Shown here piece after piece: positions 1 through 64,000 of a stretch of 64,000 bases of DNA. A model generated the notes under the pieces. The model worked only from the letters and a program-made list of their open reading frames with translations, was not told the origin of the DNA and did not search any database. The DNA lies in contig NZ_QLSV01000015.1 in assembly GCF_003268815.1 (NCBI RefSeq), positions 1 through 64,000 of the forward strand, given 5' to 3'. A program made the translations under genes and the position numbers. The DNA comes from Flavobacterium lacus (lineage in GTDB: Bacteria > Bacteroidota > Bacteroidia > Flavobacteriales > Flavobacteriaceae). Each line of letters starts with the position of its first letter. Position 1 is the stretch's first letter.

Positions 1-10
1 CACTATAATT

Positions 11-91
11 GTAAACCAATTACAGGATTAAAAATGAACCGTAAACCAATACTAGGATTTAATTAAAAACTGTAAACTTTTTTTAGGACGA
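11..91 (+). repeat. Three direct repeats with a 30-31 bp period at the window edge
   Basis: GTAAACCAAT occurs at 11 and 41, each followed by a variable triplet and AGGATT. A third, diverged copy starts at 72 and ends in TTTTAGGACGA. The array may continue left of the window. A 22-bp relative of the third copy (19 of 22 bases) lies at 4264-4285, which suggests a dispersed family or a recombination-associated sequence. No integrase or transposase is visible here, so the role is unknown. Confidence 0.5.
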
Positions 92-106
92 TACAGTTAA
101 TCTGAG

Positions 107-124
107 TCCCGACAGCTATCGGGA
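107..124. repeat. Short palindromic repeat (hairpin)
   Basis: TCCCGACAGCTATCGGGA forms a 6-bp stem, TCCCGA/TCGGGA. Short GC-rich palindromes of this kind are common between genes in Bacteroidota. No T run follows, so it does not look like a terminator. Confidence 0.45.
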
Positions 125-197
125 TTGGTTCGAGCCGAAGAGGAAAAGCAGAAAGTCTAGCACGAAAGTGTCAATTTTTATTTTAAATTTATCCGCC

Positions 198-479
198 ATG
201 CACATCGTTTACATCCTCCACTCCCAAAAACTAAACCGGTTTTATATTGGTTAAACTACTAATCTAGACTTGAGACTAGACTTCCATCTCCATGACACAC
301 AAGCTAGAAAATTTACCTATAAAGCAGACGATTGGACACTGTTCTTTTCGTTAGAATGTACTTCTAAAAAGCAAGCTATAGGCATTGAAAAACATATCAA
401 GGCTATGAAGAGTAAGGTTTATATCGAAAATCTTGCGAGATATCCTGAGATTACAAAAAAACTGCTAGGTAAGTACTAA
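198..479 (+). pseudogene. GIY-YIG endonuclease-like gene with an in-frame stop
   Basis: Reading from ATG at 198 gives a start typical of small (about 95-residue) GIY-YIG nucleases: MHIVYILHSQKLNRFYIG. A TAA stop follows at codon 19 (252-254). The same frame then continues as TTNLDLRLDFHLHD and runs to 479 with the family's usual C-terminal half (KAMKSKVYIENLARYP). In relatives this position is normally Tyr (YIGYT), so a single TAT or TAC to TAA change explains the break. The rest of the frame is intact, which points to a recent mutation or a sequencing error. Any downstream start would lack both the GIY and YIG strands, so no active nuclease is expected. Confidence 0.8.
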
Positions 480-919
480 GCCACATCTGACTGTTAATTA
501 GATGGATAAATACCTAAACAAGTAACTATCAAAATTGGTTCGAGTCAGCGGCAGAGTCCAACCCCCAATCTTCTCATGCTGAGGCACGAAGCATCGCTTT
601 AATAACTCCATTGTCACATTGCGCAATTGACACATTACCACAACGCCCGGTTTCCGTTTCGTCTCCCCTTTCCTTCTTGTCCCGTCCGAAGGCGGATGGA
701 GACCGGTCGGGGTGAGGCTAAATTCGCCAAATCCCAACCGCATCGCTCCCATCCCCTTCCCGTCCCTTCCAAATGAAAAATTTTTAGTAACCATACTATT
801 TTTTACTATTGATACTACATACCTTTGTTTAAATTGTAATAGATAGTTGAAAAATAGTGGGATAGTAACCATAATCAGCAAGCTTTGCGAAATGTAATTG
901 AATTAAAATACCTGAAAAC
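480..919. other. Intergenic region with short repeats and a promoter
   Basis: No convincing gene is seen; the open frame on the minus strand here has no recognisable protein features. TAGTAACCATA occurs twice as a direct repeat (785-795 and 863-873). ACTATTTTT (near 796) and AAAAATAGT (near 850) form an inverted repeat between them. ATTGGTTCGAG near 536 is also found near 125. The region upstream of the AraC gene carries a -7 box at 820-827. Confidence 0.4.
820..827 (+). promoter_or_regulatory. -7 box of the AraC-type gene
   Basis: TACCTTTG matches the Bacteroidota -7 consensus TAnnTTTG about 95 bp before the ATG at 922. The direct and inverted repeats flanking it could be operator sites. 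Confidence 0.45.
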
Positions 920-921
920 GA

Positions 922-1923
922 ATGCTAATTAACATTGAAAACGGAACGCTTGAAAATTTACACAAAACGTTAAATCTAAAGTTTAAAACTAGTTTTAAAA
1001 AAAACGGTTACGAATACAAAACAATAATTTCAAAAAATAAAATAACGCTCTCCGTTGAAAGTTTTCAGTTCGGAAATGGGTTTAATTTTACTGCGATCAA
1101 AGGCGACTTACAACAACCATTAGAATTAGAAATTGCAGAAGATGGCACAAATCATTTGAGGTTTTTAATTGTTAAAAACGGAGTTGTCGTTCATATGCTA
1201 TCACCTAGTATTCGGTATCGCTTAAACAACAGCTTTTCATCGATCGTTGGTGTAAAAGGAATGAATAACCAACGCATCACTTTACCTACGCAAAATAACA
1301 TAGAAGCCTTTTTTTTACAAGTAGACATAAAACGATATGCCATTGATTTAAAAAGTGACTTTTTTGAATTTTCAAAAGAAACAAATACAGGGAGTAAAAA
1401 AAATGAAAATGAGGAATATTTCATTTTTCAGAGTAACTATTCCTATGCGATTTCAGAATCTATTTCAGACATCATCACCACTTCAAAAACAGGAATTACG
1501 AAACGTTTTTTCATAGAATCCAAAGCCTTAGAACTTTTGTGGCTCCACACAGAACAATATAACAACGAACAAAAGTTTGGATATGATGATAAAATTTTTA
1601 AAAAAATCGACTTCGAATTACTAAAAAAAGCCAAAGAATACATTCACAACAACTTCAACAAACCGATTACCTTAGCTGTCTTGGCGAAAGAAGTTGGCAC
1701 AAATGAAACAAAAATAAAACAAGGTTTTAAAAAAATATACGGCAAAACTTTTTCAGAAATTCTACGATTCGAACGTTTAAATAAAGCAAAAATATTGCTG
1801 GATGAGGGAAACCTAAGCATCAAAGAAACCGCTATGAGTTGTGGGTACAAAAGTACATCGATGTTCTCAGTACGATTCAAAGAACGCTTCGGAATAGCAC
1901 CCAGTAGTTATAAATCTTCTTAA
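922..1923 (+). CDS. AraC-family transcriptional regulator
   Basis: This 333-residue protein has a C-terminal AraC/XylS DNA-binding domain (about residues 230-333). The two helix-turn-helix units are visible: PITLAVLAKEVGTNETKIKQ, then NLSIKETAMSCGYKSTSMF. The family ending RFGIAPSSYK follows. The N-terminal 220 residues are a divergent sensing region that I cannot assign to a ligand class. The gene stands alone between the broken GIY-YIG gene and a lipoprotein gene on the same strand about 100 bp downstream. Target genes and effector are unknown. The class of DNA-binding domain is certain. Confidence 0.9.
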   Translation: MLINIENGTLENLHKTLNLKFKTSFKKNGYEYKTIISKNKITLSVESFQFGNGFNFTAIKGDLQQPLELEIAEDGTNHLRFLIVKNGVVVHMLSPSIRYRLNNSFSSIVGVKGMNNQRITLPTQNNIEAFFLQVDIKRYAIDLKSDFFEFSKETNTGSKKNENEEYFIFQSNYSYAISESISDIITTSKTGITKRFFIESKALELLWLHTEQYNNEQKFGYDDKIFKKIDFELLKKAKEYIHNNFNKPITLAVLAKEVGTNETKIKQGFKKIYGKTFSEILRFERLNKAKILLDEGNLSIKETAMSCGYKSTSMFSVRFKERFGIAPSSYKSS

Positions 1924-2023
1924 AACGGTTTATTGCTGTCTCAAACAGATTTACCTGAGCAAGGGTTAGTGGTACTTGAGTTGATAATTATAATTTTACA
2001 CAAGAAATTAAATTGCAACAAAA

Positions 2024-2419
2024 ATGAAAACCCTCAAATTAGCATCCTTTATCTTATCATTTTTCCTTTTAACGGCTTGTTCGTCCAAAGTCACTCTGCC
2101 AATTTCATCAAGTGTTCCGGCAGCTGATATTATCGTTACGAAAAAACAAGACAAAAATAATAATTACTTGATTGAAGTAACGGCAACAAATATGGCCGAA
2201 GCGAGCAGATTGAATCCACCAAAAAACAACTACAGTGTTTGGATCATTACCGATGACGGAATGACAAAAAACATTGGCCAACTCAGTAACAAAAACGCCA
2301 AAAAAGCAGTTTTGAAAACGGTTACGCCGTTTAATGCTAAAGAAATTTTCATCACGGCGGAAGAAGAAGGAAATTTAAATTATCCTGCAGGAACTGAAAT
2401 AACCAGAAGTAAATTCTAG
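2024..2419 (+). CDS. Small predicted lipoprotein of unknown function
   Basis: The 131-residue product starts with a lipoprotein signal peptide ending in the lipobox LTAC, with Cys19 as the lipidation site, so it should be a membrane-anchored exported protein. The mature part (about 112 residues) contains VWIITDDGMTKNIGQL and looks like one beta-rich domain. I recognise no catalytic motif. It lies between the AraC regulator and the ice-binding protein gene, all on the plus strand, with gaps of 100 and 180 bp. Co-transcription with the regulator is possible but not shown. Confidence 0.75.
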   Translation: MKTLKLASFILSFFLLTACSSKVTLPISSSVPAADIIVTKKQDKNNNYLIEVTATNMAEASRLNPPKNNYSVWIITDDGMTKNIGQLSNKNAKKAVLKTVTPFNAKEIFITAEEEGNLNYPAGTEITRSKF

Positions 2420-2599
2420 TCTGATAAACTATTTTTTAATTCAATAAAAAAAAAGAAACTACAACGTTAGGCATGCGGATTCCATGTGAAGACAGTCGTG
2501 TGTAGTTCAAAGAAAAGTCTACAAAGTCCAAGACCAATTTTACAAAGTAAACAGTAAAAAAGTTGGCAACAATTAGTAACAAAAACCCCCCAAATAATT

Positions 2600-4201
2600 A
2601 TGAAGAAACTACTACTTTTAGTAACATCAGTAAGCCTACTAGGTGCTACTTTACAATCAAATGCGCAAGCTCCCGTGCTCGGAACATCCTCTTCTTTTGC
2701 ACTCTTTTCAACCAATGGTGCAGTGAGCAATACAGGGCTTTCGCACCTAACAGGAAATGTCGGTACGAACAATGGCCCAAATAACAACTTTGGTAATGTA
2801 GATGGTGTAATGCACAACGCAAACGGAACAACGGCTTTAGCAGCAGCAGATCTTACGCTTGCTTATAACCAATTAAATGCCGCTGTGCCAAACTTCTTTC
2901 CCGCTCCATTATTAGGTAATGGAGAAACACTGAATGAAGGAACTTATTTCATCAATCAAAGTGCTTCATTAAACAATACGCTTACGTTAGACGCACAGGG
3001 TGATGAAAATGCTGTTTTTATTTTTCAAGTACAAGGATCATTCTCTTCTGCTGCCGGTGCACAAGTTGCACTGACAAACGGTGCTCTGGCCTGTAATGTG
3101 TTCTGGAAAATTGAAGGGCTGGTTGATCTCGCCACAAACACAGACATGAAAGGAACTATCGTAGCAAACAATGCTGCCATCATCTTAAACAGTGGCGTTC
3201 AATTAGAAGGCCGTGCTCTTTCAACCACAGGTGCGGTAACGGTAGCAGGTGTAACCGTAACGACACCGTTGGGTTGCGGAATTCCGGAACTAACGGGTCC
3301 TATTGCCCCACCACTTAATTCAGTAGCATGTTATACTGTGTTTTCAGGAAATGGTGAAGTGACAAATACAGGAATTTCATTTGTAACGGGTGACATCGGA
3401 ACAAACGTTGGTCTCACAAGTGGTTTTCAAGCAGAAAATGTAACCGGAACAATACACCCAAACCCGGATGTGTCAACCGCACAATGCGCCGCTGATTTAA
3501 ATAATGTTTACACGTATTTAAATACTCTTCCTGTAGATATCGAATTACTTTATCCTGCTGCTTTTGGGCAAGATCTTGTCTTAACACCGCATACCTACTT
3601 GATGAATGCTGCTACAGTGTTAACTGGTACAGTAATTTTAAACGGTCAAGACAATCCCGATGCGGTTTTTGTAATCAAAATCAACGGTGCTTTATCAACC
3701 GGAACCTATGCAACAGTGGAATTAATCAATGGTACACAAGCCAAAAACGTATTCTGGAAAATTGATGGGGCTACCAGTTTGAATGATTATGCAAACTTTA
3801 AAGGAACTGTGATAGGAAACAATGGCGCAGTTATTCTAAATTTAGGTGTACAAATTGAAGGCCGTGTTCTGAGCACAAGTGGCGGTATAACAACATTTGG
3901 CATTAATGCCGTAATGACTCCCGGATGCGAAGCGTTAAGCACATCTTCAAACACAATCGCAAAACCAATGGCTCAATTCTATCCGAATCCTTTTACGGAT
4001 TCAATTACTGTTTCATTAAATGAGTTCAACACAGAAGGAGTAGAATTAACCATATACAACAGCTTAGGAGCAATGGTGGTGAAAACAGCCCTGACACAAA
4101 ACAATACTGTGATAGAAACCAATCTTTCATCTGGAATGTATTACTACCAACTACAAGGTAAAGAAGGATCTATTCAAACAGGTAAATTAATTGCTAAATA
4201 A
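2600..4201 (+). CDS. Two-domain ice-binding protein (DUF3494) with T9SS tail
   Basis: The 533-residue product has a signal peptide (about 1-23, ending SNAQ), two tandem DUF3494 ice-binding domains (about 25-230 and 240-445) and a C-terminal T9SS sorting domain (about 458-533, starting FYPNPFTDSITV). Both domains show the family pattern: a first strand (SFALFSTNGAVSNTG; CYTVFSGNGEVTNTG), TGNVGTN or TGDIGTN, and the late VFWKI motif. DUF3494 proteins form a beta-solenoid that binds ice crystals. Here the protein should be exported through the outer membrane by T9SS and attached or released. Such genes are known to spread by horizontal transfer among cold-living microbes. A strong terminator follows at 4226. 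Confidence 0.93.
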   Translation: MKKLLLLVTSVSLLGATLQSNAQAPVLGTSSSFALFSTNGAVSNTGLSHLTGNVGTNNGPNNNFGNVDGVMHNANGTTALAAADLTLAYNQLNAAVPNFFPAPLLGNGETLNEGTYFINQSASLNNTLTLDAQGDENAVFIFQVQGSFSSAAGAQVALTNGALACNVFWKIEGLVDLATNTDMKGTIVANNAAIILNSGVQLEGRALSTTGAVTVAGVTVTTPLGCGIPELTGPIAPPLNSVACYTVFSGNGEVTNTGISFVTGDIGTNVGLTSGFQAENVTGTIHPNPDVSTAQCAADLNNVYTYLNTLPVDIELLYPAAFGQDLVLTPHTYLMNAATVLTGTVILNGQDNPDAVFVIKINGALSTGTYATVELINGTQAKNVFWKIDGATSLNDYANFKGTVIGNNGAVILNLGVQIEGRVLSTSGGITTFGINAVMTPGCEALSTSSNTIAKPMAQFYPNPFTDSITVSLNEFNTEGVELTIYNSLGAMVVKTALTQNNTVIETNLSSGMYYYQLQGKEGSIQTGKLIAK

Positions 4202-4225
4202 ATACAAATTATTAATTCATTGATA

Positions 4226-4252
4226 AAACCCTGTCTTTCGGCAGGGTTTTTT
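4226..4252 (+). terminator. Intrinsic terminator of the ice-binding protein gene
   Basis: AAAACCCTG and CAGGGTTTTTT form a hairpin with a T run 25 bp after the stop codon. Confidence 0.85.
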
Positions 4253-4263
4253 GCTTTAATAAC

Positions 4264-4285
4264 CTGTATAGTTATTTTAGGACGA
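4264..4285 (+). repeat. Dispersed 22-bp sequence related to 70-91
   Basis: The 22 bases from CTGTATAG to AGGACGA match 70-91 at 19 positions, including the whole 3' part TTTTAGGACGA. This may be a member of a dispersed repeat family or a recombination scar. Confidence 0.4.
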
Positions 4286-4320
4286 GTCAAACCTACAACC
4301 TATACCCAGATAAAGCATAG

Positions 4321-4364
4321 ATATTGTATAGATAATGTATAGATAATGTATGGATAATGTATGA
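4321..4364. repeat. Four tandem 11-bp repeats
   Basis: Four head-to-tail units of the type ATAATGTATAG, with one or two changes between units, lie between two convergent genes. The 11-bp period is close to one DNA helical turn. No gene is seen here. Confidence 0.6.
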
Positions 4365-4466
4365 AAAAAACATCAATAGTAACAGACTACCACCACTCTC
4401 CCAAGATAGAAATAAATAGTAATAAAATAACAAACTCCCAACGAAGTCAAAGCAGCATCAAAGGTC

Positions 4467-6761
4467 CTACCGCACCACCATCACCTTCTTCACTGTAGTA
4501 TCCAACGCATCATCCGTAGATATAAAGATCATATACACCCCAGAAGCTACTTTGTATTTGCCAAATGCGGTGGTGTCCCACTCAATGGTACCGCCTTCGG
4601 AGATTTCTTCATAAACAAGGTTTCCTTCAATGTCGGTGATTTTTACATTGGCTTTGCTAGTGAGTCCCGAAATTTTTACGGTTCCTTGAAAACCGGGCCG
4701 GACAGGATTAGGATAAACATACACGTCTTGCAGGTTGTCGTTGGGTTTAGTGGAGGTTCCTTTGAAAGACACCATTCCTTTGGCGGTGGCAATAAACACC
4801 TCTCCTGTGGTTCCGTTTATTTCGATGTCGTTGATTACGTTACTTGGCAAAGGTGAATTCACCGTAGTAAATCGTTGTAAAGTCTGTTGTCCATTTGCAG
4901 AAAACTGGAATACGCCGGCATCTGCTGTTCCAATCCACTTATTGTTTGCACCGTCAACGGCGATATCGGTAATAAATTGGCCAAACAAAAGCTCTTGAGC
5001 CAAGCCGTCATCCAAAATGATAATGGAATTGGTTGTAAGTTGCTCCTCGCTTAAAAACCGATCTACCGAAGGTAAGATTCTCAACCCTCTTCGGGTGCCA
5101 ATCCATAATTGATTTCTATTATCCACAACCGCACATTGAACAGCTGAGGAGGGCAAATTTCCGTTGTTTTGACCTTCCGTAATTTTGATTAAACGATTAT
5201 TGAAATTTTCGTTAAAGGCAATTAAACCCTCGTCTAACGTACAGAGCCATTTGGTGTTGTTTTTGTCAATTGACATTCTATTATTACTGGTAAATCCGCC
5301 CAAAACATCACTCACGTCATACGATTGCCATTGCCCATTTGCTCTCAACACCTTTAGCATGTTGGCGATTAATCCATTTGATGCCCAAAGATTACCGTTT
5401 TTATCAAAAGCAGTTTGTTCAATACGAATATCCGGACCATAGGAAGGGTTTCCGGGAATAACTAACGATTGTAGTCCACTGTTTGACACATTGTAAATTG
5501 TTGTAGCCACATCATTTTCTAGTTTTAATAAACCAGAAAAGTACGAACTTGCATAAACAATATTTTCATTGGTTGGACTAACCGTCACACGAACAATTGA
5601 TTTGGCCTCTAACAATTCACTGTACGGGATATTAAGCCATTGTTCTTGTGCTAATTTACTCAAGCCAAACTCATCTAACGGATAGGGATTATTAAATTGG
5701 GTATAATCTCCATAAGTTGCCCATAAAGTACCGGATGGCGTTACAGTTAATGAAAAAATATTGTTTTTATTGGGCCCTTGCGGAAGTAAAACTTCAAAAG
5801 AAGTTGGATTGGTTAGTGAGGTTTCAATCACACCATTTTCAAATGTACCAATATAAATGGAATTGCTAATAATAGTAGCTGATGTAAAATTTGATGTTAA
5901 ATCCGGAACTGATGTGCTTTGAATTGTCACAATTTGACTAAACGATTCATTCATCACAACAACTCTTGTGGCCGCAGTGGCTATTAGTTTATCGCCTCTA
6001 CTTCTTAAATCCAGAAAAGGTTGACCTACATTTAAAACAGGGGAAGGAGTAGCTCCGATAAACCTATAAATAACATTATTGGAATTAATGGCGACAAGTT
6101 GATTATTAAACGAGACGATTCCTCTCCAAAATCCGCCATCAAAGGTTACCCAATTATTAAAATTAACCAAGTTTGGATTTGACAATGGTGCTTTACGAAT
6201 TCCGTGATTTAAAGTAACCGCATAAATTTCTTCGTTCAAAACAGTTGTTTCTAGAACTTCTGCTTGAGCACCGGTTGGACTGTTATAAAATGTATCTCCA
6301 AAAGTAAAATCGTTTAATTTGAATTCAACCAAAGCAAAATCACAAGAAATGTATAATTTTGAATTATGCTCATAAATATGATTGATTTTCTTTTTATTAG
6401 GAGGAATTCCGCCAGTTTGATCGCGAATTCCAACTAATAAGGTAATTTCTTCCGTGGCTTCATTAATCATAATCAACAAGCCATTATCGTGACCTACAAA
6501 GGTTCGGTTTAACTGTTCACTGTGATAGATAGTTGAGATTGTTTCGCCCGAAAGACCATCAACCGTATTAAACGTTTTGATGTCGTTTGTGGAACGATTT
6601 TTAGAAAACAAAGCGGTTTCACATGCGGCAAACAAACGATTTTCAGACTCTGATAGATCGCGTACTTCGTTATATGAAAAATAACCTTGCCACAAAAGGT
6701 TTTGTGAAATCGTCGCAAACGGAGCGATTAAAAAAACTGTTATCCAAAAAAAATTCTTCAT
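4467..6761 (-). CDS. porZ: PorZ-like T9SS component, beta-propeller protein with sorting tail
   Basis: The 764-residue exported protein opens with a signal peptide and then NLLWQGYFSYNEVRDLS, as in flavobacterial PorZ homologues. The body consists of two-component-regulator-type propeller blades, for example LWIGTRRGLRIL and KWIGTADAGVFQF. The last 75 residues are a T9SS type A sorting domain starting VYPNPVRPG. In Porphyromonas gingivalis, PorZ is a surface protein of the T9SS attachment complex that delivers anionic LPS to the sortase PorU; its length (776) is close to this one. Assignment rests on length, architecture and the N-terminal motif. A generic propeller protein with a sorting tail is the alternative. 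Confidence 0.75.
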   Translation of the reverse strand: MKNFFWITVFLIAPFATISQNLLWQGYFSYNEVRDLSESENRLFAACETALFSKNRSTNDIKTFNTVDGLSGETISTIYHSEQLNRTFVGHDNGLLIMINEATEEITLLVGIRDQTGGIPPNKKKINHIYEHNSKLYISCDFALVEFKLNDFTFGDTFYNSPTGAQAEVLETTVLNEEIYAVTLNHGIRKAPLSNPNLVNFNNWVTFDGGFWRGIVSFNNQLVAINSNNVIYRFIGATPSPVLNVGQPFLDLRSRGDKLIATAATRVVVMNESFSQIVTIQSTSVPDLTSNFTSATIISNSIYIGTFENGVIETSLTNPTSFEVLLPQGPNKNNIFSLTVTPSGTLWATYGDYTQFNNPYPLDEFGLSKLAQEQWLNIPYSELLEAKSIVRVTVSPTNENIVYASSYFSGLLKLENDVATTIYNVSNSGLQSLVIPGNPSYGPDIRIEQTAFDKNGNLWASNGLIANMLKVLRANGQWQSYDVSDVLGGFTSNNRMSIDKNNTKWLCTLDEGLIAFNENFNNRLIKITEGQNNGNLPSSAVQCAVVDNRNQLWIGTRRGLRILPSVDRFLSEEQLTTNSIIILDDGLAQELLFGQFITDIAVDGANNKWIGTADAGVFQFSANGQQTLQRFTTVNSPLPSNVINDIEINGTTGEVFIATAKGMVSFKGTSTKPNDNLQDVYVYPNPVRPGFQGTVKISGLTSKANVKITDIEGNLVYEEISEGGTIEWDTTAFGKYKVASGVYMIFISTDDALDTTVKKVMVVR

Positions 6762-6781
6762 TAGTAATTCAAATTGACAGA

Positions 6782-6789
6782 CAAATATA
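6782..6789 (-). promoter_or_regulatory. -7 box of the porZ-like gene
   Basis: TATATTTG on the minus strand, 20 bp before the start codon, matches TAnnTTTG. Confidence 0.6.
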
Positions 6790-6827
6790 GGTAAAACGAT
6801 AGAATCCTTCTTTTAATATATTGGGAA

Positions 6828-6860
6828 TAAAAAAAGCTGTCTTTTTCAGACAGCTTCCAA
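6828..6860 (-). terminator. Intrinsic terminator of gdhA
   Basis: On the minus strand GAAGCTGTCTG and CAGACAGCTTTTTTT form a hairpin with a T run, 25-55 bp after the gdhA stop. Confidence 0.85.
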
Positions 6861-6883
6861 TTTGTATTGAATGAAGCATGGTG

Positions 6884-8320
<1,437 letters not shown>

Positions 8321-8455
8321 TCAGTAGAATTATTTTTTTGTTAAGAAATCACGATAAAATCCGCACTTAATCATAACATTTAAAACAAATTTTAGTTTTT
8401 TTCGTATATATACAAGTATTTTTTCATTTTATTTTACAAGTGAATTATGTTTTTA

Positions 8456-8463
8456 TATATTTG
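8456..8463 (+). promoter_or_regulatory. -7 box that fixes the start of the next gene
   Basis: TATATTTG lies downstream of the first in-frame ATG (8447). That ATG would therefore not be in the transcript. The ATGs at 8486 and 8492 are, and they precede the signal peptide. Confidence 0.6.
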
Positions 8464-8491
8464 TCGAGAATTGATTTTAAAAAATATGCAA

Positions 8492-9280
8492 ATGCCCAAA
8501 TACCTTATAATTACCTTATTGCTATTATTTGGCTTTTCTAACTCAGTAAAAGCACAATTTGGTTTTTCACATGAAATTGGTGCGATTGTTGGCCCAGTTG
8601 CTTTTCAATCCGATTACGGAGTTCGTGGAGATGGCGAAACAAACCTAGGTAATACTGGTTTTGGTATCGGTATTATTCATTACATGAATTTCTCCTATAG
8701 AGCTGACTGTAATTGTTATGCAACGCCAACTTATTTTAATGACCACTTTAAGCTAAGAAGTGAGCTTTCTTATAACAAAACAAATCTTGAACATTTTGGA
8801 AAATGGGTTGACGATAGTAGAACCTCTGTTTTTGCTCAACAGCTAAGAGGAATGAAAGGAAGTACTTCTGTGACAAATATCGGTATGCAATTAGAATATT
8901 TTCCATTAAGTATTAGAGAATTTTCTGCAACACCGGGCAAACTAGCTCCTTTTATTAGTTTAGGTGCTCAATTTAGTTACTACAATCCAGAAGCTTACTC
9001 TACATTAGGCCCTGGTCTAGGAGATTTATTAGAAGTTACTCCAATAAAATACATTGATGGTGTTACAAACGAAGCCGGAACAGTTTGGTCTGTTGTGGCG
9101 AGTGTTGGAACACGCTATAAATTGACCGTACTTTCTGATTTAATGATTGATTTGCGTTGGCAATATTATTTTTCCAACTGGGTGGATGGTTTAAATCCAA
9201 ATCCGGATGTATATACCGAAAACAAAGCGAATGACTGGTTAGTTTGGTTAAATGTAGGTTATATTTATTATTTAGATTAA
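8492..9280 (+). CDS. Exported outer-membrane beta-barrel-type protein
   Basis: From the ATG at 8492 (8486 is equally possible) the protein has about 262 residues and begins with a clear signal peptide ending VKAQ. The mature part is rich in alternating aromatic and polar strands: FKLRSELSYNKTNL, PFISLGAQFSYY, YKLTVLSDLMIDLRWQYYF. It ends in an aromatic-rich strand NVGYIYYLD, as in outer-membrane barrels. This family is typical of flavobacteria and has no experimentally defined role that I know of. The start is placed downstream of the -7 box at 8456-8463. It is not in an operon. Confidence 0.75.
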   Translation: MPKYLIITLLLLFGFSNSVKAQFGFSHEIGAIVGPVAFQSDYGVRGDGETNLGNTGFGIGIIHYMNFSYRADCNCYATPTYFNDHFKLRSELSYNKTNLEHFGKWVDDSRTSVFAQQLRGMKGSTSVTNIGMQLEYFPLSIREFSATPGKLAPFISLGAQFSYYNPEAYSTLGPGLGDLLEVTPIKYIDGVTNEAGTVWSVVASVGTRYKLTVLSDLMIDLRWQYYFSNWVDGLNPNPDVYTENKANDWLVWLNVGYIYYLD

Positions 9281-9393
9281 TCACACTACAAAAAAAATTC
9301 GCACAATAGAAGTTCATTTTTCTAATGAATTATAGTACGATTTGATTTTTCTAAATTGTATAAACTAATGACATATTTCAAACCTATTGATGT

Positions 9394-9597
9394 ATGGACT
9401 ATTCAAGCTTCTTTGCTTATTCTTTTATTTTATTACTTACGTTAGCTTATATTATCAATAGTTTTCAAGAAATAATTTTATTACTGAGAGCAAAGCCATT
9501 AAATAATAGAAAAGTTATAGTTCATATCATATTTCTCTTTATTGCAATATCATTCCTTCTCTTTAATATTTATAAATTAATTTTAATTACAATATAA
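9394..9597 (+). CDS. Small two-helix membrane protein
   Basis: This 67-residue open frame encodes two hydrophobic helices (about 5-30 and 42-65) separated by a basic loop (LRAKPLNNRK), suggesting an inner-membrane hairpin. It ends just before a strong terminator and uses AT-rich codons like its neighbours. I recognise no family. It could be a genuine small membrane protein or an overlooked chance frame; the following terminator favours a transcribed unit. Confidence 0.5.
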   Translation: MDYSSFFAYSFILLLTLAYIINSFQEIILLLRAKPLNNRKVIVHIIFLFIAISFLLFNIYKLILITI

Positions 9598-9601
9598 TAA
9601 G

Positions 9602-9636
9602 AAATCCCGTCACCTTTTTGCTGACGGGATTTTTGT
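9602..9636. terminator. Bidirectional intrinsic terminator
   Basis: AAATCCCGTCA and TGACGGGATTT form a strong hairpin with T runs on both strands. It lies between the convergent small membrane protein gene and the cystathionine gamma-synthase gene. Confidence 0.85.
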
Positions 9637-9638
9637 TT

Positions 9639-10784
9639 TTATCTGAAAGCCTGTTCAATATCGGCTAGTAAATCATCAATGTCTTCAACACCAACGCTCA
9701 ACCGAACTAAGTCATCTGAAATCCCAATTTCTTTGCGTTTTTCTTCCGGAATTGATGCATGCGTCATCAACGCCGGATGATTAGCCAACGATTCAACACC
9801 GCCCAATGATTCTGCTAAAGTGAATACTTTTAATTTTTCTAAGAAAGAGATAGAATCTGCTTTTTTACCTGATTTGAAGGTAAAGGAAACCATTCCTCCA
9901 AAACCGCCTAGCATTTGTTTTTTAGCAATTGCATGAAACGGGTGATCCGGTAAACCGGGGTAGAATACCTTTTCTACTTCGGAATGGTTACTTAAAAATT
10001 CGGCTACTCTCATTCCGTTTTCACAATGTCTTTGCACTCTTAGGTGTAAGGTTTTGATTCCTCTCAACACCATATAACTGTCTTGTGGTCCTAATGTTCC
10101 TCCGGTTGCAAATTGTGCAAAGTGTAGTTTTTCGCCTAATGCAGCATCTTTTACAATCAAAGCACCGGCTATTACATCCGAATGTCCTCCTAAATATTTG
10201 GTTGCCGAATGCATGACAATATCCGCCCCTAAATCCAATGGTTTTTGAAGATATGGTGTGGCAAATGTGTTATCTACTGCAAATAAAATTTTCTTTTCAT
10301 TCGTAATTTTAGCAATCGCAGCAATATCGGCTAATTTCATCAACGGATTAGTCGGTGTTTCAACCCAAACTAATTTTGTATTAGCATTAATCAACGCTTG
10401 AAATTTTTCCAAATTATTCATATCCACAAAATGGAATTTAATACCAAAATCTTGATATATTCTGGAAAACATTCGATAAGTTCCGCCATACAAATCGTCC
10501 ATTGCAATGACTTCATCACCAGGTTTAAGCAATTTTAAAACCGAATCCGTTGCTGCTAAACCGGAAGCAAAGGCTAAACCACGAACACCATTTTCGATAC
10601 TGGCCAATGCATCTTCCAAGGCTTGACGTGTTGGATTGGCAGCTCTGCTGTATTCGTAATGATTGATAGGAACACCCGGACTTTTTTGTGCAAAAGTTGA
10701 GGTATTATAAACCGGAGGCATCACTGCTCCTGTACTCGGGTCATGGTGTTGACCACCATGTATAACTTTGGTATTGAACTTCAT
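9639..10784 (-). CDS. metB: Cystathionine gamma-synthase / lyase family PLP enzyme
   Basis: The 381-residue enzyme belongs to the Cys/Met-metabolism PLP family. Visible motifs are the N-terminal TKVIHGGQ, the substrate Tyr region YEYSRAANPTR, the PLP-binding DDLYGGTYR and the lysine motif SATKYLGGHSDVIAG. It should act in trans-sulfuration, making cystathionine from an activated homoserine and cysteine (MetB), or cleaving it. Sequence alone does not separate the synthase from the lyase well. The gene stands alone with a -7 box (10801-10808) only 17 bp from the start codon. Confidence 0.85.
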   Translation of the reverse strand: MKFNTKVIHGGQHHDPSTGAVMPPVYNTSTFAQKSPGVPINHYEYSRAANPTRQALEDALASIENGVRGLAFASGLAATDSVLKLLKPGDEVIAMDDLYGGTYRMFSRIYQDFGIKFHFVDMNNLEKFQALINANTKLVWVETPTNPLMKLADIAAIAKITNEKKILFAVDNTFATPYLQKPLDLGADIVMHSATKYLGGHSDVIAGALIVKDAALGEKLHFAQFATGGTLGPQDSYMVLRGIKTLHLRVQRHCENGMRVAEFLSNHSEVEKVFYPGLPDHPFHAIAKKQMLGGFGGMVSFTFKSGKKADSISFLEKLKVFTLAESLGGVESLANHPALMTHASIPEEKRKEIGISDDLVRLSVGVEDIDDLLADIEQAFR

Positions 10785-10800
10785 AATTTATTTATTTATG

Positions 10801-10808
10801 CAAAGATA
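10801..10808 (-). promoter_or_regulatory. -7 box of the metB-like gene
   Basis: TATCTTTG on the minus strand matches TAnnTTTG. The predicted leader is about 10 nt. Confidence 0.6.
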
Positions 10809-10906
10809 AGAAGATGATTTTTATAAATTTTCTAACTTATTGCTAAAGATTCGATAAATAAAATGGAAGTGAAACCATTTAAAATTCAAATACTCACAAA
10901 AATCTG

Positions 10907-10914
10907 TACTTTTG
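10907..10914 (+). promoter_or_regulatory. -7 box immediately before rbfA
   Basis: TACTTTTG ends only 4 bp before the rbfA ATG. Transcription starting 4-8 bp past the box would give a leaderless or nearly leaderless mRNA. Confidence 0.6.
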
Positions 10915-10918
10915 CATC

Positions 10919-11311
10919 ATGGAAACAAACAGACAAAAGAAAATAGGAACCGTTTTGCAAAATGATTTGGTTGATATTTTGCAAGGAGAAGTGCGTAAAA
11001 ACGGAATCACTAACTTGATTATTTCCGTTTCAAAAGTTTCGGTTACAACCGATTTATCAATTGCTAAAGTATATTTAAGTGTTTTCCCGACGGATAAAGG
11101 GCCTGAAATTTTAGCCGCAATAAAATCGAATACCCCTTTAATAAAACACGATTTATCGCAACGTGTGAAACTCCAATTACGAAAAGTTCCCAACTTATCC
11201 TTCTACATTGATGACTCATTAGATTATATCGAAAAAATAGACAAAGCCCTCACTGGCGATGAAAATCCGATTGAAAATCCAAATCTTCTAGAAAAAAGAA
11301 AGAAGTTTTAA
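10919..11311 (+). CDS. rbfA: Ribosome-binding factor A
   Basis: The 130-residue protein matches RbfA, the KH-type factor that binds the 30S subunit and helps mature the 5' end of 16S rRNA. The family pattern is clear: METNRQKKIGTVLQNDLVDI at the start, VSVTTDLSIAKVYLSVFP in the middle, and RKVPNLSFYIDDSLDYIEKID near the end. It is first in a pair with the permease gene: its stop codon at 11309-11311 is followed one base later by the GTG start of that gene, so the two are probably translationally coupled. Confidence 0.95.
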   Translation: METNRQKKIGTVLQNDLVDILQGEVRKNGITNLIISVSKVSVTTDLSIAKVYLSVFPTDKGPEILAAIKSNTPLIKHDLSQRVKLQLRKVPNLSFYIDDSLDYIEKIDKALTGDENPIENPNLLEKRKKF

Positions 11312-11312
11312 C

Positions 11313-12512
11313 GTGAAATTTCCGCTTTACATAGCCAAACGTTATTTGTTTAGCGGTAGTAAAAACTCTGCTATAAACATTATTACCCTCATTGCCTCCG
11401 TAGGGATAATTGTTGGAACAATGGCTTTGTTTGTAGTGATGTCGGTTTTCAGTGGATTAAAAGATTTTAGTTTATCTTTTTCAAATGATTTTGATCCGGA
11501 TTTAAAAGCGGTTGCCAAAACCGGAAAAACCATTTTTTTCAGTCCGCAACAAGAAGCAGAAATCAATAAACTCGAAGGTGTTGCTCATTTTAGTAAAATC
11601 ATTGAAGAAAGAGCCCTTTTTACTTTCAACGGGAAAGACTTATTAGCCAATATTAAAGGGGTTGATAAAAATTTTAATCAAGTAAATCAAGTAGAAAAAA
11701 CTATTTTTCAAGGTCAGTGGATTCAAGAAGACTCAGAAGAAGTTGTGGTTGGTCACGGCATCAGTCAGAAACTCTCCATGGGTTTATTTGATTTAGTGAA
11801 TGTGTTTGAAACCTTTGTTCCCAAACCCGGAAAAGGGACAATTGATTCGCCGGATGGAGCATTTAATCGTTCCGTTTTGGTTCCTGTGGGATTTTATTTT
11901 ATCAATGAAGATTTGAATCAAAAATATGTTTTTGCCGATTTAAGCATCGTGCAAGAATTATTGGTTTACAAATCCAATCAAATTTCAGGCATTGAGTTTA
12001 AACTTAACCCCAATGCCAATGAGTCGGACGTTATTTCTTCGTTAGAAAAAATTCTGGAGAATAATGTCGTCATCAAAAACAGAGCTCAACTGAATGAATC
12101 GCTTTATAAAATGTTGAATACCGAAAATTTGGTTTTGTATTTAATTTTTTCGTTGGTCATCACTGTGACATTGTTCACCTTAGTTGGGGCTTTGATTATG
12201 ATTATTATCGAAAAGAAATCAAATTTAAAAACCTTATTTAATTTAGGTGCTGAAATAGACGATTTAAGAAAAATTTTCCTTTTTCAAGGATTTTTAATTT
12301 GCTTTTTAGGTTGCTTGATTGGTCTGTTTTTTGGGATTGTTTTTACCCTACTTCAACAACATTTTGGTTTTATCATGATTAACCAAAGTATGGCTTATCC
12401 CGTTCGCTTTTCCTTTACAAATATATTGATTGTGATTGCTACTATTGCTGTTTTAGGCTTTTTAGCTTCGTGGATTGCAAGTAGTAGAGTAAACAAAAAA
12501 CTGTTGGAATAA
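11313..12512 (+). CDS. LolC/LolE-like ABC transporter permease (FtsX family)
   Basis: The 399-residue membrane protein has one N-terminal helix after LYIAKRYLFSGSKNSAINII, a periplasmic domain of about 210 residues, and three C-terminal helices with the FtsX-type signature (GALIMIIIEKKSNLKTLFNLGA). This is the layout of lipoprotein-releasing permeases LolC and LolE, which pull lipoproteins from the inner membrane with the ATPase LolD. No ATPase gene is adjacent. Translation starts at GTG, one base after the rbfA stop. The substrate is inferred from the family only. Confidence 0.85.
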   Translation: MKFPLYIAKRYLFSGSKNSAINIITLIASVGIIVGTMALFVVMSVFSGLKDFSLSFSNDFDPDLKAVAKTGKTIFFSPQQEAEINKLEGVAHFSKIIEERALFTFNGKDLLANIKGVDKNFNQVNQVEKTIFQGQWIQEDSEEVVVGHGISQKLSMGLFDLVNVFETFVPKPGKGTIDSPDGAFNRSVLVPVGFYFINEDLNQKYVFADLSIVQELLVYKSNQISGIEFKLNPNANESDVISSLEKILENNVVIKNRAQLNESLYKMLNTENLVLYLIFSLVITVTLFTLVGALIMIIIEKKSNLKTLFNLGAEIDDLRKIFLFQGFLICFLGCLIGLFFGIVFTLLQQHFGFIMINQSMAYPVRFSFTNILIVIATIAVLGFLASWIASSRVNKKLLE

Positions 12513-12513
12513 G

Positions 12514-13506
12514 TTAAACCGTCTGATAATTAGCATACGCCTCCGCAATTTCTTCAAAAAGAGCCATTAACGGCATTGCTCCGTCGGTTGTCACTAACTT
12601 TTGTTTATAGTCTTTAAATCCGTGAATGCCTTTGAAATAATTGGTGTAATGGCGACGCATTTCAAAAATTCCAACGCGTTCACCTTTCCATTCCATAGAC
12701 CAAATTAGATGATTTCTAGCAGCTTCGATGCGATCTTTCATCGTAGGTTCTGGCAAATGTTCACCTGTTTTAAAATAATGTTTGATTTCGTTAAAAATCC
12801 ATGGATAACCAATGGCTGCACGGCCAATCATCATGCCATCCAAACCGTATTTATTTTTGTATTCTAATGCTTTTTCGGGCGAATCGATGTCACCGTTTCC
12901 AAAAATGGGCATTGTAATTCTCGGATTGTTTTTTACACGAGCAATGTGCGACCAATCAGAATGCCCTTTATACATTTGAGCACGCGTTCTGGCATGAACG
13001 GTTAAGGCTTGCACACCAATATCTTGTAAACGCTCGGCAACTTCATCAATGTTGATGGAATTTTCATCCCAACCCAAACGGGTTTTTACCGTTACCGGAA
13101 GATTGGTTCCTTTAATAACTGCTTTGGTTAAGCGAATCATTAAATCGACATCTTTTAAAACACCGGCTCCAGCTCCTTTGCAAACGACTTTTTTAACCGG
13201 GCAACCAAAATTAATATCAACTAAATCAGGTTGAACAGCATCTACAATTCGGGAAGACATTTCCATCGCTTCTTCGTCACCACCAAAAATTTGAATCCCT
13301 ACCGGACGTTCGTAATCAAAAATATCCAATTTCATTTTGCTTTTCATTGCATCCCGAATCAAGCCTTCCGACGAAATAAATTCGGAATACATCAAATCAG
13401 CTCCGTGCAATTTGCACAAGCGACGAAACGGCGGATCACTCACATCTTCCATTGGAGCAAGAAGCAAGGGAAAGTCGGGCAAGATGATGTTTCCGATTTT
13501 TGGCAT
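12514..13506 (-). CDS. dusB: tRNA-dihydrouridine synthase B
   Basis: From ATG at 13506 the product has 330 residues, the normal DusB length. Motifs: LLAPMEDVSDPPFRRLC at the FMN-binding N-terminus, DINFGCPVKKVVCKGAGAG with the catalytic Cys, TVKTRLGWD, and IFGNGDIDSPEKA. It reduces uridine to dihydrouridine in tRNA using FMN and NADPH. An upstream ATG at 13572 is in frame, but the -7 box (13524-13531) lies between the two and the extra residues match nothing in the family, so the shorter form is chosen. The 3' end is one base from the convergent permease gene. Confidence 0.95.
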   Translation of the reverse strand: MPKIGNIILPDFPLLLAPMEDVSDPPFRRLCKLHGADLMYSEFISSEGLIRDAMKSKMKLDIFDYERPVGIQIFGGDEEAMEMSSRIVDAVQPDLVDINFGCPVKKVVCKGAGAGVLKDVDLMIRLTKAVIKGTNLPVTVKTRLGWDENSINIDEVAERLQDIGVQALTVHARTRAQMYKGHSDWSHIARVKNNPRITMPIFGNGDIDSPEKALEYKNKYGLDGMMIGRAAIGYPWIFNEIKHYFKTGEHLPEPTMKDRIEAARNHLIWSMEWKGERVGIFEMRRHYTNYFKGIHGFKDYKQKLVTTDGAMPLMALFEEIAEAYANYQTV

Positions 13507-13523
13507 TGTAATTAAATTTTTTG

Positions 13524-13531
13524 CAAAAATA
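13524..13531 (-). promoter_or_regulatory. -7 box of dusB
   Basis: TATTTTTG on the minus strand, 17 bp before the ATG at 13506, excludes the upstream in-frame ATG. Confidence 0.6.
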
Positions 13532-13595
13532 CTAATTTTTGTTGGTTTCAGGTTTAACGTTGCAAGATTCAAACCTAAAAATCAAAACTTTGCTT

Positions 13596-13603
13596 TATAT
13601 TTG
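13596..13603 (+). promoter_or_regulatory. -7 box of lepA
   Basis: TATATTTG on the plus strand. The predicted start near 13610 gives a leader of about 138 nt that contains the whole dispersed repeat at 13622-13713. Confidence 0.6.
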
Positions 13604-13621
13604 CACACAATTCTCTACGGA

Positions 13622-13713
13622 GCAGGGTTTGCGTTAGGGATGGGAGCGGCATCCTTTTGTGGAGTTTACGGAACAAAAGATATAGCGGACAGCCCGACCC
13701 TTGGGAAACGCCC
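13622..13713 (+). repeat. Dispersed 92-bp intergenic repeat, copy 1
   Basis: This copy and 34466-34557 have the same length and agree at 83 of 92 positions. Shared landmarks are TTTGCGTTAGGGAT, AGCGGCATCCTTTTGTGGAG and AGCCCGACCCTTGGG. A more diverged relative with a different middle lies inverted at 17766-17930. This copy sits between the lepA promoter and start codon. Confidence 0.8.
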
Positions 13714-13747
13714 AAAAAAACGCCCAAAAAATTTGAATTAAACGAAG

Positions 13748-15544
13748 ATGAAGAACATACGAAATTTTTGCATTATTGCTCACATTGACCACGGAAAAAG
13801 TACGCTGGCCGACCGATTATTGGGGGCTACGCAAACGGTGACGGCTCGTGAGGAAAAGGCTCAGCTGCTGGACAATATGGATTTAGAGCGTGAACGTGGG
13901 ATTACCATTAAGAGTCACGCGATTCAAATGGAATATACGTACAAAGGTGAAAAATATATTCTGAACCTGATTGATACGCCTGGGCACGTAGATTTTTCAT
14001 ATGAAGTTTCGCGATCCATTGCCGCTTGTGAAGGAGCTTTGTTGATTGTAGATGCAGCTCAAAGTATTCAGGCTCAAACGATTTCCAATTTATATTTGGC
14101 TTTAGAAAACGACTTGGAAATTATTCCGGTGTTGAATAAAGTAGATTTGCCAAGTGCTAATCCGGAGGAAGTGAGCGATGATATTATCGATTTATTAGGT
14201 TGCAAATTAGAAGATATTATTCACGCTTCGGGTAAAACCGGTTTCGGTGTAGAAAATATTTTGGCTGCTATAATTGAAAAAATTCCAGCACCAAAAGGAA
14301 ATGTTGATGAACCGTTGCAGGCATTGATTTTTGATTCGCATTACAATCCGTTCCGTGGTATTGAAGTAATTTTCCGTGTGAAAAACGGGGAAATTAAAAA
14401 AGGTCAAAAGATTAAATTCATGGCTACCGGAAATGAATATTTTGCCGATGAAGTAGGTACGTTAAAGTTGAATCAAGTTCCGAAAAATGTGATTTCAACC
14501 GGTGATGTAGGCTATTTAATTTCGGGAATTAAAGAAGCAAAAGAAGTAAAAGTAGGTGATACATTGACCGATGCTAAAAACCCTACTACCAATATGATTA
14601 CAGGTTTTGAGGATGTAAAACCAATGGTTTTTGCCGGAATTTATCCTGTTGACACCGAAGATTATGAAGATTTAAGAGCTTCGATGGAAAAACTACAACT
14701 GAACGATGCGTCGTTGGTGTTTTTACCGGAGAGTTCTGCTGCTCTTGGTTTTGGTTTCCGTTGTGGATTTTTAGGGATGTTGCATCTTGAAATTATACAA
14801 GAACGTTTGGAGCGTGAATATGACATGACGGTTATTACAACTGTTCCCAACGTTTCCTATTTGGCTTATACTAAAAAAGAACCTGAAGTAGGCTTTGTGG
14901 TAAACAATCCATCAGACTTACCGGAGCCTTCTAAATTAGACCGTGTGGAAGAGCCATATATCAAAGCAACCATCATTACCAAATCGGATTTTGTGGGGAA
15001 TGTGATGAGTTTATGTATTGAAAAACGCGGTGTGATTACCAATCAAACCTATTTAACCACTGAACGTGTTGAATTGACTTTTGACATGCCACTAGCCGAA
15101 ATTGTATTTGATTTTTATGACCGTTTAAAAACGGTTTCCAAAGGATATGCATCGTTTGATTATTCTCCAATCGGCATGAGAACCTCAAAATTAGTTCGAT
15201 TGGACGTGTTGTTAAATGCTCAATCAGTGGATGCTTTGTCGGCTTTGATTCACGAAGACAATGCGTATAATATTGGTAAGAAAATGTGCGAAAAACTGCG
15301 TGAATTGATTCCGAGACAACAATTTGACATTCCGATCCAAGCAGCCATTGGTGCAAAAGTCATTGCTCGCGAAACGATAAAAGCGTTGCGAAAAGATGTT
15401 ACTGCCAAATGTTATGGTGGAGATATTTCCCGTAAACGAAAACTGTTGGAAAAACAGAAAAAAGGGAAAAAGAGAATGCGTCAGGTGGGGAATGTTGAGA
15501 TTCCGCAAGAGGCGTTTATGGCGGTATTGAAGTTGAATGATTAG
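13748..15544 (+). CDS. lepA: Elongation factor 4 (LepA), ribosome back-translocase GTPase
   Basis: The 598-residue product has the full LepA layout. A GTPase domain shows G1 [16 protein letters not shown]2 ERGITIKS, G3 DTPGHVDF and G4 NKVDLP. The EF-G-like domains II, III and V follow, then the LepA-specific C-terminal domain (GEPs lacking, ending [20 protein letters not shown]). LepA is a membrane- and ribosome-associated translation factor. Its mRNA leader appears to carry an intergenic repeat (13622-13713). Confidence 0.97.
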
Positions 15545-15546
15545 GA

Positions 15547-15598
15547 AAGGTGCTAAGGTGCTGAGGGACTAAGGTACTAAGGTACTGAGGTACTGAGG
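15547..15598. repeat. Short tandem repeat after lepA
   Basis: Degenerate units of 8-12 bp of the type AAGGTACTG/AAGGTGCT are repeated about six times directly after the lepA stop. Copy number could vary between strains by slippage. Confidence 0.7.
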
Positions 15599-15610
15599 AA
15601 AAATATAGGA

Positions 15611-15640
15611 GAACCCAATGACGCGAGTTGTTGGGTTTTA
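15611..15640. terminator. Bidirectional intrinsic terminator between lepA and the pfkB-type gene
   Basis: AACCCAA (15612-15618) and TTGGGTT (15631-15637) form a hairpin. The plus-strand T run is good; on the minus strand it serves the convergent kinase gene. Confidence 0.6.
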
Positions 15641-16567
15641 TTACTTCATGTCTTCAAACAATTTCATAGCATCATCCCGATTAAAAAGTTGTGTTCCTTC
15701 ATTCATGGTGGCTGCTGTACCACATGAAACTCCCCATTTTAGAACTTCTTTAAATGATTTGTTTTGAGATAAAGCCCAAACCATCGCACCAACCATACTG
15801 TCACCAGCACCAACAGTACTCTTTTTGATGACTGCTGGAGCTGCAACAAATTCTGTTTGATCTTTTGTAACTAAAATGGCACCATTTGGACCAAGGGAAA
15901 CCACAACTATTTCTACGCTTTGATTTTGTATTAATTTTTTAGCTGCGGCTTCTACTCCATTAAGTTCTAATCTCTCAACATTCATTAATTTTGCTAACTC
16001 CCCTATATTAGGTTTTATTAAATAAACCCCCGTTTCAAGTACCTTTTGTAAAGCTTCACCAGCCGTGTCTACAATAATTTTTGTATCTGAATTTTTCATC
16101 AAGACACAAATCGCTTGATAAAAACTAGAAGACAGACCTTCGTTTATACTTCCACTGATGACTAAATACTTGGGTTTTAAATTAGTTATTGTAGCCATAA
16201 TTTGCGCTTGTTCTGTTTCGGAAATAGCGGTACCTGGAAACCCAAAACGATATTGTGATTGTGTCGAAACATCATAGGCTACAAAATTTTCACGAGTCCA
16301 ATTTTTAGTTAAAATCACCTGCGAGGCAATTGTTTCTTTTTCAAAACATTCTTGCAACATTAGACCAATTGGTCCTCCAGAAGTATAGATACACATCGAT
16401 TCTCCATTCAATCTAGAAATTGCTTTAGAGACATTAATTCCGCCACCACCAGCATCATACCTAGGTGTCTCACATCTTATTTTTTGTTCAGGAATTAATC
16501 CTGAAAAATTAGCACTTTTGTCAAGAGCAGGATTTATTGTAAGGGTAACTATGTCAAAATTTTTCAT
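15641..16567 (-). CDS. pfkB: PfkB-family 6-phosphofructokinase / hexose-phosphate kinase
   Basis: The product (308 residues from the ATG at 16567) aligns along its whole length with E. coli PfkB-type phosphofructokinase. It has the substrate motif GGGGINVSKAISRLNG, ISGSINEGL, IVVVSLGPNGA and the ATP/anion-hole motif STVGAGDSMVGAM, with the catalytic Asp in GAGD. It should phosphorylate fructose 6-phosphate or a related sugar phosphate. An alternative ATG lies 15 bp upstream (16582). The shorter start fits the usual first strand (MKNFDIVTLTINPALD). The gene is divergent from thiL. Confidence 0.85.
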   Translation of the reverse strand: MKNFDIVTLTINPALDKSANFSGLIPEQKIRCETPRYDAGGGGINVSKAISRLNGESMCIYTSGGPIGLMLQECFEKETIASQVILTKNWTRENFVAYDVSTQSQYRFGFPGTAISETEQAQIMATITNLKPKYLVISGSINEGLSSSFYQAICVLMKNSDTKIIVDTAGEALQKVLETGVYLIKPNIGELAKLMNVERLELNGVEAAAKKLIQNQSVEIVVVSLGPNGAILVTKDQTEFVAAPAVIKKSTVGAGDSMVGAMVWALSQNKSFKEVLKWGVSCGTAATMNEGTQLFNRDDAMKLFEDMK

Positions 16568-16652
16568 TTTTATACGTTTCATAATATTATATAAATTTAA
16601 GAATAAAATTTGTTTCTAAACCCAACCTAGTCCTTTAGTATTTTAAACTTTG

Positions 16653-16660
16653 TACCTTTG
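16653..16660 (+). promoter_or_regulatory. -7 box of thiL
   Basis: TACCTTTG, 57 bp before the thiL ATG. Confidence 0.55.
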
Positions 16661-16717
16661 CAACTTCAAATAATTTATATTTGAAATAATACGATTGTTT
16701 CGTTACCTAAACTAATT

Positions 16718-17764
16718 ATGATAGAAGACAAAAACCCTCAACGCACTTCCATCGCTCAATTGGGCGAATTCGGTTTAATTGACCATTTAACGAAGCATTT
16801 CGAAATCAACCAACCATCCACCCTCAAAGGAATTGGCGACGATGCCGCTGTGTTGGATTTTAAAGACAAAAAAGCCGTCGTTTCCACCGATTTATTAGTC
16901 GAAGGCGTGCATTTTGATTTGGCTTATATGCCGTTAAAACATTTAGGCTACAAAGCCGTGGTGGCCAACGTTTCCGACATTTGTGCAATGAATGCAAAAC
17001 CTACACAAATCACCGTTTCTATTGCGGTTTCCAACCGATTTCCACTCGAAGCATTAGAAGATTTATTTGCCGGAATCACACATGCTGCTAAAGAATACAA
17101 TGTAGATGTCATTGGCGGCGACACCACTTCGTCACAAAAAGGATTAATCATTTCCATCACAGCTTTGGGCGAAGCCAATGCAGCAGATATTGTGTATCGA
17201 AGCGGAGCCAAAGAAAACGATTTGTTAGTAGTTACAGGTGATATTGGTGCCGCTTACATGGGTTTGCAAGTGTTGGAACGCGAAAAACAAGTCTTTCAAG
17301 TTAACCCCAATAACCAACCGGATTTAGATAATTATACATACTTGATTGAACGTCAACTTAAACCGGAAGCCAGAAAAGACATCAAAGACTTACTCGAAAA
17401 ACTGGAAGTAAAACCCACTTCGATGATTGATATTTCTGACGGATTATCCTCTGAAGTGATGCATCTCTGCAAGCAATCCAACGTAGGTTGCACGATTTAC
17501 GAAGAAAAATTACCGCTCGATCCGCAATTAATTTCTGTTTGTGAAGAATTCAACATCGACAGCACGACCGTAGCCATCAACGGCGGCGAAGATTACGAAC
17601 TGCTTTTCACCATCGCTATCGAAGATTTTGACAAAATTAAAGCCAATCCTAACCTCACCGTCATCGGACACATGAATAAAGAAACCGAAGGAAAACATTT
17701 GGTCACACGAGCCAATCAAAAAATAGAACTCAAAGCCAGAGGCTGGAATGCACTAGAAGAATAA
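16718..17764 (+). CDS. thiL: Thiamine-monophosphate kinase
   Basis: The 348-residue enzyme matches ThiL of the PurM/ThiL ATP-binding superfamily. Motifs: GIGDDAAVLDFKDKKAVVSTDLLVEGVHFDL near the N-terminus, NVSDICAMNA, DVIGGDTTSS, and MIDISDGLSSEVMHLC followed by INGGEDYELLFT. It phosphorylates thiamine monophosphate to the active cofactor thiamine diphosphate. No other thiamine genes or TPP riboswitch are seen nearby. It has its own promoter, and an inverted dispersed repeat follows directly. Confidence 0.95.
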   Translation: MIEDKNPQRTSIAQLGEFGLIDHLTKHFEINQPSTLKGIGDDAAVLDFKDKKAVVSTDLLVEGVHFDLAYMPLKHLGYKAVVANVSDICAMNAKPTQITVSIAVSNRFPLEALEDLFAGITHAAKEYNVDVIGGDTTSSQKGLIISITALGEANAADIVYRSGAKENDLLVVTGDIGAAYMGLQVLEREKQVFQVNPNNQPDLDNYTYLIERQLKPEARKDIKDLLEKLEVKPTSMIDISDGLSSEVMHLCKQSNVGCTIYEEKLPLDPQLISVCEEFNIDSTTVAINGGEDYELLFTIAIEDFDKIKANPNLTVIGHMNKETEGKHLVTRANQKIELKARGWNALEE

Positions 17765-17765
17765 G

Positions 17766-17930
17766 TTGGACGTGCCCCTCCGTAAACTACGGGTCGGGCT
17801 ATTCGCTGGAAGTCCTCGCAAAAAACACCATTTTCTTCAACCCAAAAAGAGCTTTCTTTGGTCGCTTTTTTGGCCTGAGAAAATTGGCATTTTTTTGCTC
17901 CGGGCTTTCCGCTGCTATCCCTCACGAGGT
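17766..17930 (-). repeat. Diverged inverted member of the dispersed intergenic repeat
   Basis: Read on the minus strand it begins GAGGGATAGCAGCGGAAAGC and ends with AGCCCGACCCGTAG and GGGGCACGTCC. These are the boundary blocks of the 92-bp repeats at 13622 and 34466, with an unrelated, longer middle. It follows the thiL stop. Confidence 0.55.
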
Positions 17931-17990
17931 TTAATGCTATCAGTGAAGTTCTAAAAAATTCAAAATAATCATTAGCAACCACATCAAAAT

Positions 17991-18266
17991 AAAAAAAGCG
18001 ATACAGTAAGTGCATCGCTTTTTTTAGTGTTAAAACTTTTTTAAGTAGCTGTTTTTGGTTGAATCAGATCTTTCGTTGGGGCAAAAGGGTGGTATTTCTT
18101 TTTCGATGTTGGCTACTTAGAACGTTCTTGGGTCAATATTTTTAATTATGAATAACTACATCTTAATTAATGATGTAAAGATATACTGGTTACTTTAAAA
18201 TCTAAATACGGGTTCACTCAGAATGTGTTACGGGTTTGTGCCATTTTTGGTGTGGTTTCCCGTAAA
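17991..18266 (-). ncRNA. Candidate small RNA unit A with upstream control element
   Basis: Read on the minus strand, the unit has a bipartite element (18231-18262), a promoter-like box TATCTTTACATC (18183-18172), about 170 nt without an ATG-started frame, and an intrinsic terminator (AAAAAGCGAT/ATCGCTTTTT, 18025-17991). Bases 18040-18266 are repeated without a change at 18490-18716. The predicted RNA can pair AAGTAGC with GCTACTT around a core CCACCCTTTTGCCCC. The same element type occurs before the repeat-peptide gene, which supports minus-strand transcription. On the plus strand the core resembles the 57-kb small RNAs, so the strand is not settled. Confidence 0.45.
18040..18266. repeat. Perfect 227-bp direct repeat, copy 1
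   Basis: Every base from 18040 to 18266 recurs at 18490-18716, an offset of exactly 450 bp. The 223 bp between the two copies are not repeated. Perfect identity of non-coding DNA points to recent duplication or gene conversion. Confidence 0.95.
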
Positions 18267-18441
18267 TAGAAATAGCCGCTGATTCACTGATTAAAGTTTA
18301 GATTATATTTAATTTTTTTTACGAATCTCACCGCCAGTCTTTATCTCTAGAAGAGAGAGTAGCGAGTGGCGTGAAAAATTTGTGAGATTCGTGAGATTCG
18401 TGGCAAAAAACGCAGCGATTTACTAGCAGTCCAATCAAAAC

Positions 18442-18716
18442 AAAAAAAGCGTTGCATTGGGGTGCATCGCTTTTTCTCGTATTAAACTCTTTAAGTAGCT
18501 GTTTTTGGTTGAATCAGATCTTTCGTTGGGGCAAAAGGGTGGTATTTCTTTTTCGATGTTGGCTACTTAGAACGTTCTTGGGTCAATATTTTTAATTATG
18601 AATAACTACATCTTAATTAATGATGTAAAGATATACTGGTTACTTTAAAATCTAAATACGGGTTCACTCAGAATGTGTTACGGGTTTGTGCCATTTTTGG
18701 TGTGGTTTCCCGTAAA
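18442..18716 (-). ncRNA. Candidate small RNA unit B (second copy)
   Basis: The control element, box (18633-18622) and body are identical to unit A. The terminator is different in sequence (AAAAAGCG, mismatch, TGCA stem; 18475-18442) but keeps the same position. Conservation of a terminator outside the perfect repeat suggests that the whole unit, not only the 227 bp, has a function. The strand caveat is as for unit A. Confidence 0.45.
18490..18716. repeat. Perfect 227-bp direct repeat, copy 2
   Basis: Identical to 18040-18266. The identity stops at 18716/18266, just past the bipartite element, so the control region is part of the repeat. Confidence 0.95.
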
Positions 18717-18843
18717 ATGAGTTAGCCACTGATTCGTAGATTATTTTATATTTATCAATTGCTTTCAAAACCTTGAGCGAGCTCGGCAAAAAATTCTTGA
18801 GATTAGTGCTATTCGTGGCAAAAAAATAATATAGATCGAAAAC

Positions 18844-19087
18844 AAAAAAGCGATAGTTTGGGGCCTATCGCTTTTTAGATTTTTTTGAGTATCCGATTAG
18901 TAGGTTAAGTCTTTGGGGGCTTACAAAAGGATGGTAATTTTTCGGTTTACTTTTCTTTCGTTCCTAGGTTACTCAGAAACTTCGGTAAGCTCACTAACTC
19001 GATGTAAAAGTAGTTTGGTTTTCAGATAATTAGTTACGGTTTACCGCAAACATTGTTGTGGTTTCTTTCCAATTTTAGTGTGGTTTC
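18844..19087 (-). ncRNA. Candidate small RNA unit C (diverged copy)
   Basis: This unit has the same layout as A and B with diverged sequence. It has two GTGGTTTC sites 22 bp apart (19058 and 19080), a box TACTTTTACATC (19012-19001), a body with CCATCCTTTTG and GCCCCC in place of the A/B core, and a terminator AAAAAGCGATAG/CTATCGCTTTTT (18876-18844). A long stem TTGAGTATCC/GGTTACTCAG can form; one pair is G:U only if the plus strand is the RNA. No ATG-started frame exists on the minus strand. Part of the body equals the 57-kb RNA 2 over ATTAGTAGGTTAAGT on the plus strand. Confidence 0.4.
19058..19087 (-). promoter_or_regulatory. Bipartite regulatory element of unit C
   Basis: GTGGTTTC occurs at 19058 and 19080 (minus strand GAAACCAC), a 22-bp period. 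Two half-sites two helical turns apart are typical of dimeric regulators such as LytTR proteins. Related pairs lie at 18231-18262, 18681-18712 and 22407-22429. Confidence 0.5.
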
Positions 19088-19095
19088 GTGCAATA

Positions 19096-19128
19096 AAAAA
19101 GGGTTGACTAAATCAACCCTTTGTTTTT
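19096..19128 (-). terminator. Terminator overlapping the end of the response regulator gene
   Basis: GGGTTGA and TCAACCC (19101-19119) form the stem, and TTTTTT follows on the minus strand. The stop codon of the response regulator lies inside the hairpin. Confidence 0.8.
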
Positions 19129-19773
19129 TGCTTCTGTAATCAGTTCGATATCGCTACTCCCTTTGACACCAAGAATCTCCTTAAGGTTAAGCTTTCGCTT
19201 TTCAATGGCACTTAACGAAAGTGGGACATAACTCGGTAAATCTTTGGTTTTTGTCCCTTTGGATAAATGATATAAAATCTGTTTATCAAACTCATCTACT
19301 TGCAAATTTTCATATTGTGATTGACTTACAAATTTTACAACGGTTTGACTGTAGTAATTGTCGTTATTGAGAATTTTATCAAATGCATTCAATAGTTCAT
19401 CAAAGGTTAAATCGTTCTTTATAATCAATCCGTTGGGATTGATTTCTTTAATGATTGTATTTATTTTAATTAATTCGGTGTGCATGGTGAGCAGAATAAT
19501 TTTGCAGTCAGGCATAAGCTTACGCAGTAATTTAGCCAAATCTTCGCCAGACATGATGCCTTTTTCTTCATAAGGCGGCATACTGATGTCTAAGAAAGCA
19601 ATATCAAACGCTTGGGTAGCCGTCGTAATGGTTTCATACGCCGTTTTACAATTGTTTGCTTGTGTGGTCGTATACTCAAACGAATTGGCACTGTAGCTTT
19701 TTAAAGCGTTTTTATAGGCTTCGATGATAAACGGATGATCATCAACAATAATGATTTGGTAATTTTTTGACAT
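19108..19773 (-). CDS. NarL/LuxR-type response regulator
   Basis: The 221-residue protein has a receiver domain (about 1-130) with Asp11/Asp12, phosphoacceptor Asp62 in AFLDISMP, a Thr in LLTMHT and a Lys in LIIKND. The C-terminal helix-turn-helix (about 155-221) contains ILYHLSKGTKTKDLPSYVPL and AIEKRKLNLKEILGV. The output helix is divergent from textbook NarL, as is common for regulators paired with HisKA_3 kinases in flavobacteria. It is probably the cognate partner of the TPR kinase just upstream. A terminator and a -7 box separate the two, so it can be expressed independently. The nearby bipartite elements are candidate targets. Confidence 0.9.
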   Translation of the reverse strand: MSKNYQIIIVDDHPFIIEAYKNALKSYSANSFEYTTTQANNCKTAYETITTATQAFDIAFLDISMPPYEEKGIMSGEDLAKLLRKLMPDCKIILLTMHTELIKINTIIKEINPNGLIIKNDLTFDELLNAFDKILNNDNYYSQTVVKFVSQSQYENLQVDEFDKQILYHLSKGTKTKDLPSYVPLSLSAIEKRKLNLKEILGVKGSSDIELITEAKNKGLI

Positions 19774-19813
19774 GATTTAGTTGCTTGGTTGTTTTTTGGT
19801 TGAAATTAACATT

Positions 19814-19821
19814 CAAATATA
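19814..19821 (-). promoter_or_regulatory. -7 box of the response regulator gene
   Basis: TATATTTG on the minus strand, 40 bp before the start codon and just after the kinase terminator. Confidence 0.55.
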
Positions 19822-19829
19822 AAAAAGAA

Positions 19830-19860
19830 AAAACACTTTTGTTAAATTCAAAAGTGTTTG
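19830..19860 (-). terminator. Terminator after the TPR histidine kinase gene
   Basis: AACACTTTTG and CAAAAGTGTT form a 10-bp stem, followed on the minus strand by TTTTCTTTTTT. Confidence 0.75.
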
Positions 19861-19870
19861 TTTATAAAAT

Positions 19871-21904
19871 TTATTTTTTAAACGGCAAATCAATGGTGAT
19901 AGTTGTCCCTTTGCCCGGTTTTGATTGTATATCAAAAGTACCTTTGCACGTTTCCACTCGTGAAGTGATATTTTGAAGTCCAATTCCTTTACTCTTCTTC
20001 GAAACATCAAAACCAACTCCGTCATCTAGAATGGTTACATGAAGGTGTTCGGCATCTTTTAACAAGTTAACTGAAACGTTCTTAGCCTTCGCATATTTAT
20101 TAATGTTTTGTAATGACTCCTGAATGATGCGGTAGAGATTAATTTTTAAATCATTATCCACCTTATCCCATATAATGGCTTGGTCTATTGCATATTTTAA
20201 ATCTGTTTGCTCGGAAAGATTTTTTTGTTCTTCTAACAAATTGGTTAAAATCGCTACAAAATTATTGATTAACGCAAACTTTTCACGACTCAGTTCGTGC
20301 GAAATTTCGCGTATATCTTGTTCAATAAACTTGAGTTCTGAGATATAATGGTCTCTACCGGCGATGGCTAGTTCATCCCCTTTTTTGTTTAAGCTGTCCA
20401 AATTTAGCCTTGCTCCAAACAAACGCCCTAAAACGCCATCGTGTAATTCCTGACCGATGCGTTGTTTTTCTTTAATAACAACCTCGTCTAACTTTTTCTG
20501 TTGACTTAACATCAAGCTATAAATTTCTTCATTCGCTTTTTGTTGTTGCTCACGCAAGCGAAAATACTTATTTCTGCTTCGTTGGTCACGAATAATATAT
20601 AGTAATACAATTATAAAAAAAGCGAGTAAAGCAAAAAGAATGATGTTTCTATTTTGAAGTGCTAATTGCTCTTTTTGTCTTTTGAACTCATCGGTTTCGT
20701 ATTCTATTCGGGCGAATTTTTCCGAAACTTTACGTTCGGCTTGCAGGAGGCTGTCGCTTAAATTTATATGTTCTTTTGAATAGGAATTTATATTTTCAGT
20801 ATCAATCTTTAACAAAATATCAACGGCTTCCAATTGTAGGTTTAAAATACGAGTTTCTTTTGCCAATTTATAGGCATCATTTGCATAAGTTAACGCACTA
20901 TCTTTCAATTCTACAATATTAAAATACTCTGCTAGTGCAATTTGACTTTCGACAATACCAGGTAAAAGTTTTAATTCTTTTCTAATAGAAAAAGATTCAT
21001 GAAAATCGTCTGAAACATTTTGCAATCGTTTTAGCCCTAAATTAGATTTCCCTCTAAGTGTTAACAAAGTAGCATAAAGCCCAGGGTGTTCTTCTTTTAA
21101 TTTAGGTTCGTTTAAACCTTGTTTAATATATTCTAGTGCAGGTTCAAAATTTTGAGCCTTTAAATTCACTAAAGCTAAATTGCTTAATGAAATTGCCTTT
21201 GTCTGAAATTGACCATAATTTTCTAAATTTTCTTTAGAAGCTATATCATAAGATTTTTTAAAATATTCTTCAGCTTTGTCATAATCTTTAATCCCATTAC
21301 ATGTTAAACCTAGAAGTGTATAAGATTCGAATAAAAGTCCTGGATTTTTTTCAAGTCTCAAATAATTTAAAGCATTCACAGCTGATTTTTCACTACCTAT
21401 ATAATCTCTTTCATTATATTTGGCAATAGCCATTTTTAAATTGGCTTTCCCTACTCCTAAATTATCTTTCCTTTTGAGATAAATTTTTTCTGCCTGATGA
21501 AAATAAATTACCGCACTATCCATAGCTAAATTTTTAGTATGGTACTCACCGAGATAAGTATAAGCTCTCGCTAAGTTGAGAGAGTCATTTAAATTTATGG
21601 CAACATCAATCATTTCAAGATTGATTTTTTTAAACAAATCGCTTTTCCCTATATTATCATAAGAAAAAGCGACATAAAAATTATTTAAAATGTAGGTTGA
21701 ATCAATTTTCGTTTGCTTTAACAAACGTTGAGCATTCAAAGTATTTCTTTCAATTTCATCATTTGACGAAGAAAAGTCAAATGCTTTTTTTAAATAGAAG
21801 TCAATACTATCTTTTTTAATATTTGAATTTAAGTTAGAATCTTTCTTGTCAGAACAACTAAAAAAGAAAAAAACTAATAATATAAGTATAAAAAAAACTC
21901 TCAT
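19871..21904 (-). CDS. TPR-domain sensor histidine kinase (HisKA_3 type)
   Basis: The 677-residue protein starts with a hydrophobic signal ending FFFFSC, a possible lipidation site. A region of about 380 residues made of TPR-like helical pairs follows, for example ARAYTYLGEYHTKN and AEEYFKKSYDIASKENLENYG. Next come one membrane helix (about 417-438, ILFALLAFFIIVLLYII), a coiled segment, a HisKA_3 dimerisation domain with phosphoacceptor His in IGQELHDGVLGRLFG (near 484), and an HATPase domain (GVGFDVSKKSKGIGLQNI, GKGTTITI). The TPR part should lie in the periplasm. TPR domains often bind peptides. The gene for a secreted repeat peptide ends 58 bp upstream, so the peptide is a plausible ligand; this is inference. 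Confidence 0.92.
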   Translation of the reverse strand: MRVFFILILLVFFFFSCSDKKDSNLNSNIKKDSIDFYLKKAFDFSSSNDEIERNTLNAQRLLKQTKIDSTYILNNFYVAFSYDNIGKSDLFKKINLEMIDVAINLNDSLNLARAYTYLGEYHTKNLAMDSAVIYFHQAEKIYLKRKDNLGVGKANLKMAIAKYNERDYIGSEKSAVNALNYLRLEKNPGLLFESYTLLGLTCNGIKDYDKAEEYFKKSYDIASKENLENYGQFQTKAISLSNLALVNLKAQNFEPALEYIKQGLNEPKLKEEHPGLYATLLTLRGKSNLGLKRLQNVSDDFHESFSIRKELKLLPGIVESQIALAEYFNIVELKDSALTYANDAYKLAKETRILNLQLEAVDILLKIDTENINSYSKEHINLSDSLLQAERKVSEKFARIEYETDEFKRQKEQLALQNRNIILFALLAFFIIVLLYIIRDQRSRNKYFRLREQQQKANEEIYSLMLSQQKKLDEVVIKEKQRIGQELHDGVLGRLFGARLNLDSLNKKGDELAIAGRDHYISELKFIEQDIREISHELSREKFALINNFVAILTNLLEEQKNLSEQTDLKYAIDQAIIWDKVDNDLKINLYRIIQESLQNINKYAKAKNVSVNLLKDAEHLHVTILDDGVGFDVSKKSKGIGLQNITSRVETCKGTFDIQSKPGKGTTITIDLPFKK

Positions 21905-21931
21905 TACATTAATGTTTAATCAAATGTAATG
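21902..21931 (-). promoter_or_regulatory. -7 box and dyad covering the kinase start codon
   Basis: TACATTTG (21928-21921) is a -7 box. CATTACATT and AATGTAATG (21931-21902) form a 9-bp inverted repeat that includes the kinase ATG, and a run of eight T follows inside the first codons. It may be an operator, a weak attenuator for read-through from the peptide gene, or a hairpin hiding the start codon. Confidence 0.4.
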
Positions 21932-21962
21932 AAAGTTTTTTAATCTATATAAAAATTATCTA

Positions 21963-22226
21963 CTAGGTGATAATCATTCCTCTTTTTGCTCCACCAATAG
22001 TTCCATCTGAAGTCTCATATGTAATAATCATTCCTCTTTTTGCTCCTCCAATAGTTCCATCAGAAGTTTCATAAGTAATAATCATACCTCTTTTTGCTCC
22101 GCCAATGGTTCCATCACTTGTTTCAGTCAAGACTGATTCGTTTGCTATTGTATTATTACTCGAAATGTCCGTAGAAGAAACAGAAGCGAACATAAAAAGT
22201 CCTAATAATGCGAATAAAGTTTTCAT
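21963..22226 (-). CDS. Secreted precursor with three identical 18-residue peptide repeats
   Basis: The 87-residue product has a signal peptide (about 1-18, MKTLFALLGLFMFASVSS), a short linker (to about residue 33) and three head-to-tail copies of ETSDGTIGGAKRGMIITY, the last ending at Thr before the stop. The copies are identical in protein, but their codons differ at several positions, all synonymous, so the peptide itself is under selection. A dibasic KR and a GG occur in each unit and could be processing sites. I recognise no family. The gene sits directly upstream of a periplasmic-TPR histidine kinase on the same strand and shares its control element with three non-coding units. A multi-copy signalling-peptide precursor is the favoured guess; a small surface or repeat protein is the alternative. 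Confidence 0.75.
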   Translation of the reverse strand: MKTLFALLGLFMFASVSSTDISSNNTIANESVLTETSDGTIGGAKRGMIITYETSDGTIGGAKRGMIITYETSDGTIGGAKRGMIIT

Positions 22227-22227
22227 A

Positions 22228-22331
22228 ATGTTGTGATATTAAGTTATAAGTTGAATTTCGTTTTAGTTGTGTGAACGCTTGACACAATATCTGTTGTCAT
22301 GTAAATGCACCACGTGGATACAAACATTCAC
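22228..22331 (-). other. Long leader of the repeat-peptide gene
   Basis: About 100 nt lie between the promoter-like box and the start codon. They contain the palindrome CCACGTGG (22310-22317) and the dyad TGACA...TGTCA (around 22280-22299), so the leader can fold. No upstream reading frame of note. Confidence 0.35.
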
Positions 22332-22429
22332 GGTGTAAAAGTATAGTGCATATTTCCTACAGCCAACAAAATCAAGGGGCGAATGGTAGAATACATTCGT
22401 TTCAGTGTGGATTAACTTCAATTTTTGGT
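22332..22429 (-). promoter_or_regulatory. Promoter-like box and bipartite element of the repeat-peptide gene
   Basis: On the minus strand TACTTTTACACC (22343-22332) matches the box of unit C (TACTTTTACATC) and of A/B (TATCTTTACATC). Upstream, 22429-22405 contains TTCACCAAAAATTG and AATCCACA. These align without gaps to the CACACTAAAATTGG and AAACCACA half-sites of unit C. The element-box distance is about 17 bp longer here than in the RNA units. Confidence 0.5.
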
Positions 22430-22442
22430 GAAATAACCTGTC

Positions 22443-23555
22443 TTAGATGTCTTTGAATTCTGAGCCTGCTAATTGGGCTATAATTTGCTCTACATTGTCC
22501 TTGTAGCTCTTAGAAAACGGGAGTTGCGTCTTCGCGTTTTTAATGTAGCAAACCGTATTTCCGGTATGAATTCGGGAAACGTAGTTTTTATTCACAATAT
22601 AACTATTGTGTATTCTGAAGAAATAAGAAGGTAGATTTTCTTCAAAGTATTTTAAGGTTTTGAAAGCGGTAATTACTTCGCTGTTATTTAAGGTTATATC
22701 GGTAGAATTGTTATCGGCTTTCAAAAAAGCAATTTCGTCTAATTCTAAAAAGCGATAATCACCGTAGGATTTTATACAGATTAAATTGCGATGGACTTCA
22801 TCATTTGCCACAATCGTTTTTGGAGAATCAAAGGTGATGTTTTTGATTTCTGAAAGAATAGGCTCTAAATCAACCGTAGTATTTCCCTTAGGAAAAGATT
22901 CTTGGAGCGTTGCAATTAGTTGCGCAGTAATGGCCTCTGAATCAAACGTTGGTTTCTGAAAATTGGCTATTTCTAAAATAGCTTCTTTTAAACTCGATAA
23001 TTCTGTTTTCAGCAGCGTAATTAATTCCTCATTCACCGAATTAACTTGAACATGCTCCGGCTGAATCGAAATTAATTCTTTAGCCAAATTATCTCCCTCC
23101 TGAACTTCAGGCGTTGGTTCAACAATTTTGAAATCAGTTATTTTTCTTGGCTCCGGATTTAAACGAATTACTGGGACATCATTATTTTTTTCAAACCGCA
23201 ACAAGGCTTTGCGAACATCACTCGATGAAAAAGGTTTTACTAAAAAATCCAACACATCATACTTCACCGCTTCAAACGCTTTGCTTGTATCGTGTGAAAT
23301 GGCAATAATTTTTGGGATTTTCTTTAAAAAACGGTGCAATTCATTAATCAACAACAAAGAAAGATTAGAAGAAGCAGAAAGCGGATTGATTTCTAAAAAA
23401 ACAAAATCGGGTTGATATTCTAAAATGGCATTTAATCCGTCCTCATAATTCGTTGCAGTGGCCATAAGCTGAAAATTTGAAAATCCTTCCATTACGGACT
23501 GGATTTTCAAAATGCTTTTGCTGTCATCGTCAAGAATGAGGTAAGAGTGCATCAT
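22443..23555 (-). CDS. LytTR-family regulator with an altered receiver domain
   Basis: The 370-residue protein has an N-terminal receiver domain (about 4-120) and a C-terminal LytTR DNA-binding domain (about 265-365; ICIKSYGDYRFLELDEIAFL, FFRIHNSYIVNKNYVSRI). In the receiver, the acidic pocket (Asp9-11), Ser87 and Lys107 are present. The phosphoacceptor position is Glu55 in DFVFLEINPL, where Asp is normal. Asp-to-Glu changes can mimic the phosphorylated state, so it may be constitutively active or respond differently. A linker of about 140 residues joins the domains. No kinase is fused or immediately adjacent. It lies upstream of the repeat-peptide gene on the same strand and is a candidate binder of the bipartite elements. 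Confidence 0.9.
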   Translation of the reverse strand: MMHSYLILDDDSKSILKIQSVMEGFSNFQLMATATNYEDGLNAILEYQPDFVFLEINPLSASSNLSLLLINELHRFLKKIPKIIAISHDTSKAFEAVKYDVLDFLVKPFSSSDVRKALLRFEKNNDVPVIRLNPEPRKITDFKIVEPTPEVQEGDNLAKELISIQPEHVQVNSVNEELITLLKTELSSLKEAILEIANFQKPTFDSEAITAQLIATLQESFPKGNTTVDLEPILSEIKNITFDSPKTIVANDEVHRNLICIKSYGDYRFLELDEIAFLKADNNSTDITLNNSEVITAFKTLKYFEENLPSYFFRIHNSYIVNKNYVSRIHTGNTVCYIKNAKTQLPFSKSYKDNVEQIIAQLAGSEFKDI

Positions 23556-23816
23556 AAACCTACAAAATCTTTTGAATAGAAATAATGGAAATACATTCCA
23601 GCTTTTTCGTTAAAAAATTAAATTGTAGGTTATTTGTGTAAAAAATTGGGGCATTCTACACGAATTTAAACGGTAATAAAGGTTTATTCAATTTCTTTCC
23701 TAAACCTATAACCATTAACAAACTTAAGTTAAAAAACACGGTTAAAAAAGTATATCTCAAGGCTTTCGATAACACGCAAAAATTACCGTTAAAAAACTTG
23801 TAATATCTGAAAGTTT
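23556..23816. other. Divergent intergenic region
   Basis: This is the region between the LytTR gene and arsR. AT-rich, with CACGGTTAAAAAAGTATA near 23735 weakly resembling the box before the peptide gene. No gene or clear TAnnTTTG box was found. Confidence 0.3.
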
Positions 23817-23832
23817 ATCGTAATATTACGAT
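23817..23832. promoter_or_regulatory. Perfect 16-bp palindromic operator before arsR
   Basis: ATCGTAATATTACGAT is its own reverse complement and ends at the base before the arsR ATG. ArsR/SmtB repressors bind such AT-rich dyads at their own promoters, so autoregulation is expected. Transcription must begin very close to the start codon. Confidence 0.8.
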
Positions 23833-24162
23833 ATGGGAATAACGAAAACAAAAGGCTTCTCTACTGAGACCACTGAAATGGCTGAAATACTGAAAGCAGT
23901 CGGGCATCCTGCTCGCATAGCCATCTTGAAATTACTTAGCAACATGATGTCATGTGCGTGTGGGGAAATTGTAGAACTGCTTCCGCTGGCACAATCCACT
24001 GTTTCTAGGCATTTAGCTGAACTTAAAAAAGTGGATTTAATCAAAGGGAGCAGCAACGGAAATACAGTTTCTTATTCTTTAAATCCGGAAACGTGGAAAA
24101 AAGTAAAGAATTTTATAAAACTAATTAGCAAACCCGATGGCAGACCTTTTGATTGTTGTTAA
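23833..24162 (+). CDS. ArsR/SmtB-family metalloregulator
   Basis: The 109-residue protein is a winged-helix repressor with ILKAVGHPARIAILKLL, the recognition helix region LPLAQSTVSRHLAELKK and a wing SSNGNTVSYSLNPE. Cysteines in MMSCACGEI and a C-terminal DCC could bind arsenite, antimonite or a heavy metal. The perfect palindrome abutting the ATG is its likely operator. No arsenic or metal transport gene follows; the next gene is the convergent glyS, so its regulon is probably elsewhere or just itself. Confidence 0.88.
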   Translation: MGITKTKGFSTETTEMAEILKAVGHPARIAILKLLSNMMSCACGEIVELLPLAQSTVSRHLAELKKVDLIKGSSNGNTVSYSLNPETWKKVKNFIKLISKPDGRPFDCC

Positions 24163-24220
24163 AAAAAATTGAAGCACTCTAAATTTGAAATAAATCATTT
24201 GTTTCCGACTTAGCATAATA

Positions 24221-24254
24221 AAAAATCCCAAATTCGAGTGAGTTTGGGATTTTT
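24221..24254. terminator. Bidirectional terminator between arsR and glyS
   Basis: AAAAATCCCAAA and TTTGGGATTTTT form a strong stem with T runs on both strands. Confidence 0.85.
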
Positions 24255-24268
24255 AATAGTATCAAAAA

Positions 24269-25810
24269 TTACATTTTCATCAACCAATTTCGCATCGAAA
24301 CTTCATTTGCGATAATCTCTCTCAATTCAGCAATTTTTACGCGATCTTGTTTCATGGAGTCGCGATGACGAATGGTCACCGTTTCATCTTCTGCAGTTTG
24401 ATGGTCAACCGTGATACAAAACGGAGTTCCTAAGGCGTCTTGTCTTCTGTAACGACGACCTACAGCATCTTTTTCATCATACGCCACGTTGAAATCCCAT
24501 TTCAATTCTTCAACAATTTTACGGGCAATTTCCGGTAAACCGTCTTTCTTTACCAATGGTAAAATGGCTGCTTTTGTTGGTGCTAAAACCGATGGCAAAC
24601 GCAAAACTGTTCGAATTGAACCATCTTCCAACGTTTCTTCTTGTAAGGAATTAGCGAAAACAGCTAAAAACATACGGTCTAAACCAACTGAAGTTTCTAC
24701 TACATACGGAACATAGTTTTTATTTTCCTCCGTATCAAAATATTGCAATTTCTTGCCTGAATATTGCTCGTGAGCTTTCAAATCGAAGTCGGTTCTGGAG
24801 TGGATCCCTTCCAATTCTTTGAATCCGAATGGAAAATTAAATTCGATATCCGCCGCTGCATTAGCATAATGAGCTAATTTTTCATGGTCGTGAAAACGGT
24901 AATTTTCTCGCCCTAAACCAAGGGATAAATGCCATTTTAAACGAGTTTCTTTCCAGTATTCATACCATTTCATCTCTTCGCCAGGTTTCACGAAAAATTG
25001 CATTTCCATTTGTTCAAATTCACGCATACGGAAAATGAATTGACGAGCGACAATTTCGTTTCTGAAGGCTTTTCCGGTTTGAGCAATTCCAAACGGAATC
25101 TTCATTCTACCCGATTTTTGTACGTTTAAGAAATTCACAAAAATTCCTTGAGCTGTTTCCGGACGCAAATACAAATCCATGGAAGAATCGGCAGAAGCTC
25201 CAATTTTTGTCCCAAACATCAAGTTAAACTGACGTACTTCGGTCCAATTTCGTGAACCGGATTCCGGACAAGCAATTTCTAATTCTTCAATTAAAGCCTT
25301 TACATCAGCCAAATCTTCATTGCCTAACGAACGAGCCATTCTTTCCAAAATTTCACGTTGTTTGGCTTTGTATTCCATTACACGCGGATTGGTGGTCACA
25401 TATTGAGCCTCGTCAAATGCATCCCCAAAACGTTCTTTGGCTTTATCGATTTCTTTTTGTGCTTTTTGGTTCAATTTTTCGGCATAGTCCTCAATTAAAA
25501 CGTCGGCACGGTATCTTTTTTTCGAATCTTTGTTGTCAATCAATGGATCATTAAACGCATCCACGTGTCCGGAAGCCTTCCAAGTAGTTGGATGCATAAA
25601 AATCGCCGCGTCAATTCCTACGATATTTTCATGCATTTGCACCATCGATTTCCACCAATATTCTCTAATGTTTTTCTTTAATTCTGCTCCGTTTTGAGCA
25701 TAATCATACACGGCACTCAGACCGTCATAAATTTCACTGGACGGAAAAATGAATCCGTACTCTTTTGCATGTGAAATTACATTCTTAAAATTATCTTCTT
25801 GTTTCGCCAT
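24269..25810 (-). CDS. glyS: Glycyl-tRNA synthetase (single-chain, dimeric type)
   Basis: The 513-residue class II synthetase charges tRNA-Gly. It carries motif 1 around WWKSMVQMHENIVGIDA, motif 2 FRNEIVARQFIFRMREFEQMEMQ, and motif 3 VETSVGLDRMFLAV. The C-terminal anticodon-binding domain starts near LAPTKAAILPL. The length and motifs are those of the eukaryote/archaea-like alpha2 GlyRS used by Bacteroidota, not the alpha2beta2 enzyme of E. coli. A -7 box lies 8 bp before the ATG, so the leader should be very short. Confidence 0.96.
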   Translation of the reverse strand: MAKQEDNFKNVISHAKEYGFIFPSSEIYDGLSAVYDYAQNGAELKKNIREYWWKSMVQMHENIVGIDAAIFMHPTTWKASGHVDAFNDPLIDNKDSKKRYRADVLIEDYAEKLNQKAQKEIDKAKERFGDAFDEAQYVTTNPRVMEYKAKQREILERMARSLGNEDLADVKALIEELEIACPESGSRNWTEVRQFNLMFGTKIGASADSSMDLYLRPETAQGIFVNFLNVQKSGRMKIPFGIAQTGKAFRNEIVARQFIFRMREFEQMEMQFFVKPGEEMKWYEYWKETRLKWHLSLGLGRENYRFHDHEKLAHYANAAADIEFNFPFGFKELEGIHSRTDFDLKAHEQYSGKKLQYFDTEENKNYVPYVVETSVGLDRMFLAVFANSLQEETLEDGSIRTVLRLPSVLAPTKAAILPLVKKDGLPEIARKIVEELKWDFNVAYDEKDAVGRRYRRQDALGTPFCITVDHQTAEDETVTIRHRDSMKQDRVKIAELREIIANEVSMRNWLMKM

Positions 25811-25817
25811 AATGGTG

Positions 25818-25825
25818 CAAAAATA
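25818..25825 (-). promoter_or_regulatory. -7 box of glyS
   Basis: TATTTTTG on the minus strand ends 7 bp before the glyS ATG, predicting an almost leaderless mRNA. Confidence 0.55.
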
Positions 25826-26085
25826 TAAAAACTGACCGTATAAATCAGAAAATTAAAATAAATGAACTAGAAAAAATTGATAACCGATTAAAAATCAAAT
25901 TGATTATAAAACTTCGAAAAGTTACTACTGCAATGCTAGATTCAATAATAACCTAAATAAAAGCTTACTAAATACCTCTATTTTTCTATAATTGGCTTGA
26001 TTAGCTGCAGTGATACAACTAAAAATATTCATTTTGATCAACATTACAATTGTGTTAATACCGATCAACTTTTGTCACGAATTTG
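25826..26085. other. Intergenic region without a recognised gene
   Basis: AT-rich DNA between divergent genes with no convincing reading frame or hairpin; only the two flanking promoters are recognisable. Confidence 0.4.
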
Positions 26086-26117
26086 TTTGGATTTATTATA
26101 AAAAAACCCTACCTTTA
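26086..26117 (+). promoter_or_regulatory. Promoter of the lipoprotein gene at 26162
   Basis: TTTG (26086-26089), 20 bp, then TACCTTTA (26110-26117) fit the -33/-7 pattern of flavobacteria. The predicted start near 26124 leaves the ATG at 26162 as the sensible start codon. Confidence 0.5.
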
Positions 26118-26161
26118 ATAAGGAATATTTGATGTTTTATAAAAATTTAAATACATTTATT

Positions 26162-26818
26162 ATGAAAAATTTAATGTTTTTGCTTATGTTCTTTTATATA
26201 GGAATTTTAAGCGTATCATGTGATGATCTGGTTGATAAAGATGACCCCAATGAACTAACCGGGGCTCAATCAGATATGGGTTTAGTAGGTGTGAATGTAC
26301 ACTCCAGTTCATCTGACATTGCAGGAGTGAGTGATTTTTCAGCAACTATTGAAAGCCTTGAAAATGGAATTTCGAGTTATACCGCTCAAGCAACTATTAC
26401 AAATACAATCTTGAAAAATATGATATCTAATTTCCCAGGTGTTGTAATTGATGGTAACACAGTTTCTATTGATAATTTTCAAATAAAACAAACCACTGAT
26501 GGTATCAAATGCCTTACCGGCCCATTCGCAGGAGTACTAGTCAACTATGATTCTTCAGTCGGTGACACTTACAATACGGGAACCGCAGGTAAAGTTAGAA
26601 AAGTTGTAAGCAAAACAGGTCAAGATGATTATCCGTATGGTTTTTATCTAATTAAAACCATACAAGTGGAATCAACAGTAGGTAATTCAAATTTAGTGAG
26701 TGGTATTTCTAAAATCACTTACATCGCAAATCATAGATTTGGGATGGTGGGTGTAAAAATTGACTTTGAGGACGGAACCAGCACTACTTTTCCAATATAT
26801 ACAAGTGCTGAGAATTAA
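26162..26818 (+). CDS. Predicted lipoprotein of unknown function
   Basis: From ATG 26162 the product has 218 residues, with a signal peptide and lipobox LSVSC and then a very acidic start (DDLVDKDDPNEL). The mature part contains regular alternating strands such as NGISSYTAQATITNTIL and VRKVVSKTGQDDYPYGFYLIKTIQVEST, suggesting a beta-rich exported domain. I recognise no family. An upstream in-frame ATG (26129) would put 11 extra residues before the signal peptide and lies almost at the predicted transcription start, so it is not used here. Confidence 0.75.
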   Translation: MKNLMFLLMFFYIGILSVSCDDLVDKDDPNELTGAQSDMGLVGVNVHSSSSDIAGVSDFSATIESLENGISSYTAQATITNTILKNMISNFPGVVIDGNTVSIDNFQIKQTTDGIKCLTGPFAGVLVNYDSSVGDTYNTGTAGKVRKVVSKTGQDDYPYGFYLIKTIQVESTVGNSNLVSGISKITYIANHRFGMVGVKIDFEDGTSTTFPIYTSAEN

Positions 26819-26915
26819 TCAAATCTATTTGTAAATAATTCTAACATAATTGGGTAAAGTAAAAACTTTACCCAATTTACAATAAAAAAATTTGTAATAC
26901 TGTCGTACAACTCAA

Positions 26916-27362
26916 ATGAAAAATTTTCTTTTACCCTACTATTTCAAAATAATTGGTCTTAGTTTAATACTCATTGGAATACTATTTTCTGTATTTTATT
27001 TAAAATATGACTTCAAATATACAACTGCTGTTTTTGCATTAGTTTCTATGTATATGGAAAACCGATTTTTTGTGATAACTCAAACTAATACTATTGATGA
27101 AATTATACTTATTCTTTTTGTTGTCGGTTTTGGACTACTGGTGTTTTCAAAAGAAAAAAGTGAAGCGGAATTCTTTACTGTTGCGAGAGAAAAAGCACTA
27201 GTAAAAGCAAGCATTGCAAACACAATATTTATCCTAATCTCTATAATTTTTATTTATGGAGCCGGTTTTGTGGCTATACTGGTACTTAATTTAATTACGG
27301 TTTTTATCTTTTATTTGCTCTTTTTTTATTTCAGCCTAAATAAAATAGACAAGAAAACTTAG
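26916..27362 (+). CDS. Integral membrane protein of unknown function
   Basis: The 148-residue product has four hydrophobic segments (about 10-30, 62-77, 98-118 and 120-142), with a charged stretch VFSKEKSEAEFFTVAREKALVKA between the second and third. No motif gives a function. It follows the lipoprotein gene by about 100 bp on the same strand and precedes comF by 70 bp. Confidence 0.65.
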   Translation: MKNFLLPYYFKIIGLSLILIGILFSVFYLKYDFKYTTAVFALVSMYMENRFFVITQTNTIDEIILILFVVGFGLLVFSKEKSEAEFFTVAREKALVKASIANTIFILISIIFIYGAGFVAILVLNLITVFIFYLLFFYFSLNKIDKKT

Positions 27363-27432
27363 CACAACACAATATTTAAAAATTAATGTATCTTTAATCT
27401 TAATAAAGAAACAGTAATTAATTAATGAGTTT

Positions 27433-28113
27433 ATGCTAAAAAGTCTTCTCCATTTATTCTTCCCAGAAGTTTGTCTCGCTTGCAAAAATCCTTTGTTTAC
27501 CAATGAAATTTCGGTTTGTGCGAAGTGTCGACATCAATTGCCACTCACCAAACACACTGAAAATCTTAACAACGAAGTTTTATTAAAATTTTATGGTCGC
27601 TTGCCGTTGGAACATGCTTCGTCTTTACTTTATTTCCACAAAAAAGGAATGGTGCAAGAACTTATTCATCATTTAAAATATAAAAATCGGCAACAAGTGG
27701 GCACTTTTTTAGGTGATTGGTATGGGGAAGAGCTCCAAAAAGTTCACTCCCAATTAAAATTTGATTCCATCATACCCGTTCCTTTACACAAAAAGCGAAT
27801 GAAAGAACGAGGATACAATCAACTTACTACATTTGGTCAAGCACTTTCAAAATCACTACAAATACCCTTTAATAGTGATATCTTACACAGAAATACATAT
27901 GCAATCACCCAAACCAAAAAATCATTTTTAGAGAGAACAGAAGCAAAAAAAACGATTTTTGAAGTTGAATTCAACGAAAATCATCACAATAAACATTATC
28001 TATTGATTGATGATGTTATAACAACAGGCTCAACCTTAGAGCAATGCGGGAAAGCTATCTTGAAAATACCAGGTGCAAGATTAAGTATTGTTTGTATGGC
28101 TTATACACATTAA
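27433..28113 (+). CDS. comF: ComF-family phosphoribosyltransferase-like protein
   Basis: The 226-residue protein has the ComF layout. An N-terminal zinc ribbon with Cys pairs (CLACKNPLFTNEISVCAKC) is followed by a type I phosphoribosyltransferase fold with KKRMKERGYNQL and the PRPP-binding motif LLIDDVITTGSTLEQC. In naturally competent bacteria ComF takes part in DNA uptake after entry into the cytoplasm. In many Bacteroidota it is a widely conserved orphan, and the substrate is not established. Confidence 0.9.
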   Translation: MLKSLLHLFFPEVCLACKNPLFTNEISVCAKCRHQLPLTKHTENLNNEVLLKFYGRLPLEHASSLLYFHKKGMVQELIHHLKYKNRQQVGTFLGDWYGEELQKVHSQLKFDSIIPVPLHKKRMKERGYNQLTTFGQALSKSLQIPFNSDILHRNTYAITQTKKSFLERTEAKKTIFEVEFNENHHNKHYLLIDDVITTGSTLEQCGKAILKIPGARLSIVCMAYTH

Positions 28114-28198
28114 GCATACCTAAAGAAAAACCCAAAACATTTCGTTTACACTAAATATAATTGTTATTTTGTGACAACTTTAAGTACCTGATAAAATT

Positions 28199-29788
28199 AT
28201 GAGAATTTTTTTTCTACTTCTAATTTCGGTTTTATTGACAAGTTGTGCCAAGCGAGGTTTTATAACGGGCGGTATGAAAGACACTATTCCTCCGCTATTG
28301 AAACTAAGTGAACCCAAGAATTTTTCAACTAATTTCAAAGGGAACACCATCAAATTACAATTTGATGAATATGTAAAATTAAAAGACGTGAATAAACAGT
28401 TGATTATTTCACCACCGATGAAAACCAAACCACTCATCACGCCAATGGTCGCTTCAAAAGAAATTAAAATCACCATAAAAGACACCTTACTTGAAAATAC
28501 TACGTACAGTTTCAATTTTGGAAACAGTATTCAGGATAACACCGAAGGTAATCCTTATCAACAATTTAAATATATTTTTTCTACCGGAACGTATATCGAT
28601 TCGCTTGAATTGAAAGGTACCATCAAAGATGCATTTGATCTTAAAACAGATAATTTTGTTTCCGTCATGTTGTATGAAAAAAACGAAAAATTCTATGATT
28701 CTATCGTTTATAAAGAAGTTCCCCGATACATTACCAATACATTAGACAATAGCAAAACATTTAAACTTGAAAATTTAAAGGAAGGAAATTATCTTTTAAT
28801 TGCCATGAAAGATATGAGCAACAATAACAAGTTTGATCCAAAATCAGATAAAATCGCATTTTTTACTGAAACAATAACTGTTCCCAGTGATTTTGCTTAT
28901 GAATTAGAATTGTTTAAAGAAGATATGCCTTTTAAACCTATAAAACCAACACAAGCTTCCGGAAACAGAATAATTGTTGGGCATGAAGGAAAAGCAGATA
29001 ACTTAAAATCAGAACTGAAAAACGGAAACGAAATTATCCCCACAGTCATTACGCCATTTGAGGGAAAAGACTCTGTTCAAATTTGGTTTAAACCCATTAA
29101 AACCGATTCGCTCTCTTTAAAATTAAACCGAAATAATTTTGAAAAGCAATTTACGGTTAAAATGAAAAATCAAAAAGCAGACTCGTTGACTATCAAAGCA
29201 AAACAAAGTGGAACACTCCATTTCCGAGATAAATTTACGATTACGAGTTCTATTCCACTGATAAAAATTGATGACTCAAAAATTAAATTGATTACTAAAG
29301 ATTCCGTTCCTATTGCCTTTTCAACAAAATACAATCCTGAAAAACAAGAAGTTGAAATTGATTTTAAAAAAGAACCACTCGAAAAGTATAGTTTCACCCT
29401 TGAGAAAGGTGCATTTACTGATATGTTAGAACGCGAAAGTGATTCTACCGGTTATAGAATTTCAACTAAAGATGTGGCCGAATATGGCAATCTCCGGCTT
29501 CAATTGGAAGGAATAAAATCGTTTCCAATCATTGTTGAATTGACAGATGACAAAGGAAAAATATTGGCTTCAGCCTACTCAGAAGGAGCAACAGTATTGG
29601 ATTTTGATTTGGTGGAACCGGCAATGTTTACGATTAGAATCATTTATGACGAAAACAAAAACAAGGTTTGGGATACCGGAAGCTATCTGGAAAAACGCCA
29701 AAGCGAAGAAGTCCGCTATTTCCCTACACCTGTCGAGGTACGAGCCAATTGGGACGTGAATCAAACGTTGAAGTTTAGTGGCGGTTGA
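28199..29788 (+). CDS. Lipoprotein with N-terminal SbsA-type Ig-like domain
   Basis: The 529-residue exported protein begins with a lipobox LLTSC. An Ig-like domain (about 25-115) follows with the recognisable DTIPPLLKLSEPKNFST, IKLQFDEYVKLKDVNKQLII and NTTYSFNFGNSIQDNTEGN, as in SbsA_Ig proteins. Further beta domains follow, including a segment that resembles carboxypeptidase-like repeats (FKLENLKEGNYLLIAMKDMSNNNKFDP). Such proteins are widespread in Bacteroidota with no settled function; a role at the cell envelope is likely. Confidence 0.85.
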   Translation: MRIFFLLLISVLLTSCAKRGFITGGMKDTIPPLLKLSEPKNFSTNFKGNTIKLQFDEYVKLKDVNKQLIISPPMKTKPLITPMVASKEIKITIKDTLLENTTYSFNFGNSIQDNTEGNPYQQFKYIFSTGTYIDSLELKGTIKDAFDLKTDNFVSVMLYEKNEKFYDSIVYKEVPRYITNTLDNSKTFKLENLKEGNYLLIAMKDMSNNNKFDPKSDKIAFFTETITVPSDFAYELELFKEDMPFKPIKPTQASGNRIIVGHEGKADNLKSELKNGNEIIPTVITPFEGKDSVQIWFKPIKTDSLSLKLNRNNFEKQFTVKMKNQKADSLTIKAKQSGTLHFRDKFTITSSIPLIKIDDSKIKLITKDSVPIAFSTKYNPEKQEVEIDFKKEPLEKYSFTLEKGAFTDMLERESDSTGYRISTKDVAEYGNLRLQLEGIKSFPIIVELTDDKGKILASAYSEGATVLDFDLVEPAMFTIRIIYDENKNKVWDTGSYLEKRQSEEVRYFPTPVEVRANWDVNQTLKFSGG

Positions 29789-29950
29789 TGAAAGTTTCAG
29801 GCTTGAAGTTTAGCTTCGCTCTGTTCGGCTTCGCCTCGAGTCAAGTTTCAGGTTTTGAATGGGAATTTCGAGTGAGTAGTTGGAGTTTTCACTTGAGAAA
29901 ATTCTGTGTTTTCCGTGCTTTCTCTGAGAATGAATCTTTACTTGAGTTTT

Positions 29951-30718
29951 TCAAGAAGAAATAGAAAAATCATCTCTATCATTCAAAAAGTTCAATTTTT
30001 TTCGCGTTTCAAGCATTTTTTCTTTATCTAACTCAATATGAAAAACATGTTCATTGCGTTGTGGTTCCAAGATATAATTGCCCAATTCGTCAATCACTTG
30101 CGAATGTCCAACGTATTCATGTTCGTTTCCATCCAATCCAATTCTGTTTACACCAATGACATACGTTAAATTTTCTACTGCTCTGGCTTTCAATAAAATA
30201 TCCCAGGCATTTATTCTCACTTTTGGCCAATTCGCTACATAAATAAGTAAATCATATTCTTCCGTATTTCGGGCGAAAACCGGAAAACGCAAATCGTAAC
30301 ACACTTGCAAACAGATTTTCCAATTGTTATAATCAATTATTCTCCTTTCTTTTCCCGGTTGATAGACTTTTTCTTCGCCTGCTAAAGTAAAAAGATGTCT
30401 TTTATTATAATATTCCACTTTTCCATTTGGAAAAACAAACACCATTCGATTAAAAAAATTTTCATCTTCTTGAATGACTAAACTCCCGGTTATCGCAGTG
30501 TTTTTTGCTATTGCAAGTTCAATTAACCACGAAATGGTTTCGCCTTGCATTGTTTCTGCAACGTATTTTGGATTCATTGTAAAACCGGAAGTAAACATTT
30601 CGGGAAGCACAATTAAATCGGTTTGTTGTGAAATTGCCTTTATCTTTTGTTCAAAATAAAGTCGGTTTTCGGATGGATTTTCCCAAACTAAAGGAGCTTG
30701 AATCAGTGAAACAATCAT
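29951..30718 (-). CDS. Nitrilase-superfamily amidohydrolase (omega-amidase-like)
   Basis: The product (255 residues from ATG 30718) shows the Glu-Lys-Cys triad of C-N hydrolases: Glu in DLIVLPEMFTSGF, Lys in YYNKRHLFTLAGE, Cys in KICLQVCYDLRFPVF. Length and motifs fit the YafV/Nit2 branch that hydrolyses 2-oxoglutaramate and related omega-amides, a metabolite repair role. The substrate is inferred. The ATG 24 bp further upstream is less likely because MIVSLIQAPLVWENP is the usual beginning. It is divergent from the next gene with 69 bp between starts. Confidence 0.87.
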   Translation of the reverse strand: MIVSLIQAPLVWENPSENRLYFEQKIKAISQQTDLIVLPEMFTSGFTMNPKYVAETMQGETISWLIELAIAKNTAITGSLVIQEDENFFNRMVFVFPNGKVEYYNKRHLFTLAGEEKVYQPGKERRIIDYNNWKICLQVCYDLRFPVFARNTEEYDLLIYVANWPKVRINAWDILLKARAVENLTYVIGVNRIGLDGNEHEYVGHSQVIDELGNYILEPQRNEHVFHIELDKEKMLETRKKLNFLNDRDDFSISS

Positions 30719-30787
30719 TTTTCTTTTTTGATAAAGATACAAAATACGAATATGAGATTTTTTCTTATCTTCACAAAAAACAATTCT

Positions 30788-31351
30788 ATGAAAAAATGGA
30801 CTTTTTTATTGGCTTTAATGATTTCACTTTCAATGAATGCGCAACAGAAATCGGAAACCCAAAAATTCTGGGAAGCTCTTCAAAAACAGTGTGGGAAATC
30901 GTTTGAAGGCGAAATAATTGAAGCTCCGGCCAACGATGACTTTCGGGGAAAAAAGTTAGTCATGCACGTAAAAAGCTGTGGGAAAAATAAAATCCGAATT
31001 CCGTTTTTTGTTGGTGATGATAAGTCCAGAACTTGGGTATTGACCTATAAAAATGGTAAAATCACACTCAAACATGACCATCGTCACGAAAATGGCAAGC
31101 CCGATAAAGTAACACAATATGGAGGAACCTCAACAAATGGCGGCTCACAAAACATGCAATTTTTTCCTGCTGATGAATTTACGAGCGAATTGATTCCGTA
31201 TGCTTCTATGAATGTTTGGTGGATAACAGTGGATGACAAATCTTTTACTTATAATTTACGCAGAATTGGAACGGATCGGGTTTTTTCGGTGTCGTTTGAT
31301 TTGAGTGAGCCGGTTGAAAATCCTGAGTCGCCGTGGGGTTGGAAGGATTAA
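30788..31351 (+). CDS. Secreted protein of unknown function
   Basis: From ATG 30788 the product has 187 residues with a clear signal peptide (MKKWTFLLALMISLSMNAQ). The mature part has HDHRHENGKPDKVTQYGG and FPADEFTSELIPYASMNVWWI, plus two Cys (KQCGKSF, KSCGKNK) that could form a disulfide. I know relatives only as uncharacterised proteins. The upstream in-frame ATG at 30728 would add 20 residues before the signal peptide and is rejected. Confidence 0.7.
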   Translation: MKKWTFLLALMISLSMNAQQKSETQKFWEALQKQCGKSFEGEIIEAPANDDFRGKKLVMHVKSCGKNKIRIPFFVGDDKSRTWVLTYKNGKITLKHDHRHENGKPDKVTQYGGTSTNGGSQNMQFFPADEFTSELIPYASMNVWWITVDDKSFTYNLRRIGTDRVFSVSFDLSEPVENPESPWGWKD

Positions 31352-31578
31352 TTTCTCACTGACAACAAATAAACCTTTAAATGGAACACGGATAGTGAGG
31401 ATTTAATAGATTTACGCTAATTTTTTGATTTGCTTCGCTTAAAATGGATTTTAAAAGATTTATAAATGCTATCAATTTCTATTATTTGAAATGATAATGA
31501 ATACTGTGACGGTGACTGAATCCTTTATTTTGCAGAATCACAAACTGACAGCTGACAACAGGCAACAGACAACTTTCT

Positions 31579-34422
31579 CTACTCCACCGTAATCTCATCC
31601 ACAAAAATAAACGCCTCCCCATCAAAAGGAAAACCTTGGTGCCACTCAGGAAGTTTACCAAAGTTGGTCGCTTTCACCTTTACGTAGCGAGCTTTGACAG
31701 GTTTTTTGAGGCTTTTAAATCCTTGGATGATAGAATTGTAATCTTTTGGGTCAATTGTGTTGTTTTGCGTGTCGAAAAGCGTAAAATTCACATTATCATC
31801 TGAAATATAGTAGTCCACTTTGGTTGGCATAAGTATCCACGAGCGGGTGTCTTGTAGAAAATTAGCGGTAATTTGACTGATTTCACGGGTGGATTGCAAA
31901 TCAATCACTGCTTCAAAATCATGGATTTGATAACCTTGCCAATCGCCTTTTCGCCAGTTTTCTGTGCCAAAAATGCCGTCAATCAAGCCTTCCGGACCAC
32001 CGGCGTGGTATTGCGGATTGGAGGTTGATTTGATGTCGATGGTGAAATTATTTGGTTTTTTGAAGAAGCTGGCGGAGACAGTGTTGCTTTTTGTTTCTAC
32101 AGCTTCAAATAAGTCAACTAAATATGTTTCAATTTTTGAAGATTTGTCAATTTCAATTGGATTTCTATAAACTTTAAAATTAGTTTTTACAGAATCATTT
32201 TCAATCACCCTAAAAAGAATTTCAGGTTTATTTAATTTTTGAAGAGTAACGGCATTCATTTTAATTTCAACTGTCATTCTATCTTTAAATGATTTGCTTT
32301 CCGCTTGAATTACTGGAACAGAAATGTATTTATCAGATTGTATACCTTCAATATCATAATAGGATCCAAAACTATTCATACTAAAAAATCCAAAACTATT
32401 ATTCTTATAATCTACATCCATGTTAGAAATAATTCCTTCTTTTCCATTTTCAAAATTTACCTTAATTTTTTCAAAAAATGGTTTTACACTTTCCCAATTT
32501 GGTTGACCAGGAGTCACATTATAAATCCCCATTGAACTCAACACATACCACGCACTCATTTGTCCGCAATCTTCGTTTCCAATTAAGCCATCGGGGTCAT
32601 TTTTGTAAAAATTGTCTAAAATGAAATGTACTTTTTCTTTCGTTTTTTCAGGTTTGTTGACGTAATTGTACAAATATGCTACGTGATGACTAGGCTCGTT
32701 CCCGTGAGCATATTGACCAATTAAACCGGTGATATCGACTTGATGACGACCTGAAGTTTCACTAACAGAATTAAACATTTCGTCTAATTTGGCTTCAAAT
32801 TTTTCTTCCCCACCCATCGCTTGTATCATTCCCTCAATATCTTGCGGCACAAAAAACGTGTATTGCCAACCGTTGGCTTCGGTGTAATTGTTGTTCACTT
32901 CTTTTGGGTCGAAGGGTTTGTCCCAACCGCCATTTTTCTTGGGTTGAATGAATCCGGTTTCCCAATTGAAAAGGTTTTTCCAATTTTGGGAACGAAGCAT
33001 AAAATACTGATAATCTTCTTTTTTGTCTAATAATTGAGCCATTTGAGCGATACACCAATCGTCATACGCATATTCTAAGGTTTTGGAAACACTTTCATGC
33101 TCATCATCAATGGATATAAAACCTTGTTTTTTGTAAGCATCCAACCCTAAATGATCAAGCATAGCGGAGTGTTTGGCGGCTTGATACGCTTTTTCGTAAT
33201 CAAATCCTTTGATGCCTTTGACCATTGCATCGGCAATCACGGAAACGGAATGGTAGCCAATCATACAATCGGTTTCGTTGGAAGCGAGTTCCCAAACGGG
33301 TAAGCGACCGCCTTGTTCATATTGTTTGATAAAGGTGTTGATGTAATCTGATGTTCGTTTTTTATCAATTAACGTATACAGTGGATGAGCAGCTCGAAAG
33401 GTATCCCAAAGGGAAAAAACGGTGTAATAATCAAATCCCTCCGCTTGGTGAATTTTGTTGTCGCGACCTCGGTATTTTCCATCTAAATCTTGAGCGATAT
33501 TGGGTTGCATCATCGTGTGATACAAAGCTGTGTAGAAAATGGTGAGTTTGTTTTTATCGGAAGAAGTGACTTCAATTTTGGACAATTCTTTATTCCACAT
33601 TTCTTCTGCGGCTTTTTTTACTTTTTCAAAGTCCCAATGAGGAATTTCGGTGCTGTTGAGTTGTGCTCCTTCGTATCCTGTGGGTGAAAGGGCTACTTTT
33701 ACGAGTAGTTTTTCTCCTTTTTTGACTTTTGTAGAGAAAATCATTGAACTTCTTTTAATGTCAATTTCATTTCCATTAAGACTATTGACTACATGTGGTT
33801 TTAAAAAAGGAACATTAAATTCAATTCTCGCATAAACATGTTGGTCACGAGCCCATGCTTCACTTCGTCTTAATACTTCAATGGTTTTATCATCTATTAC
33901 TCTGATTTCACCTTCCAACAATATATCGCGATGATTTAAGTCTAAAATGATGTTTGCCAGACCGCTTTCATTGAAGGTATATTCGTGAAAACCAACTCTT
34001 GTGGACGTTGTTAATTGAACATCGATGTTATGTTTATCTAATTTGACGGAATAAAATCCGGCAGAAGCTTTTTCATTTTTATGTGAAAAAGTGGACGAAT
34101 AAATTTTATTGTCAAAGGAAGGTTCGCCCATGGTTGGCATCAATAAAATATCGCCATAATCAGAAACACCGGTTCCGTTGAGATGCGTGTGCGAGAAACC
34201 ATAAATGCGATTATCGGAATAATGATAGCCGGAACAGCCTTCCCAACTGCCGTCGATTCGGGTGTCTGGCGAAAGTTGCACCATTCCGTAGGGCACTGTG
34301 GCTCCTGGAAATGTGTGTCCGGTTCCGCCTGTTCCGATGAAGGGGTTGACATATTGTTGGTAGTTTTGACTGAAATTTAGTCCGGATATAAATAGGAAAA
34401 TGGTGAGCAGTAGATATCGCAT
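31579..34422 (-). CDS. GH92 glycoside hydrolase (alpha-mannosidase family)
   Basis: The secreted protein (947 residues from ATG 34422) starts with a signal peptide ending NFSQ and continues with the GH92 hallmark VNPFIGTGGTGHTFPGATVP and GMVQLSPDTR. The catalytic-domain motifs GFSHTHLNGTG, SLWDTFRAAHPLYTL and GNEDCGQMSAWYVLSSMGIY follow. GH92 enzymes are calcium-dependent exo-alpha-mannosidases acting on glycoprotein or yeast mannan. The C-terminal 200 residues include a discoidin-like (F5/8 type C) carbohydrate-binding segment (GDWQGYQIHDFEAVIDL, RYVKVKATNFG). No SusCD pair is adjacent. A -7 box lies 18 bp upstream. Confidence 0.93.
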   Translation of the reverse strand: MRYLLLTIFLFISGLNFSQNYQQYVNPFIGTGGTGHTFPGATVPYGMVQLSPDTRIDGSWEGCSGYHYSDNRIYGFSHTHLNGTGVSDYGDILLMPTMGEPSFDNKIYSSTFSHKNEKASAGFYSVKLDKHNIDVQLTTSTRVGFHEYTFNESGLANIILDLNHRDILLEGEIRVIDDKTIEVLRRSEAWARDQHVYARIEFNVPFLKPHVVNSLNGNEIDIKRSSMIFSTKVKKGEKLLVKVALSPTGYEGAQLNSTEIPHWDFEKVKKAAEEMWNKELSKIEVTSSDKNKLTIFYTALYHTMMQPNIAQDLDGKYRGRDNKIHQAEGFDYYTVFSLWDTFRAAHPLYTLIDKKRTSDYINTFIKQYEQGGRLPVWELASNETDCMIGYHSVSVIADAMVKGIKGFDYEKAYQAAKHSAMLDHLGLDAYKKQGFISIDDEHESVSKTLEYAYDDWCIAQMAQLLDKKEDYQYFMLRSQNWKNLFNWETGFIQPKKNGGWDKPFDPKEVNNNYTEANGWQYTFFVPQDIEGMIQAMGGEEKFEAKLDEMFNSVSETSGRHQVDITGLIGQYAHGNEPSHHVAYLYNYVNKPEKTKEKVHFILDNFYKNDPDGLIGNEDCGQMSAWYVLSSMGIYNVTPGQPNWESVKPFFEKIKVNFENGKEGIISNMDVDYKNNSFGFFSMNSFGSYYDIEGIQSDKYISVPVIQAESKSFKDRMTVEIKMNAVTLQKLNKPEILFRVIENDSVKTNFKVYRNPIEIDKSSKIETYLVDLFEAVETKSNTVSASFFKKPNNFTIDIKSTSNPQYHAGGPEGLIDGIFGTENWRKGDWQGYQIHDFEAVIDLQSTREISQITANFLQDTRSWILMPTKVDYYISDDNVNFTLFDTQNNTIDPKDYNSIIQGFKSLKKPVKARYVKVKATNFGKLPEWHQGFPFDGEAFIFVDEITVE

Positions 34423-34440
34423 AGTTGTTTGTTTGTTCTT

Positions 34441-34448
34441 CAAATATA
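34441..34448 (-). promoter_or_regulatory. -7 box of the GH92 gene
   Basis: TATATTTG on the minus strand ends 18 bp before the ATG at 34422, which supports this start over the ATG at 34443, which overlaps the box. Confidence 0.6.
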
Positions 34449-34465
34449 CTAAATTTTCTTATTGA

Positions 34466-34557
34466 GCAGGATTTGCGTTAGGGATTGCAGCGGCATCCTT
34501 TTGTGGAGCTTGCGGAGCAAAAGATAGAGCGGAAAGCCCGACCCTTGGGTAACGCCC
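34466..34557 (+). repeat. Dispersed 92-bp intergenic repeat, copy 2
   Basis: 83 of 92 bases agree with 13622-13713. This copy lies between the GH92 promoter and the sdh terminator. Confidence 0.8.
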
Positions 34558-34562
34558 ACAAA

Positions 34563-34592
34563 AAAAGCATTCAACTGGTGCTGAATGCTTTA
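34563..34592 (-). terminator. Terminator of the sdhCAB operon
   Basis: AAAGCATTCA and TGAATGCTTT form a hairpin. On the minus strand it is followed by a T run, about 80 bp after the sdhB stop. Confidence 0.75.
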
Positions 34593-34605
34593 TATTTTTG
34601 CCACG

Positions 34606-34629
34606 AACCTGCCTGCCGGCAGGCAGGTT
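34606..34629. repeat. Perfect 24-bp GC-rich palindrome
   Basis: A perfect inverted repeat centred on GCCGGC with arms built of CCTG units. Palindromes of this type are found scattered in many Bacteroidota genomes. It lies between the sdhB stop and its terminator, so it is probably transcribed as a very stable hairpin. Confidence 0.75.
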
Positions 34630-34669
34630 GCACAAATTTTCACAAATTAATCCGTGGTATTGAACCTTT

Positions 34670-35428
34670 TTATAAACTCGCTTTTAAATATTCTCTGTTC
34701 ATTCGGGCGATATTTTCTAATGAAATGCCTTTTGGACATTCGATTTCGCAAGCACCAGTGTTGGTACAGTTTCCGAAACCTTCTTCGTCCATCTGTCGAA
34801 CCATGTTTAAAACACGCTCGGTTGCTTCGACTTTTCCCTGAGGAAGTAGTGCATATTGCGAAACTTTGGCTCCTACAAACAACATGGCTGAGCCATTTTT
34901 ACAAGACGCTACACAAGCTCCGCAACCAATGCAAGCTGCTGCCATAAACGCTTTGTCGGCATCGTCTTTTGGTACAGGAAGTGAGTTGGCATCGATGGTG
35001 TTTCCGGATGTATTGACGGATACAAATCCACCGGCTTGCTGAATGCGGTCGAAAGCAGTTCTGTCCACTACTAAATCTTTGATTACCGGAAAGGCTTTAC
35101 TTCTCCATGGTTCAACAAAGATTGTGTCGCCGTCGTTGAACATTCGCATGTGCAATTGACAGGTGGTGATACCGATATCAGGTCCGTGAGCACGGCCGTT
35201 GATGTAAAGCGAACAGCTTCCACAGATTCCTTCGCGACAGTCATGGTCAAACGCAACCGGTTCTTTTCTATCGTTTACTAGTTGCTCGTTTAATTGGTCT
35301 AACATTTCCAAAAACGAACTGGCTGTTGAAACATTATCTAATTTATATGTTTCGATTCCTCCTTTGGTTTTAGCGTTTTTTTGACGCCAAATTTTAAGGG
35401 TAATATTTATATTTTTAGCTGCACTCAT
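34670..35428 (-). CDS. sdhB: Succinate dehydrogenase / fumarate reductase iron-sulfur subunit
   Basis: The 252-residue subunit carries three Fe-S clusters. The [2Fe-2S] motif is CREGICGSC with a later Cys in TTCQLHMR. The [4Fe-4S] and [3Fe-4S] motifs are [11 protein letters not shown] and [15 protein letters not shown]. It passes electrons between the flavoprotein and the cytochrome b subunit in complex II. It is the last gene of a tight sdhC-sdhA-sdhB operon, starting 6 bp after the sdhA stop. The sequence type (B-type, long linker) is that of Bacteroidota. Confidence 0.96.
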
Positions 35429-35434
35429 ACTATC

Positions 35435-37444
35435 TTATTTATAATTTCTAGCTGCAATTTTGATTTCTTCGTATTTCAATTCTTCTTTGTGTAATTCAGC
35501 TTTTGAAATATCTGAACCTTTATATTCCCATGCTCCTACGAATTTGAAGTTTACGTCGTCACGCAATGTTTCCCCTTCGGCGTCTTGGTATTCTTCACGG
35601 AAGTGTCCGCCACATGATTCATTTCGTTGCAAAGCATCCATTGCCATTAATTGTCCGAGTTCGATAAAATCTGCTACACGAAGAGCTTTTTCCAACTCTG
35701 GGTTTAATTCATCAGCACTTCCAGGTACAAATACATCACTGTAGAATTCTTCTTTTAATTGAGCAATTTCGGAAATGGCTTGTTTTAAACCTTGTTCGTT
35801 TCTACCCATACCCACTTTATTCCACATAATTAAACCTAAACGTTTGTGAAAATGATCCACTGTTTTAGATCCGTTATTGTTTAAAAATTTATCGATCTGC
35901 GATTTCACATTTGATTCTGCTTCTGCAAATTCAGGTAAATCAGTCGAAATTCTTCCGGTTCTAATCTCATCGGCTAGGTAATTGGAAACCGTGTATGGTA
36001 ATACGAAATAACCATCAGCTAAACCTTGCATCAACGCAGACGCACCTAATCTGTTTGCTCCGTGGTCTGAGAAATTAGCTTCTCCCGCCACAAAACAACC
36101 TGGAATAGTTGACATCAAATTATAATCAACCCAAACGCCACCCATGGTGTAGTGTACGGCCGGATAAATTTTCATTGGCGTTTCGTATGGATTTTCGTCA
36201 GTAATTTTTTGGTACATGGTAAACAAGTTACCATATTTTTCTTTAAGCCATTGCTTACCTAATGCTTTAATTTCATCTACAGAAGGATTGTGATTTCCTT
36301 TTGCAAAAGCGGCTTGTTTACCTTTGTTAAGAATTTCAAATGAAAAATCGAGGTAAACTCCTTCGTTTGTGTCGTTGGATTCAATTCCTCTGCCTTCATC
36401 ACACACTTCTTTCGCTGCTCTTGATGATATATCTCTTGGTGCCAAATTCCCATAAGATGGATACTTTCGCTCCAAATAATAATCTCTGTCTTCTTCAGCA
36501 ATTTGTGTTGGTAATAAACTTCCAGAACGAATTGCTTCTGCATCTTCTTTCTTTTTAGGTACCCAAATTCGTCCTGAATTACGTAACGATTCCGACATCA
36601 ATGTCAATTTTGACTGGTTGGTGCCGTGAACGGGAATACACGTTGGGTGAATTTGCACATAACAAGGATTGGCGAATAATGCACCTTGTTTGTGGATTTT
36701 CCAACCCGCAGTTACGTTGCTTCCCATGGCATTGGTTGATAGGAAATAGACGTTTCCGTAACCTCCTGATGCTATAATTACAGCGTGAGCTGAATGTCTT
36801 TCTAATTCTCCTGTGATAAGATTTCGAGCAATGATTCCACGAGCTTTTCCGTCTACTTTTACCAAATCAAGCATTTCGTGACGGTTGTACATTTTTACAC
36901 GACCCAATCCGATTTGTCTTGATAAAGCAGAATACGCTCCTAATAATAATTGCTGACCTGTTTGGCCTGCTGCATAAAACGTACGTTGCACTTGCGTTCC
37001 TCCAAAGGAACGGTTGTCTAACATTCCGCCATATTCACGAGCAAAAGGAACACCTTGAGCCACACATTGGTCGATGATGCTTCCTGAAACTTCGGCTAAA
37101 CGATGTACGTTTGCTTCGCGAGCACGGTAATCGCCACCTTTAATCGTATCATAAAAAAGACGATAAACACTATCACCATCGTTTTGATAGTTTTTAGCAG
37201 CGTTAATTCCACCTTGAGCAGCAATCGAGTGAGCTCTTCGAGGTGAATCTTGAAAACAAAATGCACTTACGTTGTAACCCATTTCTCCAAAAGAAGCAGC
37301 GGCAGAAGCCCCGGCTAAACCGGTTCCCACGACAATAATGTCAATTTTTGGACGGTTATTGGGAGCCACTAATTTCAAATGATTTTTATGGTTTGTCCAC
37401 TTATGAGCAACTGGACCTTCCGGTATTTTTGAATCTAACTTCAT
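35435..37444 (-). CDS. sdhA: Succinate dehydrogenase / fumarate reductase flavoprotein subunit
   Basis: The product (669 residues from ATG 37444) binds FAD covalently. Motifs: dinucleotide fold [20 protein letters not shown], flavin-attachment region [18 protein letters not shown], active-site HPTCIPVHG and GGVWVDYNL, and [17 protein letters not shown] near the C-terminal part. It oxidises succinate to fumarate (or the reverse) in complex II. The longer frame upstream (to 37525) overlaps sdhC and encodes no family sequence; [16 protein letters not shown] is the usual beginning. Confidence 0.97.
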
Positions 37445-37463
37445 AATATATTTCTGATGTTGA

Positions 37464-38360
37464 TTATTTAGTAAAATGAATGTATAAAGGAATAATTGCA
37501 AACAATAAAGGCACAAGTACCGCAAATGCTTTTCCTAAAAATTTAATAGTTGGTGTCCACTTTGGACTATTTAATCCGAGCGTTTGAAACGCACTTTGGA
37601 ATCCGTGCCACAAGTGATAAGCCAGGACTAACATTGACAAGACATAAAAAATGGTGAAAAGCAACCCTTCGTTGGGGATTACTCCAAACAATTTATTCTT
37701 GCTTTTAAAAAAATCAAACGTTATTTTATGTAAATCTTTATATAATTCACCAACTTTCACGTTTGCTTGCACGTTGTACACATCGGTTCCGTTTTTAACT
37801 TCTAATTGCTTAGGTGGTGTTCCAGCCTCTGCTTCTTTGTCGCCAGGTAATTTTACCTGATCAACTTGATAATATTGTCCAACACTTCTTCCTACATAAT
37901 ACTCACTTTTCATTCCGGGTGCTGCTTCAATAGTTTGCGTCATCAAAGGCATGCTTTTGTCAAAATGCATTTTTGCCCAAAAATTAGTCATGTGTGTTGC
38001 AAGGAAAACTAATACCAGTGTTCCCAAAACCGCCATGTTTCTTGATGCAAAACTACTATTTGCAGAAGGATTTGATTTTGCGTAAGCAACTGGTCTTGCT
38101 TTTTTGTTTTGAATTGTCAAAAGAATTCCATCTATTGCATGGAATAAGATTGAGATGTAAGTGAGATAAGAAAGAATTTTTACGGCCGGATTAGAAGTCA
38201 TGAACAATGCATATTGATTAAATTGCAATTGACTATTTGGCATAAGTAACTGTAAATTACCCGCTAAATGACCTACTAAAAACAAGCATAAAAATAAACC
38301 CGTAAGAGCCATCCAATATTTTTTTCCGATGGATGACTTTAAAAGTGCAGATTTTGCCAT
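37464..38360 (-). CDS. sdhC: Succinate dehydrogenase cytochrome b subunit
   Basis: The product (298 residues from ATG 38360) is the diheme b558-type membrane anchor of B-type complex II. It has five hydrophobic helices, with haem-ligand His in [35 protein letters not shown] and [13 protein letters not shown]. Between helices 3 and 4 lies an extra-membrane segment of about 90 residues with a Pro/Glu-rich stretch ([18 protein letters not shown]), making it longer than the roughly 220-250 residues common in the family. It is the first gene of the operon. Confidence 0.93.
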
Positions 38361-38394
38361 AATGTTGTGTAAATAAATTTTTAAAAATTTCACA

Positions 38395-38425
38395 CAAATT
38401 TACAGCAATTTCACAATAACTACAA
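38395..38425 (-). promoter_or_regulatory. Promoter of the sdhCAB operon
   Basis: On the minus strand TTG (38425-38423), 20 bp, then TAAATTTG (38402-38395) fit the flavobacterial consensus well. The start codon is 34 bp downstream. Confidence 0.7.
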
Positions 38426-38522
38426 CCTTTTCGCTGTTATTTAAAGTGATTTTAAAGAAGGATTAACAAGTGTTTAAAAAATGAAAGCCTATAAAGAATA
38501 ATTTAGCTTAAAACACTAAACA

Positions 38523-39407
38523 TTATTGTCTAACAAAACTCGGAATCATGCCTCTTAATCCCATATCAACAACATTTTCACCTGCAGACGGTTCATATTT
38601 TCCGTCGTTGTTTACTTCTGTCCATTCAAAACTGTTGTTTATGGAAAGAGATAAAGTCACCACAACATCTGACGTTTCATTACCAACTAAGGTCAAATTA
38701 TTCTCAAATCTACCAGTTACCACACAAGAACCTTGAGGAACCGGCGAAGTTTGAAATAATGGATTCGGCACCGTGGTTGCGCCAGGAGGAGCTTGTCCGG
38801 AAGTCATATAAGGGAATGAATCCAATGCAAAAGCCCAATAACCTTGCAATCTATTCGCGTTTACCGGAAAAACATTATTGCCGATACTATGTGAACCAAT
38901 GTATGTATTGTACCCTAAAAAACTATCTAAAGTACCTGTGTAAGTAGCTCCTTGACTAAAAACCTGAATTTTTCCACTTTGGTAAGCTAATGAAAGGCGC
39001 ACCCATTCATATGAACCTGCCATTTCTGTCGTGATGGGAATGGTTAGAAAAACCTCGTTTTGTCCCACAATTTTTGCCTGACTAAAATCGATCGCCAATG
39101 CTCCTCCTAAATCAGTTTCGGGAGCGTGATAAAGTACTTTTCCTTGTCCTAATAATGTGGTAGCAGATGGTGCTAATTCTAAATAATGGGCACTAATATT
39201 TTTCATATCGGGGGTTTGAGCTGCATTTCCCTCGGGAATTACTGAAGGTTGCCCTAAATTATTCAACCTGATTTGGGTTGGATCAAATTTGATTTTGATA
39301 ATTAAACTAGCAGGCTCGGCTGGTCCGTCTTCAGAACTACAAGAAAAAAAACCGTAACTTATCGCTAAAAGAAAAATTACAGAAGTCAATTTAATCAATT
39401 TGGTCAT
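38523..39407 (-). CDS. Lipoprotein, possibly metal-related, paired with a ChaN-like gene
   Basis: The 294-residue product has a lipobox (YGFFSC) followed by a charged linker and a beta-rich domain with IKIKFDPTQIRLNN, SAHYLELAPSA and YEWVRLSLAYQSGKIQVF. It may belong to the MbnP-like family of exported proteins linked to copper or iron acquisition, but I cannot confirm this from motifs. It overlaps the ChaN-like gene's end by spacing of one base, so the two are surely co-transcribed, which supports a role in metal or haem uptake. Confidence 0.6.
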   Translation of the reverse strand: MTKLIKLTSVIFLLAISYGFFSCSSEDGPAEPASLIIKIKFDPTQIRLNNLGQPSVIPEGNAAQTPDMKNISAHYLELAPSATTLLGQGKVLYHAPETDLGGALAIDFSQAKIVGQNEVFLTIPITTEMAGSYEWVRLSLAYQSGKIQVFSQGATYTGTLDSFLGYNTYIGSHSIGNNVFPVNANRLQGYWAFALDSFPYMTSGQAPPGATTVPNPLFQTSPVPQGSCVVTGRFENNLTLVGNETSDVVVTLSLSINNSFEWTEVNNDGKYEPSAGENVVDMGLRGMIPSFVRQ

Positions 39408-39408
39408 A

Positions 39409-40317
39409 TTAGTAGGTTTTGGTCACATCTTCATCTATAACGAGAATAAAGTCGGCTTTATTATAATGCTCTTGTTCTAATTTAGTTAACTCTTTTTGTT
39501 CAACCGTAGCTATCGTAATTATTTTAGTGTTTTTACGGTATTGATTAACATACCAACTAATTCCTTCAAAAAAATCACTGTGATACGTTCCATTATAATG
39601 CACAAAAATAGTGCCGCTTTTTAGATTTTGAATAATAAAATGAGCCATCGTTGCGTCCTTGATTGCTTGGGCTTTCGGCATTTTTTCTCCGGCATGTCCG
39701 CCCATCATTTCCAACATTTTTTGATAACCGGGCAAATTAATATCAAATGGGATTGGTAATGGAGCAATCCAACTTTTTTCTTCATCGGACAAATCGTCTA
39801 AACCGACGAAATCCTTTTTAAAAACCATACTGGCATATCGACGAGGAACATTTGTAGCGATAAAAGGAAATTTTTTCGCTTTCGCAAAATCAACCAATGG
39901 TTTATAATCCGTTTTGTAATTATTCCACAAACGAGCTGTTGTGTCAAACTTTTTTTGATCAATTTCGTCATTCAAATATTGATTGAGCTGCTTTTGATTA
40001 TCAGCTTCAATCATTTCTGCCCCTAAAACCAATGGCTTTTTTTCGGCTAAATCTTTCGTAAACTCTAGTTGTAACCAATGCACGACAGAATTATCGTGAT
40101 GTTCGCCAAATAATACCAATTCTGATTTTTCGGCTGCTTTTAGAATTTTTTCATAGGATGATTTTTTCCCGTTTTTATCGAAAACTTGGTAGGGCGATTT
40201 GTTTTGGGCGAAGGAAGAAGTGGCAATTAATAATATTAAAAACCTCACCCCCAACCCCTTTCCAAAGGATAGGGGAGCGAGCGTACTTAAAAATTTATTC
40301 TTTTTTATTTCTTTCAT
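39409..40317 (-). CDS. ChaN-family protein (haem-binding/iron-related) with altered signal peptide
   Basis: The 302-residue protein shows the ChaN pattern: LVLFGEHHDNSVVHWLQLEF, LGAEMIEADNQ, ATNVPRRYASMVF, and FVHYNGTYHSDFFEGI. Campylobacter ChaN binds haem dimers and is linked to iron uptake; the fold is related to Tiki proteases. The N-terminus is odd: an AT-poor dispersed repeat (40243-40282) is inserted in frame and encodes about 13 residues (LAPLSFGKGLGVR) before the hydrophobic core FLILLIATSSFAQ. The gene start overlaps the end of the BNR protein gene by 23 bp, so all three genes form one operon. Confidence 0.82.
   Translation of the reverse strand: MKEIKKNKFLSTLAPLSFGKGLGVRFLILLIATSSFAQNKSPYQVFDKNGKKSSYEKILKAAEKSELVLFGEHHDNSVVHWLQLEFTKDLAEKKPLVLGAEMIEADNQKQLNQYLNDEIDQKKFDTTARLWNNYKTDYKPLVDFAKAKKFPFIATNVPRRYASMVFKKDFVGLDDLSDEEKSWIAPLPIPFDINLPGYQKMLEMMGGHAGEKMPKAQAIKDATMAHFIIQNLKSGTIFVHYNGTYHSDFFEGISWYVNQYRKNTKIITIATVEQKELTKLEQEHYNKADFILVIDEDVTKTY
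40243..40282. repeat. Dispersed C-rich repeat inserted in a coding region
   Basis: CCTCACCCCCAACCCCTTTC followed by CAAAGGATAGGGGAGCGAGC is a hairpin-forming sequence of a kind scattered between genes in many Bacteroidota. Here it lies inside the signal-peptide coding part of the ChaN-like gene and keeps the frame open. Confidence 0.75.
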
Positions 40318-43120
40318 TTTTTATGATTTCAAAAGGAGTGGATTGTGAAATTTTTCCTTGGGTGATTTTGATTTGATATTTTCCTGGAATTAAATACGTT
40401 TTTCCGTTTTTCGATTCGGTTAAAATAATTTTCTTATCTTTTTTCTTCCATTTTTCGATTCCGGTTTTTGAAATTTCAACGTCGTAGTTCCATTGATTTA
40501 TTCCGGTTGATGCGGTTTGTTCTTCTTCATATACAACAATTCCGTTTTCGTGAATGACTTGAATTGTCACTTCGCCTTGATTTTTCAAATAATAATCTAC
40601 ATCGATTTTTGGTTCATTGGCAGGCAACCATTTACTCCAAGTGCTTCCCCAAAACTTAGAATGAGATAAATTATCAACTGAAAATAACTTTAAATCAGCC
40701 GCTAAAGTTTCCTCATTTAATTGTTGAATTGATTTTAAATTCACCTTATAAATCGATCTTCCGTGTGTTCCAACCACTAGATCTTGAGCTTCCGTTTGAA
40801 TAACCATGTCGTGCACTGCAACCGGAGGCATTCCGTTGTTGAAGGTTTGCCACTTTTTCCCTTGATCGAATGAAATATAAACCCCATTATCGGAACCTAA
40901 ATACAAAATATTCGGATTTACATTATCTTCAACTAGAACATTTACAGAAAGCGTTTCAAATTTTGGAGCAATGGAATTCCACGTTTGACCGTAATCATCC
41001 GAAACATACACATACGACTTAAAGTCATCCCAACGATAACCATTCAAAGTGACATAAACACGTTCGTTTTTATGAGTAGAAGCAACTACTCTGGAAACCC
41101 ATAAATCTTTCGGAAAAGTCGTTGAAATGTTATGCCATTTCACGCCACCGTCTTTAGTCACATGAACCGAACCGTCATCGCTTCCCACATAAATTACTCC
41201 GAATTGTTCTTTGCTTTCGCTAATGGTGGTGAGCGTTCCATAAGCCACATTTCCCTCTTTTCCTCCTTGCGTCAAATCGAAAGAAATTGGTGTCCAAGTT
41301 TCACCTTGATCGAAAGAACGGTGCAAATATTGTGAGCCCATATACAAAATATCTTGGTTATGCGAAGACAACAAAATCGGTGTTTGCCAATTGAATCGCA
41401 ACGGTTTTTCGTCTTTTTTTGCTTTAGGCGAAATGTATTTAGTTTCCTTTTTACTTCTGTCAATTCGATAGTAATTTCCAAACTGAAAACCGGTAAAAAC
41501 GATGTCAGGATTTCTTCGGTCGATTTGCGTTTGCATCCCATCGCCGCCCATTAAACTTTCAAACGGATATTTTCCTTCTTGGTGCCATTCTACGTTGTAG
41601 TTGTAATTACTCGGGCCAACCCAAACGCCGTTATCTTGCATCCCACCATAAATATTATACGGTTTTTGATAATCTACATTCACTGAATAAAACTGACTCA
41701 CTCCGTGCGGATTACATTTGATCCAGTTTGCTCCATCATCATACGAAATATTTAATCCCCCATCATTTCCATTGATTAAATGACCTGGTTTTTTTGGATT
41801 GACCCATACAATATGATGATCTACATGCACATTTTCACGATTGATGGAAACGAAAGATTTTCCGCCATCATCCGACTTTAAAACCGGAACTCCGGAAAGG
41901 TAAATTTTATCCGAATTATTTGAATCTACGGCAATTCTACCAAAATAATAACCATACGAATAATAAAAATCATCAATAAAATCGGTATGCGTTTTATTCC
42001 ACGTTTTTCCGCCATCGGTTGATTTGTAGACTTCTGCTCCAATAACTTCGGTTTCAAAAAGTGCGGCATTAGCATCTAAAAGAAGTGATTTGACTTCTTC
42101 AGGTTTCATCGAACCATCCTTCACCAAATTTTTCAGATTTTGAGCACGATATTTTTCAGTATGACCACGTTTTTTTAAATAGGAATTAACTTCTTTATCA
42201 GGAATTTGCATAAAAACATCACCGGGAACGCTGAACATGGTTGGCAATGTTGTATTTTTTGAAGCTGTTGAAGGTCTGTTATTTTGATTGTCTAACAAAG
42301 CATAAATCGTATTGTTATCAAAAGCGGCCAAACCAATTCTGCCCACACCATCTCCGGTAGGAAATCCACTTTCCGGTGTTGAAATTAATTTCCAAGAATT
42401 TCCGCCATCTTCACTTTTATAAATTCCTGAAGTAGAGCCATTTCCTAAAAAATTCCATGCTTTTCGGTCTTTTTTCCAAGCTGCAGCATATTGAATGTTG
42501 AAATTTTTTGGCGAAACAGAAATGTCGATAATTCCTGTTTCATCATCGATATAAAGTGTTTGTTTCCAAGAATTCCCACCATCAGTTGACTTGTAAATTC
42601 CTCTTTCGGTGTTTTTTGAATACAAATGTCCTGTCACACCAACCACAATTTCATTGGAATTATTCGGATTTATTTCGATTTTTCCGATGTGATGACTGTC
42701 GGTTAAACCCATATTTTTCCACGTTTTTCCTTTGTCGGAAGATTTTAAAATTCCGATTCCGGCATACGAAGAACGAGAGGCATTGTGTTCTCCGGTTCCC
42801 ACCCATATGGTTCCGTTTTTCCAATCTACGGCAATTTCGCCCATATTTTGAGTAGGCGAAGTATCCATAACAGGTTCAAAACTCATTCCGTTGTTGTTGG
42901 AATACCAGAGTCCGCCCGACGCATACGCCACATAAAATTCGATTGGATTAACGGGATTTACATCCACATCCACCACTCTTCCGCTCATGATGGTTGGTCC
43001 AACACTTTGAAAAGCAATGTTTTTTACGAGAGAATTTTCATTTGAAACTGAGGTATTTTGTGCCCAAGAAAAGGAAACAAAAAGGAGAAGCCAAACCAAA
43101 CTGACACGTTCTTTCTTCAT
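40295..43120 (-). CDS. Large secreted BNR/sortilin-like propeller protein
   Basis: The 941-residue product has a signal peptide (ending SFSWAQ) and many BNR/Asp-box repeats of the type SxDxGxTW: SSDKGKTWKN, STDGGNSWKQ, SEDGGNSWKL, SDDYGQTWNS, SFDQGKKWQT. This is the VPS10/sortilin-like ten-bladed propeller found in many secreted Bacteroidota proteins. The first blade carries GPTIMSGRVVDVDVNPVNP, typical of this subfamily. The C-terminal 120 residues form a separate beta domain (VTIQVIHENGIVVYEEEQ, YLIPGKYQIKITQG). A glycosidase or binding role is often suggested but not established. Confidence 0.85.
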   Translation of the reverse strand: MKKERVSLVWLLLFVSFSWAQNTSVSNENSLVKNIAFQSVGPTIMSGRVVDVDVNPVNPIEFYVAYASGGLWYSNNNGMSFEPVMDTSPTQNMGEIAVDWKNGTIWVGTGEHNASRSSYAGIGILKSSDKGKTWKNMGLTDSHHIGKIEINPNNSNEIVVGVTGHLYSKNTERGIYKSTDGGNSWKQTLYIDDETGIIDISVSPKNFNIQYAAAWKKDRKAWNFLGNGSTSGIYKSEDGGNSWKLISTPESGFPTGDGVGRIGLAAFDNNTIYALLDNQNNRPSTASKNTTLPTMFSVPGDVFMQIPDKEVNSYLKKRGHTEKYRAQNLKNLVKDGSMKPEEVKSLLLDANAALFETEVIGAEVYKSTDGGKTWNKTHTDFIDDFYYSYGYYFGRIAVDSNNSDKIYLSGVPVLKSDDGGKSFVSINRENVHVDHHIVWVNPKKPGHLINGNDGGLNISYDDGANWIKCNPHGVSQFYSVNVDYQKPYNIYGGMQDNGVWVGPSNYNYNVEWHQEGKYPFESLMGGDGMQTQIDRRNPDIVFTGFQFGNYYRIDRSKKETKYISPKAKKDEKPLRFNWQTPILLSSHNQDILYMGSQYLHRSFDQGETWTPISFDLTQGGKEGNVAYGTLTTISESKEQFGVIYVGSDDGSVHVTKDGGVKWHNISTTFPKDLWVSRVVASTHKNERVYVTLNGYRWDDFKSYVYVSDDYGQTWNSIAPKFETLSVNVLVEDNVNPNILYLGSDNGVYISFDQGKKWQTFNNGMPPVAVHDMVIQTEAQDLVVGTHGRSIYKVNLKSIQQLNEETLAADLKLFSVDNLSHSKFWGSTWSKWLPANEPKIDVDYYLKNQGEVTIQVIHENGIVVYEEEQTASTGINQWNYDVEISKTGIEKWKKKDKKIILTESKNGKTYLIPGKYQIKITQGKISQSTPFEIIKNERNKKE

Positions 43121-43209
43121 TTGAATAAATTTAGTACGGAAAATTAGTCATAACTACGCTGTTGACAAAATTTTATCGTTGAATTAACAGCAAATCGTTG
43201 TATTCTTAC

Positions 43210-43217
43210 TAATTTTG
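43210..43217 (+). promoter_or_regulatory. -7 box of the aminopeptidase P gene
   Basis: TAATTTTG, 28 bp before the ATG at 43246. Confidence 0.5.
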
Positions 43218-43245
43218 ATTTTTACACAATTTACATTTTCCCATT

Positions 43246-44538
43246 ATGAAATACCATCCGATTGATCGCGATTTATACATTAAAAACCGAGCAAAATTTA
43301 CTGCTCAAATGAAACCAAACAGTGTGGCGGTTTTTAATTCCAATGATATTTATCCTGTGAGTGCCGATACGACGTTGCCGTTTGCACAACATCGTGACAT
43401 TTTATATTTGTCAGGCGTTGATCAGGAAGAAAGTATTTTGCTTTTGTTTCCCGATGCACCTTATGCTCATTTGAAAGAAATTTTATTTCAACGAGAAACC
43501 AACGAACACATCGCCGTTTGGGAAGGCGAAAAGCTCACTAAAGACCGAGCTTTTGAAGTTTCGGGTATTAAATCGGTGTATTGGTTGAGTGATTTTCATA
43601 AGATTTTGAAAGAAGTGATGGCGTATGCCGATACGATGTACATCAACACCAACGAACATTACCGAGCTTCCATTGAAACAGAAACCCGCGAGGCTCGTTT
43701 TACAAAATGGTGGAAAGAAAATTATCCGGCTCACAAAGTGGAAAAAAGCAATCCGATTTTGCAACGTTTGCGTTCAGTGAAAGAAAGCGAAGAAATTGAC
43801 TTGTTGCAAAAAGCGTGTGATTTGACAGAAAAAGGTTTCCGCAGAGTGCTATCTTTTGTGAAGCCGAATGTGATGGAATATGAAATTGAAGCTGAATTTG
43901 CTCATGAATTCATTAGAAATCGTTCAAAAGGATTTGCCTACACACCTATTATTGCTTCAGGAAATAATGCGAATGTTTTACATTATATAGAAAACAACCA
44001 ACAATGCAAAGCAGGCGATTTGATTTTGTTGGATGTAGGTGCAGAATATGCTAATTATTCGAGTGATATGACGCGAACGATTCCGGTTTCAGGGAAATTC
44101 AATGACCGTCAAAAAGCCGTTTACAATGCGGTTTTGAATGTAAAAAATGAAGCAACGAAATTATTAATTCCCGGAACTTTATGGAAAGAGTATCATTTGG
44201 AAGTTGGTAAAATGATGACTTCAGAATTATTGAATTTAGGTCTTTTAGACAAAGCCGATGTGCAAAACGAAAATCCGGAATGGCCGGCTTATAAAAAATA
44301 TTTTATGCACGGCACATCGCATCATTTGGGATTAGATACGCATGACTACGGATTGTTGCATGAACCCATGCATGCCAATATGGTTTTTACGGTTGAACCC
44401 GGAATTTATATTCCAAAAGAAGGTTTTGGTATTCGTTTGGAAGATGATGTGGTGATTCAAAAAAGTGGTGAGCCGTTTAATTTGATGCGGAATATTCCGA
44501 TTGAAATTGAAGAAATTGAATCTTTAATGAATGCTTAG
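43246..44538 (+). CDS. pepP: Xaa-Pro aminopeptidase (aminopeptidase P family)
   Basis: The 430-residue enzyme has the aminopeptidase P N-terminal domain (NSVAVFNSNDIYPVSADT, FAQHRDILYLSGVDQ) and the pita-bread metallopeptidase domain. Its two-metal ligands are visible: Asp in LLDVGAEYANYSSDMTRTIPV, His in HGTSHHLGLDTHDYG, and Glu in VEPGIYI and RLEDDVVI. It removes an N-terminal residue before proline and probably uses Mn2+. It is a single gene, divergent from the BNR protein gene. Confidence 0.95.
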   Translation: MKYHPIDRDLYIKNRAKFTAQMKPNSVAVFNSNDIYPVSADTTLPFAQHRDILYLSGVDQEESILLLFPDAPYAHLKEILFQRETNEHIAVWEGEKLTKDRAFEVSGIKSVYWLSDFHKILKEVMAYADTMYINTNEHYRASIETETREARFTKWWKENYPAHKVEKSNPILQRLRSVKESEEIDLLQKACDLTEKGFRRVLSFVKPNVMEYEIEAEFAHEFIRNRSKGFAYTPIIASGNNANVLHYIENNQQCKAGDLILLDVGAEYANYSSDMTRTIPVSGKFNDRQKAVYNAVLNVKNEATKLLIPGTLWKEYHLEVGKMMTSELLNLGLLDKADVQNENPEWPAYKKYFMHGTSHHLGLDTHDYGLLHEPMHANMVFTVEPGIYIPKEGFGIRLEDDVVIQKSGEPFNLMRNIPIEIEEIESLMNA

Positions 44539-44657
44539 TTTGGTTTAAAAGGTTTAAGAGTTTAAAAGGCGGCTTGCAGGAATGTGGGTCGTTTTTTCTG
44601 AACACAGATTTGAAAAATTATAATAATTTCTAAAATCGGTGTTCAAATAAATTTAAT

Positions 44658-45539
44658 TTGTTCATTCAAATTGGATTTTATATAAGTTATAATTTACTTT
44701 GCCAAAGCAACTTTTCAACCCCAAACCTTGAAACCTTGAAACCTGAAACCAAAAATATCCTCTATAAAAACACCAAAATCAAGTACACCGACACGGGAAA
44801 AGGAACGGCTGTGATTTTACTTCACGGTTTTCTGGAAAATGTAGGCATGTGGAATGCATATGTGGATGAGTTTTCTAAAAAAAACCGCATCATTGCCATT
44901 GATTTATTAGGTCACGGAGCCACCGAATGTTTGGGATACATCCACACCATGGAAGACCAAGCCGATATGGTACATGAAGTATTACACGAACTAAAAATCA
45001 GAAAAGCGATTTTTATTGGGCATTCGATGGGTGGTTATGTGGCGTTGGCTTTCGCCGAATTGTATCCGGATAATGTAAAAGGTTTGGTTTTGTTGAATTC
45101 TACTTCGCGTGCCGATAGTGAAGAACGTAAAATAAATCGTGATCGAGCCATTTTGGCTGTGAAACAAAATTATACCGCTTTTGTTCGGATGAGTATTGCC
45201 AATTTGTTTATTGAAGACAATCGGGAACGTTTAGCCGATAAAATAGAAGAAGTTCGCAACGAAGCTTTAAAAACACCACTTCAAGGCATTGTAGCCGCGT
45301 TGGAAGGGATGAAAATTCGCAATGACAGAGAAGTTTTGTTGCACTTTTCACCTTATCCCATTCTATTAATTTTAGGTAAAAAAGATGGTGTTTTAAATTA
45401 CGAAGACAGTTTAGAACAAATAGAAAATACTAAAGTGGAATTGGTTTCCTTTCCGGATGGACACATGAGTCACATTGAAAATGAAGCACCATTGAAAAAA
45501 ATATTATATAAATTTATTAAGAATGTAAAAAATACTTGA
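44658..45539 (+). CDS. Alpha/beta hydrolase with uncertain N-terminus
   Basis: The protein shows the full alpha/beta-hydrolase core: oxyanion region ILLHGFLENVGMWN, nucleophile elbow GHSMGG, acid in LGKKDGVL and His in PDGHMSHIE. The substrate is unknown. The first 33 residues of the longest frame come partly from a tandem repeat (44723-44750) and have no family match. The domain proper starts near ILYKNTKIKYTDTG. A TTG at 44736 in the repeat is in frame and could be the real start (267 residues). The gene lies downstream of pepP on the same strand. Confidence 0.85.
   Translation: MFIQIGFYISYNLLCQSNFSTPNLETLKPETKNILYKNTKIKYTDTGKGTAVILLHGFLENVGMWNAYVDEFSKKNRIIAIDLLGHGATECLGYIHTMEDQADMVHEVLHELKIRKAIFIGHSMGGYVALAFAELYPDNVKGLVLLNSTSRADSEERKINRDRAILAVKQNYTAFVRMSIANLFIEDNRERLADKIEEVRNEALKTPLQGIVAALEGMKIRNDREVLLHFSPYPILLILGKKDGVLNYEDSLEQIENTKVELVSFPDGHMSHIENEAPLKKILYKFIKNVKNT
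44723..44750 (+). repeat. Tandem AAACCTTG repeat at a gene start
   Basis: Units AAACCTTG, AAACCTTG, AAACCTG and AAACC follow head to tail. Repeats of this sort are common between genes in flavobacteria. Here they are read through as the N-terminus of the hydrolase. Confidence 0.65.
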
Positions 45540-45579
45540 TTGACAACAATTTTTTAGTAGGATTATTTATATTTATTCA

Positions 45580-45587
45580 TACTTTTG
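45580..45587 (+). promoter_or_regulatory. -7 box of the barrel protein gene
   Basis: TACTTTTG overlaps the first in-frame TTG (45585), so ATG 45603 is the start and the leader is short. Confidence 0.55.
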
Positions 45588-45602
45588 AAAAAACTAAATC
45601 AA

Positions 45603-46850
45603 ATGAAAAATCTTTTACTTTTTGCACTCTTTTTAGTATCAATAAATTTACTTTCTCAAAACAAATGGGAAGATGGAAAGATTGAATTTGAAAACGGAAC
45701 TATACTAGAATGCCAAATAAAAAATGAAAATTGGGCTTACAATCCCGAAAGCGTAAAATTTATAAATCAAAATGGTGTTGAATCTATCGCGGGTCTAGCC
45801 GCTTTAAAATCATTTGAAATTTTAAATAAAATAAAATATATAAAAGCTTCCGTTGATATAGAGACTTCGTCAGCTAAATTGGGAGAATTAACTGCTACTC
45901 GAGAAGCCTTTTTTGAAAATAAAGTTGTTTTATTAAAAACGCTTATCGACGGAAAAGCGGACTTATTTATGTATCAATACAACAGAGGAATAAGATATTT
46001 TTATAGAGTTGATGATAGCACTATTAAATCTTTAATTTTTAAAACTTATTTGTACAACAACACGCATGTAATGACCAATAAAGATTTTATTTATCAATTA
46101 AATACTGATGTTAATTGTGGCGATAGTAGAATAAATGCAAACAAAATTAATTACAATGAAAACGATTTAATTAAATATTTTGAAAAATACAATACCTGCT
46201 CAAATAGTGTATCCACAAAATATGAAGTAAGTAATAAAGCTGATTTTAATATTAACTTATTTGCTGGAGTAAGTTTTGTTAAATCAACATTTGAATCTGA
46301 GTCCGATATTTACATAAACAACTCAAGTTCAAATGTAACTGCATTCAGATTTGGAAGTCAATTTGAAGTTGTGTTACCTTTAAAAAGAAAAAACTTTAGT
46401 TTCTTTGCCGAATTATCTTACTTTAACTTCAATGCGACTTATGTTGAAAATAATGAACCTAATTTCATAACTGCAAGCCCTTTTTTTACATCGACCACCA
46501 CAATAAAAATGAAGAGACTTGATGTCATGTTAGGGTTGAAATATTATATTCACCTCAGTGAACTATCAAGTGTCTTTATAGAGGGATATTATAATATTGG
46601 ATCTGTTAATTCGCGAAAAAATATATTAGAAAGTATTTTAACAGCTGAAAGTGAGCCAGAACGAATCAGAAGTTTAGCTTTTAAAGCAATAGGCGAAGAC
46701 TATTATGGTTTTGGAGCCGGTTTTAGATACAATAATAAATTTAGTGTGGGTTTAAGAATGAGTGGTCCTCAAAATAGTATTAAATATATTACAGGTTATG
46801 ATCAAAAGAATTTAGAAACTAGTATCATTGCTGCTTACACTATATTCTAA
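45603..46850 (+). CDS. Exported beta-barrel-type protein of unknown function
   Basis: The 415-residue product has a signal peptide (ending NLLSQ). An N-terminal domain of about 200 residues follows (KWEDGKIEFENGTILECQI, YKASVDIET-like strands, DDSTIKSLIFKTYLYNN). The C-terminal half has barrel-type strands: FNINLFAGVSFVKSTF, FSFFAELSYFNFNATY, RLDVMLGLKYYIHL and a final TSIIAAYTIF ending in Phe, as expected for an outer-membrane barrel. This layout is frequent in flavobacteria without a known function. Confidence 0.72.
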   Translation: MKNLLLFALFLVSINLLSQNKWEDGKIEFENGTILECQIKNENWAYNPESVKFINQNGVESIAGLAALKSFEILNKIKYIKASVDIETSSAKLGELTATREAFFENKVVLLKTLIDGKADLFMYQYNRGIRYFYRVDDSTIKSLIFKTYLYNNTHVMTNKDFIYQLNTDVNCGDSRINANKINYNENDLIKYFEKYNTCSNSVSTKYEVSNKADFNINLFAGVSFVKSTFESESDIYINNSSSNVTAFRFGSQFEVVLPLKRKNFSFFAELSYFNFNATYVENNEPNFITASPFFTSTTTIKMKRLDVMLGLKYYIHLSELSSVFIEGYYNIGSVNSRKNILESILTAESEPERIRSLAFKAIGEDYYGFGAGFRYNNKFSVGLRMSGPQNSIKYITGYDQKNLETSIIAAYTIF

Positions 46851-46879
46851 ATTTTTTTTAGGCTGAAATTGAATGATTT

Positions 46880-47360
46880 AGAATTTGATTCAACATTGCG
46901 ATTAATTAGATTTTGAAAGTTTCTAGTAAGTAGTAACCTTAAGTCGTTCTTTAATTTGAAACACCATAAATCCTGATTTTAAGTTTTTGAAAGAAATGAC
47001 GCCAGTTTTCACTTTGGTTATTTCAAATTAGCCTTAAGTCATAAATTTATAACGCTAACATTGAATGAATTTGTCATTTTTGAAGACAAAAATTACCCTA
47101 TCAAAAGTTTGAATTAATAAATTGTTTTACCTCACTTTTCCGATTTTACAAGCGTTAGGTCGAAGTGTTTCAGTTCGGAGTTCAACATTACCTTTTCTTA
47201 AAATCGAGAAAGACTGTCAAATGTCTTCTTAAAATTGTTTAAAATTTTTCTCCAAAAACAACATTTTTAAATTTATAAGAAAAATATAGTATTTTGAAAC
47301 ACGAAGAGAACATTAAACAAATTATAAATACAAAAATAGAACTGGTTACTTTTGCGAATC
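46880..47360 (-). pseudogene. Decayed copy of the 3' part of the addB-like gene
   Basis: The region has no open frame, but it aligns with the C-terminal coding part of the neighbouring nuclease gene in the same orientation. Bases 46948-47003 match 47611-47666 at 48 of 56 positions. Further blocks align in the same order, for example GGTCGAAGTGTTTCAGTTCG with GTCGATGATGCGAAGTTTTC, and CTCCAAAAACAACA with TTCCAAAAACAAAA. Length is shortened by indels. It is a remnant of a tandem partial duplication. The ends are approximate. Confidence 0.7.
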
Positions 47361-47486
47361 GACAATATGAGTCACATTCAAAATAAAACGGAATTGCAAA
47401 CTATTTGCTTCACTTTTTGAAAAAAATTTAATTCATTTTACCATATCAGTTATAAAAAATTCAAAAAAACTATCCTCTTCATCTGG

Positions 47487-50240
47487 TTACAAAATTTTCT
47501 CTTCAAAAGCCAACTCACTATTTAAAATTTCATTAAGCAATACAATTAATTCGGTTTTGAAATCACCTAAAACAGAATCATCTACTTGATTTACAATTAC
47601 TTCTCGCCCTTCTTTAATTTGAAAAGGCATAAATCCGGCTTTTAAGTTTTTGAAGGAAATAATGCCGACTTCCAATTCCGTATTCGGGAAATCGGATTGA
47701 ACCATGAAGGCATAACACAACAACTGAATGATTTTATCGTATTTGATATCCTCCGTTAAACCATTCCAATTAGAGATAGACAAACTAGCTTGTTCTACTT
47801 TTCCGGTCTTGTAGTCGATGATGCGAAGTTTTCCGTTTCTAAGTTCAATTCTGTCCACATTTCCTTTTATTTTGATGGGAAATGGCAGTCGTCCATCAAT
47901 CAAAATTTGTTCATAATTTTTTTCCAAAAACAAAACTTTCACCGCATCATTTTGTTCTAAAAGACGTTTTTCGAGTTGGAGAAAATTGAAGACATTTCGT
48001 TTCGCCACTTCAAAAGCCAATAGGTTTTTACCTTTGGTAATTTCGCCTTCTTTATAAACCAATTTGAACTGTTTCAACACCTCATCATTTGCCAATTGAA
48101 GCATATTTTCAACATTTAAAACGCTTAAAAATGCATTCAAATGGGGTTTATACAACTCCTCTAAAGCTCCATGAATAATGGTTCCTAACGTATTGACAGC
48201 AATATTTTCTTCTACCTCATCTACCTCAGAAATTCGCAGAATTCGTTGAAAATAAAATTGGATTGGATTACGAATATACGTTGTTAAGGTAGAAGGTGAA
48301 AACCCGTTTTCAGCCATTTCTTTCAATCGTTCCATTACTAAAGCTGATTTTTCTACTTCAATTAATTCTCGTGCTTTTTCGGGTAAATGAGCATTATAAA
48401 TTTGATGCGAGAGCACATGATTGGGTTGGGTTTCTACTTTTAATTGGGTGATAAATCGACTTTTTTCGCCGGCATCAATTCCTTCCGATTCGGTGTTGTA
48501 AAGCAAATAAATATTCTTTGCTCGTTGCAACAAATGATAGAAATGATAGGTGTAAATCGCATCTTTTTCTTTAAAAGTTGGTAAACCCAATTCTCGTTTC
48601 ACATCTAACGGAATAAAGGAATTTTGCGATTTTCCGGCGGGAAAAACACCTTCATTCATCGACGTAATGATGACGGTGTCAAAATCGAGTACACGACTTT
48701 CTAAAACACCCATAATCTGTAAACCTTGCAATGGTTCGCCTTCAAACGAAACTTCAGCTAAATCAATTATTTGTTTGTAAAGGGAAAATAATCCGTCAAT
48801 GGAAGTAATGTGGTTGTGTTGCTCACAATAGGTTGCTAACTTGTTAACCACTTTAAAAACAGCATAAACAAAACTATTGGTTAGTCGGTCATTAGAGGAT
48901 TCATCCAACAAATAGTTCCTGATTTGAAGTAGAATGGATGAAATTTTTTCTAAAACAGTAACTGGATTGGCTTCCCATTTTTGAAATAAAAGGCTAAAAA
49001 ATTGGTTTTCATTATCACAGAAATCTAACAATTTTGAATGTGTGATGAAAGTATAATTGTTTTCGTTTATTTTTTTTACAACCACTTTTGCTTTCGCGAA
49101 AGGTTCTACGAGTGGATTTTGAAGCACTTCCAGTACATCTTTATAATAAAAAACATAACTGTTCTTACTTCGATTAAATGCGTTTTGATGCATCTTAAAA
49201 AGTTTAGAAACCAACAATTGTGCAGGATTGTTTTTGCCCGAATAGCCCATTGTGATATTCAGATGCGATACGGCTTCCGGTAACGAATTTAATAACGGAA
49301 TTAGCATATTTTCTTCCCCTAAAACCACAGCAATTTTATCAAGTGGTTGTGATGACGAAATGGATTCGATTATTTCACCAACCAGTTTTGCTTGACCAAT
49401 GGTTTTAGGCGTTCCCATGATTTTAATAGTCTTGGGTTGCTTGAATTCATTAAAAATCCATTCATAGGGATTGGCTTTATAATGTGGCCAGCTTCGTTTC
49501 ATTTTTCTGGCAAATAACCCGGCATCATGATAAGGATCATTCAAAAACGTTTCTTCCACATCCCATAAAACATCAGCTTTTTCAAGGGAAAGTAAGTGTT
49601 GGAATATTTTTTCTTCGGCTTGATTCAACGCATTAAATCCGGCAAAAATGATTTTATGCTCGATGGAATTTGAAAAATGATTCAAATTTTCAACTGCTTC
49701 GCGGTAAATTAAACCTTGATAGCCAATTCCTTTGGAAAGAAGATGTTTATAAAATGCATCGTAATACAACGGCATATTTTCCCAAAACAAGAGATAATTA
49801 TCTATTAATTTGGTCTTGTCTTGTGGTTCAAGATTCCATCGTTTAATGGCTTCTATGTCTTTTAAATACGAAAAAACATGATTTGGTTCGAGTAAGTAAC
49901 GATCTATTTCGTTGAAATCTTGCAACAATGTTTTTCCCCAATTGGAAAACTGTTCAAAAGGTTGTTTGTCTTTTTCTGTTAGACTGATATAAACATTGTA
50001 AAATTCAAACAACAACTCAACTGAATCAATTGAACGGATTCCAGCAATGTCTTGAATAAAATCTTCGATACTAATAATTTTGGGAGCAAAACTATTTTGT
50101 TGAATTTCTTTTTTTAATTCTTCTAATAAAAAGACTTTTGCTCTTTTATTAGGAAGAACTACTACTAATTCCTCAATTGTTGTAGAATAATTGGCAACGA
50201 TATGCTTTGCGAGTAACGATAAAAAAGAAATTGGCTTCAT
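47487..50240 (-). CDS. addB: AddB-like PD-(D/E)XK nuclease, partner of an AddA-type helicase
   Basis: The 917-residue protein fits the Bacteroidota AddB/RexB-like subunit. The N-terminal part resembles a degenerate helicase (VVLPNKRAKVFLLEEL; IAVVLGEENMLIPLLNSLP; VIITSMNEGVFPAG). The C-terminal nuclease domain (about 690-900) has HGALEELYKPHL, VDRIELRNGKLRIIDYKTG and GIISFKNLKAGF. With AddA it processes DNA ends for RecA-dependent repair. The cysteines that hold the iron-sulfur cluster of Bacillus AddB are not evident. The addA-like gene lies 2.8 kb upstream, separated by an ompA-type gene and kbl. Confidence 0.85.
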   Translation of the reverse strand: MKPISFLSLLAKHIVANYSTTIEELVVVLPNKRAKVFLLEELKKEIQQNSFAPKIISIEDFIQDIAGIRSIDSVELLFEFYNVYISLTEKDKQPFEQFSNWGKTLLQDFNEIDRYLLEPNHVFSYLKDIEAIKRWNLEPQDKTKLIDNYLLFWENMPLYYDAFYKHLLSKGIGYQGLIYREAVENLNHFSNSIEHKIIFAGFNALNQAEEKIFQHLLSLEKADVLWDVEETFLNDPYHDAGLFARKMKRSWPHYKANPYEWIFNEFKQPKTIKIMGTPKTIGQAKLVGEIIESISSSQPLDKIAVVLGEENMLIPLLNSLPEAVSHLNITMGYSGKNNPAQLLVSKLFKMHQNAFNRSKNSYVFYYKDVLEVLQNPLVEPFAKAKVVVKKINENNYTFITHSKLLDFCDNENQFFSLLFQKWEANPVTVLEKISSILLQIRNYLLDESSNDRLTNSFVYAVFKVVNKLATYCEQHNHITSIDGLFSLYKQIIDLAEVSFEGEPLQGLQIMGVLESRVLDFDTVIITSMNEGVFPAGKSQNSFIPLDVKRELGLPTFKEKDAIYTYHFYHLLQRAKNIYLLYNTESEGIDAGEKSRFITQLKVETQPNHVLSHQIYNAHLPEKARELIEVEKSALVMERLKEMAENGFSPSTLTTYIRNPIQFYFQRILRISEVDEVEENIAVNTLGTIIHGALEELYKPHLNAFLSVLNVENMLQLANDEVLKQFKLVYKEGEITKGKNLLAFEVAKRNVFNFLQLEKRLLEQNDAVKVLFLEKNYEQILIDGRLPFPIKIKGNVDRIELRNGKLRIIDYKTGKVEQASLSISNWNGLTEDIKYDKIIQLLCYAFMVQSDFPNTELEVGIISFKNLKAGFMPFQIKEGREVIVNQVDDSVLGDFKTELIVLLNEILNSELAFEEKIL

Positions 50241-50254
50241 GTTATAAAAATAAA

Positions 50255-50280
50255 AAAACGCTCCGATAAATCGGAGCGTT
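50255..50280 (-). terminator. Terminator of the OmpA-family gene
   Basis: AAACGCTCCG and CGGAGCGTTT form a 10-bp stem with a T run on the minus strand, separating this gene from addB. Confidence 0.9.
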
Positions 50281-50302
50281 TCTTCAATTATTTAAAAAGA
50301 AA

Positions 50303-51694
50303 TTATTTTATAACAACAACTTCTGTTCTTCTGTTTTGAGCTCTACCTGCAGCTGTTTTGTTATCAGCAACTGGTCTTGATGGACCAAATCCTTCAGATT
50401 CTAATCTTGAAGCGTCTACACCGTTTGCGATTAAGTAATCTTTAACAGCAGCAGCTCTTTCTTTAGAAAGTCTTTCGTTTGTTGCTAAAGAACCTGTACT
50501 ATCTGTATGTCCTTCAATTCTGAATTTAGCAAATGGATATTCGTTCATTACACTTTTAATGGAAGCTAATGTTCCGAAAGAAACTTGCTTGATTGTAGAT
50601 TTTCCAGTATCAAATAAGATTGATTTAGCAAAATCATTCAATTGTTTAACAACTTCTGCAGATACTTCAGGACAACCGTTATTTGCAACAGTACCTTTTA
50701 CATCTGGACATCTGTCATCTTTGTCAAGAACTCCGTCTCCATCTCTATCTGGCCATGGACATCCTTTGTTTTCTTTAGGTCCTTTTTCATTTGGACAATC
50801 ATCATCTTTATCAGCGATTCCGTCACCGTCTGTATCAGGACATCCTTTTAATGATTTTAAACCAGCAACTTCTGGACACTCATCATCTTTATCTGGCACA
50901 CCGTCTCCGTCTGTATCAGGACAACCTTGGAATTCAGCTAAACCAAATACGTCTGGACAAGCGTCATCACCATCTATGATTCCGTCTCCGTCTGTATCAG
51001 GACATCCGTTAAATTGTTTTAAACCAAATACGTCTGGACAAGCATCGTCTTTGTCATAAATTCCGTCACCATCTGTATCTTTACCACCGAATTTGAAGGT
51101 AAGACCTGCAAAGTGTTGCAAGTGAGAAGGCATAACTGTTCTATCATCCTCGAAAGAATGTTTGTAAGTAGATTTAACAGACAATCCAACAGTTTCTGAG
51201 AACCAAAAGTTAAATCCTAATCCTCCATTAACAGTACCTGCACTATTATCTCCTAGGAAAGTATAACCTCCACCAATGTGTAACACAGGCTCGATAAACT
51301 TGAAGAAAGTACCAGCACTATAATTGATGCTACCATCAACTCCATAATACATTTCATCAATCCTTGTAACCACATAATCACCATTGTTCATAAGTGATTT
51401 TTCAGATACAAATTTGTCAATTTTGTTAAAAGACCCTGTTAGTCCAAAAGAGAAATTGTCTCCAACGTGTCTAGTCACTGTTAAGTAAGATACAGAAGGA
51501 ACAAAGTTCCAATAATCCTCTGCATTAAAATACTCAGAAAACTGATTTTTAATACTTTCGGCAGCACTAACTCTACCTCCGTCGACGGCATTCGCTCCAA
51601 AGGAGACTGCCCATGGGTTGTTATTATCTTGGGCCTGCGAACTTAGTCCAGCAAACATAAAGATAGCGACAACTAATTTGTTAAGATGTTTCAT
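50303..51694 (-). CDS. OmpA-family outer-membrane protein with TSP3 repeats
   Basis: The product (463 residues from ATG 51694) has a signal peptide (ending SSQAQ) and an N-terminal eight-strand-type barrel of about 200 residues. Five thrombospondin type 3 calcium-binding repeats follow (DTDGDGIxDxDDxCPDV, each ending in GCP). The C-terminal OmpA domain shows [21 protein letters not shown] and [13 protein letters not shown], and binds peptidoglycan. It links outer membrane and cell wall and is likely abundant, given its excellent promoter. The in-frame ATG at 51736 overlaps the -7 box and is excluded. Confidence 0.95.
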
Positions 51695-51733
51695 ACTTGA
51701 TTTGTTTTGATTACAATACATTGTTAATTGATG

Positions 51734-51764
51734 CAAAAATAGGTTGTTTTCCGATAACTACAAA
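51734..51764 (-). promoter_or_regulatory. Strong promoter of the OmpA-family gene
   Basis: On the minus strand TTTG (51764-51761), 19 bp, TATTTTTG (51741-51734) is a full match to the flavobacterial -33/-7 consensus. Confidence 0.8.
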
Positions 51765-51792
51765 ACTTAATGTTAAAATATTAATAAGAAAA

Positions 51793-52986
51793 CTAGATTA
51801 CATTCAACAATCTTCCCACTTTTATGAACGCTTCTATTGCTTTATCAAGATGCTCTTTAGTATGAGCAGCAGAGAGTTGCACCCGAATCCTTGCTTTATC
51901 TTTAGGAACTACCGGAAAAAAGAACCCAATCACATACACCCCTTCTTTCAGTAATTCATCTGCCATTTGCTGCGATAATTTGGCATCATAGAGCATCACT
52001 GGAACAATAGCTGAATCACCATCAATGATATCAAAGCCTGCCTCTTTCAGTCCGTTTTTGAAATAATTGGTGTTCCATTCCAATTGATCGCGAAGCGAAG
52101 TATCTTTTTCAAGTAATTCAAAAACTTTCAGAGAAGCACCAACAATAGAAGGAGCTAATGAATTGGAAAATAAATAAGGTCTAGAACGTTGCCGTAAAAT
52201 TTCAATAATTTCTTTTTTGGCTGTGGTATAACCGCCCATGGCTCCGCCTAACGCTTTTCCTAATGTTCCGGTGATAATGTCAACGCGACCCATAACTCCT
52301 TTTGCTTCTAAAGTTCCTTTTCCGGTTGCACCAATAAATCCGGCAGCATGACATTCATCTACCATTACCATCGCATCATATTTATCAGCTAAATCACAAA
52401 TTTTATCTAATGAAGCTACTATGCCATCCATCGAAAAAACACCATCAGTTACAATTAATTTGAAACGTCTTCCTTCTTCGTTAGCTTTGATGAGCTGTTG
52501 TTCCAACTCTGCCATATTGTTATTTTCATAGCGATATCGGGCTGCTTTACATAACCGAACTCCATCAATAATTGAAGCATGATTCAAACTATCTGAAATA
52601 ATCGCGTCTTCTTCTCCCAATAAAGGTTCAAAAACACCACCGTTGGCATCAAAAGCGGCGGCATACAAAATCGTATCTTCGGTTCCGTAGAATTCGGCGA
52701 TTTTTTGTTCTAATTGTTTATGAATATCTTGTGTCCCACAGATAAATCGAACAGACGACATTCCGAAACCATGCGAATCTAAAGCATCTTTGGCCGCTTG
52801 AACCACTTCCGGATGCGAAGAAAGTCCTAAATAGTTATTTGCACAAAAGTTCAATACTTTTTCACCGGTCGAAATAGTGATTTCTGCTCCTTGTGGCGAA
52901 GTAATGATTCGTTCTTTTTTAAATAATCCGTTTTGTTGAATTGTATCTAATTCGTTTTGTAAATGGTGTTGTATTTTACCGTACAT
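51793..52986 (-). CDS. kbl: Glycine C-acetyltransferase (2-amino-3-ketobutyrate CoA ligase)
   Basis: The 397-residue PLP enzyme belongs to the alpha-oxoamine synthase family. It has [53 protein letters not shown] and the PLP-lysine motif [16 protein letters not shown]. The closest fit in length and motifs is Kbl, which cleaves 2-amino-3-ketobutyrate to glycine and acetyl-CoA in threonine breakdown; serine palmitoyltransferase is the main alternative. It starts 14 bp after the stop of the addA-like gene, so the two are probably one transcript despite unrelated functions. Confidence 0.88.
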
Positions 52987-53000
52987 AATGTTTTAATTTT

Positions 53001-56000
53001 TTACAAAGTTACTATTTCCAATGTTTCTCCAATATAAACCAATGCTTTTTTAACGACTTTAAATCCCATGTTTTGCAAAGCAGATTTATAGATTTCTAGT
53101 TGTTTATGATGTTTTGCGAGCGGCTCTCCTGTTTTATAGTCGAGAATTAGAGCTTCATTTTGTTGGTTTATTACAATGCGATCAGGTTTAACAACCGCTT
53201 CTTCTTTTCGCAAAATAATCTGTTCATTCAATATTCTATTTGACTCATCAAAAAAGATGGCTAATTCCGGATGCAAACAAATTTGGTTGATTACCAACAA
53301 AACAGCTTCTTTTTGACTCAAAGAGATGATTCCGTTTTCCAATGCTTTTGTAACCGCCAAATCAATGTCGTTTTTGGTTTTTATATCGGATAGTATTTCG
53401 TGAATCACATTGCCATATTCAATCGCTTTTTGCTGATACGTTCCCCACATCATGCTCTCTCGTTGAGCAATTTTAATGGAAATTGGATTGAGATTTTGCT
53501 CTACCAATGTAATCGGAATTAATTCTTGTACTTTTTTACTCTCTCCAGAAACCTTGTCTGCATTTCCCCATTCGTACACATTTTTATGAGAATCAAATTC
53601 CCTTTTTTCCTGTAAAAAAGAAAGAAAGAAACTAGACATATTATTAGGAGAAACTTCGCCTTTGGCATTTAAGTTCATGCTCGAAATAATGTATAGTTGT
53701 TCTTCTGCTCGTGTGAGTGCTACGTAAAGAATATTGATGTTGTCCAACAATTCTTCTTCCTTTTTTTGATGATAAACAGCGGCGGCGGATACGCCAAATT
53801 CTTCCACGTTTTTGTTATTATCGATTAAAACTTTGGGCAATTCGATTAAATCGGATTCGGGTTCAATCCACAATTTATCTTTGGGTGAATTGGCATAATT
53901 TTCTTCGGCAAACGGAAAAATCACCACCGGAAATTCTAATCCTTTTGATTTGTGAATAGTCATAATCCGAATAGCGTTATTTCCTTCCGGCGATGGAATG
54001 CTGAATTTGGCACTATTTTCATCCCAATACGATAAAAAATCTGAAATTCCAGATTGGTTCTTAATATCTCTATCTAGTACCCTATCGAGAAAATCCTGAA
54101 TATAGGCGTTGGATATTTTGGGCTTGATGAACGTTTGAATAATGGTTTCAACCGCTTCATACAACGATTTTTTTCTAATTTGTTGAAACGAAAAAGATAA
54201 ATCTAACGAAGTTAACCAGTTTTCTAAATCAATTTCCAAGTCAAACTCCATTCCTTTTGCCACAAAATCGTGAGTTGGTATTTCGTACTGAAGATTTTTT
54301 GCTACATAATATAGAAAATGTGCTTTTGATTCTTTATCGGCTCCGTTTTTTAAAAATCGCAATAGCGTAATGATCAAATTTACATCGGAAGAATTTTGTA
54401 ACAACAGTGATTCAGACGAAACAATCGGAATACTTTTTTCGGTCAAAAAAGCAGCAATTTTGACGCCCGGTTCTTTTTTTCGGGTCAAAATAACCATGTC
54501 TCGATATGAAAATCCCTTAACTTTTAATTCATCAATAGTTTGAAGGACTTTTTCTAAATACAAATCATCTTTTTCAACATCTTCTTCTAATTCTTTTTTG
54601 GACGGGATAAAAGAAAGCTTCACATAGCCGCCTTTTTTATCATTTTCTTTTTGATGACTGTGATTTTCATACAAATCTTTATAATCCGAATGCTCGAAAC
54701 TATTGGACAAAAACGCGAAAAACTGGTTATTAAAATCAATGATTTGGCTGTAACTCCGCCAATTGGTATCCAAATGAAATAGTTCTTTCTCGGGATTTAT
54801 AAACGGATTTTCATTTTTGCTTAATTCGATAAACTGTTCTGCTTTTCCACCACGCCAACGGTAAATCGATTGTTTTGGATCGCCCACAATCATCAAAGAA
54901 CCTCTTTCTTGGTTCAAATCTTCGCTGGACAAAGCATTATCAATCAACGGAATTAAATTTTCCCACTGCATTTGCGAGGTATCCTGAAATTCATCTATAA
55001 AAAAATGTTTATACCGTTCGCCCATTCGTTCATAAATAAAAGGAGCAGGTTGGTTTTGAATTTCGTTGTGAATGATAGCATTGAACTCTGAAATCGATAA
55101 AATATTTTGCTCTTCTTGAATTTTATCCAATTCCTGACTCACTCGATTTAAAAGTGATAAGGGTGTGATGTTTTTTAAAAAAGCGACATACAACATATAT
55201 TCTTTTACCGAAGAATGTATCAAACCAAAAAAGTGCAGTAATTCTGCCGCAATTGAATCAACCGCCTCTTTTTGCAGTTGCGGAATTGATTTTGAATAGC
55301 GATTTCCTTCCGCTAAATACTCTTCAATTTTGGCATTGTTGATGATTTCGCCTTGGGCCGTTTTTGTAAAATAATTAAAAACCACGCCTCGATTAAATGA
55401 TTTTGCATCCAATTGCTGGTTGTTAATGTGTTGCATGGCTTTTTGACCAACTTCCAAACATTCTTTTTCGATGGTTTTGATTTTGTCGAGCACATTTTTT
55501 TTCAACTCAATAAATTCCGGAATCTGTTTGTCTTTAAAATGAACAATTTCATTACGGTTATTTTCGTTAGTTAGCAATTTTGAAATTTCTTTGATATCAC
55601 GAGTAACATCCCACGATTTATCATCGTCTGTTTTTTCTAACGTAAAATCAACCAACAAACGGGTGAGCATTTCATCGTCGCCGGCTTGTGCAATAATAGC
55701 ATCAATGGCTTCTTGCAAAAGGTTGTCGGTTTCTAGCGAAACTTCAAACGTGGAAGGCAAATTCAAATCGTGAGCAAACGTTCGGATTACTTTATGTGTA
55801 AATTTATCAATCGTAGAAATATCAAAAGAGGCATAATTATGAATAATATTTCGAATAATAGCTTTTGATTTTTGTTTGATGTCAACAATCGAAAGTCCGG
55901 TTTCTTTCACAATGGTATTCATCACCGCCATTGCTTTGCCATTAGGTTCGTCGGTTGCAAATTGCGAAAGTGTTTCTACTACTCTTGATTTCATTTCGCC

Positions 56001-56153
56001 AACTGCTTTGTTGGTAAATGTGATCGCTAAAATATTTTTATAAGCATCTTCTTTTTTAGATAAAAGAATAATTTTTAAATATTCTTTCACCAAAGTAAAG
56101 GTTTTGCCCGAACCGGCAGAAGCATCGTAGATTGAAAAAGCGGGTTTATTCAA
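53001..56153 (-). CDS. addA: AddA-like UvrD-type helicase-nuclease
   Basis: The 1050-residue protein is a superfamily 1A helicase with motif I IYDASAGSGKTFTLVKEYL, ILAITFTNKAVGEMKSR, motif II FIDEFQDTSQMQWENL, motif III MIVGDPKQSIYRWRGG, motif V IMTIHKSKGLEFPVVIFPF and motif VI LYVALTRAEEQLYI. A C-terminal nuclease segment has the core RIVINQQNEALILDYKTGE. It unwinds and trims double-strand breaks together with the AddB-like subunit. It is divergent from sodA. Confidence 0.9.
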   Translation of the reverse strand: MNKPAFSIYDASAGSGKTFTLVKEYLKIILLSKKEDAYKNILAITFTNKAVGEMKSRVVETLSQFATDEPNGKAMAVMNTIVKETGLSIVDIKQKSKAIIRNIIHNYASFDISTIDKFTHKVIRTFAHDLNLPSTFEVSLETDNLLQEAIDAIIAQAGDDEMLTRLLVDFTLEKTDDDKSWDVTRDIKEISKLLTNENNRNEIVHFKDKQIPEFIELKKNVLDKIKTIEKECLEVGQKAMQHINNQQLDAKSFNRGVVFNYFTKTAQGEIINNAKIEEYLAEGNRYSKSIPQLQKEAVDSIAAELLHFFGLIHSSVKEYMLYVAFLKNITPLSLLNRVSQELDKIQEEQNILSISEFNAIIHNEIQNQPAPFIYERMGERYKHFFIDEFQDTSQMQWENLIPLIDNALSSEDLNQERGSLMIVGDPKQSIYRWRGGKAEQFIELSKNENPFINPEKELFHLDTNWRSYSQIIDFNNQFFAFLSNSFEHSDYKDLYENHSHQKENDKKGGYVKLSFIPSKKELEEDVEKDDLYLEKVLQTIDELKVKGFSYRDMVILTRKKEPGVKIAAFLTEKSIPIVSSESLLLQNSSDVNLIITLLRFLKNGADKESKAHFLYYVAKNLQYEIPTHDFVAKGMEFDLEIDLENWLTSLDLSFSFQQIRKKSLYEAVETIIQTFIKPKISNAYIQDFLDRVLDRDIKNQSGISDFLSYWDENSAKFSIPSPEGNNAIRIMTIHKSKGLEFPVVIFPFAEENYANSPKDKLWIEPESDLIELPKVLIDNNKNVEEFGVSAAAVYHQKKEEELLDNINILYVALTRAEEQLYIISSMNLNAKGEVSPNNMSSFFLSFLQEKREFDSHKNVYEWGNADKVSGESKKVQELIPITLVEQNLNPISIKIAQRESMMWGTYQQKAIEYGNVIHEILSDIKTKNDIDLAVTKALENGIISLSQKEAVLLVINQICLHPELAIFFDESNRILNEQIILRKEEAVVKPDRIVINQQNEALILDYKTGEPLAKHHKQLEIYKSALQNMGFKVVKKALVYIGETLEIVTL

Positions 56154-56216
56154 GGGTATAATATAAATTAATGCAACAATAACGAAATAGAATTTCCTTT
56201 TCCAAAGTTAATTGAT

Positions 56217-56224
56217 TAAATTTG
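56217..56224 (+). promoter_or_regulatory. -7 box of sodA
   Basis: TAAATTTG, 37 bp before the ATG at 56262. Confidence 0.55.
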
Positions 56225-56261
56225 AAGCTCCTTATTGTTAAACATAAAAAAATATAAAATT

Positions 56262-56867
56262 ATGTCATTTGAATTACCACAATTACCTTACGCATACGAT
56301 GCATTAGAACCACATATTGACGCCAGAACGATGGAAATTCATCATTCTAAGCACCATGCGGCTTATACCAACAACTTGAATGCTGCAATTGCCGGCACAG
56401 ATATGGAGGGTAAAACCATCGAAAATATTTTAATTAATTTAGACAAAACCAATGCGGCTGTTCGCAACAACGGTGGCGGTTTTTATAATCACAATTTGTT
56501 TTGGACAGTGATGTCTCCAAACGGTGGTGGAGAACCAACTGGCGAATTAGCCGATGCAATCGAAAGAGATTTTGGTACTTTTGCCGAATTTAAAGCAAAA
56601 TTCTCTAAAGCAGGAGCAACTCAATTCGGTTCTGGATGGGCTTTTTTATGTGTGAAAGATGGAAAACTGGAAGTTTGCGGAACACCTAATCAAGACAATC
56701 CGTTAATGCCGGGCGTTGGTTGTGGCGGAACACCTATTTTGGCAATGGACGTTTGGGAACATGCTTATTATTTACATTATCAAAATAGAAGACCGGACTA
56801 CATCGATGCCTTCTTTAATGTAATTAATTGGGAAGAAGTTTCAAGAAGATTTGCTACTGAAAAATAA
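56262..56867 (+). CDS. sodA: Fe/Mn superoxide dismutase
   Basis: The 201-residue enzyme begins [19 protein letters not shown]. Metal ligands are His in [16 protein letters not shown], His in GFYNHNLFW, Asp in [22 protein letters not shown] and His in the same motif. It converts superoxide to oxygen and peroxide in the cytoplasm. The choice between Fe and Mn cannot be read reliably from sequence. Translation starts at ATG 56262; an upstream TTG in frame would add 9 residues with no family match. A strong terminator follows. Confidence 0.95.
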
Positions 56868-56886
56868 ACAGTCATCTTCTTAAACG

Positions 56887-56921
56887 AAAAAAGCGACATT
56901 CTAACGAGTGTCGCTTTTTTT
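56887..56921 (+). terminator. Terminator of sodA
   Basis: AAAAAAGCGACA and TGTCGCTTTTTTT form the stem and T run, 20 bp after the stop codon. Confidence 0.88.
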
Positions 56922-56927
56922 GTGAAA

Positions 56928-56999
56928 AATAAAAAGGTGGAATTTCTTCCACCCTTTTGCCCCAAATCTACCATAAACTTAACCGTGTGTACTATGGTA
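56928..56999 (-). ncRNA. Candidate small RNA 1 (about 70 nt)
   Basis: On the minus strand a -7 box TACTTTTG (57011-57004) is followed by ACCATAG, a loop, TATGGT, a single-stranded stretch AGATTTGGGGCAAAA and a terminator GGTGGAA/TTCCACC with a T run. It shares 30 identical bases, from GGTTAAGTTTATGG to TTTGGGGCAAAA, with RNA 2 located 200 bp upstream. No protein can be read from it. Conserved core, promoter and terminator at matching positions make a trans-acting RNA likely. It could be a member of a described flavobacterial RNA family (for example Flavo-1), which I cannot verify. Confidence 0.7.
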
Positions 57000-57003
57000 A
57001 TAA

Positions 57004-57011
57004 CAAAAGTA
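57004..57011 (-). promoter_or_regulatory. -7 box of small RNA 1
   Basis: TACTTTTG on the minus strand. No good -33 TTTG at the right spacing. Confidence 0.5.
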
Positions 57012-57136
57012 CAACGGTTTTTAGTAAGAAACTATTGTATGACAGAATAAAATTTAACAATTAGGGAATAAAGGGTACATTGTGTGCTTATATGGGTTTT
57101 TGATTGGTTTTTAAAAGTGTTTTAAACTTGCATAAA

Positions 57137-57207
57137 ATAAAAAAGGTACGCATAGCGTACCCTTTTTGCCCCAAATCTACCATAAACTTAACCTACTAAT
57201 GCTATGG
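57137..57207 (-). ncRNA. Candidate small RNA 2 (about 70 nt)
   Basis: The layout is the same as RNA 1: ACCATA/TATGGT hairpin, the shared 30-nt block, then a terminator with a different stem (GGTACGC/GCGTACC). The stem sequence changes while pairing is kept, and the unpaired core is identical, which is what is expected of a functional RNA. A complete promoter (TTTG, 20 bp, TACATTTG) stands before it. Confidence 0.75.
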
Positions 57208-57212
57208 TGAAA

Positions 57213-57244
57213 CAAATGTATACTAACACATTATTTTTATCAAA
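57213..57244 (-). promoter_or_regulatory. Promoter of small RNA 2
   Basis: TTTG (57244-57241), 20 bp, TACATTTG (57220-57213) on the minus strand match the flavobacterial consensus. Confidence 0.7.
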
Positions 57245-57296
57245 TAAATTAGATGAAATGCATCAAAAATCGTTAAAAGGCAAAATTTGTTAAATT

Positions 57297-59195
57297 CTAG
57301 TATGCTCTCGCGTCTTTCCCTTCATAGAAATTCATGAATGCACGGTTTACCACACGATTTCCACCAGGTGTAGGATAGTTGCCCGTAAAATACCAATCGC
57401 CCAAATGGTTTGGACAAGCTATGTGTAAACTACCTACTGTTTGAAAGATAATTTTTACTTCCGCTTTTGTATCGGAAGAACATAACATTTCGGCAATTTT
57501 GTCTGAAACCTGTTGATCGGTAAATGGTGCATAAATTTCTTTGACGTAATTTACAATTTCACCGTCTTTGAATTTTTCTTGAAGTTTACACTTTTTATAT
57601 ACCTCATCAATAATCGAATATTGGTTGTTTTCTTTTAATAATTCTAAAACAGCTCTAAACGCAACCAATCCCTCTAGTTTTGCCATATCAATACCATAGC
57701 AATCAGGATAACGTATTTGTGGAGCTGATGACACGATAACAATTCTTTTTGGATTTAATCGATCCATCATTCGGATGATGCTTTTCTTTAACGTAGTTCC
57801 ACGAACAATACTATCATCAATAATCACCAAATTATCGGATGGATTGATTACGCCATACGTTACATCATACACGTGAGCTACCAAATCATCCCGACTGCTG
57901 TCTTCTGTAATAAAGGTTCGCAACTTGGCATCTTTAATCGCAACTTTTTCAGTTCTGATTTTTACGGAAAGAATTTCTTCTAATTTTTCTTTAGTAAGTG
58001 TTTTTCGGTTGGTAAGAATGTATTTGTTTTTTCGTTGGTTCAAAAAATCCTGTGCCGCTTCTACCATTCCATAAAAAGAAGTTTCGGCTGTGTTAGGAAT
58101 ATAAGAGAAAACGGTGTTGTCTGTATCGTTTTCAATCGCCTCTAAAACGGCTGGCAGTATCAATTTACCAAGCATTTTTCTTTCTCTGTAAATTTCGGCA
58201 TCACTTCCTCTTGAGAAATAAATACGCTCAAATGAACAGGCTTTCTTTTCTAACGGTTCTAAAATTTCTTCTAACGAAAAACTTCCATTCTTCTTAATAA
58301 TCAACGCTTTTCCGGGATCTAATTCTTGCACTTTTTCGAAAGGCACATTAAAAACCGTTTGAATTACCGGTCTTTCTGATGCAACGACCACGATTTCATC
58401 ATCTTCATAAAAAAACGCAGGACGAATTCCGGCAGGATCACGAAACACAAATGCATCTCCATGACCTAACAAACCGGCCATGGCAAAACCACCATCCCAA
58501 TTTTTAGATGCTCGTATTAAAATTTTAGCAATATCTAATTTTTCGGCAATCACTGGAGAAGCTTCTCTTTTGGATAACCCGTTATTTTTACATTCCTGAT
58601 ACAAATCGGTTACTTCATCATCAAGAAAATGACCGATTTTCTCCATTACGGTAACCGTATCGGCCAATTCTTTTGGGTGCTGACCTAATTCGACTAAATT
58701 ATCAAAGAGTTCTTTTACATTGGTCATGTTGAAGTTTCCGGCCACAATCAAATTTCGGTGCATCCAATTGTTTTGACGTAAAAACGGATGAACACTTTCG
58801 ATACTATTTTTTCCGAACGTTCCGTAGCGAACGTGACCTAAAAACAGTTCTCCGATGTACGGAATATTTTCTTTCTGCCAAGCAACATCATTTTGAAATT
58901 CGGGATTATTCGCCAAATCTTCATTAATTCGTTCATTAATTTGAGCAAAAATATCCTGAATGGGTTGCGATTTGTTGGAACGAACCCGACTGATGTAACG
59001 CTGACCAGGTTCCACATCAAATTTGATGCTAGCAAATCCGGCACCATCTTGACCACGGTTGTGCTGCTTTTCCATCAAAAGATACATTTTTTGTATCCCA
59101 TAAAAAGCGGTTCCGTATTTGTCTTTATAATACTGAAGCGGTTTTTTCAATCGCAAAAGAGCAATTCCGCATTCGTGTTTTAGATTGTCACTCAT
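57297..59195 (-). CDS. PurF-family amidophosphoribosyltransferase-like protein
   Basis: The 632-residue protein combines a class II glutamine amidotransferase domain with a phosphoribosyltransferase domain. The nucleophile is Cys9 after the propeptide MSDNLKHE, and MEKQHNRGQDGAGFAS and GHVRYGTFG follow. The PRPP motif is LVIIDDSIVRGTTLKKSI. Classical PurF makes phosphoribosylamine, the first step of purine synthesis. This version is longer than the usual 470-510 residues and belongs to a branch common in Bacteroidota, so the standard reaction is likely but not certain. The next gene upstream on the same strand is a PfkB kinase, about 100 bp away. Confidence 0.82.
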   Translation of the reverse strand: MSDNLKHECGIALLRLKKPLQYYKDKYGTAFYGIQKMYLLMEKQHNRGQDGAGFASIKFDVEPGQRYISRVRSNKSQPIQDIFAQINERINEDLANNPEFQNDVAWQKENIPYIGELFLGHVRYGTFGKNSIESVHPFLRQNNWMHRNLIVAGNFNMTNVKELFDNLVELGQHPKELADTVTVMEKIGHFLDDEVTDLYQECKNNGLSKREASPVIAEKLDIAKILIRASKNWDGGFAMAGLLGHGDAFVFRDPAGIRPAFFYEDDEIVVVASERPVIQTVFNVPFEKVQELDPGKALIIKKNGSFSLEEILEPLEKKACSFERIYFSRGSDAEIYRERKMLGKLILPAVLEAIENDTDNTVFSYIPNTAETSFYGMVEAAQDFLNQRKNKYILTNRKTLTKEKLEEILSVKIRTEKVAIKDAKLRTFITEDSSRDDLVAHVYDVTYGVINPSDNLVIIDDSIVRGTTLKKSIIRMMDRLNPKRIVIVSSAPQIRYPDCYGIDMAKLEGLVAFRAVLELLKENNQYSIIDEVYKKCKLQEKFKDGEIVNYVKEIYAPFTDQQVSDKIAEMLCSSDTKAEVKIIFQTVGSLHIACPNHLGDWYFTGNYPTPGGNRVVNRAFMNFYEGKDARAY

Positions 59196-59266
59196 TGTTG
59201 TTGTTTAAACTGAACTTGTTTCAGTTTCTTTTTTGTAGGTTGATTTTAAAACTATTACTATAAAAA

Positions 59267-59286
59267 ATGCCCCGAAATTTCGGGGC
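59267..59286 (-). terminator. Terminator of the PfkB-family kinase gene
   Basis: TGCCCCGAAATTTCGGGGCA is a perfect palindrome, followed on the minus strand by TTTTTT. It separates the kinase gene from the PurF-like gene. Confidence 0.85.
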
Positions 59287-59294
59287 ACACTATT

Positions 59295-60221
59295 TTATTC
59301 TAATTCGATATCAAATTGAGTTAATTCTCTAAATTGTTTCAAGCGGTCATACACTTCCTCTTTTTCAAGGTCAAGCATTCGCTCGGTTCCAAATTTTTCT
59401 ACACAGAACGATGCTAAGTTTGAACCGTAAATAATCGCATTTTTCATGTTGCCAAACGAAATGTTTTCGCTTTGGGCAATGAATCCTGAAAATCCACCTG
59501 CAAACGTATCGCCAGCTCCTGTTGGATCAAAAACTTCTTCTAATGGTAAAGCCGGTGCAAAGAAAATTTCTTTTCCTTGGAATAACAAGGCTCCGTGCTC
59601 TCCTTTTTTGATTACTACATATTTTGGACCCATGGTATGAATCTTCGCTGCAGCTTTTACCAATGAATATTCTCCGGATAATTGACGAGCTTCTTCATCG
59701 TTAATGGTGATTACATCGACGCGTTTCATCACTTCGTGTAATTCGGCTAATGCACAATCCATCCAAAAATTCATTGTATCCAATACCACTAATTTAGGTT
59801 TAGCAGTCATTTGGTCTAACACACTGATTTGAACCATTGGGTGTAAGTTGCCTAACATTACAACATCTGAATCTTTGTATTCGACAGGTACTTTCGGTTG
59901 AAAATCGGCCAATACATTTAGTTCTGTAACCAACGTATCTCTCGAATTCAAATCGTTGTGGTAACGACCGCTCCAAAAGAACGTTTTCCCACCTTTAACA
60001 ATTTCAATTCCGGAAATATCGATGTCTCTATCGGATAATAAATCTAAATATTCTTGCGGAAAATCTTCTCCAACAACAGAAACAATCGCCGATTTCACAT
60101 TAAAAAAAGAAGCCGACAAGCCAATAAAAGTAGCGGCTCCGCCTAAAATTTTGTCGGTCTTCCCGAAAGGGGTTTCAATCGCGTCAAAAGCAACGGTTCC
60201 TACGATGAGTAGTTTGTTCAT
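59295..60221 (-). CDS. PfkB-family carbohydrate/nucleoside kinase
   Basis: The 308-residue kinase starts MNKLLIVGTVAFDAIETPFG and shows GAATFIGLSASFF, the strand VVLDTMNFWMDCA, VITINDEEARQLSG, YVVIKKGEHGALL and the anion-hole motif DPTGAGDTFAGGFSGF with the catalytic Asp. It is ribokinase-like; the substrate (sugar or adenosine) cannot be told. Its position next to a PurF-like gene suggests a link to ribose or purine metabolism, although a terminator separates the two. Confidence 0.87.
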   Translation of the reverse strand: MNKLLIVGTVAFDAIETPFGKTDKILGGAATFIGLSASFFNVKSAIVSVVGEDFPQEYLDLLSDRDIDISGIEIVKGGKTFFWSGRYHNDLNSRDTLVTELNVLADFQPKVPVEYKDSDVVMLGNLHPMVQISVLDQMTAKPKLVVLDTMNFWMDCALAELHEVMKRVDVITINDEEARQLSGEYSLVKAAAKIHTMGPKYVVIKKGEHGALLFQGKEIFFAPALPLEEVFDPTGAGDTFAGGFSGFIAQSENISFGNMKNAIIYGSNLASFCVEKFGTERMLDLEKEEVYDRLKQFRELTQFDIELE

Positions 60222-60244
60222 GGATTATGGTTTGAAATAAGGTG

Positions 60245-60252
60245 CAAAGATA
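60245..60252 (-). promoter_or_regulatory. -7 box of the PfkB-family kinase gene
   Basis: TATCTTTG on the minus strand, 24 bp before the start codon. Confidence 0.6.
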
Positions 60253-60390
60253 CGTTTTTTGTTTAAAAGTTTAAATGGATGGAGGTTTAAAAGTTTGTGA
60301 AAATTTGCGGGATTGTAAATAAAAAAGATTGTTTCCTTTACATAACTAGAATTAATAAAATACTAATTCAACCTTCTTTTTTATTTTTTG

Positions 60391-60398
60391 TATTTTTG
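60391..60398 (+). promoter_or_regulatory. -7 box of the zinc-ribbon protein gene
   Basis: TATTTTTG overlaps an in-frame TTG at 60388, so the next in-frame TTG (60412) is the more probable start. Confidence 0.5.
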
Positions 60399-60411
60399 TA
60401 AAAAACCGATT

Positions 60412-60723
60412 TTGACTAATTTATCCATCATAAAATGTAAGGCTTGCGGTACATTTAATCGCAATTTGGACTATTGTTCTACTTGTGGCGAATTGATTAA
60501 TCCCAGTCTAATTAGAAAAAAAAATATCGAAAAAAGGAAGAAAAAGCACAAAGAGCATCTAAAAAAAGAGCAAGTTGAGGCCGAAAACTCATTATTGTAT
60601 AAATTGCGGAACCATCATTTTTGGTTTATCAGAGCTGTTGGAACAATCCTCTATTCGGTTTGGGTGATTGTTATGGCTGTTGGAAGTTTTCTCGCTTGGT
60701 TGGCTGCTACAATTTCTGCGTAA
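60412..60723 (+). CDS. Small zinc-ribbon membrane protein
   Basis: From TTG 60412 the product has 103 residues. It has a zinc ribbon at the N-terminus (CKACGTFNRNLDYCSTCGE), a strongly basic helix (RKKNIEKRKKKHKEHLKKEQ) and one membrane helix near the C-terminus (VGTILYSVWVIVMAVGSFLAWLAATI). The zinc ribbon plus helix resembles the start of DUF3667-type membrane proteins, but the rest is missing or unrelated. Function unknown. The following membrane protein gene starts 5 bp after the stop, so the two are co-transcribed. Confidence 0.65.
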   Translation: MTNLSIIKCKACGTFNRNLDYCSTCGELINPSLIRKKNIEKRKKKHKEHLKKEQVEAENSLLYKLRNHHFWFIRAVGTILYSVWVIVMAVGSFLAWLAATISA

Positions 60724-60728
60724 TAGAC

Positions 60729-61100
60729 ATGAAAAAAAAATATTCTTATTTGGTATTTTTTTTGATTTTTTCAAGTTCATTTATGGTCTATTTGCTTCAA
60801 CAAAACGGTTGCCATTTACCAAAAATCATCAACAATTACTATAACGATTTGATGGCTTTACCTATCGTTTTAAGCATTACTTTGTGGACGGCAAGAAAAA
60901 TGAAATCAAATCCAACTCTTCAGCTCACTTTTTTTCAATGTCTTGCAATGGCATTTCTTTATGGATGGTTTTTTGAAGTCTATTTACCCGAGAGTAATCC
61001 TCGCTACACCGCAGATGTAATTGATGGGATTTTGTACGTGGTTGGTGCGATTTTGTTTTATGGATGGTGGAGCTGGAATGATAGAAATCACATCTCATAA
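60729..61100 (+). CDS. Small membrane protein of unknown function
   Basis: The 123-residue product starts at ATG 60729 and has four hydrophobic segments (about 5-22, 38-55, 68-82 and 98-117). The last two flank FFEVYLPESNPRYTADVIDG. This pattern is seen in small uncharacterised flavobacterial membrane proteins. It is the second gene of a two-gene unit with the zinc-ribbon protein. Confidence 0.7.
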   Translation: MKKKYSYLVFFLIFSSSFMVYLLQQNGCHLPKIINNYYNDLMALPIVLSITLWTARKMKSNPTLQLTFFQCLAMAFLYGWFFEVYLPESNPRYTADVIDGILYVVGAILFYGWWSWNDRNHIS

Positions 61101-61266
61101 TTATTTGATCTCCAATAACATTCACTATACTTGTTGGCTGAAATAAACAGGTGTGAAAAATACAAGTTATGTGAAAAAACTCAATTTGGAATAAAAAAAT
61201 AAACGAAGTATCTTTCGTCAAGAAACACGACTACTTAAAAAAAGTTTAAAAAATCAAAATAACACT

Positions 61267-61569
61267 ATGATTTTAACAACAACCAATTCCATTGAAGAGT
61301 ACAAAATTGCAGAATACAGAGGTATTGTTTCTGGTACAGCTGTTAATATGCAAAAAATGAAAATGACTTTTAATATGCAAAAATATTATGCAGGAATAAG
61401 TGAAAGCGTTTCCGAGGTAAAAGAGCAAGCTTTTGTGCAACTTAAAGCAAATGCAGAAAAATTAAACGCCAATGCTGTGGTTGGAATAAGTGTTGATATT
61501 GAGCTAACAACAAGTAATTATGTTACCGTTACAGTAACCGGAACTGCTGTAAGTATTATAAAAAGATAA
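61267..61569 (+). CDS. YbjQ-family (UPF0145) protein
   Basis: The 100-residue protein matches the YbjQ/heavy-metal-binding-domain family: VSGTAVNMQKMK after the second strand, then VSEVKEQAFVQLKANAEKLNANAVVGISVDIE. These small proteins form pentamers and are conserved with unknown biochemical role; metal binding has been suggested for the family. It is probably a single gene; no clear -7 box was seen. Confidence 0.85.
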   Translation: MILTTTNSIEEYKIAEYRGIVSGTAVNMQKMKMTFNMQKYYAGISESVSEVKEQAFVQLKANAEKLNANAVVGISVDIELTTSNYVTVTVTGTAVSIIKR

Positions 61570-61690
61570 TTCTGTAAATAATCATTTTTTTTAGTATTGG
61601 AAACTATAAAGATTTAACTTTTCTAAAAAATTTATTCAGATTTTTTATTTTTAGTATAGGGTTGACTAACAATAATGTCAGCTAAAGGAA

Positions 61691-61698
61691 TAGATTTG
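61691..61698 (+). promoter_or_regulatory. -7 box of the frameshifted lipoprotein gene
   Basis: TAGATTTG, 51 bp before the ATG at 61749. Confidence 0.5.
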
Positions 61699-61748
61699 TA
61701 ATAACAAATGTGTTTTCTATTTTTAACCTTTGAAACAATAAGAACGTT

Positions 61749-62289
61749 ATGAACCGATTACTTTTAGTGTTTTTTATCAGTTCTTTTTGTATCCTGCACG
61801 GTTCAAAGGAGTTTTAAAATCACAAACAAAACCGAAAGCGAACTGATAAATTTTTATGATTCTAAAGAAATTAAAGAATTTTTATTGGTGAAATATTTCA
61901 ATTCCTTAAAAACCATAAGTGACCGTAATCGAATTATAATTCCACAAAATATTGTTTTTGATGCGGATGGTTATGAAGTTGAACCTTTTAATGAAAAACT
62001 TTGTGCCAATCATACGTTTGAATTTCTCAAAACCTACGACAAGTCAACAAAGATGAAACTTACGAAATACCACATAACTGATTATCTTTCAAACTTTAAA
62101 ATGATTAGTGATAGTACTAGTTTAGAAAGCATTATTGATGAAAAGGAAATACGCGTTTTTGTGCATTCGGGAACTTTTGGCGAAAAACTAAATGTAAATA
62201 AAGAGGCATTTACTATCCATAAAACTTATAAAGACAAGTTTAACGTGTATGTTGTTAATTTGGATATCGGAGAATGGAATTCAAATTAA
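61749..62289 (+). pseudogene. Lipoprotein gene with a frameshift in a T run
   Basis: ATG at 61749 begins a lipoprotein signal (MNRLLLVFFISSF) but the frame stops after 23 codons. Another frame continues without interruption from about 61792 to 62289. Removing one T from the five T at 61784-61788 joins them: the product then reads SSFVSCTVQRSFKITN, a perfect lipobox followed by about 165 residues. The mature part (EIKEFLLVKYFNSLKT, NRIIIPQNIVFDADGYEV, FNVYVVNLDIGEWNSN) is of unknown family. It may be a true mutation, a phase-variable run or a sequencing error. Confidence 0.8.
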
Positions 62290-62390
62290 ATTTTTTGCAA
62301 GTTGAGTTTTATTCTTAATTATTGTGAAATTGCTTCACGAGGGTTTGTTTTATAGATTTGTTTTTTTTTGAGTGAAATATCTAAATTATT

Positions 62391-62870
62391 TCAAAACAAC
62401 TTCCCCTCCTCCTTTTCATAAAACGAATCAATATTGAGATTCGGCAAACCCGCAGCATAAACCGCCAATTCATCACAACGTTCATTTTGAGGATGACTAT
62501 TGTGCCCTTTTACCCACTTGAAATCCACTTTGTGTTTGCGATAAATTTTTAGAAAACGCAACCATAAATCGGGGTTTTTCTTTCCGGTGAATCCTTTCTT
62601 TTCCCATTGAAAAACCCATCTTTTTTCAACAGCATCCACCACATATTTTGAATCGGAAGTTACTAGAACAGTCGTATTCGGATTTTTCAATTTCTCCAAA
62701 CCCACAATCACGGCCAATAATTCCATTCGGTTATTGGTGGTGTAGCGAAAACCTTCGTAGAATTCTTTTTTGTAAGGCGAACCGACTAATTCCATCACAA
62801 CGCCATAGCCGCCTGGTCCGGGATTACCCTTGGCTGCTCCGTCGGTGTAGATGTGGACTTCGTGGGTCAT
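62391..62870 (-). CDS. rnhA: Ribonuclease HI
   Basis: The 159-residue enzyme degrades RNA in RNA-DNA hybrids. Catalytic acids: Asp10 in HIYTDGAAKGNPGPGGYG, Glu in NNRMELLAV, Asp in VTSDSKYVVD and the late Asp in NERCDELA. The basic handle region FQWEKKGFTGKKNPDLW is present and the length is typical. It lies upstream-to-downstream after purN on the minus strand, 39 bp apart, possibly in one transcript. Confidence 0.95.
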   Translation of the reverse strand: MTHEVHIYTDGAAKGNPGPGGYGVVMELVGSPYKKEFYEGFRYTTNNRMELLAVIVGLEKLKNPNTTVLVTSDSKYVVDAVEKRWVFQWEKKGFTGKKNPDLWLRFLKIYRKHKVDFKWVKGHNSHPQNERCDELAVYAAGLPNLNIDSFYEKEEGKLF

Positions 62871-62909
62871 TTTTTTTTGGTAATGGGTTATTGGTGATGG
62901 GTAATAGGG

Positions 62910-63467
62910 CTAAATTAATTGGTCGATTGTTTTTGGAAAAAAGCGGTATTCGAGTTTGTGAACTTTGTCTGCCACTTCTTCGGCCGTTCTGCAATCTGAA
63001 ATTGAGGTTTTCTCTTGTAAGATTATCCTTCCTTCGTCATAGTGCTCATTTACAAAATGAATGGTGATTCCGGTTTCAGTTTCTTTATTATCCAAAACGG
63101 CTTGGTGAACGTGTTTGCCATACATTCCTTTTCCACCATAATTCGGCAACAACGCAGGATGAATATTGACAATTTTATTGGGAAATGTTGCGATAATGTG
63201 TTCCGGAAATTTAAGTAAGAAACCCGCTAAGACAATTAAATCGGGTTTTAATTCGATTAATTTAGAAAGTACGAAATCACCGTAAAGCTCGTCTTTATTG
63301 AATATAACCGATGGAACACCCAACTTTTTTGCTTTCTGTACAACTTTGGCATTAGAATTGTTTGAAAACACAGCGACTACCGATTTTGAGGTATTATTTT
63401 TGAAATAGTGAATGATATTTTCCGCATTGGAACCCGTTCCGGAGGCAAAAATCACGATGTTCTTCAT
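62910..63467 (-). CDS. purN: Phosphoribosylglycinamide formyltransferase
   Basis: The product (185 residues from ATG 63467) transfers a formyl group from 10-formyl-tetrahydrofolate to GAR in purine synthesis. Motifs: IVIFASGTGSNAENIIHYF (phosphate loop), the catalytic Asn-His-Asp set in KIVNIHPALLPNYGGKG, TGITIHFVNEHYDEGRII. The in-frame ATG 33 bp upstream adds residues without family match. It is divergent from acpP, a neighbourhood (purN, acpP, fabF) that is conserved in flavobacteria. Confidence 0.95.
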   Translation of the reverse strand: MKNIVIFASGTGSNAENIIHYFKNNTSKSVVAVFSNNSNAKVVQKAKKLGVPSVIFNKDELYGDFVLSKLIELKPDLIVLAGFLLKFPEHIIATFPNKIVNIHPALLPNYGGKGMYGKHVHQAVLDNKETETGITIHFVNEHYDEGRIILQEKTSISDCRTAEEVADKVHKLEYRFFPKTIDQLI

Positions 63468-63584
63468 GTTTCCAGTAATTTTTATTACGCAAAAAAACAA
63501 AAAAGAAACGAGAATTTATAGGGTTTGAGCTTCTATTGTCAAATTAATTTTTTAAATTCGTAGTCAGATTTATTAACTAAAATG

Positions 63585-63613
63585 TTGTTTTAAAATAAAG
63601 TTTTTTATTTTTG
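63585..63613 (+). promoter_or_regulatory. Promoter of acpP
   Basis: TTG (63585-63587), 18 bp, TATTTTTG (63606-63613) fit the flavobacterial consensus. The leader is about 22 nt. Confidence 0.7.
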
Positions 63614-63642
63614 CCAACAATTAAACTAAAATTTAAAAGATT

Positions 63643-63879
63643 ATGTCAGACATTGCATCAAGAGTAAAAGCGATTATCGTAGACAAATTAGGTGTTGACG
63701 AAAACGAAGTTGTAACAGAAGCAAGCTTCACAAACGATTTAGGTGCTGATTCATTAGACACTGTTGAGCTAATTATGGAATTCGAAAAAGAATTTGATAT
63801 TCAAATTCCGGATGATCAAGCGGAAAACATAGCTACTGTAGGTCAAGCTATTTCTTACATCGAAGAAGCTAAAAAATAA
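63643..63879 (+). CDS. acpP: Acyl carrier protein
   Basis: The 78-residue acidic protein carries the 4'-phosphopantetheine attachment Ser37 in [20 protein letters not shown]. It shuttles acyl intermediates of fatty acid synthesis in the cytoplasm. Length and sequence are those of housekeeping ACP. The fabF gene is expected just beyond the right edge. A hairpin at 63888-63920 may reduce read-through so that ACP is made in excess over downstream enzymes. Confidence 0.97.
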
Positions 63880-63887
63880 TAACTACA

Positions 63888-63920
63888 AACATCCCGTTCT
63901 GTTTATCCGGAACGGGTGTT
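63888..63920 (+). terminator. Hairpin after acpP (terminator or attenuating stem)
   Basis: CCCGTTC (63893-63899) and GAACGGG (63910-63916) pair, extended by AACA/TGTT with one bulge. The following T run is interrupted (TGTTATTATTTTTA), so partial termination is likely. Confidence 0.6.
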
Positions 63921-64000
63921 ATTATTTTTACTAAAACTAATTTATTGATTGTCATTCAATCACACACATACAGAAAAAAACACCCCTGATTTTTAATTTT

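Follow-up and report, generated by a model that had tools for sequence, protein, structure and literature searches.

A likely peptide-ligand/TPR-kinase signalling system in Flavobacterium lacus and related Flavobacteriaceae

Introduction

The receptors of the RRNPP systems (Rap-Phr, PlcR-PapR, NprR-NprX and Rgg-SHP) are cytoplasmic. RRNPP_Detector sought such receptors as proteins of 250–500 aa in complete Firmicutes genomes (PMC10075063). In two-component systems of the Agr and Com type, a hypervariable peptide pheromone acts on an adjacent kinase with a polytopic membrane sensor, and a phosphorylated LytTR regulator and an AgrB- or ComA-like maturation/export gene belong to the system. Several identical peptides are carried by yeast alpha-factor and by some Phr precursors.

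Here we describe a locus in a 64,000-nucleotide stretch of the Flavobacterium lacus genome (contig NZ_QLSV01000015.1, positions 1 to 64,000; hereafter the window) in which the gene for an 87-aa precursor is followed, in transcription order, by genes for a TPR histidine kinase and a response regulator. We consider it likely (probability about 0.74, in the absence of expression, mass or binding data) that these genes form a signalling system in which a peptide ligand acts on a TPR kinase, with specificities that differ between lineages, and that the peptide is probably a pheromone.

Like the RRNPP systems, the locus combines a small exported propeptide with a TPR-fold receptor encoded directly next to it, and specificity is specific to the lineage. 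The receptor criterion is met by an AF2 model that matches RapI, NprR and Rap-CSF, in fold only, with peptide binding inferred. Unlike the RRNPP receptors, which are themselves regulators or phosphatases, the receptor here is the predicted periplasmic TPR region of a membrane histidine kinase (677 aa) from Gram-negative Flavobacteriaceae, and the criterion of a cytoplasmic protein of 250–500 aa is not met. Because this region is predicted to be periplasmic, re-import through an oligopeptide permease should be unneeded. The likeness to Agr and Com lies in the hypervariable peptide, in the adjacent kinase with a co-varying sensor half and a conserved kinase half, and in the LytTR gene at the locus. 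However, the sensor is a TPR domain rather than a polytopic membrane region, the kinase is of the HisKA_3 type with a NarL-like, Asp-bearing response regulator, and the LytTR protein carries Glu for Asp, so that the criterion of a polytopic kinase with a phosphorylated LytTR regulator is not met. The precursor is an ordinary protein with a signal peptide, in many cases with several peptide copies, and no AgrB/ComA-like gene was recognised by eye among the ORFs flanking the operon, either in the window or in two related loci, L061 and L062, the only three inspected. With alpha-factor and the repeat-bearing Phr precursors it shares several identical peptides per precursor and spacer residues, but its processing signals have not been identified, and it is not known to be related to either in sequence. 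The best fold matches of the TPR model are LGN/Pins entries, which are complexes with partner peptides or proteins; these are eukaryotic, about 15% identical, and alike in fold only.

Gene organization of the locus

A sequence-only reading of the window had described an exported 87-residue protein with three identical 18-residue units, a TPR histidine kinase and a NarL-type regulator on one strand. This held, except that the third unit lacks the final Tyr, giving identical units of 18, 18 and 17 residues (Table 1). Comparison of neighbouring units gave 12 synonymous differences over 25 sites and no amino-acid difference over 77 nonsynonymous sites, so the peptide letters have been kept despite drift in the DNA. 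By score (245) the array is the second tandem repeat of the window, the top score of 310 belonging to positions 50792–51079. That the protein is exported is inferred from a Sec-type signal peptide, recognised by eye, which is also kept in L061, L062 and a further relative, L032. Neither Pfam nor NCBIfam gave a family above cut-off for the window precursor, and no exporter or protease gene was recognised by eye in the operon. The response regulator is called NarL-type because of full-length NCBIfam matches to MctR, UvrY and others that stay below threshold; Pfam found the receiver and did not call a C-terminal NarL/LuxR-type HTH. Across 121 relatives, each of the 106 motifs listed has Asp as the phospho-acceptor. 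The gap between the kinase and response regulator genes holds one of 12 terminator-like hairpins found in the whole window, where 1.8 would be expected.

The suggestion that GG and KR within each unit are processing sites was not supported. Both are retained inside the core, also where a precursor has a single copy and stops directly behind that core (L032, L053), and they therefore appear to belong to the ligand itself. Cleavage at GG of the C39/PCAT kind was likewise discounted, as the cores vary on both sides of GG and the operon has no recognised transporter next to it.

Table 1. Features of the locus, with positions in the window.
Feature	Position	Strand	Basis
NarL-like response regulator, phospho-Asp retained (FLDISMP)	19108..19773	-	ORF, Pfam receiver, NCBIfam similarity
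Terminator-like hairpin between kinase and response regulator, possible attenuator	19831..19859	-	Hairpin scan
TPR sensor histidine kinase, 677 aa: signal/lipobox-like N-terminus (FFSC), TM, TPR, HisKA_3, HATPase_c	19871..21904	-	Pfam; N-terminus and TM by eye
Proposed periplasmic peptide-binding TPR superhelix and linker, residues 25–418	20651..21832	-	AF2 model, fold matches, divergence with peptide; binding inferred
Precursor, 87 aa, proposed prepropheromone, multi-copy peptide, export inferred	21963..22226	-	ORF, repeat comparison, relatives L061, L062, L032
Unit 3, ETSDGTIGGAKRGMIIT, stop codon immediately after	21966..22016	-
Unit 2, ETSDGTIGGAKRGMIIT-Y	22017..22070	-
Unit 1, ETSDGTIGGAKRGMIIT-Y	22071..22124	-
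Signal peptide, about residues 1–18	22173..22226	-	By eye; kept in relatives
Promoter-like TACTTTTA box	22336..22343	-	Regex TAnnTTT[AG] at -117
Putative LytTR operator (no binding data), direct repeats ATTTCACC / AATCCACA / ATTCTACC, exactly 21 bp apart	22385..22434	-	By eye
LytTR-type regulator, Glu (FLEINP) at expected receiver phospho-Asp	22443..23555	-	Pfam LytTR, E 1.2e-17

Pfam assigned TPR repeats, HisKA_3 and HATPase_c to the kinase, and a transmembrane segment lies, by eye, between the TPR region and HisKA_3. A loose lipobox-like Cys pattern is present near the N-terminus in 113 of 127 kinases. The best AF2 model of the TPR region reached a pLDDT of 83.4 and a pTM of 0.73, with the four others at pLDDT 74.5–63.7. 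Among the matches that Foldseek ranked high, which alone were scored by structural alignment, LGN-peptide complexes came first (Z about 29), followed by apo RapI (26.7), apo NprR (25.1) and Rap with competence factor (24.1). LGN and Rap/NprR are peptide-binding TPR proteins. Two further large TPR proteins, O-GlcNAc transferase (23.9) and APPBP2 (24.6), come close to Rap and NprR in score; the fold by itself does not reveal function.

Conservation of the precursor slot

Sequence similarity recovers few relatives of the precursor. A search of 100 relatives with the 87-aa protein gave only weak matches besides itself (best other E 0.004, 30% identity), and a search of genome contigs yielded just two homologues, L061 and L062. 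Both adjoin TPR-HisKA_3 kinases in the gene order of the window, the point on which the sequence-only reading had wanted homologues tested. Further cases were found from the kinase side. Among Flavobacteriaceae loci, a small exported ORF lies just upstream of 191 of 205 distinct kinases (208 with duplicates, kinases below 150 bits excluded), compared with 5 of 304 other ORFs of at least 200 aa; nine kinases lack both an upstream precursor and an explanation for its absence. In a family set drawn almost wholly from other genera, under a looser start criterion, the count is 66 of 69, and the three misses are a locus near a contig edge (L206), an N-run next to a visible precursor (L182) and a 202-aa repeat precursor above the length limit used (L227). 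Because the peptide is hypervariable, the precursor family is detected by position and not by its repeats. A search anchored on the kinase cannot exclude precursors located elsewhere in these genomes. Of 295 genomes drawn from across the class, 9 gave a match at E 1e-40, and each of these belongs to the same family as the window; relatives elsewhere, if any, would fall below this threshold.

Within Flavobacterium, 14 of 153 kinase matches were dropped near contig edges and two duplicates were removed (the first copy of L159, and L045), leaving 137. The 127 precursors of this set contain 119 different cores, the core of a single-copy precursor being taken as its last 16 residues, which misplaces some (e.g., L055, with a C-terminal extension). 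Two to six exact copies are present in 70 of the 127. Beyond these, the L230 precursor has about eight, and many members found in the slot are only 45–60 aa long with one copy. Unrelated linkers separate the identical units in L051, L054 and L063, and only 43 of the 70 precursors with repeats stop precisely where a unit is complete. Differences between copies are mostly synonymous, with a pS of 0.297 and a pN of 0.017 when units were chosen by protein identity, which biases pN downward, and 0.329 and 0.114 in 50 arrays with periods chosen on DNA. The signal peptide is conserved and the mature part hypervariable, median identity among 107 precursors being 0.65 in the first 20 aa and 0.12 in the last 16 aa. 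In other genera many precursors are, by eye, single-copy and lipoprotein-like, which makes release of a peptide less evident there. At an E of 0.01, a lipoprotein attachment site was the sole Pfam or NCBIfam family above cut-off in a search of 10 other precursors.

Co-diversification of peptide and TPR domain

The peptide and the TPR domain diversify together. Across 49 independent closest pairs, the more alike the TPR domains, the more alike the peptides, over and above the divergence of the kinases (rho 0.69, p 5e-8), and rho rises to 0.77 under another peptide measure. Eight of the 49 pairs, intermediate in peptide similarity, were left out when the pairs were compared as two groups. The linked controls show no such relation, with rho 0.16 for the LytTR regulator (36 pairs; 74 of 105 loci used, partly due to short flanks) and -0.11 for the response regulator (48 pairs). 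The window kinase and that of L061, whose peptides differ, are 19–70% identical in the first ten 40-column blocks and 82–100% in the last eight; pN is 0.308 in the TPR half and 0.040 in the kinase half. In a comparison of all pairs, the partial correlation between peptide and TPR given the kinase half is a modest 0.20, a value that none of 2000 permutations reached. The corresponding value for the kinase half given TPR is higher (0.28), so part of the signal reflects general divergence. Pairs with different peptides are more diverged overall (kinase pN 0.099 vs 0.048). When substitutions were mapped by TPR position, the groove did not stand out. Co-diversification supports a ligand and its receptor, and thereby the earlier proposal that the peptide is the ligand of the kinase; extracellular release remains inferred.

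The LytTR gene and the precursor upstream region

On the side opposite the kinase, 216 bp from the precursor, lies a LytTR gene, and the same gene adjoins the peptide gene in L061 and L062. Its receiver has Glu in all 71 readable neighbours of the Flavobacterium set, and in 79 overall. The direct repeats upstream of the precursor lie at -208, -187 and -166 relative to its ATG. At least two AT[TC][CTG]AC[CT] words spaced 20–22 bp apart occur in 68 of 105 upstream regions of relatives (mean 0.02 in mononucleotide shuffles); the window repeats are variants that this expression does not match. We take the TACTTTTA box to be promoter-like, following the Bacteroidota -7 consensus. A related 9-mer, TAGTTTTAC, is found in 76 of the 105 regions (best shuffled 9-mer, 7) and is itself absent from the window.

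Discussion

Several other explanations can be considered. The small protein could stay unprocessed, as a periplasmic or lipid-anchored protein that associates with the TPR domain and, tethered there, restrains or activates the kinase; the pair would then sense the state of the envelope within the cell, and the repeats would add avidity. The lipoprotein-like single-copy precursors of other genera, the lipobox-like Cys of most kinases and the lack of a recognised exporter in the operon are consistent with this reading. We regard it as unlikely, as the multiple exact copies and the unrelated linkers between identical units better fit a released ligand, and hypervariability at the species level is better suited to such a ligand than to a structural partner. 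A surface or structural protein unconnected to the kinase can be given very little weight: short tandem repeats do occur in adhesins, but the slot is kept beside nearly all kinases and many members are short and carry one copy.

It is very unlikely that the peptides are bacteriocins whose production is regulated by an adjacent kinase sensing the product. In favour of this, small, exported and hypervariable peptides are encoded next to a two-component system here, as they are in class II bacteriocin regulation. However, no immunity or transporter gene was recognised by eye in the operon (window, L061 and L062, with Pfam run on four window proteins only), the hypervariable pair is a peptide and a receptor, and no bacteriocin family scored above cut-off in the Pfam and NCBIfam searches of 10 other precursors at an E of 0.01. 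Equally improbable is that co-variation is an artefact of linkage, one recombination tract moving the peptide and the 5′ half of the kinase with no functional tie. The two do lie within about 1.6 kb, and between L061 and L062, whose peptide is the same, pS is only 0.45 in the TPR half against 0.64 in the kinase half, the pattern expected of a recombined tract common to both. Against this, the LytTR gene at its short distance on the other side does not follow the peptide, the halves of the window and L061 kinases are alike in pS (0.64 TPR, 0.57 kinase) while amino-acid divergence is nearly 8-fold apart, and the excess of TPR pS in pairs with different peptides is not significant (p 0.30).

Under the preferred peptide-ligand reading, the signal peptide would export the small precursor, and proteolysis would release several identical peptides of roughly 11–19 residues, here about ETSDGTIGGAKRGMIIT. 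The freed peptide would bind the superhelix of the neighbouring kinase's periplasmic TPR domain and alter phosphorylation of the NarL-type response regulator, in a direction that can only be inferred. The Glu-receiver LytTR regulator, perhaps constitutively active, may occupy the direct repeats at the precursor promoter and set precursor expression or feed back on it; both its binding and any autoregulation are inferred. With its own peptide and matching TPR domain, each lineage would hear its own kind, making the peptide a pheromone with species-level pherotypes. For action between cells, a released peptide of 17–18 residues would still need to cross the outer membrane, a passage that is likewise inferred.

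How Bacteroidota sense their own density is an open matter. In the flavobacterium Kordia algicida, conditioned filtrate triggers protease release and no AHL was detected (PMC3117869). A description of a system like the present one was not found in the open-access literature searched (open-licence PMC papers only). We lean, with some reserve, towards a bolder reading in which the Flavobacteriaceae share a family-wide peptide pheromone language, built on hypervariable, often multi-copy exported precursors and co-evolving periplasmic TPR histidine kinases. Its great many private pherotypes and tandem expansions would provide genetically encoded kin recognition and density sensing for Gram-negative Bacteroidota. 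The pair can be synthesised, deleted and swapped, which makes density sensing in Bacteroidota directly testable. The roughly 119 Flavobacterium peptide cores represent a natural library for joint change of ligand and receptor and, if the reading is true, peptide signalling would gain a new type of receptor, a periplasmic TPR domain on a histidine kinase.

The precursor and its close relatives

In the precursor, the signal peptide and a short spacer are followed by three tandem units, two of them ETSDGTIGGAKRGMIITY and the third the same without its Y, with the stop directly after. Adjacent copies differ by 12 synonymous and 0 amino-acid changes. A gap of 216 bp separates the LytTR gene from the peptide gene, and a hairpin lies between the kinase and response regulator genes.

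Main features and side observations in the window and in two compared loci
Feature	Position	Strand	Remark
LytTR regulator	22443-23555	minus	first of four genes in order
87-aa precursor	21963-22226	minus	second in order
TPR histidine kinase, 677 aa	19871-21904	minus	third in order
Response regulator	19108-19773	minus	fourth in order
Three variant repeat copies	22385-22434		spacing exactly 21 bp (picked by eye)
AAGGTACT-like 8-mers, intergenic tandem array	15547-15598		after lepA-like gene (gene name by eye)
81-bp tandem repeat	50792-51079		top-scoring array of window; if translated, Asp-rich calcium-binding-like repeats (by eye)
11-bp repeat AGATAATGTAT	4308-4362		five copies
Second TPR kinase of the window's genome	L239:1489-3522 (contig C3)		31% identical; response regulator downstream
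Lipoprotein-like exported ORF, 51 aa	L239:1239-1394		just upstream of second kinase
Precursor, 202 aa	L227:2261-2869		long, many-copy

Searches with the precursor sequence returned almost no homologues, and relatives were therefore sought by the kinase. Two relatives of the precursor, L061 (Flavobacterium sp. UBA2787) and L062 (F. piscinae), came from scanning genome contigs; L-numbers denote the compared loci, L239 lying in the window's own genome. The sequence-only reading had proposed checking whether homologues always sit beside TPR-HisKA_3 kinases; both of these do, with the four-gene order as in the window. Their signal peptide is that of the window but their repeats differ (two copies of SENGDGSAVTGGKRALVIQ). 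Between the window and L061, kinase identity is 82-100% in the last eight 40-column blocks and 19-70% in the first ten, which form the TPR part. The peptide units of L061 and L062 are identical, and their kinases are 77-100% alike over the whole length. A fourth relative, L032, has a single copy with the C-terminus GGGKRGLVVL.

Distribution of the kinase and the upstream precursor

Within the genus, the kinase was found in 170 of 199 genomes, the window's own among them (E 1e-60); a family-wide draw of 299 genomes gave 170 with the kinase (144 of 236 genera), and a class-wide draw of 295 gave 9 (E 1e-40), all nine from the window's own family. Regions were fetched (100 + 40) on top of the automatic loci. 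The genus set (L031-L162, including L061 and L062) held 153 kinase hits, of which 137 were kept once 14 near contig edges and two duplicates were excluded; 127 of the 137 are immediately preceded by a small exported ORF. With a looser start criterion, such an ORF was found for 66 of 69 kinases in the family set, the misses being L206 (near a contig edge), L182 (an N-run beside a visible precursor) and L227, whose 202-aa repeat protein exceeds the length limit used. Under the strict criterion both sets together give 191 of 205 distinct kinases; among the other ORFs of at least 200 aa in those loci, judged identically, the count is 5 of 304.

Five of the 14 kinases without an upstream precursor (L044, L182, L197, L206 and L227) have an explanation: a contig end, an N-run, length, or a start that the pattern excluded. 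The other nine (L045, L100, L108 twice, L151 twice, L152, L159 and L161) are unexplained; they are mostly divergent copies, several from tandem arrays, and one L108 case has a 45-aa ORF upstream when another start is used. The TPR kinase arrays of L108 (14.9 kb), L151 and L159, in which some kinases have their own small precursor and others none, are read as receptor expansions.

Variable peptides behind a conserved signal peptide

The 127 precursors carry 119 distinct cores, with 2-6 exact copies in 70 and one in 57. Median agreement among the 107 with a common start motif is 0.65 over the first 20 residues versus 0.12 over the last 16. Examples of units are LVGGASAGGNKKVD (four copies, L040), AAGSGSTGGNVRLD (five, L036), IDGAGGQSTGGNRKVD (three, L058) and NSGGSRQLKSD (five, L056). 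A C-terminal [KR]xD occurs in 77 of 127 precursors, and 43 of the 70 repeat precursors stop exactly at a full unit. Units remain identical even where the linkers between them are unrelated (L051, L054, L063), and this marks the unit out as the object of selection. Compared per site, copies show more synonymous than amino-acid change, with pS 0.297 and pN 0.017 (518 and 91 changes) when units were picked by protein identity, a choice that biases pN downward, and pS 0.329 and pN 0.114 when the period was picked on DNA (50 arrays; 593 and 657 changes).

Precursors of other genera are often shorter, single-copy and lipoprotein-like, with long arrays in some loci (L188, L197, L215, L230). Long many-copy precursors occur in L227, L230 and L215, and the paired-Cys repeats of L230 (CDDCSHDKDEREA) and L215 (CDDCAHDSDDRET) hint at disulphide-bonded ligands. 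Two consecutive precursors precede one kinase in L143-L146, L150, L153, L155, L158, L186 and L216. The two are near-identical to each other in L186 and L216; in the others one is lipoprotein-like and one plain, some pairs having similar tails (TPLVVIKKD and TPLVIMKKD in L150).

Co-variation of peptide and TPR domain

Among pairs with kinase identity of 0.85-1, TPR identity is 0.81 where peptides are similar (n=46) versus 0.62 otherwise (n=94). Over 49 non-overlapping closest pairs the peptide and TPR residuals correlate (rho 0.69, p 5e-8); another peptide measure gave rho 0.77, reached by 0 of 10,000 permutations. Neither the LytTR gene on the other side of the peptide (rho 0.16, p 0.36, 36 pairs) nor the response regulator (rho -0.11, p 0.47, 48 pairs) tracked the peptide, whereas the TPR did so within those same pairs (0.60 and 0.69, respectively). 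Between the window and L061, pS is alike in the TPR and kinase halves (0.64 and 0.57), while pN differs nearly eightfold (0.308 versus 0.040).

Some evidence runs counter to a specific tie. When all pairs are taken, peptide and TPR show a partial correlation of 0.20 after conditioning on the kinase, a value that none of 2000 permutations attained; that of peptide and kinase, conditioned on TPR, is larger (0.28). Overall divergence is also greater in different-peptide pairs. Between L061 and L062 pN is lower in the TPR half (0.030 versus 0.058), but so is pS (0.45 versus 0.64), a pattern that a shared tract could also produce. Variable TPR positions showed no clear placement in the groove. We regard the tie between peptide and TPR domain as well supported.

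The best of five models of the TPR region, built from three sequences, has pLDDT 83.4 and pTM 0.73 (the others, 74.5 to 63.7). Its nearest folds (Foldseek and VIA-align) are LGN complexes (4wnd, Z 29.9, rmsd 3.6, 312 aligned), followed by apo RapI (26.7, 5.1, 346), apo NprR (25.1, 6.5, 339) and the complex of Rap and competence factor (24.1, 7.1, 337). Further TPR proteins score nearly as high (O-GlcNAc transferase, for example, 23.9); the predicted fold is compatible with peptide binding without proving it. In 113 of 127 kinases the N-terminal region matches a loose lipobox-like Cys pattern.

Control region and regulators

At least two AT[TC][CTG]AC[CT] words spaced 20-22 bp occur in 68 of 105 upstream regions, the spacing peaking sharply at 21 bp (75 pairs, where mononucleotide shuffles gave 0.02 on average and never more than 1), and the word TAGTTTTAC in 76 of 105. 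Paired words precede 5 of 22 precursors from other subfamilies. Two-turn spacing fits LytTR proteins. Given this spacing and the LytTR gene next door, the repeats are a putative LytTR target, inferred from sequence alone.

In the LytTR receiver, Glu replaces the phospho-Asp in 71 of 71 readable cases (79 in all, Flavobacterium set), and L227, from another genus, has His there (by eye). The LytTR protein is perhaps a pseudo-receiver acting without phosphorylation. Among 121 relatives, the NarL-like response regulator retains its Asp in every one of the 106 motifs listed.

Proposed mechanism

No description of such a system was found in the open-access literature searched, subscription papers and preprints being outside its scope. 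It works like the RRNPP and Agr/Com systems, but we do not file it under either because RRNPP receptors, unlike this one, are cytoplasmic regulators, and the kinase and regulator features differ from those of Agr/Com. In the favoured reading, which we consider likely (probability about 0.74), the exported precursor would be cut into its units, these would bind the periplasmic TPR domain of the kinase, and the bound kinase would drive the NarL-type regulator; LytTR would set the expression of the precursor. By inference, the peptide would be released and act between cells.
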